Assembly (NCBI GenBank): GCA_947169745.1
Contig: CAMVQZ010000010.1
Location: forward strand, 1 to 42,213
Length of the DNA stretch: 42,213 nucleotides
Source: an uncultured Clostridia bacterium
GTDB taxonomy: Bacteria; Bacillota; Clostridia; Oscillospirales; Acutalibacteraceae
Direction: 5' to 3'
In this document: positions 1 through 42,213 of the stretch, one piece after another
Position numbering within the stretch: the stretch's first letter is position 1
Layout of the letters: each line of letters opens with the position of its first letter
Translations under genes and position numbers: made by a program
Notes under the pieces: generated by a model
The model's input: the letters and a program-made list of their open reading frames with translations, nothing else
Database searches by the model: none
What the model was told of the DNA's origin: nothing

Positions 1-1691
1 CCGGCGTCCTCCTCAGAGCTCTCCGGCTCACTGGATTCCTCGGAGCTTTCCGGCTCACTGGATTCCTCGGAGCTTTCCGGCTCGCTGGATTCCTCGGAGC
101 TTTCCGGCTCACTGGATTCCTCGGAGCTTTCCGGCTCACTGGATTCCTCGGAGCTTTCCGGCTCACTGGATTCCTCGGAGCTTTCCGGCTCGCTGGATTC
201 CTCGGAGCTTTCCGGCTCGCTGGATTCCTCGGAGCTTTCGCTTTCTTCCTTTTCATTTTTGACAAAGATACTGATCTCCGTCTCTCCGTCAGAAAAGACA
301 AGTCTTACTGTATTTTCGCCGTCTGCAAGGACAGAAGCTGCAAATTCAGCGGAAAGGGTAAGTACTCCATTTTCAAGAGTGACCCCCTCTGTCTCTTCTG
401 TACCGACAGAAGCTCCGCCGATGCGTATTCCAACAGTATCCGATCCGGAATCTGTCTCTACAGTGATATCCTCTCCCGACTGTCGGTCCCAGGTCAAAGA
501 AGCCGGATCCGGAGTGATATCCTTTGTTTCCTCTACGATAAACGGCAGTGTCAGAACACCGTCATCAAAGGTAAACATAAGCTCGTGGGCACCCACAGGG
601 GTATTAATAAGCTCAGATTTTCCCACAGATACCCTGCCGTTATTCAATATCATATTGCTCTCGATATTTGAGCCAAGGTATTCACCGTCCAGGGAAACGG
701 ATACGATTTTAGACCTGGAATCTGTATTTATTTTGAAACCGGAATCAGAATTCTTATCCCATACTATCTCGGTGGTATCGGATGTTATTTCCTTCTGCTC
801 AAGAGGTCTTATCTCGTCGTATTCGCCGTAAGCCATAATACGTTTGCTGTTTACAAGGAGGGGATGACCGTGAAACTCCTCTTCCTTATCAAGATCCATA
901 GTCCTTGTTATGACACTGCCTTCGGTGTTGCCGTTAATATATGTAAGAATATGGTCGTCGGAGTCGTAGCTGACTACCATACCCACATGATTGAAGTATT
1001 GTCCGGAGCCGTCCCATGAAAAGAATATCAGTCCTCCCGGCTTATAGGGAATATCAAAAGGATCTGTCTCTGTATGATAATAGGTGTTCCAGCTGTATGC
1101 TTCCAGCTTTCTGGCTGCCGCAGGTGTATACCATACATTTTCCTGATCGAGGCAGAATGCTGTTATCCAGGAATCAGCATCATATTCCTGACGAGGGTCT
1201 GCGTAGTATGAATAGTAATATTTTTTCAGCTGTTCCTTTGTGTAATACCCTGCCTGATACATACACCAGCTGGAAAAGATAGCGCACCAGTCGATATCAG
1301 CATAAAGGGCTTCTTCGCTGCGCCCCATAAGACAGCTCTGCGCCCACCGGGTGTATTCGGTATTCCCGGAATACTCTTTATCGTATATATGCTCTTTTCC
1401 CGTCCACAAAAAGCCGGTCTTTCTTGCCTCTTCAGGGGTTGTCCCGACGAAGGAGTAATTCTGATAGCCCTCCTGGGACAAAGCCGCCGCAAGAGCCTTT
1501 TCCATAGTTGTTTTGTCCTTACTGTCATCAAGAGCCGCAGTCAGCTTTTCATAAAAGGGAGATGACAGATATTCAGTTGAAAAGGTTTCTGTGGAATCAG
1601 AAGCTGCAGGGTCGGCAGCAGAAGCCGACAGTGTAAAGCCCGACCCCAGTAAAGCAGATGAGAGAACAAGGGATATAACTTTCTTTTTCAT
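1..1691 (-). CDS. Secreted CHAP-domain protein with two X2-like modules and a Ser/Glu repeat tail (3' end outside window)
   Basis: Read from the ATG at 1691-1689 (MKKKVISLVLSS..., preceded by GAAAGGAAA) and open to the window edge, about 563 codons. A signal peptide occupies about residues 1-25. A CHAP/NlpC-like amidase-peptidase region follows: Cys in DWCAIFSSWC near residue 134 and His in NHVGMVVSYD near residue 235, a usual Cys-His arrangement. Next come two modules resembling cellulosomal X2 / bacterial Ig-like domains (about 298-382 and 385-475, each with a late G-x-x-x-x-x-x-x-F or V pattern), then a repeat SEPESSEES from about residue 484. CHAP enzymes cut peptidoglycan peptide or amide bonds, so a wall-acting or wall-associated enzyme is likely; the acidic repeat looks like a linker or stalk. 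What lies after the repeat is not visible. The gene diverges from the NRPS operon. Confidence 0.8.
   Translation of the reverse strand, partial: MKKKVISLVLSSALLGSGFTLSASAADPAASDSTETFSTEYLSSPFYEKLTAALDDSKDKTTMEKALAAALSQEGYQNYSFVGTTPEEARKTGFLWTGKEHIYDKEYSGNTEYTRWAQSCLMGRSEEALYADIDWCAIFSSWCMYQAGYYTKEQLKKYYYSYYADPRQEYDADSWITAFCLDQENVWYTPAAARKLEAYSWNTYYHTETDPFDIPYKPGGLIFFSWDGSGQYFNHVGMVVSYDSDDHILTYINGNTEGSVITRTMDLDKEEEFHGHPLLVNSKRIMAYGEYDEIRPLEQKEITSDTTEIVWDKNSDSGFKINTDSRSKIVSVSLDGEYLGSNIESNMILNNGRVSVGKSELINTPVGAHELMFTFDDGVLTLPFIVEETKDITPDPASLTWDRQSGEDITVETDSGSDTVGIRIGGASVGTEETEGVTLENGVLTLSAEFAASVLADGENTVRLVFSDGETEISIFVKNEKEESESSEESSEPESSEESSEPESSEESSEPESSEESSEPESSEESSEPESSEESSEPESSEESSEPESSEESSEPESSEEDA
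31..240. repeat. 27-bp tandem repeat coding for SEPESSEES
   Basis: Eight head-to-tail copies begin at 31, 58, 85, 112, 139, 166, 193 and 220; the last is cut at about 240, and a diverged copy lies at 1-30. The copies differ almost only at one position (ctca versus ctcg). The period is a multiple of three and stays in the frame of the minus-strand secreted protein, giving nine-residue Ser/Glu/Pro units. Copy number is likely to vary between strains. There are no spacers, so it is not a CRISPR array. Confidence 0.95.
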
Positions 1692-1764
1692 ATGCTATAT
1701 TTCCTTTCAAAACAAATTTTTCCCAATACCTCACGTCAGGAAGTATCAAAAGGAATTCATCCTC

Positions 1765-1793
1765 ATTTTATCAGATAAACCATAATAAGTAAA
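1765..1793 (-). promoter_or_regulatory. Sigma-A-like promoter of the CHAP-protein gene
   Basis: On the minus strand, TTTACT (1793-1788) and TAAAAT (1770-1765) are separated by 17 bp and lie about 75 bp upstream of the ATG at 1691. Spacing is ideal and the -10 matches five of six consensus bases; the -35 matches four of six. Confidence 0.5.
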
Positions 1794-1948
1794 TATATTT
1801 TGAAATCTTATACTCAAATATTAGTATAACAGCCTGATTTTTACATACGGGAGATTTTTATGCTAATAACGGAAAATTCCGGTATCGTTTTCGGTAATTT
1901 GTCTACAAAACATTATTGAGAAAATATGTGGATTATGTCTGGTTTTCG

Positions 1949-1957
1949 TGATATAAT
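1949..1957 (+). promoter_or_regulatory. Extended -10 promoter of the NRPS operon
   Basis: TGATATAAT at 1949-1957 is an extended -10 element (TG-N-TATAAT) with no good -35 at 17 bp. Initiation near 1964 would give a leader of about 200 nt before the NRPS start, in which I see no recognised riboswitch or strong terminator. A dyad CGGAA-AA-TTCCG lies upstream at 1870-1881 and could be an operator. Apart from these and the divergent promoter, 1794-2167 shows nothing I can name. Confidence 0.45.
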
Positions 1958-2167
1958 ATAAATTATTATGTTGTGTCTGCTCAATAATCAGGCTTTTTTG
2001 CTCACCGTTTTCAAAAACCGTATTGCAGAACGGATAAATGAATGAAAGCAACAAAGCTCTGTCCAGTCAGATGAGATCCCTGGCAGTATTACGATTTTCA
2101 TCCCGGTTAGTCTGAAGCTTTTGCAGCAAAGGCAGACACTGTTTATCATTGAAAAGGAGTGTTAAAA

Positions 2168-5100
2168 ATGCAAAACTTTATCGAACGTTTCCTGCAAGCT
2201 GCATCAGAACATCCCCGAAAGACCGCTCTTGTATGCAAGGAAAAAAGTATGACCTATGCTGAACTTGAAACTCTTAGTGCAAAGATCGCATCACGTCTGA
2301 TAAGGCACGGCGCTGTGAGGAATAAGATCTACCCCATAGTTTCAGAGCGAAGCTGCATCTATATTGCCTCCATCATCGGCGTACTTCGTGCAGGTGCGGC
2401 ATATTCACCCCTTTCGGTCGAATACCCGAAGGACAGGATCGCATATATTATCAGCGACAGCAAGGCTGAGCTAATCATTGACAAAGCCTTTCTTGAGGAT
2501 ATAGAAAACGAAAGGATACTGTCCGAGCTTCCTCAGATAGATATGGATAACGCTGCAGCTGTCATCTATACATCAGGCTCCACCGGCAATCCCAAGGGGG
2601 TTCTCCTTCCCTTTGAAAGCATCGAACAGTCAGTTGACCGTTTTTCCGCATATTCGGAGCTTCCCCGGGACTGCCGCACTGCCGTCAACTCACCCCTCAC
2701 CTTTGTAGCGTCCACTCAGTTTATTTTCACACCGCTGTGCAGCGGCGGCACTGTATATATCACCCCGACAGAGGTAATGCGCGACCCTGTCCTGCTTGCT
2801 GATTTTATAGAAAAAAACCAGATCAACCTGACGTTTATCAGCCCGAAGATACTGCGTGTTTTCAAGCCAAAGGGGGATTCGCTGAAGATCGTACATTCAG
2901 GCGGTGAACGCGTAAGCGGTGTTTTCAGTGACAAATTTCATCTTATTGTCGGCTACGGTCAAACGGAATCGGCTGCTGCTGTGCTGATGTTTGACGTTGA
3001 CAAGAAATACGACAACACCCCAATCGGAAAGCCATTAAGCGGCGTAACAGCCTATATTCTCGACGAAAACGGCAATAATGCTGACGAAGGCGAGTTGTGC
3101 CTTGCCGGCGCCTTTGCCAGGTGCTATCTGAATTCAGATGAGATAAGCGCCAGAACCTTTATTTCTAACCCCTTCTTTGAAAATGACGGCTGCAAAAAGC
3201 TTCTGAGAACAGGAGATATCGTCCGCAGAGGAGACGACGGCAATATTATATATATGAACCGCAAGGACTGGATGGTAAAGATCAACGGTCAGCGTGTGGA
3301 GATCGGAGAAGTTGAGGTGCAGCTGGGTAAAATCAGCGGAGTTGCTGCAGCCGCTGTCAAGGCATTTACAGACAGCGACGGACAGACCTATCTGTGCGGC
3401 TATTTTACAGCAGAAAAAACTCTTTCTGATTCGGATCTGAGGCGCGCTCTGCTGGGCAAGCTCCCCTCATATATGGTGCCCCGCTTCCTTGTACAGATAG
3501 ATGAGTTTCCCCTGACACCAAACGGCAAGCTTGACCGTCAGGCGCTGAGAGAGCCTGATGCATCCGACTTCCGCACAGAGTATGCTGCCCCTGAAACAGA
3601 TGAAGAACGCGCTGTCTGCGCGGCATTTGAAAGTATACTCGGCATTGACAAGGTTGGCATAAATGACGATTTCTTTGCCCTGGGCGGCGATTCCATCAAG
3701 GTCGTTATGCTGCAGGAAAGATTATCGGAGCTCAGGCTGTCCTCTGCACAGATATTTTCTCTTCGCACACCCCGGGAGATAGCAAAGGCATCCGGTAACG
3801 GAGGGGATATCTCCTTTGAGTTTGAAGAAAAAACTGCCTATCCGATGACCGACGCTCAGCTCGGCATTTATCTTGCAGGCATTCAGGATCCGCAGAGTCT
3901 TGAATATAACAACCCGGCTTCGATGTTTTTCCCGGTTGATATGAATATTGATGCAGACCGTCTTGCTGATGCTGTAAAAAAGACGGCAGAGCTGTATCCT
4001 TTTATGAAGGTCTGTGTAAAAGCAGTTGACGGTGTACCGAGCGTATTGCCGGTAAAGGATATGCCTGTGGAGGTGTCCTTTGAGAAAACGCAGGAAACCG
4101 ATCCCGAGGTGCTTTCCCGGCAGTTTGTCAGACCCTTCGACCTTGAAAACGGCCCCCTTTTCCGCTTTAAGCTGTTCAATACGCCGGCTGGAATTTATTA
4201 CTTCAGCGACGTTCACCATCTCATCACCGACGGCACCTCCATATCTCTTTTTACGAAAAATCTTGTACGCATTTATTCAGGTGAAATGCCTGTCAGCGAG
4301 GATGTCAGCGGCTTTATGCTCTGTGATTATGAGCAGAAGGCTAAGCATGGCAGCCATTACAGGGAATGCCGTGAGTTCTTCGACAATATGCTTTCAGGGG
4401 TCGAGGTCGATTCAAATATAATTCCCGACGAGATCCCGGAAAAGCCTTCTTCTGCCGGCAGACAGATGACAGTCAGTCTCAGTGACTACCTGCCCTGTAA
4501 CGAAATTGCAGGAATCTGCAAAAAACTGAAAATAACGGAAAATTCACTGTTCCTTGGTGCATTTTCCTATTCCCTTGCCAAGCAGAGCGGCCAGGAACAG
4601 GCATTATTCTGTACCGTCGAAAACGGCAGACATAACCCCGGTGTAAGCAATACATACGGAATGCTCGTCAAGACTCTTCCGCTGTGTGTAAGCATTGATG
4701 AAAATGAAGAAACCGGAAAATATCTCTCTCGTGTACAGGAACTTCTTTTCGGCTGTCTCAGCCACGATCAGGTCAGCATCGTTACTCTTGCAAATGAATA
4801 TGAGGTCAGCTCCGATATCCTCTTTGTATATCAGGGAGAAATGCTCAACGGTGTTGATTTCGGATCATCATTCATACCCTTCCGGGCACATAAAACCGGA
4901 GACGCTATGTCAAAGCTCTCCCTTGATGTACTGAAACGTCCGGACGACTATACACTTTCCTTTGAGTACCGTGCAGATCTGTATCTGGACGAAACCATTG
5001 AAAATTTTATACATCTCTATATAAATATCATAAAGGGCTTGCTTGAATGTGAAAAACTCTGTGATATCACATTTTGCACAGATCGTGAAGAATCCTTCTA

Positions 5101-8100
5101 TCGCCGCGCAAACGACAATGCGGTGGAATTTGACCGTTCTCTTACTGTGGTCGGTCTTTTCAGAGAACAGGTCAGGCTGCACCCCGATAAGACTGCAATA
5201 GTTTTCAGAGACAAGACTCTTACCTATTCACAGCTTGATGATTATTCAGAGAGACTTGCAAGGCTTCTTGCTTCAGAGGGCATTACCCGTGAGGTACCCG
5301 TCGGAATTATGGTAAAAAGATGCGAGCTCTTCCCAGTCTGCACATTTGCAGTATTAAAGGCCGGAGGCGGCTGTCAGCCCCTTGACAGCAACTATCCCCC
5401 AGAAAGACTGCTGTATATGCTTGAAGATTCAGGTGCGCCGGTGGTTATTGCTGATGACGACCTTGCACCGATCATTGAAGGCTACAAGGGAAAGATTATT
5501 TCCGCAAATACAATATTCGATCTGCCGGAGGACAACAACACAGTTCTCACCCCGCCGGAAGCAGATTCTCTCTTCGCGCTGATCTACACCTCCGGCTCCA
5601 CCGGCAAGCCCAAGGGCTGTATGCTTGAGCACAGAAATCTCGTGAATTACTGCCTTGCTTTTCATAATGTATACGGAACAACCTCCGAGGACCGTTTTTC
5701 TGCTTACGGCGCATTCGGATTTGATGCATCAATGCAGGATTTCTATCCGGCGCTGACATCAGGCGCAACCGTATATATCGTACCGGAGGAAATGCGTCTT
5801 GACCTTGTTGGTCTGCATGAATTTGTTACGGAAAACCAGATAACAATGATGGACTGCACCACTCAGCTGGGCAGACAGTTTATCACTGCTTATCCCGACT
5901 GTCCTTCAATGAAGGCATTTACTGTAGGCGGAGAAAAACTGGTTCCTCCGGAGCCGCCCCGCTTCCCGCTGCATAACACCTACGGCCCGACAGAATGTAC
6001 GATCATGGTAACCGACTATGAAATAGACAGGCATTATGTCAGCGTACCTATCGGCAAATCCTTCGGAAACTGTGATATCTATATTATAGACAAGCAGAAC
6101 CGTCTGCTGCCTCCAGGCGCTGTCGGAGAGCTTGTGATATCGGGCTATCCCGTCACGCGGGGATATCTCAACCGCCCCGATCTGACGGATGAGAAATTCA
6201 TAAGAAATCCGTTTTTCGATATCGAGGGCTACGAACGGATGTATCTCACAGGTGATGTGTGCCGCTACCTGTCCGACGGAAATCTGCAGTTTGTAGGCAG
6301 ACGCGACGAGCAGGTCAAGATACGTGGCTTCCGCATCGAGCTTACAGAAATAGAACGCCGCATCCGCACTTATGAATGTATAAGCGATGCCTGTGTTATC
6401 GCAAAGGACCTTCCCACCGGCGGAAAGGCAATTGTCGCATACATTGTTTCTGACAGTGCTGTAGATATTCCTGCGCTCAACGACTTTATAGCGGACGAGC
6501 TTCCGAAGTATATGGTACCCTCTGTCACAATGCAGATAGAGAAAATACCCATAACACCAAACGGTAAGGTGGATAAACGGAAGCTTCCGGAGCCTGCTGT
6601 CAAGACCGAAGAAACCGCCGGCTCAAAGGAACTGAATGAGCTTGAAAAACGCCTTTGCGCTATGGTCGGGGAGATAACCGGCTTTGAGATCAGTAATATT
6701 TCAGAGAGCCTTGTATCCTCAGGGCTAACCTCCCTCACAACAATAATGTTCTCCGCAAAGCTCTATGAAGCCTTCGGACTTAAAGCAAAGGTTGCCGAGC
6801 TGATGGATGAGGAGTGCTCCTTACTCAAGGTTGAAAATATGATAATCGAAAATCTGCTTTCGGGAAAACAGAGCAAAGAAAGCGAGAGTTCACCGGTCAG
6901 CACAGACAATGTGCCCCTTTGTGCAGAACAGCTGGGCGTATACTATGACAGCGTCAAGCGTCCCGAAGCACTCATATACAATATTCCGGTAAAATATACC
7001 CTCTCCCGCAGAACGGACACCACGAAACTAAAAGCTGCACTGGAAAAGCTTATTGAGACCAATCCGGTGCTGACCTCCTGCATAGTTCTTGAGGGCAAGG
7101 AACTTGTCCAGAAGCAGACCGACAATCCGAAGCCCGATATTCCCGTACTCAATATAAAGGAAGAAAGACTACATGATGAAGAGGCGGCTTTTGTGCGTCC
7201 TTTCAATCTTGCACATGGTCCCCTGTTCAGAGCGGAAATCATCAAAACAGAGTCCGATGTGATTCTTTTAGCTGACGCTCATCACATTGTTTTTGACGGT
7301 CTTTCATTGTCTGCATTCATAAAGCGGCTTGCTGATATTTACACAAACGGTACTGAGCCCGGTCGTGACGTGACATATTATGAATACATTGCTGAACAGG
7401 CTGAGCTTGAAAACAGCGAGAAGGGCAAGTCTGCTGCGGCTTATTATCAGAGCCTGTTTAAAGACTATGAAAACGCTTCCGATATCTCCGCCGATCTCAG
7501 CGGAAACGAGGAGGACGGAGAACTGGGCGAAGCCTTTGCCTATGTTGATGCAAAGGCAGTAGAAGAATTCTGCCGCAAAAATAAACTCACTCCGGCTGCA
7601 CTTTTCCTTGCAGCGACAGAATATACGGTCAGCCGCTGCACTGCCGACAGGAAGGTCTATATGTCAATGATCTCAGGAGGAAGGGAAAATGTCAGGTTTA
7701 TTGACTCCTTCGGAATGTTCGTCAAGACCCTTCCCATCTATGCAAAGATAGATACAGAGCGCACCGCACTGCAATTCGTCAGAGATGCCGCTTCAGATAT
7801 GCGCGAGGCGCAGGCCAACAGTGCATATCCCTTCATAAAGCTTCTGGACAAATACAGCTATACCCCGAAGATCAACTACGCCTGCCAGTTGGGTATTGAC
7901 GAAAAGGTGACCCTTGAGGGCGAACCTGTGACAGATTCATCTATAGCTGAGCTGCTGCCGAAATTCCATCTGAATATACATATAGAGGAAGGCGGCGACA
8001 AGGGAATTGCCGTCAATGTTCAGTATAACACTGCTCTTTACAGTCCGAAGCTTGCACAGATAATCTCAGACTCTATTGCCGAGGGCGCAAAGTCAGTTAT

Positions 8101-11100
8101 TGCGGATGCAGAGCAAAAAATCTGTAAGGTCAGTATGCTGACTGACAGGGACAAAAAGCGTCTGGAAGCTTTCTCTGCTGGAGAGAAGGCGGAAATACCG
8201 ATACAATTCTATCACAGGCTTTTTGAAGCTCAGGTAAAAAAGAATCCCGATAAAACAGCCCTTATCGCCTGCGATCATACATATACCTTTGATGAACTTG
8301 ATCGCCTTGCAAACCGACTTGCAAATGCACTTATTGCAAAAGGTGTATCCAGAGGCGACAGGATAGCAATGCTTCTGCCCCGGACAAGCCGTCAGATAAT
8401 TTCCATCTACGGCATACTCAAAACAGGCTCGGCTTACATTCCCTGTGACCCGGAATATCCTGATGACAGGATACAGTATATCATAGAGAACAGTGGAGCA
8501 AAATATATCATTACCGACAGACCCCGGGGCTTTGAAAACGAAGTCAATGTTGAGGAGCTGCTGCTTTGCGAAAATGATACGTCCCCCGATGTGAAGATGG
8601 AGCCAACGGATACAGCTTATATGATCTACACCTCCGGGTCAACAGGCAGACCAAAGGGAGTTATCATTCCTCACAAAAATATCGCGAACTACCTGACGCC
8701 CCACCCGGCAAACGTAAATATCAATGCCATTTACACTGATGCACACGCCTTTGTGTCAGTCACTACAGTATCGTTTGATATGTCCCTGAAGGAGACCGCC
8801 GGTTCCCTTTGCAACGGCGTCACTCTGGTGCTTGCAAACGAGGACGAAACCAAGGATCCCCTCCTTCTCTGCGACCTGATGGAACGTACCGGCGGAGATG
8901 CTATAAATGCCACCTGTTCACGTATGGAGCAGTATATGATGCTCAGCCGTTTCCGTGAGGCGCTTTCCAGGTGCAGGGTTATTATGTGCGGCGGCGAGAA
9001 ATATTCTCCCAAGCTGCTTGAAAATCTGAAGAAAACAACAAAAGCCCGTATATTCAACACCTATGGTCCCACAGAAACAACTGTTTCCTGCAATTCCAAA
9101 GAGCTTACGAATGCTTCTGCGGTCTCGGCAGGAAGACCCTTGCTCAATGCTGTTGAATATATTGTTGACGCAGATGAAAATATCCTTCCCGCGGGCGTTG
9201 TCGGCGAGCTTTATATCGGCGGCGCAGGCGTCGGAGACGGCTACAGCAATAATCCGGAGCTGACTGCAAGAAGCTTCATCACATTCAAGGGTGAACGATT
9301 CTATCGTTCAGGTGATTATGCCCGCTTCACAGATGACGGCGATGTTGTTATACTGGGCAGGACTGACAATCAGGTCAAGCTGAGAGGTCTGCGTATAGAA
9401 CTGGGAGAAATAGAGCGCGCTATGCTCTCCTGTGAGGGCGTTCGTCAGGCTGTGGCTCTCATACGACCTATAAACGGTATGGACAACCTTTGTGCATATT
9501 ACAGCGCTGACAGCTCCGTCAGCGAAGAGCTTCTGCGGGATTTCATCTCCAGACGGCTGACCGCATATATGGTTCCTGCTGCAATAATGCGCCTTGACGC
9601 TATGCCCCAGACCCCGAACGGCAAGACGGATATCCGCGCACTGCCTCAGCCTGAGCTGAATTCCGCCGATACCTACACTGCCCCCTCCACAAGAGAGGAA
9701 TCCATTTTCTGCGATATCTTTGCCCACATCCTGAAGCTGGACAAGGTAAGTGTGGACAGCAGCTTTTTCGATCTCGGAGGTACCTCGCTGACAGTAACAA
9801 GCGTGCTTGTGGAGGCTAACGATGCCGGCTTTGAGGTCTCCTATGGTGACATCTTCACTCTTAAAACACCCCGGGCACTTGCCGCAAAGGTCAGCGGAAA
9901 GGATACATTCTCAGACGGGCTTGCCGATTATGACTATAAATCCATTGATGCCCTGGTTGCGGAGAATACTCTTGATTCACTGAAGGAAAACAAAAACCGT
10001 CTCGGAAATATACTCCTCACAGGTGCTACCGGCTTCCTTGGAATACATATCCTCAGATATTTACTTGATAATTACAGCGGACACATTTACTGCCTGCTGC
10101 GGGGTTCAAAATCCCATTCCGCCAGGCAGCGACTGGTTACTCAGTTATTCTATTATTTCGAGAGCACCTACAGCTCCTGTTTCAAAAACAGGATCACTGT
10201 TATTGAGGGCAGCGTGACATCAACGGATTGGTTTGCTGAGCTGGAAAATGAAAGAATAGATACTGTCATAAATTGTGCAGCCCTTGTAAAACACTTTTCT
10301 GAAACCAACGATCTTATGGAGGTAAATGCTGAGGGAGTAAAGAAGCTTATCGGATTCTGTAAGGCACACGGAAGTATGCTGGTACAGGTGTCAACAGGCA
10401 GTGTTGCCGGCGACAGAGTAAACAATTATCCGCCTGCAGACAGCATTTTTAACGAACAGACGCTCTACTTTGGTCAGACAATAGACAATCAGTATGTATA
10501 CAGCAAATTCATTGCAGAACGTTATGCACTGGAAGCAATGAACGAAGGTCTGAAGGTCAAGATAATGCGTGTCGGGACCCTGGCGCCGAGAAGTAGTGAC
10601 GGCGAGTTCCAGATAAACTTCGATACAAACGGATTTATGGGCAGGTTGCGTGCTTACGTTGCAATAGGAGCATTCCCCTACAGTATGATGGAATTCCCTG
10701 TAAGGCTCGCCCCCATCGACGACACAGCAGAAGCAATAGTACGCCTCTGCACAACACCTGACAAGTGCTGTATTTTCCATCCGTTAAATAACCATGTTGT
10801 TCCCCTGGGCGATATTATAATGCAGATGCAGGAAAACGGGCTTCCTGTCAGACTTGTTGAGGATGATGAGTTTGCTGCAATGCTCAGCGCTGCGGAGAAC
10901 GACCCCGAAAAGGCCGCCCTACTCACAACACTACTCGCTTATGAAAACAAGGACAGCTCAAGATCAGTAGAGATGATAAAAACAGATAACAATTACACCA
11001 CACAGGTTCTTTATCGTCTCGGCTTCAGGTGGTCAATGACGCCTCGCAGCTATATGAACAGCTTCCTTCAGGCACTTGACGGGCTGCGTTTCTTTGACAT

Positions 11101-11116
11101 AAAGGAGGGACTCTGA
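2168..11116 (+). CDS. Trimodular nonribosomal peptide synthetase, A-T-C-A-T-C-A-T-R, reductive release
   Basis: Assembly-line enzyme of about 2982 aa. The ATG at 2168 is chosen over the in-frame GTG at 2159 because GGAG at 2155-2158 abuts the GTG but sits 9 nt before the ATG. Domains by approximate residue: A1 5-455 (YTSGSTGNPKG, NGKLDR), T1 with Ser in LGGDS near 508, C1 557-950 (HHLITDG near 682), A2 988-1475 (YTSGSTGKPKG, NGKVDK), T2 with Ser in SGLTSL near 1521 (atypical motif), C2 1581-1971 (HHIVFDG near 1704), A3 2011-2494 (YTSGSTGRPKG, NGKTD), T3 with Ser in LGGTSL near 2539, and thioester reductase 2614-2977 (GATGFLG, YxxxK in YVYSKFIAER). There is no starter C domain. Read by eye against GrsA, the ten-residue specificity codes are A1 VAQFHGGAAK, A2 DAQDTGTIMK, A3 DMKNMGTVSK. 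R-domain release gives a peptide aldehyde or, after further reduction, an alcohol. No phosphopantetheinyl transferase is in the window. It is translationally coupled to the exporter. Confidence 0.95.
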   Translation: MQNFIERFLQAASEHPRKTALVCKEKSMTYAELETLSAKIASRLIRHGAVRNKIYPIVSERSCIYIASIIGVLRAGAAYSPLSVEYPKDRIAYIISDSKAELIIDKAFLEDIENERILSELPQIDMDNAAAVIYTSGSTGNPKGVLLPFESIEQSVDRFSAYSELPRDCRTAVNSPLTFVASTQFIFTPLCSGGTVYITPTEVMRDPVLLADFIEKNQINLTFISPKILRVFKPKGDSLKIVHSGGERVSGVFSDKFHLIVGYGQTESAAAVLMFDVDKKYDNTPIGKPLSGVTAYILDENGNNADEGELCLAGAFARCYLNSDEISARTFISNPFFENDGCKKLLRTGDIVRRGDDGNIIYMNRKDWMVKINGQRVEIGEVEVQLGKISGVAAAAVKAFTDSDGQTYLCGYFTAEKTLSDSDLRRALLGKLPSYMVPRFLVQIDEFPLTPNGKLDRQALREPDASDFRTEYAAPETDEERAVCAAFESILGIDKVGINDDFFALGGDSIKVVMLQERLSELRLSSAQIFSLRTPREIAKASGNGGDISFEFEEKTAYPMTDAQLGIYLAGIQDPQSLEYNNPASMFFPVDMNIDADRLADAVKKTAELYPFMKVCVKAVDGVPSVLPVKDMPVEVSFEKTQETDPEVLSRQFVRPFDLENGPLFRFKLFNTPAGIYYFSDVHHLITDGTSISLFTKNLVRIYSGEMPVSEDVSGFMLCDYEQKAKHGSHYRECREFFDNMLSGVEVDSNIIPDEIPEKPSSAGRQMTVSLSDYLPCNEIAGICKKLKITENSLFLGAFSYSLAKQSGQEQALFCTVENGRHNPGVSNTYGMLVKTLPLCVSIDENEETGKYLSRVQELLFGCLSHDQVSIVTLANEYEVSSDILFVYQGEMLNGVDFGSSFIPFRAHKTGDAMSKLSLDVLKRPDDYTLSFEYRADLYLDETIENFIHLYINIIKGLLECEKLCDITFCTDREESFYRRANDNAVEFDRSLTVVGLFREQVRLHPDKTAIVFRDKTLTYSQLDDYSERLARLLASEGITREVPVGIMVKRCELFPVCTFAVLKAGGGCQPLDSNYPPERLLYMLEDSGAPVVIADDDLAPIIEGYKGKIISANTIFDLPEDNNTVLTPPEADSLFALIYTSGSTGKPKGCMLEHRNLVNYCLAFHNVYGTTSEDRFSAYGAFGFDASMQDFYPALTSGATVYIVPEEMRLDLVGLHEFVTENQITMMDCTTQLGRQFITAYPDCPSMKAFTVGGEKLVPPEPPRFPLHNTYGPTECTIMVTDYEIDRHYVSVPIGKSFGNCDIYIIDKQNRLLPPGAVGELVISGYPVTRGYLNRPDLTDEKFIRNPFFDIEGYERMYLTGDVCRYLSDGNLQFVGRRDEQVKIRGFRIELTEIERRIRTYECISDACVIAKDLPTGGKAIVAYIVSDSAVDIPALNDFIADELPKYMVPSVTMQIEKIPITPNGKVDKRKLPEPAVKTEETAGSKELNELEKRLCAMVGEITGFEISNISESLVSSGLTSLTTIMFSAKLYEAFGLKAKVAELMDEECSLLKVENMIIENLLSGKQSKESESSPVSTDNVPLCAEQLGVYYDSVKRPEALIYNIPVKYTLSRRTDTTKLKAALEKLIETNPVLTSCIVLEGKELVQKQTDNPKPDIPVLNIKEERLHDEEAAFVRPFNLAHGPLFRAEIIKTESDVILLADAHHIVFDGLSLSAFIKRLADIYTNGTEPGRDVTYYEYIAEQAELENSEKGKSAAAYYQSLFKDYENASDISADLSGNEEDGELGEAFAYVDAKAVEEFCRKNKLTPAALFLAATEYTVSRCTADRKVYMSMISGGRENVRFIDSFGMFVKTLPIYAKIDTERTALQFVRDAASDMREAQANSAYPFIKLLDKYSYTPKINYACQLGIDEKVTLEGEPVTDSSIAELLPKFHLNIHIEEGGDKGIAVNVQYNTALYSPKLAQIISDSIAEGAKSVIADAEQKICKVSMLTDRDKKRLEAFSAGEKAEIPIQFYHRLFEAQVKKNPDKTALIACDHTYTFDELDRLANRLANALIAKGVSRGDRIAMLLPRTSRQIISIYGILKTGSAYIPCDPEYPDDRIQYIIENSGAKYIITDRPRGFENEVNVEELLLCENDTSPDVKMEPTDTAYMIYTSGSTGRPKGVIIPHKNIANYLTPHPANVNINAIYTDAHAFVSVTTVSFDMSLKETAGSLCNGVTLVLANEDETKDPLLLCDLMERTGGDAINATCSRMEQYMMLSRFREALSRCRVIMCGGEKYSPKLLENLKKTTKARIFNTYGPTETTVSCNSKELTNASAVSAGRPLLNAVEYIVDADENILPAGVVGELYIGGAGVGDGYSNNPELTARSFITFKGERFYRSGDYARFTDDGDVVILGRTDNQVKLRGLRIELGEIERAMLSCEGVRQAVALIRPINGMDNLCAYYSADSSVSEELLRDFISRRLTAYMVPAAIMRLDAMPQTPNGKTDIRALPQPELNSADTYTAPSTREESIFCDIFAHILKLDKVSVDSSFFDLGGTSLTVTSVLVEANDAGFEVSYGDIFTLKTPRALAAKVSGKDTFSDGLADYDYKSIDALVAENTLDSLKENKNRLGNILLTGATGFLGIHILRYLLDNYSGHIYCLLRGSKSHSARQRLVTQLFYYFESTYSSCFKNRITVIEGSVTSTDWFAELENERIDTVINCAALVKHFSETNDLMEVNAEGVKKLIGFCKAHGSMLVQVSTGSVAGDRVNNYPPADSIFNEQTLYFGQTIDNQYVYSKFIAERYALEAMNEGLKVKIMRVGTLAPRSSDGEFQINFDTNGFMGRLRAYVAIGAFPYSMMEFPVRLAPIDDTAEAIVRLCTTPDKCCIFHPLNNHVVPLGDIIMQMQENGLPVRLVEDDEFAAMLSAAENDPEKAALLTTLLAYENKDSSRSVEMIKTDNNYTTQVLYRLGFRWSMTPRSYMNSFLQALDGLRFFDIKEGL

Positions 11117-12873
11117 TGGCCCTTACCCGTACAGGCACTCTGCTGAGCAGAAAATTCAATGAATATCTTTTCCCTGCGATAATCAGTTCGATGTCTGTTT
11201 TGTTAGCAACCTTTATTGACGGTATTATCGTATCAAAGCTTATCAGCGACGATGCTTTCTCGGCGGTAAATCTTGCAGATCCGGTAATACTGTTTATGCA
11301 GGCGCTGTTCTTTCTCTTTGGTATCGGCGGCGCGATCAGCATTTCAATTGCAAAGGGACAGCGCAATACAAAAAAGGCAAATGCCCTGTTTTCCCTTTCC
11401 CTTATTGGTTCGCTTGTTGTATCGGTAGTTGTAACGGTTGCCGGAGTGCTGCTTATCGACCCTGTCACCTCCGCTCTCTGTACCGAGCCGCAGTTGACAG
11501 GGCTTGTCAGGAATTATTCGCTGGTAACCATTATCGGAACTCCACTCATGGTGATAGTACCATATCTGACATTTGTAATCCGCGTTGACGGTCTGCCGAA
11601 GCTGTCTGCAAATATCCTCCTTGCTTCAAACACCGTCAACCTTCTGATGGATTTTGTATACATCGGGGTATTCGGAATGGATACCTCAGGCGCAGCTCTC
11701 GCTACTGTTACCGGATATGGTGTGGGATTTCTCATAGAGCTGTATTATCTAATATTTTATAAAAAACGCACACTCAGGTTCGTGAGGCTATGCAAGGACG
11801 ATCTCAGATACCTCGGGGAGCTCTGTTCAAGCGGCATCTCCTCTGTCCTCAGTACAGTTCTGCTCTTTGTTAAAGCTATACTTCTCAATCGTATTGTTGT
11901 GGCAACAGGCGGTGCTGACGCTATTGCAGTTTTCTCAGTCTGCAACTTCACAGTGACCTTCATATCAATGTTCATTTCCGGCGGCGCGGATACCATGACT
12001 CCCATAATCAGCCTGCTCTACGGAGAACAGGATCACAAAGGAACAGATATTGTCCTTAAAAAGACTCTCCTCTTTGTATGCACCTCTTGTCTTTTGATAA
12101 CAGCCGCCGTTACAGCCTTTCCGCAGATGCTTCTGATGCTCTTTTCAGTGACCTCGCCCGAACGTGTGGAAATGGGTACTGCCGCTGTGAGGATATTCTC
12201 GCTTTGCTTTGTCTTTATGGGACTTTGCAATATTATTATGAATTACCTCCAGGCAAGCAGGCACCGGGCACTGTCTCTTATGGTCGCATTTCTTCGCGGT
12301 ATCGTTATTATTGTTCCCCTTGCTTACGGACTTTCTCTCGTGTCCGGGGTCACAGGCATATGGTGGTCATTTATGATCTCCGAAATGCTGACCGCTGTGA
12401 CAGCTCTGCTTGTTTGTTTTATCATCAGCCGCGTCAGGAAAAACAAGTACACCGGTATTCTTCTCCATGAACGGCAAAAAGCTGTGAATGCGGTTTTCGA
12501 TGTAAGCCTTTTTCCGGACAAAGCACAGGCAAGCGCCGTCTCAAAGGAACTGACAGATTTTTGTACTGAACATAAGGTAGAAAGCGGAAGGGCAACGCTT
12601 GCCGGGCTTTTGGCCGAAGAGATAGTTGAAAACATACGCTTCTTTAACAAGGATAAAAAACAGCCCCAGATCGACCTTATCTGTCATATAACCGACAACG
12701 GCATCATTATTTCCGTCAGGGACAACGGGGATACCTTCGATTCCATAACTGTAGATGATAACTGCGGGGAATTCACAAACCTCAGAATGATTCATTCCAT
12801 AGCAGATAAAGTATCGTATTCAAGGACCCTGGGAATGAATACAATGCTTGTGCAGATTTCTGACAATGCATAA
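11116..12873 (+). CDS. MATE-family exporter fused to a C-terminal anti-sigma-like (HATPase) domain
   Basis: 585 aa. Its ATG overlaps the NRPS stop (TGATG at 11114-11118), behind AAAGGAGG, so it is co-translated and probably exports the NRPS product. Residues about 15-450 form the multi-helix core of a MATE/MOP exporter (polytopic inner membrane, cation-coupled antiport). After about residue 460 the chain turns soluble and resembles a GHKL/RsbW-type ATPase: N-box LLAEEIVENI near 497, G1-like VRDNGDTFD near 534, and a closing stretch GEFTNLRMIHSIADKV near 551. Ordinary MATE proteins are about 450 aa and have no nucleotide-binding domain, so the fusion is unusual. Whether it binds ATP, acts as an anti-sigma or phosphorelay partner, or is structural cannot be told from sequence. 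Confidence 0.88.
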   Translation: MALTRTGTLLSRKFNEYLFPAIISSMSVLLATFIDGIIVSKLISDDAFSAVNLADPVILFMQALFFLFGIGGAISISIAKGQRNTKKANALFSLSLIGSLVVSVVVTVAGVLLIDPVTSALCTEPQLTGLVRNYSLVTIIGTPLMVIVPYLTFVIRVDGLPKLSANILLASNTVNLLMDFVYIGVFGMDTSGAALATVTGYGVGFLIELYYLIFYKKRTLRFVRLCKDDLRYLGELCSSGISSVLSTVLLFVKAILLNRIVVATGGADAIAVFSVCNFTVTFISMFISGGADTMTPIISLLYGEQDHKGTDIVLKKTLLFVCTSCLLITAAVTAFPQMLLMLFSVTSPERVEMGTAAVRIFSLCFVFMGLCNIIMNYLQASRHRALSLMVAFLRGIVIIVPLAYGLSLVSGVTGIWWSFMISEMLTAVTALLVCFIISRVRKNKYTGILLHERQKAVNAVFDVSLFPDKAQASAVSKELTDFCTEHKVESGRATLAGLLAEEIVENIRFFNKDKKQPQIDLICHITDNGIIISVRDNGDTFDSITVDDNCGEFTNLRMIHSIADKVSYSRTLGMNTMLVQISDNA

Positions 12874-12953
12874 TAAGTCCGGGCATAATAAAAACTCAGA
12901 TTATAATATTTTCCCTGAAAGAAAATCCCCCTGTGTCTGAAACAAAACAAAAA

Positions 12954-13024
12954 TACCGCACAAAGACTGAATACAAACGAAGGCCTGTCCTTACGTTTAT
13001 TATCAAAACAGTCTTTGTGCGGTA
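12954..13024 (-). terminator. Rho-independent terminator, minus strand (may also end the NRPS operon)
   Basis: A perfect 16-bp inverted repeat, TACCGCACAAAGACTG at 12954-12969 with its complement at 13009-13024, encloses a 39-nt loop that can itself pair (AAACGAAGG with CCTTaCGTTT). On the minus strand it is followed by TTTTTGTTTTGTTT, and it starts a few bases after the restored minus-frame stop at 13030. The arm core CCGCACAAAG also occurs at the ends of the small repeat elements in this window. No separate plus-strand terminator was found after 12873. Confidence 0.7.
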
Positions 13025-13029
13025 AACTT

Positions 13030-14285
13030 TTATTCCAGCGGGATCATTGGCAATTCTATTTTGCTTTTCTCCTTTTTTTCCGATTTGTCACTGGTCTCAT
13101 CGGATGAGGACTCCGACGATGTCAGTGATTGATATTCATATATCTGTCAACAAGGTACCATAATGCAACCATTACACAGGTCAGCTTCAGATCAGGCTCG
13201 CCGATGAAATTTGTGATAAGATCTCCGGGGCGGGAGGAATAATCGCCCTTCAGATATTCTGCCAGGAGCATTACCGCCTCCTGATAGTTATCCGAATAGG
13301 AATCACGCCCGTCACTCAGCAAGCGGATACGGTCGAGTCTGTCCTTGGTAAAGCCCTCCAGGGTTTCCGGCAGCCCGGTAGGATTCTCAGGATCCGGCTC
13401 TGTCTGGAATGAGCCGTCATCCTTGAAACGGTATACTGCAAATGTATCAGGATCTTTTGATTTTGAAGGCTCATCCGTGTACTGCTTATAGGTTTCCGGG
13501 GCCAACTCATTGAGTAATTTAAGCATCTGCGCCTTTTTTTCAGGATCATCCTTGTTTGTTTTCTGATTTTTATCCAGATTGATAAGATTATTTACGCCAT
13601 ACTTGCCGAAGCCCCACTCAGGAAAGGCAATCATTATTGTATAGTCAGAACTGGTATAGTAATTATGTACATAATTACAGGCAGCAAGCTTATCGGCATT
13701 CTCGTTCTCTGTTCCTGCCCATGCTGCGCTGGGTGTACCATAAGTATAGGCATAAAGATCATCTTCGGTAACAGTTACATTTTCCGGAATGAACTTATCC
13801 CTGTGGCTGTACATATACGGAATCCGTTCGGCCGCAAGCTGACTGCACGTCCTGATTATCTGCGACGAAACCGACACACAAAGAATAAATAAAGCTGTAC
13901 CAAAAAGGACAGGAACATTCCCGTTATCAAGCACAAAACCGATCGCAAGCATTGTCAGCCTGGGTATCAGCATACCCAACAGCGTGCCTGCAAGAATCAT
14001 CCCCATAAGAATCGCAAAATCATATTTGTCCAGGCACTGCTTCATATAGATCAGAATGTCCTTTATTCCCAGAGACCTCAGAGGCAACGGACGATAAAAG
14101 ACTATAGCATTCTCATCCAGAAGCTTTGCTGTCTTTTTGCTGACGGAAATCTTTTTACCGCTGTTATCCCTGTACCAGTAGCCTCTGAAGGCCTTCGGAT
14201 AAACGGCAACGGGAGTTCCGGAATCCTTCATATATGCGATCATAGGGCCGTAAGCATTTTTATACCAGCCTTCGGATAACCACAC
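13030..14285 (-). pseudogene. Chimeric remnant: NHLM-type ABC exporter fragment joined to an unidentified Ser-rich tail
   Basis: An open frame runs from a GTG at 14285 (no ribosome binding site) to a TGA at 13122. Residues 1 to about 165 (GWYKNAYGPMIAYM, GTPVAVYPKAFRGYWYRD, FYRPLPLRSLG, then two membrane segments) match the internal region of NHLM/NHLP peptide-export ABC transporters. The peptidase-like front, the rest of the membrane domain and the whole ATPase are missing. From about 13790 down, the sequence changes to a hydrophilic, secreted-looking segment I do not recognise. Near 13128 an ATAT run seems to carry two extra bases: removing them restores a frame reading EYQSLTSSESSSDE... 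and ending PMIPLE at a TAA at 13030-13032, just before the terminator. I read this as two gene fragments fused by deletion plus a late frameshift. Both parental genes are dead here. Confidence 0.6.
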
Positions 14286-14785
14286 TGGTCGATAAGATAC
14301 GCAAAGATCTCCTTTGACAGTGTTCTGGAAAACTTCATCGGCTTTCCGCTGCCCGTATATACTGCAAAGCTGCCGAAGGTCACCACCCGCAGATTATCCT
14401 GCAGAAGCGCAGCGCTGCCGATGGGATGGCGCAGATCTTCAAGCTCCCGTCTTATGTCGTTTTCATCAAAAGGCTTGACGACAAAACCGCTTGGCCTTGC
14501 CCTGAAAGCTTCCAGGCTGTGCTGCGGAAACGAGGTCACAAATATGATATTGCAGCAGGGGGAATATTTCCTGATCTCCAGTGCAAGAGCAATTCCCGAA
14601 TATTACCCTATCTCTGTTTCAAGGAATGCTATATCCCAGCCCGTTTTGGTGCCAAGTGCAGAAAACTCCTTTGCATCCGGAAACATAATGATCTCTGCGC
14701 CGGTTAAAAGTCCTGAAACAAGCCTTGAAAGCTTTTTCTGTGCAGCTTTATCGGTATCTATAATAAGTATCCTGATAATTCTCAC
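14240..14785 (-). pseudogene. Response regulator, broken by an in-frame TAA and truncated
   Basis: It starts at a GTG (14785-14783) behind GGAAGG. Residues 1-60 are a receiver domain (RILIIDTDKAA). The expected phospho-acceptor in DIAFLxxE is Glu instead of Asp (DIAFLETEIG). A TAA at 14605-14603 interrupts the frame; the same frame then continues with ALEIRKYSP, VTSFPQHSLEAF and KPFDENDI, the rest of the receiver, and the start of a SARP/BTAD-like output domain (VVTFGSFAVYTGSGKPMKF). The output domain is lost after LIDQCG near 14290, where the ABC-transporter fragment begins. It would have partnered the histidine kinase remnant upstream. Confidence 0.75.
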
Positions 14786-14842
14786 CCTTCCGACAAGTCA
14801 CTATGATAAATCATAGCAGCCAAGGTGATGCAAAAGCGAAAC

Positions 14843-14935
14843 AAAACCGGACTGTTTTGATAAACCTCCCTAAAAATCAGCAAATGCACCAAGACCGAAG
14901 AATGGCCTTGGTGCATTTTGACAATGTCCGGTTTT
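14843..14935. repeat. Nested inverted repeats between kinase and regulator remnants
   Basis: The inner stem is AAATGCACCAAG (14882-14893) with its perfect complement at 14907-14918. The outer stem is AAAACCGGAC (14843-14852) with its complement at 14926-14935. There is no clean U-tract on either strand. It could be an mRNA processing or attenuation structure of the old two-component operon or a small repeat element. A motif GATGCAAAAGCGAAACAAAA lies beside it (about 14828-14847) and recurs, slightly changed, upstream of the kinase at about 15544-15576. Confidence 0.6.
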
Positions 14936-14973
14936 ATAATAACAGCTCTTCGTCTGTTATCTGTGTGGAAAAT

Positions 14974-15496
14974 TCAGGATTTTGGTATTGTAATTGTCAC
15001 ATTTGTTCCTGACTTGCTGCTTTCAAATATCATGTCGCCGCCGCAGAGCGCCCTGAGCCTTGAACGTACATTTTCTATTCCCACACTTTGTCGTTTCTTT
15101 TGCTTCCCGGTAATGGAGCTTTTCCCTGTTCCGTCGTCTCTGACCCGCAGCAATGTCATGAATGGTGTGTCACTGCTTTCTATAAAAATATGTCCGCCGT
15201 CCCGGCGTGTACCGATACCGTACTGTACTGCGTTTTCCACAACTGGCTGAAGTACAAGAGGGGGCAGCATAAAATCCGTTACCTGAAGATCGTAATCCAC
15301 CTCAAATTTTTTGCCCTCGCCGTATTCTTCCAGCGCAAGATACTCCCTGGTGTGTTCAAGCTCTTTGGTAAAAGGTATCATATCGTTACTGGTAATAGAT
15401 TCCAGATTGCCTCTCAGATACCCTGAAAAATGAGACAGGGCAGGCTTCACCTTTCCCGGGTCACTGTCACACAAGGAAATAATGACCTGCAGGGAA
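14974..15496 (-). pseudogene. LytS-type histidine kinase, 3' half only
   Basis: The visible part starts at NSLQVIISLCDSDP and includes FSGYLRGNLESI, FTKELEHTREYLALEEY, the N-box LPPLVLQPVVENAVQYG, a G1-like VRDDGTG and GIENVRSRL. This is the C-terminal His_kinase/HATPase half of LytS-family sensors. The membrane sensor half and the phospho-acceptor motif PHFLF, which normally directly precedes NSL, are absent. In their place lies a 31-bp mobile-element remnant (15497-15527), and the open frame runs through it to 15561 without a ribosome binding site. It once formed a pair with the response regulator at 14240-14785. A fragment with the complementary N-terminal half lies at 41593-41853. Confidence 0.8.
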
Positions 15497-15527
15497 TTAA
15501 GGCAATCTCTGTGCGGTGTTGCCTTAA
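15497..15527. mobile_element. Internally deleted copy of the TTAA-flanked small repeat element
   Basis: TTAAGGCAA is joined directly to TCTCTGTGCGGTGTTGCCTTAA (31 bp). The right part is the reverse complement of the left terminus of the 179-bp elements at 21465 and 33231, so the interior has been lost. It lies exactly where the kinase frame should read F-N-S (TTTAATTCC contains TTAA), which fits insertion at a TTAA site. Confidence 0.75.
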
Positions 15528-15680
15528 TGATAACATATAAACGGATGCAAAAGCGATACAAAAGTGAAACAAAACAGAATATTTATCATATTTTTTTAAA
15601 AAACAGCGTTATCACCAACAGGTTAATATAATCTTTGGGGCACTATTAACAGTTTATCTTGGTTTATTCCGGCAGTAAAC

Positions 15681-16118
15681 TCAGGAATGAGCATTGTCAT
15701 AGAGCTTCTTTATCTCAGGCGGCAGATCGTCCGGTATCATTTCGCTGAGCCTGTCCTCGCTGCCGTCCTGCATTGCGGTATCATAGTACCAGCATTTGAA
15801 TCGGAGCATATCAAGTGTTTTCTGAAGGCGCAGCATTTCCTCCTCTACTGCCTTGCGCCTTGCTTCAAACAGCTTTTTGCGTTCGGGATAGGTGGATGCA
15901 CCCTCGACACACCACTCCATAAACTGCTTGATCTCTTTTATTTCCAGCCCCGATCTTTTCAGACATTCAATTACTCTCAAAGCTTCAAGCTCACGCTCGC
16001 TGAATTTTCTTATCCCCGATTGTCTTTCCATTCCCGGAAAAAGCCCTTCCTTGTCGTAGTAGCGAAGGGTTGAAACCGGCAGAGAAAACATTTCCGAGAC
16101 TTGGCCTATGGTATACAT
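15681..16118 (-). CDS. MerR-family transcriptional regulator
   Basis: 145 aa from the ATG at 16118-16116 with AAAGGAG upstream; a longer open frame to 16163 has no such site. The N-terminal winged helix-turn-helix MYTIGQVSEMFSLPVSTLRYYDKEGLF is typical of MerR proteins. A coiled-coil dimerisation helix follows (KKLFEARRKAVEEEMLRLQKTLDML) and a short effector region. There is no CxxC metal pair; a single Cys lies in RFKCWYYDTA, more like the aldehyde- or redox-sensing members. It diverges from the 16229-18387 operon, and the shared intergenic region carries a MerR-type promoter, so it is the likely activator of that operon. Confidence 0.9.
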   Translation of the reverse strand: MYTIGQVSEMFSLPVSTLRYYDKEGLFPGMERQSGIRKFSERELEALRVIECLKRSGLEIKEIKQFMEWCVEGASTYPERKKLFEARRKAVEEEMLRLQKTLDMLRFKCWYYDTAMQDGSEDRLSEMIPDDLPPEIKKLYDNAHS

Positions 16119-16148
16119 AAAAAATCTCCTTTTTTTAAAAAATAATCC

Positions 16149-16179
16149 TTGACCTAAAGTCAAGTTCAGGTGCTATAAT
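16149..16179 (+). promoter_or_regulatory. MerR-type promoter with 19-bp spacer and dyad operator
   Basis: TTGACC (16149-16154) and TATAAT (16174-16179) are 19 bp apart, the overlong spacing that MerR activators correct by untwisting DNA. The dyad CTTGAC-ctaaa-GTCAAG (about 16148-16164) overlaps the -35 and spacer and would be the operator. It drives the lipoprotein operon and faces the merR gene at 16118. Confidence 0.8.
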
Positions 16180-16228
16180 GATTATAGCATTAAAAGAGAG
16201 GGAAAACAATCTGCTTGGAGGTTTTTCT

Positions 16229-16813
16229 ATGAAAAAATTAGTTGCATTAGTGGTCGTTCTGTTATTGAGCATAACTCTGACCGCCTGCGGCAATGTTCAG
16301 AACAAAGCAGAAAGCACAGTACAGCCAGAAACATCATCAAATACAAATCCGGATGGTTCGTCTGTCTTAGAATCCACTATACCATCAGGGGAAGAATCAA
16401 CTGATGAACAAAAGCCTCAGACCTCGGCAGAGAATAATAGAGCGTCCGAAGAGAAGGAGGAAGAAATATTGAAAATGACCATCGGCAGCACTCCCGTTTC
16501 TGTAGAATGGGAGGACAGTGAATCAGTCAATGCGCTGAAAGGATTGTGCAAAGATCAGACCCTGACGATATCAATGTCCATGTACGGCGGCTTTGAACAG
16601 GTAGGTGATATCGGTGCAGACCTGCCCCGAAATGATGTTCAGACAACTACTTCGTCGGGAGATATTGTCCTGTATTCAGGCAATCAGATGGTTGTATTCT
16701 ATGGTTCAAATTCATGGGCATACACAAGGCTCGGACACATCACGGATAAAACACCGCAGGAATTGACAGAGCTTCTGTCATATGGCGATGTTACAATAAC
16801 GCTTTCAATATAA
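16229..16813 (+). CDS. Lipoprotein with cyclophilin-like domain
   Basis: 194 aa from the ATG at 16229, preceded by TTGGAGG at 16215-16221; the upstream in-frame ATG at 16178 overlaps the promoter and is rejected. Residues 1-20 are a lipoprotein signal with lipobox LTAC. A Ser/Glu/Thr-rich linker follows to about residue 82. Residues about 88-194 (MTIGSTPVSVEWEDSESV, MSMYGGFEQVGDIG, GDIVLYSGNQMVVFYG, WAYTRLGHI) match the cyclophilin-like fold family often found beside flavodoxins and aldo-keto reductases. The catalytic role of this family is unknown. It is membrane-anchored and the first gene of the MerR-controlled operon. A stand-alone cytoplasmic relative lies at 35542-35886. Confidence 0.85.
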   Translation: MKKLVALVVVLLLSITLTACGNVQNKAESTVQPETSSNTNPDGSSVLESTIPSGEESTDEQKPQTSAENNRASEEKEEEILKMTIGSTPVSVEWEDSESVNALKGLCKDQTLTISMSMYGGFEQVGDIGADLPRNDVQTTTSSGDIVLYSGNQMVVFYGSNSWAYTRLGHITDKTPQELTELLSYGDVTITLSI

Positions 16814-16833
16814 TGCGAAAGGAGCAAATAAGA

Positions 16834-17832
16834 ATGAAAACAGCGGAACTCAGATTAACACAGGAATGGGACAAAACCTTCCCGAAAAGCGAAAAGGTCA
16901 GCCACAGCAAGGTGACCTTCATCAACCGTTACGGTATAACCCTTGCGGCGGATATGTATGTTCCGGAAAATGCAGAGGGAAAGCTGCCGGCAATAGCAGT
17001 ATCGGGACCCTTCGGCGCAGTCAAGGAGCAGTGCTCAGGATTGTATGCTCAGACAATGGCGGAGCGCGGCTTTCTGACCATAGCCTTTGACCCGTCCTTC
17101 ACAGGTGAAAGCGGCGGTCAGCCCAGATATATGGCATCTCCCGATATCAATACCGAGGATTTTATGGCAGCGGTGGATTTCCTTTCTGTCAATGAGCTTG
17201 TCGATCCGGACAGGATAGGCATTATCGGCATCTGCGGCTGGGGCGGAATGGCGATCAATACTGCGGCTCTCGATACACGCATCAAAGCCACAGTCGCATC
17301 CACCATGTACGATATGACAAGAGTTAATGCAAACGGCTATTTTGATTCCGAGGACAGCGAGGAAAAGCGCTATGAGAAAAAAGCGGCTCTCTGCGCCCAG
17401 AGAATTGCTGATTATAAAGCAGGCGAATACAAGCCCGGCGGCGGTGTGGTCGATCCACTGCCCGAAGATGCTCCGTTCTTTGTAAAGGACTATTACGACT
17501 ACTATAAAACAGACCGCGGGTATCATAAGAGATCGCTGAATTCCAACCGCGGCTGGAATGTTATCGGCTGCGAGTCATTTATGAATCAGCCCATCCTGCA
17601 ATATTCAAACGAGATACGCAGCGCCGTTTTACTGATACACGGCGAAAAGGCTCATTCCTGCTATTTCAGCAGGGACGCATATGCCAATATGATCAATGAC
17701 AGCAAATATACAGGGAATAAAGAGCTGCATATCATCCCTGATGCAGTTCATACAGACCTGTATGACGGCGGCGGCAAGGATGCGATCCCCTTCGATAAGC
17801 TGGAAGCATTTTTCAATGAATATCTGAAATAA
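16834..17832 (+). CDS. Alpha/beta hydrolase with Cys in the nucleophile elbow
   Basis: 332 aa; the ATG at 16834 is preferred because AAAGGAG (16818-16824) sits just before it. The fold is a dienelactone-hydrolase-like alpha/beta hydrolase: NRYGITLAADMYVPE at the start, the elbow GICGWGG near residue 132 with Cys where most family members have Ser, and the His in DAVHTDLYDG near the end. The same Cys elbow occurs in the YcjY-type hydrolases I know of. No signal peptide, so cytoplasmic. The substrate cannot be read from sequence; the operon (lipoprotein, this enzyme, flavin reductase, MerR) suggests handling of a reactive carbonyl or xenobiotic. Confidence 0.88.
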   Translation: MKTAELRLTQEWDKTFPKSEKVSHSKVTFINRYGITLAADMYVPENAEGKLPAIAVSGPFGAVKEQCSGLYAQTMAERGFLTIAFDPSFTGESGGQPRYMASPDINTEDFMAAVDFLSVNELVDPDRIGIIGICGWGGMAINTAALDTRIKATVASTMYDMTRVNANGYFDSEDSEEKRYEKKAALCAQRIADYKAGEYKPGGGVVDPLPEDAPFFVKDYYDYYKTDRGYHKRSLNSNRGWNVIGCESFMNQPILQYSNEIRSAVLLIHGEKAHSCYFSRDAYANMINDSKYTGNKELHIIPDAVHTDLYDGGGKDAIPFDKLEAFFNEYLK

Positions 17833-17844
17833 GGAGAGTTTGCT

Positions 17845-18387
17845 ATGGCTAAAAAAGTATTGATAATCAGCACAAGCATACGACCCGGCAGCAACTCGGA
17901 AATACTCGCCAATGCCTTTGCTGACGGAGCAAGGGCATCAGGCAATGAGGTGGAGATCGTTTCCCTCAGAGATAAGACAATCGGCTTTTGCAGGGGTTGT
18001 TTTGCCTGTCAGAAGCTGGGACACTGCGTGATAAAGGACGATGCTAACGAGATCACGGAAAAGCTTCTTGATGCGCAGGTCGTTGTCTGGGCGACGCCGA
18101 TCTATTATTACGAAATGTGCGGCCAGATGAAAACGATGATCGACCGTGCCAATTCTCTTTTCCCCCGTGATTATCAGTTCAGGGATGTCTATCTGCTCTC
18201 CGTTGCCGCAGAGGACGAGGACTATACGGATGAAGGTGCAGTAAAGGGCGTACAGGGCTGGATAGACTGCTTTGAAAAAGCCCGCTTTGCCGGAAAGGTA
18301 TTTGCTGGCGGCTTTACAGAGCCAAAGGCTATCGAGGGCAGCGAAAAGCTGAAAGAAGCCTACGAAACAGGAAAAGCAATACAGTAA
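17845..18387 (+). CDS. NAD(P)H-dependent FMN reductase / iron-sulfur-flavoprotein-like flavodoxin
   Basis: 180 aa, ATG at 17845 after AAGGAGAG. Flavodoxin-like fold: the phosphate loop STSIRPGSNSE near residue 10 binds FMN phosphate, and ATPIYYYEMCGQMKTMIDR is the isoalloxazine loop. The segment CRGCFACQKLGHC (about residues 49-61) is the compact cysteine pattern of Isf-type flavoproteins, which can bind a 4Fe-4S cluster. It probably passes electrons from NAD(P)H to small oxidised substrates. Last gene of the MerR-controlled operon, 12 bp after the hydrolase, followed by a terminator. Confidence 0.88.
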   Translation: MAKKVLIISTSIRPGSNSEILANAFADGARASGNEVEIVSLRDKTIGFCRGCFACQKLGHCVIKDDANEITEKLLDAQVVVWATPIYYYEMCGQMKTMIDRANSLFPRDYQFRDVYLLSVAAEDEDYTDEGAVKGVQGWIDCFEKARFAGKVFAGGFTEPKAIEGSEKLKEAYETGKAIQ

Positions 18388-18401
18388 AAAACTATTATCA
18401 G

Positions 18402-18440
18402 AACCAGCCCGAGCACTCTATGCCAGGGCTGGTTTTATAA
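18402..18440 (+). terminator. Rho-independent terminator of the lipoprotein-hydrolase-reductase operon
   Basis: AACCAGCCC (18402-18410) pairs with GGGCTGGTT (18426-18434), followed by TTATAATTT, 15 nt after the stop at 18387. Confidence 0.85.
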
Positions 18441-18651
18441 TTTCATAAACAGAAATAAGAAGTACAAATGTAAAACTGAAAAGTTTTTGCATAAGGATAA
18501 TACTTCTCAGTAAGCTTGTAACATATCTTATACACTTTTTCGCTTCTGTAAGGTAAATGTATTATCAATATCTTAATCATCGTTATATACAAAAACGGTA
18601 TATATATATTGTGTAATTTATAGAAAAACACAAGGCGTCAGGGATCTGCAC

Positions 18652-18680
18652 TTGATAATTGTATTAAAAAATAAGATAAT
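18652..18680 (+). promoter_or_regulatory. Promoter of the starch-binding protein gene
   Basis: TTGATA (18652-18657) and GATAAT (18675-18680) are separated by 17 bp and each match five of six consensus bases. Initiation near 18687 leaves a 5' leader of about 178 nt before the ATG at 18865. The stretch 18441-18651 is AT-rich and holds nothing else I can name. Confidence 0.55.
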
Positions 18681-18720
18681 AATAGTATCTACAGTAAGCA
18701 GCTTGATAACTGTTGTCCTA

Positions 18721-18791
18721 TCCGTCTGGCCCCGGAGGTCAGTGTCCGGTCTCCTGCTGTGCAGGTTACGCGGTCAACGGGCAGACCCGGA
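18721..18791 (+). ncRNA. Structured GC-rich leader RNA of unknown class
   Basis: A GC-rich island in an AT-rich region, between the promoter and the start codon. GTCTG (18724-18728) can pair with CAGAC (18782-18786), extended by TCC/GGA (18721-18723 with 18789-18791). Inside, CCTGC (18753-18757) pairs with GCAGG (18761-18765) and GGAG (18734-18737) with CTCC (18751-18754); the last two helices overlap and may be alternatives. It does not match the riboswitch consensus sequences I know, including c-di-GMP, cobalamin, guanidine and THF. It could be a regulatory leader or a decayed element. Confidence 0.35.
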
Positions 18792-18864
18792 TACGGCATT
18801 GTTAAAAGCTTTGCTGCTATTATTCATTAAGCTCTTATCAAATTACAGATCGGGGGTAAATTCA

Positions 18865-21228
18865 ATGACAAAAAAGATAAGAAAACCTTTGAGTATCATT
18901 TTATCACTTATGATGATACTCAGCGTATTCACTATCATTCCGACTACGGCGAATGCGTTCGTCACCGGAGAATCCACCTTCTATGTTGTGGGCAGCTTTA
19001 CAGACTGGCAGACTGATGCTGCATACATTTTGGCAAAGAATACAGAAGCCGAGGGCGAATATTATTTGTCCGGCGTTGATCTGCATAAGGATGATGAGTT
19101 CAAGGTAGTAGAGACCAACGGCAGCATTCAGGGCTTTGAGCCGGTATGGTATCCCGAGGGCTTTGACAACAGCTATATTGTCAGTGCTGACGGAACCTAC
19201 GACATCTACTTCCGCCCGAATTATGACGGCGGCGAGGATTGGTACTTTAACTGCATATATGTTGCAAGCGCAACTCCTAAGCCGGAGACCTACACCATTA
19301 CCTGGAATAACTGGGACGGCACAGAGCTTGAAAAGGACGAAAATGTAGAAGAGGGCGCAATCCCGACCTACGATGGCGCAGCTCCCACAAAGCCCGCTGA
19401 TGGAGATACTGCTTATGAGTTTGCAGGCTGGGATCCCGAGGTCACTGCGGTAACAGGCGATGCGGTCTATACTGCGACATTTTCCGTAAAAGAGATCTCC
19501 GAGGTAGAGACCAGCGAAACTGTCACGCTGTACTTCACAAACAATATGTACTGGGGATCTGTCAACGCTTACATATGGAAAGAGGGCGGCGATGAGTACG
19601 CTGGCTGGCCCGGCGTAGCTGCTGACTATGTGGGCAAAAACGATTTCGGCGAGGGCGTATACAGCATAACTATTGATACCAACGATTATGACTATGTGCT
19701 CTTTAACGGTACCGGCGGTATCACTGTTGATATAAACGTCAACGAAGCGGTTGCCGGAGGCGGTGGTATCTACTGCCTCGATACCATGGATGAATCAGGT
19801 CACTATGATGTAGGCTTTTACGAATATATCGCACCCACCACAACCTACACCGTAATCTGGAAAAACTGGGACGGCACAGAGCTTGAAAAGGACGAAAATG
19901 CAGAAGAGGGCGCAATTCCCGAATATAACGGCGATACACCCACAAAACCCGAGGACGACGAATATACATATGAGTTTTCCGGCTGGGATCCGGAGATCGC
20001 AGAGGTTACAGGAGACGCAGTATATACAGCTCAGTTCACTTCTGTACCGAAAGAAGAGCCTGTCCCCGGAGAATCCACCTTCTATGTTGTGGGCAGCTTT
20101 ACAGACTGGCAGACTGATGCTGCATACATTTTGGCAAAGAATACAGAAGCCGAGGGCGAATATTATTTGTCCGGCGTTGATCTGCATAAGGATGATGAGT
20201 TCAAGGTAGTAGAGACCAACGGCAGCATTCAGGGCTTTGAGCCGGTATGGTATCCCGAGGGCTTTGACAACAGCTATATTGTCAGTGCTGACGGAACCTA
20301 CGACATCTACTTCCGCCCGAATTATAACGGCGGCGAGGATTGGTACTTTAACTGCATATATGTTGCCGACGTAATTCCTGCCGAGCTGGAAAACACCTCT
20401 TCTGTTGATAACGAAGCTGTTCCTGCAGGCAGCAAGGTAACTATCACAGGCAGCGCCAAGGGAGGCTCTCCTGATTACACTTATGCATACTTCTACAAGC
20501 TGAGTACAAAGAATTCCTGGAATAAGATATCAGACGGATTTGTTTCCGATACCAGCCAGACTCTTAAGTTAGGCAAGGTCGGAGATTATGATATCAAGGT
20601 CATTGTCAAAGACAGCGATGGATGTACAATAGAAAAGCTGCTGAAGGTTACTGCTATCGGTCCTGTTGTAAACGACTCAACTCTCAGCGAGGATGAGACA
20701 TTTATCGGCAGCGATGTAAGCATTAATGCAGCAGCAACCGGCGGCAGCGGAGAATATACTTATGCATACTTCTATAAGCTGAGCACAAAGAATTCCTGGA
20801 ACAAGTTATCAGACGGTTTTGTCTCCGATACCAGCAAGACCTTCAAGGCAGGAAAGGTCGGAGAATATGATGTCAGAGTAATTGTAAAGGACAGCTCAGG
20901 CAAAACAGATGACAAGAAAATGAAGCTTGTTTCCAGAAAGCTTCTTGAAAACACTTCCACAATCACTCCTGATGATGTAGCTGTGGGAAGCAAGATCAGC
21001 ATCAATGCATCAGCAATAGGCATCAGCGGAGAATATACTTATGCATACTTCTATAAGCTGAGCACAAAGAATTCCTGGAACAAGTTATCAGACGGTTTTG
21101 TCTCCGATACCAGCAAGACTCTTAAGTTAGGCAAGCCCGGAGAATTTGAGCTCAGGGTAATCGTAAAAGACAGCGACGGCAGAACAGACGAAAAGAGATT
21201 TGTTGTCAGTTGTATAGAATACTCTTAA
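18865..21228 (+). CDS. Secreted multimodular starch-binding protein
   Basis: 787 aa from the ATG at 18865 (GGGGGT 8 nt upstream); a longer frame from a TTG at 18652 runs through the promoter and leader. Signal peptide about 1-32 (IILSLMMILSVF...TANA). Then, by approximate residue: a beta-rich module 34-134 (STFYVVGSFTDWQ), a Listeria-Bacteroides-type repeat 141-210 (ITWNNWDGTELEKDE), a CBM26-like starch-binding module 217-322 (VTLYFTNNMYWGSVNAYIW, YAGWPG), a second Listeria-Bacteroides-type repeat 326-392, a near-exact second copy of the first module 401-501, and three tyrosine-rich repeats 507-787 (YTYAYFYKLSTKNSWNK). There is no catalytic domain, dockerin or sortase motif, so it is best read as a starch-capturing accessory protein or adhesin. 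It has its own promoter and terminator. Confidence 0.85.
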   Translation: MTKKIRKPLSIILSLMMILSVFTIIPTTANAFVTGESTFYVVGSFTDWQTDAAYILAKNTEAEGEYYLSGVDLHKDDEFKVVETNGSIQGFEPVWYPEGFDNSYIVSADGTYDIYFRPNYDGGEDWYFNCIYVASATPKPETYTITWNNWDGTELEKDENVEEGAIPTYDGAAPTKPADGDTAYEFAGWDPEVTAVTGDAVYTATFSVKEISEVETSETVTLYFTNNMYWGSVNAYIWKEGGDEYAGWPGVAADYVGKNDFGEGVYSITIDTNDYDYVLFNGTGGITVDINVNEAVAGGGGIYCLDTMDESGHYDVGFYEYIAPTTTYTVIWKNWDGTELEKDENAEEGAIPEYNGDTPTKPEDDEYTYEFSGWDPEIAEVTGDAVYTAQFTSVPKEEPVPGESTFYVVGSFTDWQTDAAYILAKNTEAEGEYYLSGVDLHKDDEFKVVETNGSIQGFEPVWYPEGFDNSYIVSADGTYDIYFRPNYNGGEDWYFNCIYVADVIPAELENTSSVDNEAVPAGSKVTITGSAKGGSPDYTYAYFYKLSTKNSWNKISDGFVSDTSQTLKLGKVGDYDIKVIVKDSDGCTIEKLLKVTAIGPVVNDSTLSEDETFIGSDVSINAAATGGSGEYTYAYFYKLSTKNSWNKLSDGFVSDTSKTFKAGKVGEYDVRVIVKDSSGKTDDKKMKLVSRKLLENTSTITPDDVAVGSKISINASAIGISGEYTYAYFYKLSTKNSWNKLSDGFVSDTSKTLKLGKPGEFELRVIVKDSDGRTDEKRFVVSCIEYS
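18965..19265 (+). repeat. 301-bp direct repeat, copy 1
   Basis: Identical to 20066-20366 except for one base I could find (TATGAC versus TATAAC, Asp to Asn). It encodes the first STFYVVGSFTDWQ module of the starch-binding protein. Synonymous sites are also identical, pointing to recent duplication or gene conversion. Confidence 0.9.
20066..20366 (+). repeat. 301-bp direct repeat, copy 2
   Basis: Second copy of 18965-19265, offset by 1101 bp (367 codons), so the frame is kept. Recombination between the copies would delete the intervening CBM26-like module in frame. Confidence 0.9.
20480..21190 (+). repeat. Three imperfect repeats coding for the Tyr-rich C-terminal modules
   Basis: The motif TYAYFYKLSTKNSWNK is encoded at about 20479, 20758 and 21037, one per roughly 279 bp. 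Copies two and three share a run of roughly 90 identical bases (about 20749-20842 and 21028-21121), again a sign of recent homogenisation. Confidence 0.8.
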
Positions 21229-21237
21229 TAATCCCCG

Positions 21238-21268
21238 GATCCGCAGCTTTCCCGCTGCGGATCTTTTT
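21238..21268 (+). terminator. Rho-independent terminator of the starch-binding protein gene
   Basis: GATCCGCAGC (21238-21247), loop TTTCCC, GCTGCGGATC (21254-21263), then TTTTT, right after the stop at 21228. From 21269 to 21464 I see nothing further. Confidence 0.92.
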
Positions 21269-21464
21269 CGTTAAAAAAGGTGATGTCCTATTATGTGATC
21301 CGGAATAAGTAACATCAGAACAAAGACGGCGGTTTGCCGACTCAAGAAAACGCATTATCGCATCGTTTGAAAGTATCTGCCCGCAGCACCCTCACAGGCT
21401 GGTTTATTCAGAAATTAACAATTACACTTCCCTGATAGCGAGCGCCCGCTTTGTATTATCAGGA

Positions 21465-21643
21465 TTAAGGCAACACCGCACAGAGATTGTGCGTCAGATT
21501 TCGAGCATAATTTTTTGTCAGATTGACAAAATCGACGCAGGAATACTGACGTATTTCAAGGAGATTTTGGCGAAAATGACGGAAAATTTGCCGGAAGATG
21601 GCGTGCAAAGCCGACAGGCGGTCGCCCAGCGGTGTTGCCTTAA
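21465..21643. mobile_element. Small non-autonomous repeat element, 179-bp full copy
   Basis: Begins TTAAGGCAACACCGC and ends with its inverse GCGGTGTTGCCTTAA. The interior is nearly identical to the 179-bp copy at 33231-33409. It encodes no transposase; the open frame across it on the minus strand is a by-product of the repeat. The terminal TTAA on both sides is compatible with a TTAA target duplication. Features fit a MITE mobilised in trans. Confidence 0.85.
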
Positions 21644-21711
21644 TTGTCACAGACTGATAGAATAATTGTTTTGACAACTATAATTTTACACTTATATCAT
21701 CATCCATAAGA

Positions 21712-21736
21712 AAAAAACGCCCTGCCGGAGCAGGGC
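21712..21736 (-). terminator. Rho-independent terminator of the DUF2325-DUF3793-flavodoxin operon
   Basis: GCCCTGC (21719-21725) and GCAGGGC (21730-21736) form a tight stem with loop CGGA. Read on the minus strand it is followed by GTTTTTTTC, downstream of the flavodoxin stop at 21826. Confidence 0.9.
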
Positions 21737-21825
21737 AATAATAGCAGATGTATTACGCACTTTGAAACACACATTCTGATACACAACTGATTGTTATGGA
21801 TATTTTGCATCAGACAATAACGACG

Positions 21826-22248
21826 TTATACCAGTGCAGCACCAAGCCTTTCGCAGGCTGCAATTGCCTCATCATCAGGAGCTTCGTTGGCTATAACGAA
21901 ATCCGCTGCAACATCTGCGCCGAGAGTCTTGACTTCCTCGTCCCAGTTTCTCATCCATTCGCCGTCGCCCCAGCCATAGGAGCCGAAAAGAACCACCTTC
22001 TTGCCGCGGAGCTTGTCCTTGATGCTTTCGTACATCGGCAGAAAATCGCTGTCCTCCAATTCCTCTGCACCCATTGCCGGGCACCCCAGGGCAACTGCGT
22101 CATAACAGTCAATCAGTTCTGCGCTGAATCTGTCAGCAGTGAAAATCTCTGCCTCGGCACCTGCATCCTTTGCGCCTTTAAGAACTGCATCAGCCATCAC
22201 CTCTGTATTGCCTGTTCCGCTCCAGTAAACTACTGCTACCTTACTCAT
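21826..22248 (-). CDS. Short-chain flavodoxin
   Basis: 140 aa, a usual flavodoxin length. The FMN phosphate loop WSGTGNTE lies at residues 9-16; LGCPAMGAEELED and FGSYGWGDGEWMRNW are the two loops that hold the flavin ring. It carries low-potential electrons and often replaces ferredoxin when iron is scarce. It is the last gene of a minus-strand operon with DUF3793 and DUF2325 genes whose promoter carries the same operator as the feo genes, consistent with iron-starvation expression. Confidence 0.92.
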   Translation of the reverse strand: MSKVAVVYWSGTGNTEVMADAVLKGAKDAGAEAEIFTADRFSAELIDCYDAVALGCPAMGAEELEDSDFLPMYESIKDKLRGKKVVLFGSYGWGDGEWMRNWDEEVKTLGADVAADFVIANEAPDDEAIAACERLGAALV

Positions 22249-22300
22249 ATTGATTTCTCCTTCGTATAATTATTTATCATAAGCCATAGGCTGAATGAAC

Positions 22301-22852
22301 TTAATAACATGCTGCCAGTTTTTCTACACTGATGCCTTTTGCCGAAAGTGAACAGCAAAGCTCCGTACAGCGCTTGTATTTTTCAAAGGTCGCCTGCGCT
22401 TTTTCTGCATTGCCGTATACCTTCCAGCAGCCCACACATTTACAGCACTGTGCTTTGTTTTCAATGAATCCACAGACATCCTCCGGGGGATAGCCTAAAA
22501 ACAGACCTATCTCGTGCGGGAAATCCTTGTTTTCTCTGAGCCTTTTTATAAGCTGGACAATGCAGAGATTCATATTTCCGCAGCTATATCCACAGCTTTG
22601 AAGCAATTTGTCAGCCAGTGAGTCTTTCAGATCTTTTTTCAGCTTTTCCGGACGGTAAAGGTACAGAAGCACCTTGTCTTCATTATGCCTCAGCGGTATG
22701 ATACGCAGTCCCTTGGAGCACAGCTTTTTATTCAGTATCTTCAGGGTGCTGTATTCCTGCTCCTTGCTGTCAAAATGACTGACAAACATATTAGCTGTCT
22801 TTAACCCGACGACTGTCGGGGAACAGTGTCTCAACAGTAATCCCTCTGACAT
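22301..22852 (-). CDS. DUF3793 family protein
   Basis: 183 aa, start at 22852 behind GGGAGTGAGG. The sequence matches the DUF3793 family as I know it: LYLYRPEKLKKDL, FPHEIGLFLGYPPEDVCGFI, and a Cys-rich stretch CCKCVGCWKVYG near residue 136. The family is common in Clostridia beside iron-transport genes and flavodoxins; its function is not established. The conserved cysteines suggest metal or redox chemistry. It sits 16 bp downstream of the DUF2325 gene in one operon. Confidence 0.85.
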   Translation of the reverse strand: MSEGLLLRHCSPTVVGLKTANMFVSHFDSKEQEYSTLKILNKKLCSKGLRIIPLRHNEDKVLLYLYRPEKLKKDLKDSLADKLLQSCGYSCGNMNLCIVQLIKRLRENKDFPHEIGLFLGYPPEDVCGFIENKAQCCKCVGCWKVYGNAEKAQATFEKYKRCTELCCSLSAKGISVEKLAACY

Positions 22853-22868
22853 TTATCCTCACTCCCTT

Positions 22869-23147
22869 TTATCCGGCATAGCGGTCAAGAATATTTTTCA
22901 AGGCTGATCTGGAGCCTGAATGAGAACGTTCCACCGGTATATTCCGCCCCTTTGCATTGTCCAGAGCGCATCGGAGCATTTTATGTGACATTGTATCCGT
23001 AAACAGCACCAGCAGATCGGGGCTTCCCATATTCTGCAATCCCCTGCACATTTTAGGATATACCTTTGCCTTGCATTTGTACATTTTACAAAGCTCCGTG
23101 TATTCCCTGACCATACATTCATTTCCACCTACAATTACTACACTCAT
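22869..23147 (-). CDS. DUF2325 family protein
   Basis: 92 aa. MSVVIVGGNECMVREYTELCKMY is the typical start of DUF2325 proteins (Rossmann-like beta strand and GGN turn), with LLVLFTDTMSHKM further on. Preceded by AGGAGG. First gene of the operon, directly behind an operator and promoter resembling those of feo. The molecular function of DUF2325 is unknown; the regulation predicted here points to metal homeostasis. Confidence 0.85.
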   Translation of the reverse strand: MSVVIVGGNECMVREYTELCKMYKCKAKVYPKMCRGLQNMGSPDLLVLFTDTMSHKMLRCALDNAKGRNIPVERSHSGSRSALKNILDRYAG

Positions 23148-23161
23148 ATTTCCTCCTGTAA

Positions 23162-23255
23162 TTAGATTTATCTAACCATTAAACCGAATCATTGGTCAGA
23201 TAACCCTTCTTACCTGACCAATGATAGTTTAACACATCTAACCATATTCTGTCAA
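23162..23255 (-). promoter_or_regulatory. DtxR-box promoter of the DUF2325 operon
   Basis: On the minus strand, TTGACA (23255-23250) and TAAACT (23231-23226) are 18 bp apart. The spacer and -10 carry a degenerate operator TTAGATGTGTTAA (23241-23229). Downstream a dyad (ATTGGTCAG at 23191-23199 with CTGACCAAT at 23214-23222) can form a hairpin. A second operator, TTAGATAAATCTAA (23175-23162), lies next to the ribosome binding site. The order promoter-operator, hairpin, operator resembles the feo leader. Confidence 0.75.
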
Positions 23256-23279
23256 TTCATATTTTTTGATTTTTCTTTT

Positions 23280-25667
23280 TTACTCTGTACCCTTCAGGGC
23301 TTCTACCATATCTATTTTCCTGTTCTTTTTTGCTACCATAAGACCCACAAGCAAAGATACGCCAAAGGTCAGCAATACAGAAACACAATATGTCAGAGGT
23401 CCCAGCATCAGCTTCAATTCATACTCTCCTGCAAGGGCAAGAAGCAGCCATTCAAGAACTCCTACACCTGCCGGAAGTCCGATAATAACACCTATTACCG
23501 TAAGCCATAAATTCTGTGATATCAGCAGACGGCCGATCTGTTTATTTCGGAAGCCGAGGACTTTCAGGGTAGCAAGCTCACGGGAACGCTCCACATAACT
23601 CATAATGCCGAGATTGTAAAGCACAACAATACCAAGCACAGCCGCCGCAATAACAAGTATTATTACCATTCCGTCCATGATAGACACAAAGCTGTTAAAG
23701 GTTTTCATAAGCTGTACCTTGTCCTGCTTGCCGGCAATCAGATCGGAAGAAGGTATGTCTCCTGTTTTTCTGTCGGTATAAATTGCTGTGGGAGTATATT
23801 CAATCCCCAGCTTATCGGCTAATGTATCCGTCATTGTAACGCTTTCGGTCATAACTGAACGGTTGTAACCGACAACCTTTGCGGTATAGGTTTCTTTTGA
23901 TCCATAGGGTGAAAATGTAATATTCTCCCCTATCCTTGCCTTATTCTTCAGTCTGAGACAAAGATAGACTCCCTCGTCACTCAGAGCAATGCGATGGTTG
24001 CCTTCGTCAATAACATTGTACATATCCTTCGGGTTGTGAACGATATCAAGGCTTACCGTATCTCCCTCAAGACTTATTCCGCTCAGGCTTTCCCAGTCGC
24101 CGTCAAGCTCAGATGCAAGGGACTTTGCCTTTTTGCTGTCTGCATTATCAACAAGATTGACCTTCACTGCATAATTGGAAATATCCTTGTCAAGAAGATC
24201 GAGAAAACCTGCCATTGTATCACGCATTCCGAGACCGCCTACCATCAGCACCATACAGCCCACAATGCCGAAGAGCGTCATAAAGGAGCGGCTTTTATGG
24301 CGGCTGAGATCACGCAGGTTCCATTTTGTTCCGAAACGCATTTTATCCCATAGCTTTGTATGTTCAAGTAATGTTTTCCGCATTTTCTTCGGTGTGTAAG
24401 GACGGAGAGCTTCTGCGGCTGTTCCTCTGAGCTGACGGTGAACCGAAAGAAAGCTTATCAGCGTAAGTAATATTATTGTGCCGAGCATTACGGGATAGCA
24501 GAAAAACGGTGTTGCCGCCGTCCAGTCCGGCATATCAAAATAGGTTCCCATCATACCGTTTTCGCTCATCACTGACTTGCACACAAGATATCCGAGCCCC
24601 ATTCCCAGGGCTGTTCCCGCAAGACCGATAAACAGCCCGTATGAGGTATAGTGCCGGAGAATACGGCGGTTTTTGAAGCCAAGCGCCTTGAGTGTACCTA
24701 TCTGGATTTTCTCTTTGGTAGCGATACGGTGCATGGTCGTTACCATTGTAAGAATGGCAATAGCGAGGAACAGAACAGGAAGTACAGACCCCATTGTCTT
24801 GCCCTCATCCGATTCTCCCTTTGCTTCCTTATATACAACATGGTCGGTCTTTGACGTAACCATGATCGTACGTCCCAGCTTATTTTTTACAGCCTCCTCA
24901 AGGGTTTCCTTGTCAAGGTCAGACAAAAGATTGATCTGAGCATATACCTTGTTTTCTGCTTCTGTCATGGCTTTATCCGTCAGAAGCTCATCAAGCTTCT
25001 CCTGCATCATATTTTCCGGAACGCCTGCTTTTCGCAGTTCTTCAGTCATAGTTTCTGTCATTTTTTCTCTAAGAACAGAGCGAAGCTTTACGGGGGAAAT
25101 ATATGCATAGCCGAAGGAATTATAATCCGGCATAAGCTGATTTTTGTCCGCAACACATATCATATGCTCGCCGGATTTTATAAGACCTGCAATTTTTCCG
25201 CTGATGTCAAGCCCCTGATATTCAAGGGTCAGCTCATCGCCGGTTTTATAATTATTGGCAGCGGCAAATTTATCCGACAGCCAGAAGCCGTCGCCGTTTT
25301 TGTCATACTTTGCTCCCTCTGTTACGACAACGGTAGAAACTGTATAATTCTCGCTGACATCAAGAGCAAGGGATTTATTTGTCTTTCCTTTCAGGTCAAG
25401 ATTGACAGAAAGAAATCTTGTCGCCGCATTTACGCCGTCGATGCCTGATATTTTGTCAAGCTCTTCGTCAGTAAATCCGTCCTGGGAATATAAACGATAA
25501 TCTGCATAATTCGTATCAGCAAAGAACCTCGATGTATCGTATTCAATGGTATACCATTCCATATTGAAGCCGAGAAAAATACCTATGCCCAGGGTTATCA
25601 TAATTATCATGGAGATAAACTGCGCCTTATAGCTCCATGCAGTACGAAACAATTTGCGTGTCAGCAT
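23280..25667 (-). CDS. FtsX-like ABC transporter permease
   Basis: 795 aa from the ATG at 25667-25665, which overlaps the ATPase stop (TAATG) and lies 7 nt after GAGGTGG; the ATG at 25673 is too close to that site. It has one N-terminal membrane helix, a long extracytoplasmic domain (about 45-265), an FtsX permease block of helices (about 280-410), a second extracytoplasmic domain, and a second FtsX block near the end. This is the two-unit permease type that pairs with MacB/LolD-like ATPases, the class used for lipids, peptides or drugs, not classic metal import. It lies at the end of the HMA protein-ATPase-permease operon, whose promoter carries DtxR-type operators. Confidence 0.92.
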   Translation of the reverse strand: MLTRKLFRTAWSYKAQFISMIIMITLGIGIFLGFNMEWYTIEYDTSRFFADTNYADYRLYSQDGFTDEELDKISGIDGVNAATRFLSVNLDLKGKTNKSLALDVSENYTVSTVVVTEGAKYDKNGDGFWLSDKFAAANNYKTGDELTLEYQGLDISGKIAGLIKSGEHMICVADKNQLMPDYNSFGYAYISPVKLRSVLREKMTETMTEELRKAGVPENMMQEKLDELLTDKAMTEAENKVYAQINLLSDLDKETLEEAVKNKLGRTIMVTSKTDHVVYKEAKGESDEGKTMGSVLPVLFLAIAILTMVTTMHRIATKEKIQIGTLKALGFKNRRILRHYTSYGLFIGLAGTALGMGLGYLVCKSVMSENGMMGTYFDMPDWTAATPFFCYPVMLGTIILLTLISFLSVHRQLRGTAAEALRPYTPKKMRKTLLEHTKLWDKMRFGTKWNLRDLSRHKSRSFMTLFGIVGCMVLMVGGLGMRDTMAGFLDLLDKDISNYAVKVNLVDNADSKKAKSLASELDGDWESLSGISLEGDTVSLDIVHNPKDMYNVIDEGNHRIALSDEGVYLCLRLKNKARIGENITFSPYGSKETYTAKVVGYNRSVMTESVTMTDTLADKLGIEYTPTAIYTDRKTGDIPSSDLIAGKQDKVQLMKTFNSFVSIMDGMVIILVIAAAVLGIVVLYNLGIMSYVERSRELATLKVLGFRNKQIGRLLISQNLWLTVIGVIIGLPAGVGVLEWLLLALAGEYELKLMLGPLTYCVSVLLTFGVSLLVGLMVAKKNRKIDMVEALKGTE

Positions 25668-26368
25668 TACCATTCCACCTCGTCTGCACTCATCGGGGCT
25701 TTCTGTTCCTCAATAGAGCGTATTTTTCCGTTTTTTACCCGGATTATCACATCTGCCATTTTTGCAATGCTCTGGTTATGGGTAACAATTACGATAGTCT
25801 TGCCATAGCTTTTTGCCATTTTCAGCAGCAGCTTCAGCACCATTACGCCCGTTTCCGAATCAAGGGCACCGGTGGGTTCATCACAGAGGAGAATCCGGGG
25901 ATTCTTGCACAGTGCCCTTGCGATAGACACTCTCTGCTGCTCGCCGCCTGAAAGCTCAGACGGGAAGTTGTGCATATGGTCGGAAAGCCCCACTTCCTCT
26001 ATCATCTGCTTTGCATCAAGATGGTTCTTTGAGATTTCCGAAACCAGTTCGACATTCTCATAGACCGTCAGTGTGGGTATCAGGTTATAGAACTGAAAGA
26101 CAAAGCCTACTGTTGACGCACGGAAATCTGACAGCTCATTATCGCTGAGCCGGGAAATATCCTTATCGTTTACGGTGATAGTTCCGCTTGTGGGGCTGTC
26201 AAGACCACCCAGCATATTCAGCAGCGTACTTTTTCCTGCACCCGACGGTCCGAGAATAACAACGAATTTTCCCTCGTCAAGAGTGAAGCTGACATTATCC
26301 AGCGCCTTTAGTTCATGCTCGCCTGTTTTGTAAACCCTCGTTACATTATCGAATTTTACTATGGACAT
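25667..26368 (-). CDS. ABC transporter ATPase, MacB/LolD type
   Basis: 233 aa. Walker [10 protein letters not shown] near residue 40, signature [15 protein letters not shown] near 139, Walker [13 protein letters not shown] near 160, and the switch His in VTHNQ near 197. All catalytic motifs are intact. Start ATG at 26368 behind GGAGAG. It energises the overlapping permease gene. It is 15 bp downstream of the HMA-like gene. Confidence 0.95.
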
Positions 26369-26383
26369 TTCTGATCTCTCCTT

Positions 26384-26644
26384 TTATTTCTTTCTGCCAG
26401 ACAGTGAGAATCCTTTCTTTTCATAAGGCTCCGTCTTTATTTCAAGCACCTTGTAGCCGGTTTTGTATATTTCATCAAAAAGAAGGTTTTCATCAGGCAT
26501 TTCTTCACTGATGATCTCGGTCGTTCCTTTGCTGTGCGAAGAGCTGACCTTCTTTACATCGAAATGATGACGGACAGTATCATTGATATGACATTCGCAC
26601 ATAGAACACATCATTCCGTCTATTCTGAGTATGGTTCTGAACAT
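26384..26644 (-). CDS. Heavy-metal-associated (HMA-like) domain protein
   Basis: 86 aa. GMMCSMCECHI near residue 10 is the metal-binding loop (MxCxxC) of HMA-fold proteins, and VKKVSSSHSKGTTEIISEE is the following strand pair. This size and an N-terminal single HMA domain fit a soluble metallochaperone or sensor. It heads the operon with the ABC exporter, directly under a DtxR-box promoter, so it is probably linked to transition-metal status. Which metal is bound cannot be told. Confidence 0.8.
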   Translation of the reverse strand: MFRTILRIDGMMCSMCECHINDTVRHHFDVKKVSSSHSKGTTEIISEEMPDENLLFDEIYKTGYKVLEIKTEPYEKKGFSLSGRKK

Positions 26645-26919
26645 AACACTGCCTCCGCTATCATATTTTAGTCCTTTATTTTCTCGTTTTCAATACAGAG
26701 TACATTACCTGCGTCACGCTGGCCACAGCCCTGACAGGTTGCTATACGCAGTTTTTTTGACTTCCGGCGTTTTTATTTCTCTGACAGCAAGCGTCTGTTT
26801 TCTCCCGGATTATTTTTACGCCGACTGCGCCGGATCCGTAAGATGCTGTACCGCACGCCTGCAGCCATCGGTTATTGTTTCAGCAAGCGACTTAGTTAAA
26901 ATTGCTTATACAACATAAG
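26645..26919 (-). other. Long leader of the HMA-ABC operon with decayed short frames
   Basis: About 275 nt lie between the promoter and the HMA gene. On the minus strand one frame reads a 31-codon stretch (MAAGVRYSILRI...) to a TAA, then continues with KKLRIATCQGCGQRDAGNV...ENEKIKD to a second stop. The CQGCGQ motif suggests a small Cys protein that has lost its start, but I see no ribosome binding site. It may be a gene remnant or a plain leader. Confidence 0.3.
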
Positions 26920-26964
26920 TTAGATAACACTAATCATTATAGTTAGGTAGATCTAACTTGTCAA
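26920..26964 (-). promoter_or_regulatory. DtxR-box promoter of the HMA-ABC operon
   Basis: On the minus strand TTGACA (26964-26959) and TATAAT (26941-26936) are both perfect and exactly 17 bp apart. The spacer is filled by an operator TTAGATCTACCTAA (26956-26943). A second operator, TTAGTGTTATCTAA (26933-26920), covers the expected start of transcription. Binding at either would block RNA polymerase directly. Confidence 0.85.
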
Positions 26965-27061
26965 GACTTTTTTTAAGGAAAAACCGACCTGACTTTATCA
27001 TCAGATCAGCTCAGTATATTATTTTGTTTTTATATCAATCGTAAGGATATATCAGAAGCAT

Positions 27062-27484
27062 TCATAACTGCTTGATAAATCTCAGTTGCTCTTTCTCATT
27101 GCAATATCCATTATTACGATAAAACATATGGGCTTCTTTTCTTGTACTGCCGGAGTTTAATCTCATCAAGGCTATATTTCTGCTTTTAGCCCATTTTTCT
27201 GCCGCCGACAATAGTTTTTTACCTATACCCTGCCTGCGGTATTCTTTTGATACAGCGAGTCCTAAAATATTCGCCATAGTGGGAGCATATAATACTTCAT
27301 ACTTTTCAACATGAATAAAGCCAACTATTTTATCATCAACAAATGCAACGAAAACACCTTCCCGGTTATGATCTGATTCAGACAATCGGGTTTTTACTAT
27401 TTCTTTGTCACAATCATATCCCAGATCATTTTTGCATAGATCATATATTTCTTCAAAATCATCTGTCAGAGCTTCTCTTATCAA
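27062..27484 (-). CDS. GNAT-family N-acetyltransferase
   Basis: 140 aa, starting at a TTG (27484) placed 9 nt after GGAGG. The acetyl-CoA pyrophosphate loop is KEYRRQGIGKKLLSAAE (R/Q-x-x-G-x-G/A) near residue 82, after the strand ILGLAVS. The end, GSTRKEAHMFYRNNGYC, matches GNAT motif B. The substrate is unknown; the length and layout fit small-molecule acetyltransferases. It diverges from feo and seems to be a single-gene unit. Confidence 0.88.
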   Translation of the reverse strand: MIREALTDDFEEIYDLCKNDLGYDCDKEIVKTRLSESDHNREGVFVAFVDDKIVGFIHVEKYEVLYAPTMANILGLAVSKEYRRQGIGKKLLSAAEKWAKSRNIALMRLNSGSTRKEAHMFYRNNGYCNEKEQLRFIKQL

Positions 27485-27749
27485 TTCTGATTTCCTCCGT
27501 ATATATTTTTTTCAATTATACCATAAATTTCTACAAACTTGTGCCGAAAGACGAATATAGTATTAAAATTATCAAACGCTCTCTCAGCCGTTTATTGAGG
27601 ATGCAAATCCTCCGAAACAGCTGACGGCAAGAGGCTGTTATACCATACCAACCCTGCCAAAAGCTGAACTTTTTCATGTTTTAAAGAGGAAAACACTGCA
27701 CAATTCTGCGTTTAGTCCGAAACAATATTTTTTAATATAAGTTTTTTAC
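27485..27749 (+). other. Intergenic stretch with an unidentified open fragment
   Basis: Between the GNAT gene and the feo promoter. From about 27567 to 27738 one plus-strand frame is open (TLSQPFIEDANPPKQL, LTARGCYTIPTL) but has no start codon with a ribosome binding site. It may be the tail of a deleted gene. Otherwise nothing was recognised. Confidence 0.25.
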
Positions 27750-27860
27750 TTGACAAAACAAGTTAGTTGTATTAAACTATATAAAGATAAAATTAGATTT
27801 ATCTAATTAAAACCGATGATTTTCGGTTTTTTATTAAAGCAATCGGTTAGATATATCTAA
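27750..27860 (+). promoter_or_regulatory. feo promoter with three DtxR-type operators
   Basis: TTGACA (27750-27755) and TAAACT (27773-27778), 17 bp apart, with a weak site TTAGTTGTATTAA in the spacer (about 27763-27775). Two strong sites lie downstream: TTAGATTTATCTAA (27793-27806) and the perfect palindrome TTAGATATATCTAA (27847-27860), the latter just before GGAGGG. A terminator-like hairpin lies between them. The likely repressor is the DtxR-family protein at 31354-31740, with Fe(II) as co-repressor. Confidence 0.82.
27809..27832 (+). terminator. Terminator-like hairpin in the feo leader
   Basis: AAAACCGA (27809-27816), loop of 6, TCGGTTTT (27823-27830), then TT. It lies after the promoter and before feoA, so it would act as an attenuator if functional, or it ends upstream read-through. 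Confidence 0.55.
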
Positions 27861-27883
27861 GCGATAAAAAGGAGGGAAATGCT

Positions 27884-28102
27884 ATGATGCCGCTGTCTCT
27901 GGCAGATATGGGCGAGGAAAAAATCATTATGAAGGTAGGCGGCTCGCCGGAAGTCAGAAAGCATCTGGAAACGCTGGGATTTGTCAGCGGCTGCCCTGTG
28001 AGTATCGTGAATACCTTCGGCGGTAATATCATCGTCAATATCAAGGATACAAGGGTGGCTGTAAGCCGCGGGATGGCACAGAAGATCATGCTGTCAGACT
28101 AA
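27884..28102 (+). CDS. feoA: FeoA-like ferrous iron transport protein (first copy)
   Basis: 72 aa, ATG at 27884 behind AAGGAGGG. It is an SH3-like FeoA domain: MPLSLADMGEEKIIMKVGG, a conserved helix-turn VRKHLETLGFVSGCPVSIVN, and GGNIIVNIKDTRVAVSRGMAQKIML. FeoA is a small cytoplasmic partner that supports FeoB; its exact action is unsettled. Two different feoA genes in tandem before feoB are common in Clostridia. It is directly under the DtxR-box promoter. Confidence 0.95.
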   Translation: MMPLSLADMGEEKIIMKVGGSPEVRKHLETLGFVSGCPVSIVNTFGGNIIVNIKDTRVAVSRGMAQKIMLSD

Positions 28103-28154
28103 GTATAGTCTTTTCAGGTATATCAGAAAAAATTCAGCAATAAGGAGAAAGAAA

Positions 28155-28388
28155 ATGAAAACACTCAGGCAGGCACAGGTCGGACAGACCGTAAGGGTAG
28201 TAAAGCTCCACGGAGAAGGCGCACTCAGACGCAGGATGATGGATATGGGTATCACAAAGGGAACGGAAATATATATCCGGAAAATTGCTCCCCTGGGCGA
28301 TCCCGTCGAGGTCAATATCAGAGGCTACGAGCTGACCCTCAGGAAAGAGGATGCCGGGATCGTGGAAATAGAAACGGAGGAAAACTAA
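28155..28388 (+). CDS. feoA: FeoA ferrous iron transport protein (second copy)
   Basis: 77 aa, ATG at 28155 behind AAGGAGAAAG. FeoA family: VGQTVRVVKLHGEGALRRRMMDMGITKGTEIYIRK and DPVEVNIRGYELTLRKEDAGIVEIE. It differs clearly from the first copy, so the pair is an old duplication with possible division of roles. The gap to feoB is one base (stop at 28388, ATG at 28390), indicating tight co-translation. Confidence 0.96.
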   Translation: MKTLRQAQVGQTVRVVKLHGEGALRRRMMDMGITKGTEIYIRKIAPLGDPVEVNIRGYELTLRKEDAGIVEIETEEN

Positions 28389-28389
28389 A

Positions 28390-30837
28390 ATGGCTATCAG
28401 AATAGCTCTTGCCGGAAACCCGAACTGCGGCAAGACAACACTTTTCAATCTGCTGACAGGTACCCATCAGTATGTGGGAAACTGGCCGGGAGTTACGGTG
28501 GAGAAAAAGGAAGGCAAGCTGAAAAAGCATACTGACGTAAAGGTCACAGACCTTCCGGGTATATATTCCCTGTCCCCTTATACTCCCGAAGAAGTGGTGG
28601 CAAGGAATTATCTGACAGAGGAAAAGCCGGAGGTGATACTAAACATCGTTGACGGCTCCCATATCGAGCGAAATCTGTACCTTACTACACAGCTTCTGGA
28701 GCTTGGCATACCTGTTGTTGTGGCTGTCAATATGATGGATATTGTCCGTAAAAGCGGTGATAAGATAAAAACCGCTGAGCTTTCAAAATTACTCGGCTGT
28801 CCGGTAGTAGAAATATCCGCACTGAAGAATCAGGGCACAGACAAGGCAATAGAGGAATGTATGAAAGCTGCCGAGGGCGCAAAGCCTGTGCCTCAGCACA
28901 CCTTTTCGGGACCGGTAGAACACGCAATCGCCCATATTGAAGAAGCTGTTCTGCATGACAGACCGGAACAGCAGCAGAGATGGTATGCTATCAAGCTTTT
29001 TGAGCGTGACGAAAAAATAATTGAAAAGCTTGGTATCAGCGAGGAAACGCTGAAGCATATCGAAGAAGATATCAAAAAAGCCGAAACGGAAATGGATGAC
29101 GATGCCGAAAGCATTATCACCAATGCAAGATATGAATACATCGGCACTCTGATGAAGAAGTGTTATCACAAGAAGAACAGCAAGGCACTGACTGTTTCGG
29201 ACAAGATCGACAAGGTCGTTACCAACAGGATTCTTGCTCTGCCGATATTTGTTATCGTCATGTTTCTTGTCTATTCTCTGGTTATGATGCCTGTTCCTAT
29301 GCCCTGGGGCGATTCCCTTGGCACGATCATGACAGACTGGGCAAATGACGGCGTATTCGGTGACGAGGGATGGTATCTGTTCGGTATCGGTCAGGGTGAC
29401 TACGATACGGCAATGGACGAGTATGCCGAAAAAAATATCTGGACAAACGAATTCAAAGCCGATATCGACAAGGCTGTGAAGGCGGATGCTCTTGGTGCAG
29501 AGGATATTTCGGGAGCTATCGAGGACGGCAGCTTTTCCGATTTTGACGAAGCCTATGGGACATATTCCTCTTCCCTTGAGGAATACTTTACGGAAAACAA
29601 TATTGAATATACCTTCACTGATATTTATGATGAGGCAACAGGCGAGGACGCGCAGGAGCTTCCCGAAAAGGCTTCCTACGGCGTATTCGTAAAGAGTATC
29701 CCTGCACTTCTGGAGCCTGCCTTTGAAAATGCTCCCTCGTGGCTGCACGGTCTGGTGTTTGACGGAATTATCGGCGGTGTGGGGGCTGTGCTTGGCTTTG
29801 TTCCCCAGATGCTTCTGCTGTTCCTGTTCCTTGCGTTTTTAGAGGGCTGCGGCTATATGGCAAGAATTGCTTTCGTGCTGGACAGGGTATTCAGACGCTT
29901 CGGTCTTTCCGGAAAGTCGTTTATCCCGATGCTTGTAGGATCCGGCTGCGGCGTTCCGGGTATTATGGCGTCACGAACAATAGAAAGCCAGCGTGACCGC
30001 CGTATGACTATAATGACTACCACCTTTATCCCCTGCGGCGCAAAAATGCCCATAATCGCCCTGCTGACTGCCGCTCTGTTCGGAGGCGCATGGTGGGTAG
30101 CTCCCAGCGCATACTTCCTTGGTGTTGCAGCTATCATCATTTCCGGCATCATGCTCAAAAAGACAAAAATGTTTGCCGGTGATCCTGCTCCCTTTGTTAT
30201 GGAGCTTCCGGCTTATCATCTCCCCACAGTCGGCAGTATTCTCCGTTCTATGTGGGAGCGCGGCTGGTCGTTCATCAAGAAAGCAGGAACGATCATTCTT
30301 ATCTCGTCCGTGCTTATCTGGCTGGGAAATACTCTCGGCTGGAATGACGGAGTATTCGGCTACTATGAGGAATTCGGCGACGACGGTCTGAGCATTCTCA
30401 ACGCTATCGGAAACGCTATATGCTGGATATTCGCTCCTCTGGGCTTCGGCGAAGCTACTGCAACAGTCGCAACTATCATGGGACTTGTGGCAAAGGAGGA
30501 GGTCGTCGGTGTATTCGGTGTGCTTGATTTCAAGGGACTTGCTCCCCTTGCCGGATATTCCTTCCTCGCCTTCAACCTTCTCTGTGCCCCATGCTTTGCA
30601 GCTATCGGCGCTATCAAAAGAGAAATGAACAGCGCAAAATGGACGCTCTTTGCAGTGGGCTATCAGTGTATATTTGCCTATGCAACGGCGCTGATGATAT
30701 ATCAGTTCGGTCTGCTGTTTACAGGCAGCGTTAATATCATCGGGCTTATCGCAGCTATTCTTGTGCTTGGTATTATCTGCTTTATGGTATTCAGACCTAC
30801 ACCAAAATCACATAAGCTGAAAGCTTCGACCGCCTGA
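28390..30837 (+). CDS. feoB: FeoB ferrous iron transporter
   Basis: 815 aa. The N-terminal GTPase domain has G1 GNPNCGKTT (residues 9-17), G3 DLPG near 55 and G4 NMMD near 115, followed by the guanine-dissociation-inhibitor helices. Residues from about 280 form the polytopic membrane domain with the paired Gate motifs (FVPQMLLLFLFLAFLEGCGYMARIAFVLDR; GSGCGVPGIMASRTI; PCGAKMPI). An acidic insertion of about 130 residues (about 325-455, rich in D and E) lies in the first extracytoplasmic loop, as in many Firmicutes FeoB. It imports Fe(II) through the cytoplasmic membrane. It is cotranscribed with two feoA genes and followed by a Cys-rich partner. Confidence 0.97.
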   Translation: MAIRIALAGNPNCGKTTLFNLLTGTHQYVGNWPGVTVEKKEGKLKKHTDVKVTDLPGIYSLSPYTPEEVVARNYLTEEKPEVILNIVDGSHIERNLYLTTQLLELGIPVVVAVNMMDIVRKSGDKIKTAELSKLLGCPVVEISALKNQGTDKAIEECMKAAEGAKPVPQHTFSGPVEHAIAHIEEAVLHDRPEQQQRWYAIKLFERDEKIIEKLGISEETLKHIEEDIKKAETEMDDDAESIITNARYEYIGTLMKKCYHKKNSKALTVSDKIDKVVTNRILALPIFVIVMFLVYSLVMMPVPMPWGDSLGTIMTDWANDGVFGDEGWYLFGIGQGDYDTAMDEYAEKNIWTNEFKADIDKAVKADALGAEDISGAIEDGSFSDFDEAYGTYSSSLEEYFTENNIEYTFTDIYDEATGEDAQELPEKASYGVFVKSIPALLEPAFENAPSWLHGLVFDGIIGGVGAVLGFVPQMLLLFLFLAFLEGCGYMARIAFVLDRVFRRFGLSGKSFIPMLVGSGCGVPGIMASRTIESQRDRRMTIMTTTFIPCGAKMPIIALLTAALFGGAWWVAPSAYFLGVAAIIISGIMLKKTKMFAGDPAPFVMELPAYHLPTVGSILRSMWERGWSFIKKAGTIILISSVLIWLGNTLGWNDGVFGYYEEFGDDGLSILNAIGNAICWIFAPLGFGEATATVATIMGLVAKEEVVGVFGVLDFKGLAPLAGYSFLAFNLLCAPCFAAIGAIKREMNSAKWTLFAVGYQCIFAYATALMIYQFGLLFTGSVNIIGLIAAILVLGIICFMVFRPTPKSHKLKASTA

Positions 30838-30947
30838 AGCAGCATGTTGCCGCACCCGATTTCGCGCTGAAGGTGATTTCAAAAACATACTCAGTGTCCG
30901 TGAGTCAAAGATATGACACTCTATGGATTATTTATCGTCAGGATGTG

Positions 30948-31142
30948 ATGTTTATTATGATCGAATGGTTTGCAGAAAATTTTATAACAATTATTATTAC
31001 AGCTGTCGTTGCTGCGGTGCTTGCGCTTGATATCATCTACCTTATCAGGCAGCACAGAAAGGGCGGCTTGTGCAGCGGATGCCAGGGTTGCAGCGGCTGC
31101 GGAGAATGCGGACACTGCGGCGGTAAGGATGCTGACAAATAA
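30948..31142 (+). CDS. FeoB-associated Cys-rich membrane protein
   Basis: 64 aa from the ATG at 30948 with AGGA 5 nt upstream (the ATG at 30957 is also possible); the longer frame from 30873 has no convincing site. One N-terminal membrane helix (FITIIITAVVAAVLALDIIYLI) is followed by a short basic segment and a cytoplasmic Cys tail, CSGCQGCSGCGECGHCGG. This is the FeoB-associated Cys-rich family found after feoB in Clostridia. The cysteines could pass Fe(II) or hold an Fe-S cluster. It lies 110 bp after feoB, before the shared terminator. Confidence 0.88.
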   Translation: MFIMIEWFAENFITIIITAVVAAVLALDIIYLIRQHRKGGLCSGCQGCSGCGECGHCGGKDADK

Positions 31143-31293
31143 TTAATACTAATATTCGGTAGAACACATTAATATCTTTGGCGGTAACTTCCGCATAACT
31201 TCGTTATCATCCTTGCTTGGCATCCTCTGCCTCGTTCTGCGAAATTTACCGCTCAAATCTGATTAAAGCATCTTCAAATATCAGTATAAAAAA

Positions 31294-31336
31294 GATCCTG
31301 TATCAACAGACAAAAATCTGTGATGCAGGATCCTTT
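31294..31336. terminator. Bidirectional terminator between feo and the DtxR gene
   Basis: GATCCTGTATCAACAGA (31294-31310) pairs imperfectly with TCTGTGATGCAGGATC (31317-31332), flanked by AAAAAA on the left and CTTTT on the right. It can end both the feo operon and the convergent dtxR-type gene. Confidence 0.85.
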
Positions 31337-31353
31337 TATGTATATTCTGATTA

Positions 31354-31740
31354 TCAATTTGTTGTGTAGGTTTCAAGATGTCTGCAAAGCGCATCAAAGG
31401 TTTCCGGACTGATGTCATGCTCTATTTTGCATGCGTCCTCTTCGGCAATATCCTCCGGAACACCAAGACGTATAAAAAGCTCTGTCAGAGTATTATGACG
31501 GGCATATATCTTCTCGGCTATCTCTAATCCCTTTTCAGTAATGGTGATATAATTGTTCGCATCCATTGTTATATAGCCTTTTTCCCTCAGGCGCTTGGTA
31601 GTATATGTTACACTTGGCTTGGTTATTCCCAGATAGTGAGCCACATCAACGGATCTGACTTCGCCGTTCTTTTTCTTTAGTATAAGCATCGCTTCGAGAT
31701 AATCTTCGGCTGTTTTTTCTGAATTGATATCCGGTCTCAT
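31354..31740 (-). CDS. DtxR/MntR-family metal-dependent repressor
   Basis: 128 aa from the ATG at 31740 behind CAGGAGG; the upstream in-frame start at 31776 lies in the promoter. N-terminal winged helix-turn-helix: SEKTAEDYLEAMLIL, VRSVDVAHYLGITKPSVTYTTKRLREKGYI. Dimerisation and metal-binding part: EIAEKIYARHNTLTELFIRLGV, AEEDACKIEHDISPETFDAL, with the usual His, Glu, Cys and His ligands. The short form without an SH3-like third domain is like MntR. Its location next to feo and the operators at three nearby promoters make it the probable iron- (or manganese-) sensing repressor of the block. Its own promoter has no obvious operator. Confidence 0.92.
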   Translation of the reverse strand: MRPDINSEKTAEDYLEAMLILKKKNGEVRSVDVAHYLGITKPSVTYTTKRLREKGYITMDANNYITITEKGLEIAEKIYARHNTLTELFIRLGVPEDIAEEDACKIEHDISPETFDALCRHLETYTTN

Positions 31741-31779
31741 TAGTACCTCCTGTTTGATAGAATTGGTTTGATACACTAA

Positions 31780-31808
31780 ATTATATCATTCCGGGACAAA
31801 CTTTACAA
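31780..31808 (-). promoter_or_regulatory. Promoter of the DtxR-family gene
   Basis: On the minus strand TTGTAA (31808-31803) and TATAAT (31785-31780), spacer 17 bp, about 40 bp before the ATG at 31740. From 31809 to 32044 a minus-strand frame is open (SALPLWKDSALKKHYADPLD, PRFVQSICFVGREKV) without a start codon; it may be a gene fragment, and I recognise nothing else there. Confidence 0.6.
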
Positions 31809-32044
31809 CAGGTTTTTTATCAACAAGGATTTTACTGCACATTTCCTCAGATCCACAGAATGTAGAAAATTGCGGTTGATATATTCACCTGCAAATTGCT
31901 GACCTTTTCTCGTCCCACAAAACAGATACTCTGCACGAAGCGAGGCTGTAATGCGAGAAAATCAAGCGGATCCGCATAATGTTTTTTCAGAGCAGAATCC
32001 TTCCAGAGGGGAAGTGCACTTTCAGGTGTATCCGTACTTATCGT

Positions 32045-32914
32045 TTAATCTTTCTGTGTATCGGTTTCTACCTTTTTGATAGCGTCGTTTACATCCTTTG
32101 CAAGTTCCATACTCTGGAAGTCACTGTTATCTGACAGTTCGAGATCAAATTCGGGTGTTAAATCAAGTTCAGCCTTCGCCTCCTTGAAGGAAAGTTCCAG
32201 CATATGACCGCCCTTTGTCCTGTCATCGGAAATGAAATGGAAGTGCCAGCCTGTTGCATTCAGCCCGCCCATGTAATCGGGGCAGTAAAGTCCTACAACA
32301 GTACCGGTAATATTTTCATAATTGAATTCACGCTGATCCGTCTCAAGAGCCTTATCAAGTGATTTGTAGGGCTTTTCCTGCTTAAGCTCGCTGCGGACAT
32401 GCATTTTTTCAAATGTTCCGCTGATCTTGACCATATAGAACATATTCTTGCCCTTTTCATTAACTGTCTTGTCAAGTTCAGATTTGAAGGATGCCATATC
32501 TTTAATATCCTTCAGATCAACAGAAATATCGCTGTCAAAGAAGGTGACATTGGAGAATGGAATAGTTTCGTCATCGGCTGCTTCCTTCACAGTGCCGTCA
32601 CCGAGAGCCTGATAGACCTTGCCGTCAATAACGATCATCTCACCATTTACGCCCTCAAATGTGCCTATTCCGGTATCACCGTGCTCTTTCAGTTTACTTG
32701 CCTTGATAATACCATCGTAGTAGCCCTGTGTAAGCGACTGCAAAAGTGCGACCTGATAAATAGTTTCTGTATCCTTTGCAGTCGAAGCCGCGCTTGTGTT
32801 CGTTGTGTTGCCGGAAGTCTGAGAGCTTTGTGTATCCTGCCCGTTACACGCTGTCATTGAGATCAGCATTGATGCAAGCAATGCCACGATCAGTTTTTTT
32901 GTACTTTTTTTCAT
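32045..32914 (-). CDS. budA: Acetolactate decarboxylase, lipoprotein form
   Basis: 289 aa. It converts 2-acetolactate to acetoin and CO2, at the end of the overflow pathway from pyruvate. IYQVALLQSLTQGYYDG and GTFEGVNGEMIVIDGKVYQ are hallmark segments. The zinc ligands are seen as HFHF near residue 225 and a third His ten residues later (HxH-x10-H), and YCPDYMGGLNATGWH fits the family. Unlike the cytoplasmic enzymes it begins with a lipoprotein signal (LLASMLISMTAC, lipobox) and a Ser/Thr linker, so it should be anchored outside the membrane. No acetolactate synthase is nearby. Confidence 0.93.
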   Translation of the reverse strand: MKKSTKKLIVALLASMLISMTACNGQDTQSSQTSGNTTNTSAASTAKDTETIYQVALLQSLTQGYYDGIIKASKLKEHGDTGIGTFEGVNGEMIVIDGKVYQALGDGTVKEAADDETIPFSNVTFFDSDISVDLKDIKDMASFKSELDKTVNEKGKNMFYMVKISGTFEKMHVRSELKQEKPYKSLDKALETDQREFNYENITGTVVGLYCPDYMGGLNATGWHFHFISDDRTKGGHMLELSFKEAKAELDLTPEFDLELSDNSDFQSMELAKDVNDAIKKVETDTQKD

Positions 32915-32962
32915 TGTTTGATTATCCTTTCGTTATTTATTTTGAATCTTTGATGTGTATAT

Positions 32963-33175
32963 TCAGGACTCTGCACCGAAATTTCCCATAGAATCTATAA
33001 CTACAGCGCAATCAGGATCAACATACCGCATCACATAATAAATCTGCTCCTCCGGAATGTCTGCACAGCTACCTGTGCGGGGCGTTCTGTTGCCAAAGTA
33101 ATGCAGGAATATGGCAGAACCCTCGCCGTCCTTTTGTGTATTCTATCTGACAGCCTGGATCATCTGCCAGTCCGA
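32963..33175 (-). pseudogene. L,D-transpeptidase (YkuD) remnant, 3' end only
   Basis: On the minus strand, GEGSAIFLHYFGNRTPRTGSCADIPEEQI...YVDPDCAVVIDSMGNF ends at a TGA (32965-32963). It resembles the catalytic end of YkuD-type L,D-transpeptidases: the usual SAIFLHC... and the Cys in the GCxxIP region (here TGSCADIP). An in-frame TAG (near 33140) precedes GEGSAIF, and there is no start codon, so only a dead fragment is left. It lies beside a small repeat element at 33231. Confidence 0.65.
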
Positions 33176-33230
33176 ATGCCTTTTCTCATTTATTATAAAT
33201 CATAACAGCACAAATATCAATCAAATACTA

Positions 33231-33409
33231 TTAAGGCAACACCGCACAGAGATTGCGCGTCAGATTTCGAGCATAATTTTTTGTCAGATTGACAAAATCG
33301 ACGCAGGAATACTGACGTATTTCAAGGAGATTTTGGCGAAAATGACGGAAAATTTGCCGAAAGATGGCGTGCAAAGCCGTCAGGCGGTCTTTGTGCGGTG
33401 TTGCCTTAA
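33231..33409. mobile_element. Small non-autonomous repeat element, second 179-bp full copy
   Basis: Same length as 21465-21643 and nearly identical inside, with termini TTAAGGCAACACCGCACA and its inverse. The right end reads GGTCTTTGTGCGGTG, which keeps the longer inverted terminus lost in the first copy. No coding capacity. Confidence 0.85.
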
Positions 33410-33413
33410 GAAA

Positions 33414-33444
33414 AGCAGACCATCAAAAAGCACTGCGGTCTGCT
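33414..33444 (-). terminator. Terminator of the flavin oxidoreductase gene
   Basis: AGCAGACC (33414-33421) pairs with GGTCTGCT (33437-33444). On the minus strand it is followed by TTTCTT, directly next to the repeat element and 10 bp after the stop at 33454. Confidence 0.7.
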
Positions 33445-33453
33445 ATAATTGAT

Positions 33454-34011
33454 TTATAAAACTTCCGATATACGAATAATTGCTTTGCTCAGGATTTCTT
33501 CCGGATTATACCCCTCAACATCCAGCATTTCAGCCTTGATAAGCTGTGTCTCAGGAATACCGAAAAAGTTTTTTGCAAGGCTTTCCACATAGCCATAGCT
33601 GTATGTCGGATCATACGGTCCTCCTGCTGTTGTGACATATATGATCCGCTTTGCTTTGCAAAGACCATGCGGCATACCGTTTTCCCCGTATTCGGAAACT
33701 ACCCCCGTAATATATATATTCTCGAAATATATCTTCAGCATTGCAGGAAAGGAAAGATCCCAGTACGGTGCGGCTATCACAATTTCATCAGCAGCTGCAA
33801 ATTGCTTTGCATAGTCGAACATACTGTCGTTGTAATCTCCCTTTTCGATCAGGGCTGTTCGTTTTGCAAGCGTTTCCTTATCGAGTGGGTGGAGGTTTTC
33901 TTTATACAAATCAATCTGAGCAATCTCTCCGCCAAGCTTTTGCAAAACAGCCTGAGCCAGTATGTTTGTTCTCGACTCCTCACGCACACAGCAGTTAATA
34001 TAAAGTATCAT
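33454..34011 (-). CDS. Flavodoxin-fold NAD(P)H oxidoreductase (AzoR/quinone-reductase-like)
   Basis: 185 aa, ATG at 34011 behind AGGTGATCAAGG. Flavodoxin_2 fold: YINCCVREESRTNILAQ near the start is the FMN phosphate region, APYWDLSFPAMLKIYFENIY (about residues 81-100) and VTTAGGPY near 126 are the isoalloxazine-binding loops known from AzoR-type enzymes. It reduces quinones, azo compounds or similar electrophiles with NAD(P)H. Stand-alone gene with its own promoter and terminator. Confidence 0.9.
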   Translation of the reverse strand: MILYINCCVREESRTNILAQAVLQKLGGEIAQIDLYKENLHPLDKETLAKRTALIEKGDYNDSMFDYAKQFAAADEIVIAAPYWDLSFPAMLKIYFENIYITGVVSEYGENGMPHGLCKAKRIIYVTTAGGPYDPTYSYGYVESLAKNFFGIPETQLIKAEMLDVEGYNPEEILSKAIIRISEVL

Positions 34012-34030
34012 CCTTGATCACCTCAATATA

Positions 34031-34059
34031 ATAATAACAAAACATCAGGCTTTTGTCCA
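34031..34059 (-). promoter_or_regulatory. Promoter of the flavin oxidoreductase gene
   Basis: On the minus strand TGGACA (34059-34054) and TATTAT (34036-34031), 17 bp apart and each five of six to consensus, about 20 bp upstream of the ATG at 34011. Confidence 0.6.
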
Positions 34060-34097
34060 CAAGATTATTGTTTCACAGTTCCTGCGCTCTCTACTTT

Positions 34098-34456
34098 GCG
34101 TTATCGCTCGCTTACTCTCGCTCTGTCGTGCGTATATAAACTACCGTGCCGCGGCATCAGGGCAGCGTCGACGCTGCAAAATAATTCTGGGAGAAAGCAG
34201 GCGCTCGATGTCAGGAGAGTGAAATGCTTATAGTCAGAATAAACCAGCCGCAAGAAGCAGCCCGTAAGGGGTGCGGCGGCCAGCGTGACGCTGGACCCGA
34301 TTCGCGGGGTTCGCTCATTCCATTCGCTCTGTCGTGCGTGTGGACACTTTTGTCCCGCGGCAAAAAGATGGTCGGTATCCTCTTTACACAGATCTGACAA
34401 CCGCGCCATGAGAGTATATGTATGCACTACCGAGCGAGAGTAGCGAGCGATAACGC
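34098..34456. mobile_element. Palindrome-ended non-coding element, about 360 bp
   Basis: The two ends are imperfect inverted repeats of roughly 40 bp. The core TTATCGCTCGCTTACTCTCG at 34101-34120 has a near-exact complement at 34432-34453 with one base missing, and similarity extends inward (GTGCGTATATA against its inverse). A third partial copy (TCGCTCTGTCGTGCGT) lies inside at about 34326-34341. Also inside are a 16-bp palindrome and a related CCAGCGTGACGCTGG. Short frames across it are by-products. It looks like a MITE or extragenic palindromic repeat; no transposase is present. Confidence 0.6.
34162..34215. repeat. 54-bp direct repeat, copy 1 (with 16-bp palindrome)
   Basis: Starts with the perfect palindrome GCAGCGTCGACGCTGC and continues AAAATAATTCTGGG to GATGTCAGG. 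An identical 54-bp copy lies at 34521-34574. The palindrome occurs a third time at 34467-34482. Confidence 0.9.
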
Positions 34457-34574
34457 GAACACGGGTGCAGCGTCGACGCTGCCGAATCGCTCAGTGCGAG
34501 CACGCACCGCGAACACGGGTGCAGCGTCGACGCTGCAAAATAATTCTGGGAGAAAGCAGGCGCTCGATGTCAGG
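34455..34574. repeat. Clustered repeats: 28-bp pair and 54-bp copy 2
   Basis: GCGAACACGGGT plus the 16-bp palindrome GCAGCGTCGACGCTGC occurs at 34455-34482 and again at 34509-34536. The second is also the start of the 54-bp copy that ends at 34574. No coding potential is convincing. Confidence 0.9.
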
Positions 34575-34618
34575 GAAGTCGGATCGTGGGTATCTGGTTA
34601 TATCCGCGGCTCGTTTTT

Positions 34619-34645
34619 ATTAAGGCAATACCGCACAAAGGCGAG
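34619..34645. mobile_element. Degenerate end of the small repeat element
   Basis: TTAAGGCAATACCGCACAAAG matches the terminus of the 179-bp elements with one change, then similarity stops. No right end was found, so it is a solo or decayed terminus at the border of the palindromic region. Confidence 0.6.
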
Positions 34646-34674
34646 ACAGAATAATACATTATTGAAATTTTCAC

Positions 34675-34929
34675 TCAATCGGCATTCCTTTTTCTTTTTC
34701 CTGCAAAAAGCAATCCTCTTTGTATCCAGTAAGCTGTTTCTGCCGCAAGCACCATAACTGCCGCATAATCCAGGAAGAACAGAATTTCCGATTCCTTCGG
34801 ATCAAAGAAGGCAAACATCACCTTCATAAACATATAATCTGCAAAGCCCCGGCTGATAAATGCATATACACCGTATGCTGCGATAAGAAGAAAAAGTATG
34901 GTAAACGTGATTTCCACAGCTTTTTTCAT
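34675..34929 (-). CDS. Small membrane protein of unknown function
   Basis: 84 aa from the ATG at 34929 ([20 protein letters not shown]) with GAAAGG before it. Two hydrophobic segments (about residues 6-25 and 50-68) are separated by [24 protein letters not shown]; a basic end (GKRKRNAD) follows. I do not recognise the family. The gene overlaps the aberrant end of the acetyltransferase frame and is the last gene of the redox operon. Confidence 0.6.
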
Positions 34930-35482
34930 TTTGCCTTTCAGCTTTGCGCTGATAACTCTGATATGCAGACCCATTATCAGGTATATTCTTTGTAACAACG
35001 CTTCCCGTTCCGATAATGGCATTTTCTCCGATGGTCACTCCGGGAAGAATATTGACCCTTGCACCGATCCAGGCGTTTTTCTTGATATGTATTTTCTTTG
35101 TCATAATAACACGGATATTTTCAGGCTCATGATTGACTGTGAAAAGACCTACCTCCGGTCCCATCATAACGCCGTCCTCAATTTCAATACCGCCAAGGGA
35201 CATCACTGTCAGTCCGTGGTTTGCAAATACGTTTTTTCCCAGCTTTACGCAGTTTGCAAGATCAATCTGAAAAGGCGGAGTGAAAAATGTTCCGTCCTTC
35301 ATCTGACCGTCAAGCAGCTCATTTTCAAGCTTAATAATTTGCTCCTTGTCTTTTGGCTCAGTGGAATTTATCTCAAAGCAAAGCTGTCTGCACCTATCCA
35401 TTTCACCATGAGCCTCTCTCTGATAATCCTCGTCACTGATATCAATTGCTTCACCGCTATGCAGTCTTTCAAACACATTCAT
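34802..35482 (-). CDS. Hexapeptide-repeat acetyltransferase with damaged C-terminus
   Basis: 226 aa as read, ATG at 35482 behind GAGGG. Residues 1 to about 165 are a LacA/Maa/NodL-type acetyltransferase: [41 protein letters not shown], the catalytic His in FTVNHEPEN, and left-handed beta-helix repeats [31 protein letters not shown]. The usual closing strand (VGNPxKVI) is missing. After IPDN the frame switches to an unrelated sequence ([14 protein letters not shown]...) that overlaps the next gene. A small deletion or frameshift near 34985 is the likely cause: the neighbouring frame there reads ...[11 protein letters not shown], which looks like the true end. Substrate: sugar or maltose-like acceptor by family. 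Confidence 0.75.
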
Positions 35483-35541
35483 TATTATTTCCCTCCTGAT
35501 ACACAGATAACCCCGGCATAATTACCGGAGTTGTCTGTTTT

Positions 35542-35886
35542 TTATCTGATTTCGATTTCTATATTTGCTCCGCTTCCGGCAAGAATATTCTCTATTCCTC
35601 CCTGGGCTTTCCCGATCACATAAACACTGTACGGAGCAATTTCCTTTTCCCTGAAATTCAATGCGAACGCATTCCATTCCTTAAAGTAATATACCCAACC
35701 TGCTTTGACATACGATGTGCTTATTGCTCCGTCCGCGCTCACATTTTTCGGCAGGGCAGCATAATACTCATGCTCATCTGAGCGGGTCAGCCTGAGTTTC
35801 AGCGGAAGCAATTCCCCCAAAGCTGCAGTCAGCTGATTATCCTCAGTACTGACACTGTATTCCTTTCCGTTATACAATATCTTCAT
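35542..35886 (-). CDS. Cyclophilin-like domain protein
   Basis: 114 aa, no signal peptide. MKILYNGKEYSVSTEDNQLTAALGELLPLKLRL, ALPKNVSADGAIST, GWVYYFKEWNAFALNFRE and VYVIGKAQGG match the cyclophilin-like family (as in the lipoprotein at 16229-16813). The catalytic residues of true prolyl isomerases are not evident. Its start overlaps the upstream flavodoxin stop by 4 bp, so both are co-translated and may act together. Confidence 0.85.
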   Translation of the reverse strand: MKILYNGKEYSVSTEDNQLTAALGELLPLKLRLTRSDEHEYYAALPKNVSADGAISTSYVKAGWVYYFKEWNAFALNFREKEIAPYSVYVIGKAQGGIENILAGSGANIEIEIR

Positions 35887-36404
35887 GATGATACCTTTTC
35901 CTTTGCCCAGCTTTTTATCTGAGCTATCCTTTTGTCAACCTCCGAACCCCTCAATTTGCAGGCTTCTTCTACCTGTGCGCCGACACAAACCTCACGTATT
36001 TTCTCTACACTTCTTCCTGCACCGCTTCCTTCGCTGGTGTTTACAGGAATGATGTGTTTTCCGTTCCAGTCATAACGCTCGATAAACCCGAGCACAGGCA
36101 TCGGAAGTGTATTCCACCAGTTAGGATAGCATAAAAATACCGTATCATAGCTATCCAGACTTTCCGGATATTTTTTCAGTTCCGGACGGATACCCTTCTG
36201 CAGTTCCTCTTTTGCTTCGTAGATCATCTTCATGTGGTCTGCAATATAGGTCTTTACGGTTTCGATCTCAAAAATATCTCCACCGACTGCACTCTGTATT
36301 GCCTCAGCAGCAACTGCAGTGTGTCCCTTTTTCAGATTAACGATTTTCATTCCCGGAGCGATCGTTTCGCCCTCCATAGAGAAATAAACTGTCAGTACTG
36401 CCAT
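35883..36404 (-). CDS. Flavodoxin-family protein (Flavodoxin_4-like)
   Basis: 173 aa. FSMEGETIAPG...NLKKGHTAVAAEAI is the N-terminal flavin-phosphate region with an insertion typical of this subgroup, then CYPNWWNTLPMPVLGFIERYDW and VNTSEGSGAGRSVEKIREVC, the aromatic and SEGSG flavin-contacting loops. Such proteins are probably NAD(P)H- or alcohol-dehydrogenase-linked reductases. It lies between the alcohol dehydrogenase and the cyclophilin-like gene. It is related to the flavodoxin at 38469-38987. Confidence 0.9.
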   Translation of the reverse strand: MAVLTVYFSMEGETIAPGMKIVNLKKGHTAVAAEAIQSAVGGDIFEIETVKTYIADHMKMIYEAKEELQKGIRPELKKYPESLDSYDTVFLCYPNWWNTLPMPVLGFIERYDWNGKHIIPVNTSEGSGAGRSVEKIREVCVGAQVEEACKLRGSEVDKRIAQIKSWAKEKVSS

Positions 36405-36416
36405 GATATTATCCCC

Positions 36417-37589
36417 TTATAAACACATTCTGAATATTTTTTCCACATCGTCCGGTGTCAGGTCTGTAAAGCCGTGAAGCACACCGCCGAAACAAGCTTT
36501 CTTTGCCATAACCGCAAAATTCCTATCATCAATACCCAGATCAGAAAGTCTGCTCTGAAGTCCCAGCGTTTCAAAGAAGAACTTCTCAAGTGCTTTGATT
36601 GCTTCCTTCGCACCCTCCATTTCGGAAAGCGATGCATCTATTCCCATCACGTTTACACCAAAGCGTCTGATTCTCGGAGCGGTTTCTTCATCCAGTACAT
36701 ACGAAAGCCAACGCGGAGTAAGAATCGCAAGTCCGTGTCCGTGAGTGATGTCATAAAACGCAGACAGCTCATGTTCCATCGCATGACAGACGGTTGCCTG
36801 AGAATATCCTTCGTACAGGAAATCATTCAGAGCCCATGATGAAGCCCACATCAGGTTTGCCCTTGCTTCATAGTCGTCCGGCTTTTTAACGGCAACCGGA
36901 GCAAATTTAACGACTGTTTTCAGGACCTCCTCCTGTATGCGGAGAAGCATATCCATTTCATCCTGTTTACTGAAGTATGCCACATCGAAGATATGCGACA
37001 TTATATCTGCGCTTCCGCTGGCCGTCTGATAGGCGCTGACGGAATATGTGTTTTCCGGATTCAGGAATGATACATCCGGATGATTGTCAGGACCGAAATA
37101 TCCGAACTTTTCATTGGTATCCACATTACTGATAACACAGCCGCCGTCCATTTCGGATCCTGTTGCAGCAAGCGTCAGGACAGTTACGATCGGAAGTGTT
37201 TCTGTTACAGATGCTTTTCTTGTAACGAGATCCCACACATCATCTCCGTCATACTTTGCCGCAGCAGCAATACCCTTTGTTGCATCAATCGTTGAACCTC
37301 CGCCTACTGCAAGAAGGACATCCACATTTTCTTTCCTGCAGATCGCAGCACCCTTGTTGACGGTGGTATGATGCGGATTCGGCTCTACACCGGGAAGCTC
37401 AAATACAGTCATACCTGCTTTTTCAAGCTGTGACATCACCTTGTCATAAAGACCTATCTTCTTGATAGAACCTCCGCCGTAAACAAGCAATACCTTTTTA
37501 CCGAAACGGGAAATCTCTGTACCCAAATTATCAAGCTGATTCTTTCCGAAATAGACTTTGGTTTTATTATAGAATACAAAATCCTGCAT
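36417..37589 (-). CDS. Iron-containing alcohol dehydrogenase (butanol dehydrogenase/YqhD type)
   Basis: 390 aa from the ATG at 37589 (MQDFVFYNKTKVYFG) with GGAGGAAAC upstream; the longer frame to 37619 lacks such a site. The nucleotide-binding segment GGGSTIDATKGIAAA lies near residue 95. Metal ligands by family: Asp and His in SADIMSHIFDV near 194-198, His in CHAMEHEL near 263 and His in THGHGLAIL near 277. It reduces aldehydes to alcohols with NADPH or NADH. With an aldo-keto reductase and two flavodoxins in one operon, aldehyde detoxification is the natural reading. Confidence 0.94.
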   Translation of the reverse strand: MQDFVFYNKTKVYFGKNQLDNLGTEISRFGKKVLLVYGGGSIKKIGLYDKVMSQLEKAGMTVFELPGVEPNPHHTTVNKGAAICRKENVDVLLAVGGGSTIDATKGIAAAAKYDGDDVWDLVTRKASVTETLPIVTVLTLAATGSEMDGGCVISNVDTNEKFGYFGPDNHPDVSFLNPENTYSVSAYQTASGSADIMSHIFDVAYFSKQDEMDMLLRIQEEVLKTVVKFAPVAVKKPDDYEARANLMWASSWALNDFLYEGYSQATVCHAMEHELSAFYDITHGHGLAILTPRWLSYVLDEETAPRIRRFGVNVMGIDASLSEMEGAKEAIKALEKFFFETLGLQSRLSDLGIDDRNFAVMAKKACFGGVLHGFTDLTPDDVEKIFRMCL

Positions 37590-37602
37590 AGTTGTTTCCT
37601 CC

Positions 37603-38454
37603 TTAATCTGTAATAACAAAAGCGTTTCTCAACATTTCCTCCACACCGGGAGCATCGGGATCATGGCTGCCCTTTCCTGTGTCAAGACTGCGCATTTCGT
37701 TCATTTCATCCTCTGTCAGTGTGAAATCAAATATATCCAGATTTGTTTTTATTCTCTGTGGGTTAGTTGACTTCGGAAGTGTAATCACACCCTCCTGCAC
37801 TTCAAAGCGAAGAATGATCTGTCCGGGATTTTTGCCGTACTTTCCGGCAAGTCTGGTAATAACAGGTGCGGAAAGCAGATCGGCATTGCCGTGACCTAAA
37901 GGATACCAGGCTTCAAGCTTTGTATCCGTCTGAGCCATCAGTCTGCGAATTTCTTTCTGCTGAAACAAAGGATTGAATTCCACCTGATTGACTGCCGGCT
38001 TTGTTTCAAATTCAGGTCCGAACTTATTCCACAGTGCCGGAGACATATTGCTGACACCGATTGACCTGATCTTTCCTTCTTCCTTTGACTCCTCCATAGC
38101 CTTCCACGCTCCGGCTACATCACCATAGGGCTGATGTACAAGGTACAGGTCAATATAATCAAGACCGAGCTTGCGCAGTGACCTTGCAATACCCTTTTGG
38201 GCTGCTTCATAACCGTGATCCTGAAGCCAGAGCTTGCTTGTCACGAAGATCTCTTCTCTGGGGATACCGCAGTCACGAACAGCCTTTCCCACATCCTCTT
38301 CATTAAAATATGCAGCAGCCGTATCAATATGGCGATAACCGGCTTTCAGCGCTTCAAGCACTGCGTCATAAGTGGGACCGTCATTAGGTATCAGAAAAAC
38401 ACCAAATCCGATTGCCGGTATTTTGTTACCGTCATTAAGTGTAATATAGTCCAT
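37603..38454 (-). CDS. Aldo/keto reductase
   Basis: 283 aa. AKR (TIM-barrel) tetrad: Asp and Tyr in HIDTAAAYFNEE (about 43-54), Lys in FVTSKLWL near 73, His in LYLVHQPYG near 107. NADPH-binding end: LPKSTNPQRIKTNLDIFDFTL. Length and motifs fit 2,5-diketo-gluconate-reductase-like AKRs with broad aldehyde or ketone substrates. Start ATG at 38454 behind AGGAGG. Second gene of the redox operon. Confidence 0.95.
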   Translation of the reverse strand: MDYITLNDGNKIPAIGFGVFLIPNDGPTYDAVLEALKAGYRHIDTAAAYFNEEDVGKAVRDCGIPREEIFVTSKLWLQDHGYEAAQKGIARSLRKLGLDYIDLYLVHQPYGDVAGAWKAMEESKEEGKIRSIGVSNMSPALWNKFGPEFETKPAVNQVEFNPLFQQKEIRRLMAQTDTKLEAWYPLGHGNADLLSAPVITRLAGKYGKNPGQIILRFEVQEGVITLPKSTNPQRIKTNLDIFDFTLTEDEMNEMRSLDTGKGSHDPDAPGVEEMLRNAFVITD

Positions 38455-38468
38455 GATGCAGTCCTCCT

Positions 38469-38987
38469 TTAACCAAGTTCTTTCTTTGCCCAGCCTGCAA
38501 CTGTTCCTTCGGATTTTGCGGCATCTGCTCCGTGAACAGCAAGTCCGTTACCGACTGTTGCACCCCTGCAGTACTTTTTAAGTGCAGCCGATGAACCTGC
38601 CTGACCGCTGCCCTCGTGGGTCATAACAGGGAATACCTTCTTTCCGGTGAAATCCAGCTTTTCAAGCTGTGTGAAAACTGCCATGGGATATGTTCCCCAC
38701 CAGCAGGGCCCTGCTACAACAATGTTGTCATACTGTGAAATATCCGTCAGATACTTTTTTAGTTCAGGTCTTGAATTGCTGCGAAGCTCTGCCTTTGCAT
38801 CCTCAATGCACTCGTAATAGTCCGCTGCGTACTCTTTTACAGTTTCCACCTCAAACAGATCTCCGCCCACTGCTTTCTGAATGAACTCCGCAACGATCTC
38901 TGTATTACCTTTTGAAATATTCTTGATACTACCGTTCCAGTAGTTCTCGCCTTTTCTTGAATAATAGATTATAAGATTTTTTGACAT
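38469..38987 (-). CDS. Flavodoxin-family protein
   Basis: 172 aa, ATG at 38987 behind AAGGAGG. YYSRKGENYWNGS...ISKGNTEIVAEFIQKAVGGDLFEVETVK, GPCWWGTYPMAVFTQLEKLDF and MTHEGSGQAGSSAALKKYC mark the same subgroup as 35883-36404. It is now the first intact gene of the redox operon; a truncated sister gene lies immediately upstream. Confidence 0.92.
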   Translation of the reverse strand: MSKNLIIYYSRKGENYWNGSIKNISKGNTEIVAEFIQKAVGGDLFEVETVKEYAADYYECIEDAKAELRSNSRPELKKYLTDISQYDNIVVAGPCWWGTYPMAVFTQLEKLDFTGKKVFPVMTHEGSGQAGSSAALKKYCRGATVGNGLAVHGADAAKSEGTVAGWAKKELG

Positions 38988-38999
38988 TGTAATTCCTCC

Positions 39000-39182
39000 T
39001 TAAACGCTCAGTACTTTTTCTGCCCATTTTGCAACCTTTTCTTCGGACTTTTCTACATCCGCACCGCAAACAGCAAGCAAAACAGCCTTAAATGAATTGA
39101 TAGCGTGTTTGCGTGCAGTACCGATGTAAGACATAATGTCAAGATATTCAACAGCACAAGTAAAGATTAAAATGCTGTACAA
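39000..39182 (-). pseudogene. Remnant of a second flavodoxin gene, 3' end
   Basis: The last about 25 codons (AVCGADVEKSEEKVAKWAEKVLSV) match the end of the neighbouring flavodoxin (AVHGADAAKSEGTVAGWAKKELG). The preceding part (MSYIGTARKHAINSFKAVLL) is not flavodoxin and resembles a transposase tail by memory only. The frame has no ribosome binding site. A tandem flavodoxin gene seems to have been cut here, and the operon promoter may have been lost or replaced with it. Confidence 0.6.
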
Positions 39183-39204
39183 AAGAACGAGAAGATGCTA
39201 TAAT
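39176..39204 (+). promoter_or_regulatory. Promoter of the restriction-modification gene
   Basis: TGTACA (39176-39181) and TATAAT (39199-39204), spacer 17 bp, about 54 bp upstream of the ATG at 39258, which has AAAAGGAG before it. Confidence 0.75.
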
Positions 39205-39257
39205 AGATGTGTTCAGGCATTTCCAGTTGATATGACACAAGGAAAAGGAGAATTATT

Positions 39258-41555
39258 ATGGCGATCTTTATTACTGAACGAGAAGGACAAATCGAGTTTT
39301 ATCAAACGTTTCTTCCGCTGATTGATCCGTCTCTGAATTTGGATGACATTCTTGCAGATGATAACGACGGCGTTCTGAACGGAAATTTGCTTGAGTTCAA
39401 GCTCCGAGTCAAAGATTTAAATGCGGTGCTTTTCCAGTGTGTAAAATATCTGTCTGCTCTGCGTGTAAAAGGTAAACCCATTCCAGCAAACATTCTGATT
39501 GTTGATCTGAACGGCGAACAGGCATATCTTTATAAATCGGCTGATTATCTGACTGATATAGAAAAAGTGTACAGCGGTGGAGCTTCAAAATCCAATTCGG
39601 GCTTTATCGGCAACGCCTACAATCAGAAATATGATTATTCAAAACCGCTTGACGCTTCAAAACTGATTACTGTTTTGAAATCCGCGGAATGGACAAAGAT
39701 TCATATTGACGAGAACTGTATTGTCGGCTGGGCAACTGCTTATTATAAGGCTGTCCCGACAGCGCGCAAAGAAGATTTTATCGGTGATGATACTGGAAAG
39801 CACAAAACGATTGGAGAGATTCGCAATCCGTCCGTGTTTGCTCCGTATATTATCCCATATACTGGACATAGCAACGTCCGTTTTCAATATCTGATGGACA
39901 AGCTGAATGATACGCTTCAGAAGAAGAATCTCGGTGCGTTTTATACGCCTGAAGTTTACGCCGAAAAGTCTCACGAATTGTTAAGAATGGCTATTGATCG
40001 AGTCCCTGAAGGGAACGATTATGTTATTATTGACCGTTGTGCTGGTACTGGTAATCTTGAAAAGACTTTGACGGATGAAGAGTTGTCTCATTGCATCCTG
40101 TCAACGGTTGAGTATTACGAGTACAAGGTGCTTCAGGAATTGATCGGCTCTAAGGTCAGGCATATCATTCCGCCGATTGAAGCTGATGATACATTCAATG
40201 CGGGTCTTGTTCGTGGAGCTGATGCTTTGTCACAGGAATACATCGAGAATCCTGTTATTAGGCAGTATATTGACAATCCGAAATGTACCATTATACTGTT
40301 TGAAAATCCACCCTACGCAGAAACTACAAGTGCAGAGCATCAAAGAAAAGGACAAGGGAAAAAATCGTCAACATGGAAACAAAGTTATGTCGTTCTGGAA
40401 ATGAAGAAGGCTCTAAAAGGAAAAATAAAAGGAGCCGTTACAAATGACCTCGGAAACGCTTTTATCTGGTCAGGTTTCAATTATTATTTGCGGCAACATA
40501 CAGATAGTTATATTGTGTATTCACCTGTAAAGTATTGGAAAGCGCAACATATGGTGAATAAGAAATTCGTGAAAGGATTTGCATATAATCGCCGATGGTT
40601 CCATACAAATATTGATGCTTGTATAATGGTTGCTCTATGGGCGAATGAAGAAGCAAATATTGAAAGCATTGAAATACATGGCTTCGATTATGATGAGAAG
40701 GAAGACAATCTAATAGATTGTGGATCGTTGCCTGTTAGTCGTATTCACAGTATGTATAGTTCCGTTTATTACGATAAGAGATCTTTTACAGACGATATAA
40801 CTGGTAGTATACTATTGCAACATAATGGATGTGCGGCAGAAGGGCAAAAATTAAGACTAAACCCGCTTTATAACAAAAACATTGTAGGATATATGGTAGT
40901 AGACGGACCTGGATTTGATAATCCTGATTTGCACTCTGTATTATTGACCGCAGGAATTTATAATGGCAATGGTTTTTATCTTCGAGACGACAATTATCTT
41001 TCAAAATTGCCTTTGTTCTGTGCGTCTCGTTATATTACATATAACCGTGCATGGACAGAGCGTGCTCGTATTATGAAGTCCGCTGACGGCGCAGATAGAT
41101 ATAATGCTGACGTTGTGTCTGGCAAACTTGACCAATGGCTTTGTAAATGCCTCTTGTTCACCTGCCTTGAAATGCAAAATCACATGAGAACATTCACGGG
41201 AAGTGATGGGCGTTTTTATCGAAACGAGTTATGTCTGGACACAACAAACGGTGATACACTGGCTTCTGTTGATTTGTCAAAACTGAATGCAGACAAAACA
41301 GAAAAGCAACTGCTGACACAGTGGAATAATCTGATTACAGAGGCAAAAAAGACGGCTGAGTATGATTCGTCTTTGACATACGGCGTATATCAGATTTTTG
41401 CAGAAATTGATACCAGTTATAAAGATGAGGACGGAAACACTGTTTGGAATAATATCGAAGTTCATTCTGCTCTTCAGACTTTGAAATCTTTGGTAAAGGA
41501 CTATTACAACAAAGAGATCGTGCCGACGCTGTTTAAGTACGAGTTCTTAAAATAA
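39258..41555 (+). CDS. Solitary type IIG-like restriction-modification enzyme (nuclease plus N6-adenine methyltransferase)
   Basis: 765 aa. N-terminal nuclease-like part: D37...E46-F-K48 (DGVLNGNLLEFKL) followed by VLFQCVKYL fits a PD-(D/E)xK site. Methyltransferase core: motif I IIDRCAGTGNLE (about 257-268) binds S-adenosylmethionine, and motif IV ENPPYAE (about 349-355) is the NPPY of N6-adenine enzymes. The rest (about 400-765) would be target recognition. Both activities in one chain make a self-contained system, with no separate S or R gene. The gene is visibly more AT-rich than its neighbours and is placed between a gene remnant and a kinase fragment, which suggests horizontal transfer. 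A methyltransferase without nuclease activity cannot be excluded. Confidence 0.8.
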   Translation: MAIFITEREGQIEFYQTFLPLIDPSLNLDDILADDNDGVLNGNLLEFKLRVKDLNAVLFQCVKYLSALRVKGKPIPANILIVDLNGEQAYLYKSADYLTDIEKVYSGGASKSNSGFIGNAYNQKYDYSKPLDASKLITVLKSAEWTKIHIDENCIVGWATAYYKAVPTARKEDFIGDDTGKHKTIGEIRNPSVFAPYIIPYTGHSNVRFQYLMDKLNDTLQKKNLGAFYTPEVYAEKSHELLRMAIDRVPEGNDYVIIDRCAGTGNLEKTLTDEELSHCILSTVEYYEYKVLQELIGSKVRHIIPPIEADDTFNAGLVRGADALSQEYIENPVIRQYIDNPKCTIILFENPPYAETTSAEHQRKGQGKKSSTWKQSYVVLEMKKALKGKIKGAVTNDLGNAFIWSGFNYYLRQHTDSYIVYSPVKYWKAQHMVNKKFVKGFAYNRRWFHTNIDACIMVALWANEEANIESIEIHGFDYDEKEDNLIDCGSLPVSRIHSMYSSVYYDKRSFTDDITGSILLQHNGCAAEGQKLRLNPLYNKNIVGYMVVDGPGFDNPDLHSVLLTAGIYNGNGFYLRDDNYLSKLPLFCASRYITYNRAWTERARIMKSADGADRYNADVVSGKLDQWLCKCLLFTCLEMQNHMRTFTGSDGRFYRNELCLDTTNGDTLASVDLSKLNADKTEKQLLTQWNNLITEAKKTAEYDSSLTYGVYQIFAEIDTSYKDEDGNTVWNNIEVHSALQTLKSLVKDYYNKEIVPTLFKYEFLK

Positions 41556-41592
41556 TCCGTTTTTCAAATCCTCTCAATCACAGAGCCTTGTG

Positions 41593-41853
41593 CTACAGCT
41601 GTATTTGCGTCATCATGATCTGAATACGGTGTTCTGCCTGTAAAGCTCTTTCATGCTTTCGTACATATTGAAGATGAAGCCAGATATAATACATTATGCA
41701 GCTTATTGCAATGGCTATCGTCAAAAAGCTGACAGGCTGATAATGGTATTCAACAGTATAATCCATTACCACCGACAGGCTGATTATCAAAAGTGCAAGG
41801 ACAGGTATCCATGTTTCCTTCCTCTCTTTTGGACGGAATGTCCGGATCGTCAT
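41593..41853 (-). pseudogene. LytS-type histidine kinase, 5' part only
   Basis: 86 codons: two hydrophobic segments (WIPVLALLIISLSVVMDY, FLTIAIAISCIMYYIWLHL) then the coiled linker QYVRKHERALQAEHRIQIMMTQIQ. In LytS-family sensors MMTQIQ is followed by PHFLFNSL; here the chain ends one residue later at a stop in foreign sequence. The catalytic half is missing. The complementary half, starting at NSLQ, lies on the same strand at 14974-15496. Confidence 0.75.
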
Positions 41854-41993
41854 ATAGATGTATTTACTTCTGGGGTGAAAACAGCTGAATTTGCCGTGAT
41901 TACGGCAGGGGAAATGAGCACAAGTAAAAATGTCAGTATCAGCACTGAACTCATACAGGGTGATTTATTTAACATTCTTCTGGACTCTGACAT
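41850..41993 (-). CDS. Small hydrophobic peptide ORF (47 aa) overlapping the kinase start
   Basis: ATG at 41993 follows GAGGTG by 6 nt; the TGA (41852-41850) overlaps the kinase ATG (41853-41851). The peptide has a basic start (MSESRRMLNKSP), a hydrophobic run (SSVLILTFLLVLISPAVITA) and a short polar end (NSAVFTPEVNTSI), like an exported peptide. It could be a peptide signal or sensor cofactor for the kinase, or simply the displaced N-terminus of the same kinase after a frameshift. No family recognised. Confidence 0.4.
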   Translation of the reverse strand: MSESRRMLNKSPCMSSVLILTFLLVLISPAVITANSAVFTPEVNTSI

Positions 41994-42015
41994 TCATCTC
42001 ACCTCGTCCGCAAAG

Positions 42016-42158
42016 TCATATATGTCTTACATTCCGAAACAAGTGCCGTATCACATAATTAACATTTTCATATTTTCTTTCAAACAAAAATTCCTGAAGA
42101 TATCTGTACACGATACCGCTGTTTACTAATTCCCGCAGCGCATCCGCATCTGATTCTG
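42016..42158 (-). CDS. 3' end of an unidentified gene, cut by a repeat element
   Basis: The minus-strand frame is open from the border of the repeat element to a TGA at 42018-42016: ESDADALRELVNSGIVYRYL, then FERKYENVNYVIRHLFRNV. It ends 22 bp before the 47-aa peptide ORF, as in an operon. I do not recognise the product; the rest lies beyond the repeat element or is lost. Confidence 0.35.
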
Positions 42159-42213
42159 TTAGGGCAACACCGCACAGAGATTGCGCGTCAGATTTCGAGC
42201 ATAATTTTTTGTC
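42159..42213. mobile_element. Small repeat element, left part (continues outside window)
   Basis: TTAGGGCAACACCGCACAGA and the following bases match the first 55 bp of the 179-bp elements at 21465 and 33231, with one change in the terminal TTAAGG. It runs off the window. Confidence 0.85.

Follow-up and report, generated by a model that had tools for sequence, protein, structure and literature searches.

A starter adenylation domain without Asp235 in a Clostridia nonribosomal peptide synthetase, and the clade of starter domains to which it belongs

The window, a stretch of 42,213 nucleotides from an uncultured Clostridia bacterium, carries a nonribosomal peptide synthetase (NRPS) whose first adenylation (A) domain, A1, has valine in place of the aspartate at position 235, the residue that a first-pass annotation of this DNA took to hold the alpha-amino group of the substrate. 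What would such a domain load onto the assembly line, and is the loss peculiar to this gene? The features on which the answer rests are the following.

2168..11116, plus strand: NRPS gene, 2982 aa, domain order A1-T-C-A2-T-C-A3-T-R (Pfam, domain and motif scans)
2168..3559, plus strand: A1, loading adenylation domain without Asp235, code VAQFHGGAAK
2705..2707, plus strand: codon GTA of Val180, at the Asp235 position (HMMER and MAFFT mapping)
about 3593..3808, plus strand: T1 carrier domain, motif LGGDS
3839..5095, plus strand: C1 condensation domain, motif HHLITDG
5126..6613, plus strand: A2, Asp235 present, code DAQDTGTIMK
between A2 and C2, plus strand: T2 carrier, one of Pfam's three carriers and missed by our own domain scan
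6911..8158, plus strand: C2 condensation domain, motif HHIVFDG
8189..9670, plus strand: A3, Asp235 present, code DMKNMGTVSK
9674..9913, plus strand: T3 carrier domain, motif LGGTS
9929..11113, plus strand: R, thioester reductase (NAD_binding_4), motifs TGATGFLG and YVYSK
11116..12873, plus strand: MATE exporter with a C-terminal HATPase-like domain, the latter below the Pfam cut-off in the window copy

In the NRPS, Pfam matched AMP-binding three times, condensation twice, the carrier domain three times and NAD_binding_4 once. Two C-A-T extension modules are followed by a thioester reductase at the C-terminus. The start codon, the ATG at 2168, is preceded by AAGGAG. Both Pfam and the domain scan placed A1 first, with no C domain upstream of it, confirming the earlier statement that a starter C domain is missing, and the plus strand from 832 to 2158 held no open reading frame of 100 or more amino acids. 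Ketoreductase (KR), starter C and methyltransferase domains were all absent from the window NRPS in the Pfam scan, and Rfam reported nothing at its gathering threshold. The source genome assembly consists of 177 contigs, and two matches to the PPTase superfamily lie elsewhere in that genome.

We examined the identity of residue 235 by two alignments. HMMER aligned the GTA codon of Val180 with the aspartate of the FDGS motif of LgrA, and mapping with MAFFT assigned Val180 to position 235, with A2 and A3 keeping Asp. The same mapping read E. coli EntF as DVWHFSLVDK and EntE as AMPAQGVVNK, which we take to be the published codes of these proteins. The Asp-to-Val exchange that the first-pass annotation had described (GTA at 2705-2707, residue 180) was thus borne out by HMMER, by MAFFT mapping and by codon position. 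A1 also keeps the catalytic motifs TSGSTGNPKG, TGD, KINGQRVEIGEVE and NGKLD, and for this reason it looks active; its A5 motif is YGQTE, versus YGPTE expected by the pattern.

Family-model scores separate A1 from A2 and A3. On TIGR01733, A1 reached 263 bits, below the cut-off of 317, and A2 and A3 scored above it at 366 and 370. In the NCBIfam scan, the amino-acid adenylation model gave A1 264 bits and the best-scoring long-chain-fatty-acid ligase model 172; fatty acyl-AMP ligases (FAAL) are marked by the FAAL insertion. Taken one domain at a time, the solved A domains nearest to A1 in sequence were those of GrsA and TycA, followed by LgrA A1; the summed bits for LgrA cover two of its domains. 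These loading domains, the nearest solved relatives of A1, likewise sit near the starts of their synthetases. GrsA (code table, PMC11355689) and, in the alignment with A1, LgrA have Asp235, whereas A1 has Val.

We read residue 235 in 120 A domains and built a tree of 119, leaving out the fragment L045. Asp was found in 70 domains and another residue in 50, the latter comprising 47 members of the A1 clade, EntE, the stand-alone domain L043 and L045, which is a misaligned fragment of an acyl-CoA-ligase-like protein. The 47 domains formed a single clade in the 119-domain tree (SH-aLRT 99), with Val in 30, Ala in 13 and Ile in 4 at position 235, and this clade persisted with a support of 99 in FastTree when the A4 columns were removed. 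Outside it, EntE (Ala) and L043 (Ser) also lacked Asp; this pair was treated as reference rows. The sampling was seeded with A1, with its relatives over-represented and some rows near copies, and the figures of 70 with Asp and 47 without are a split by group definition; the tests are where each domain sits in its protein and how the tree groups it, the first of these carrying the weight. Every one of the 47 clade members was the first domain found in its open reading frame or stood alone, and all 65 A domains located behind a C domain had Asp. A1 itself is the first A domain of its protein, has Val at 235 and falls inside the supported clade. One synthetase (L070) starts with an A domain yet keeps Asp (code DVMCDGGISK), which shows that a starter need not lose it. 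These results show that the loss in A1 is no lone mutation and is common to a wide family of starters, a point that the first-pass annotation did not make; this shared clade is the more interesting fact.

The clade branched beside LgrA A1 and other amino-acid A domains, far from EntE, which is the sole aryl-acid row and the outgroup and sits on a very long branch. Clustering with alpha-amino-acid A domains, which the first-pass annotation had regarded as evidence against its proposal, was therefore found in part: A1 does branch among such domains and away from EntE, but its clade is a distinct one, and Asp was seen in none of the members read. A starter A domain with a residue other than Asp at 235 was read in at least 16 of 37 genomes of the same genus, the source genome included. 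An A1 profile search of 398 family genomes, which scored the best four candidates of most genomes, gave at least 17 places in at least 13 genomes above 430 bits. Residue 235 was read in 16 of these 17 places (all but G706:C29), and Asp occurred in none; those read among the matches below 392 bits have Asp. A contig of genome G460 was identical to L036. Among the papers listed from the open-licence literature, none had a title or abstract treating these starter domains, and the available part of a rumen survey that counted 5,346 NRPS clusters does not discuss them (PMC8241843).

In the source genome, L043 (contig C22) was the only other place above the adenylation cut-off. It is a stand-alone adenylation domain of 509 aa with Ser at 235 (code SMTYLALDIK), and it scored above the amino-acid adenylation cut-off and below the DltA cut-off.

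We read A1 as part of a loading module that takes a carboxylic acid lacking an alpha-amino group and feeds an N-acyl-dipeptide aldehyde, a reading to which we assign a probability of roughly 70%. In this proposed pathway, A1 would adenylate such an acid, most likely a short- or medium-chain fatty or branched acid and possibly an aryl acid, and load it onto T1. C1 would couple the acyl group to the amino acid picked by A2, C2 would attach the amino acid picked by A3, and R would free the chain reductively as the N-acyl-dipeptide aldehyde. Export would probably fall to the MATE protein, whose gene comes next and overlaps that of the NRPS. We infer the substrate class, release as an aldehyde rather than an alcohol, and export. 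The earlier suggestion that A1 loads an acid other than an alpha-amino acid gains support from the lost Asp235 and the non-Asp starter clade, and the suggested acyl-dipeptide aldehyde type of line agrees with the two extension modules and R, the product class being predicted. Against this pathway stand the ancestry of the A1 clade among amino-acid A domains and the amino-acid substrates of the nearest solved domains, as do the imperfect split of the C domains and the gene neighbourhood, both described below.

The deepest part of the clade offered a clue to the substrate. When the tree was rooted on EntE, the earliest-branching members were L111 and L119, both stand-alone ligases. Genes near both resemble a CaiB-type CoA transferase, an SDR and an acyl-CoA dehydrogenase with acryloyl-CoA reductase as best match. 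A FabK-like enzyme and a 3-hydroxyacyl-CoA dehydrogenase also lie near L119, and L111 has in addition an electron-transfer subunit nearby, with its CoA transferase and SDR on the other strand. Several of these neighbour matches fall below curated family cut-offs. The context of both ligases points to a putative acid:CoA-type chemistry.

Other substrates were weighed against this reading. An aryl acid of the benzoic, phenylacetic or phenylpropionic type is unlikely, though the best placed of the alternatives. Two residues before position 235, Asn occurs in 16 of the 47 clade members, as in EntE (HNYAMSS), and four of the five rows in the window's sister group have it (N-F-A-I-S in L031, L032, L039 and L040; L033 has Ser); in addition, G301, G322, A330 and A331 may leave room for a large group. 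The window, however, has Thr at this Asn position of the HNY motif, and A1 lies far from EntE in the tree, where the EntE branch is very long. An ordinary alpha-amino acid whose amine is bound by other residues would fit the nesting of the clade among amino-acid A domains and the amino-acid substrates of the nearest solved ones, but the ten code positions of A1 hold no acidic residue, and position 240, acidic in 69 of the 70 Asp-type domains and in 22 of the 47 clade members, is Phe in the window; we regard this substrate as improbable. A beta-amino acid, one of the caps suggested in the first-pass annotation, is the least probable substrate of all and very nearly dismissed by the pocket. Beta-amino-acid A domains do also lack Asp235, and in VinN an Asp near position 230 holds the beta-amine; that position is Ser in the window and acidic in none of the 47 clade members.

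An alpha-keto (or alpha-hydroxy) acid, which would yield an alpha-ketoacyl- or hydroxyacyl-dipeptide aldehyde, was absent from the earlier list of acids, on which the fatty and aryl options are kept and the beta-amino option is weak. We consider it doubtful, less probable than an aryl acid and somewhat more probable than an alpha-amino acid. Alpha-keto-acid A domains, too, descend from amino-acid A domains. They typically have an aliphatic residue at 235 according to the available portion of PMC10949194, and the accessible text of PMC4558948 gives Val235, as in A1, for HctE, HctF, NpnA, CrpD and HapC, with HctE and HctF activating 2-oxoisovaleric acid. Known alpha-keto-acid modules such as HctE, HctF and HapC, however, have a KR embedded in the A domain, and none was detected in A1 or elsewhere in the window NRPS by Pfam. 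In 42 of the 47 clade members, the gap between A8 and A10 was just 72-78 aa (the pattern matched these 42 and not the other five), indicating that these 42 have no embedded KR. The Pfam scan and the gap lengths also ruled out a hydroxy acid made by a KR. Because Val235 occurs in keto-acid modules and Ser235 in a predicted hydroxy/carboxy-acid domain (excerpted text of PMC11356792), residue 235 says "no amine" and not which acid.

A quick tree of 86 C domains and a careful tree of 66 of these were built, the latter leaving out long branches and near copies, including the C domains of L110. C domains behind non-Asp starters lay mostly apart from those behind Asp domains, and in the careful tree the 22 C domains behind non-Asp starters formed three pure clades of 8, 7 and 7. 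The split was not clean, because L110 crossed it in the quick tree, each of its two C domains grouping with the opposite donor type. The L110 protein (G283 contig C82) is 1959 aa long and has the order A-T-C-A-T-C, opening with a non-Asp starter and closing with a C domain. In the quick tree the neighbours of the window C1 group were four starter C domains at the N-termini of their proteins (L121-L124; SH-aLRT 98), from lines that likewise end in R. The careful tree leaves this fork open, and the sisterhood was dropped; a possible kinship of C1 with starter C domains is a hint only.

Relatives of the synthetase share its organization. Nine of the ten named relatives had 50-56% identity, with titles such as uncultured Ruminococcus RUG..., Lachnospiraceae Tb.RUG..., Clostridiales RUG... 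and Goat_Rumen, where RUG stands for rumen; the tenth (L038, uncultured Eubacterium) had 42%. The source bacterium is related to rumen Ruminococcus. Five relatives from rumen MAGs (L031-L033, L039 and L040) had an identical domain order and an adjoining MATE gene. In the window, the ATG of the MATE gene overlaps the NRPS stop codon, and MATE-related genes were present at 17 of the 30 compared loci, several of which end at contig ends. Apart from MATE, no neighbour within the window's first 20 kb recurred in more than two of the 30 loci, and up to 20 kb no neighbour was found by Pfam or NCBIfam that makes or activates an acid.

Several further observations were made around these genes. The MATE exporters next to these NRPSs carry a C-terminal anti-sigma-type HATPase domain, which passed an E-value of 1e-3 in 11 of 15 Pfam comparisons (the window and 14 relatives). 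STAS and SpoIIE-type genes adjoin several clusters (Pfam in L034, related open reading frames at other loci), and together with the HATPase domain they suggest partner-switch control of export or expression. A triosephosphate isomerase-like gene (Pfam in L031) lies downstream of the MATE gene in L031, L039 and L040. In L062, L064, L066 and L067, genes of one similarity cluster (n=4) adjoin synthetases that belong to the FAWS starter group, and the L066 copy has an Acyl_transf_3 match in Pfam. The NRPS frame of L058 (G016 contig C34) is broken by one TAA, so that either the gene has decayed or the assembly is in error.

Eight loci (L107, L108, L109, L115-L118 and L069) encode stand-alone A-T-C proteins, each about 1000 aa long, that open with a non-Asp A domain and end in a C domain. 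A carboxylesterase gene (PF00135 in L107) adjoins the A-T-C gene in L107, L108, L115, L116 and L118 (tblastn), and a STAS-type gene lies near it in seven of the eight loci, L117 being the exception. These proteins possibly make N-acyl amides or esters. In L129, L131 and L133, a stand-alone AMP-binding ligase gene adjoins synthetases that start with a C domain, which fits, as expected, acyl priming by the starter C domain.

We compared the window line with known synthetases. The octanoyl dipeptide aldehyde line probably brings in its acyl start via an N-terminal C domain, whereas the window line is primed by an A-T didomain. Lines with a starter C domain also exist among the family genomes (L121-L126), with an N-terminal C domain, two A domains and R. 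AusA has two modules and ends in R. The best whole-protein NCBIfam match of the window NRPS was this aureusimine synthetase (NF047350), at 1487 bits against a cut-off of 2500, and membership of the AusA family was rejected on that score. As described in the available text of PMC8518294 and PMC12327764, a Clostridium cluster (BGC0001686) yielded N-octanoyl-Met-Phe-H on expression in E. coli, and ruminopeptin of Ruminococcus bromii is N-acyl-Leu-Glu-al. As far as these sources extend, such NRPSs have the same predicted product class as the window line, with its two extension modules and R, and the producers, one of them a Ruminococcus, are gut Clostridia like the source organism. Acyl-dipeptide aldehydes from gut Clostridia are a known kind, and the window line is a variant of it.

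A wider reading is offered tentatively, at less than even odds. It holds that a diversified starter clade in rumen and gut Ruminococcus-like Clostridia, shared with stand-alone ligases beside acyl-CoA genes, arose once from amino-acid A domains and writes varied organic-acid caps (branched, fatty and aromatic fermentation acids) on peptide aldehydes of one, two or three residues and on the products of stand-alone A-T-C proteins. Gut-bacterial peptide aldehydes act as protease inhibitors, and which target they hit depends in part on cap and residues. If acid-loading A domains can be recognised as a clade, caps could be predicted from the sequences of many gut and rumen genomes, and annotation pipelines that put an amino acid in module 1 would be warned. 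The natural pockets of the clade, which have Val, Ala or Ile at 235 and Asn, Thr or Ser at 233, are also material from which the code for substrates other than amino acids may be learned.
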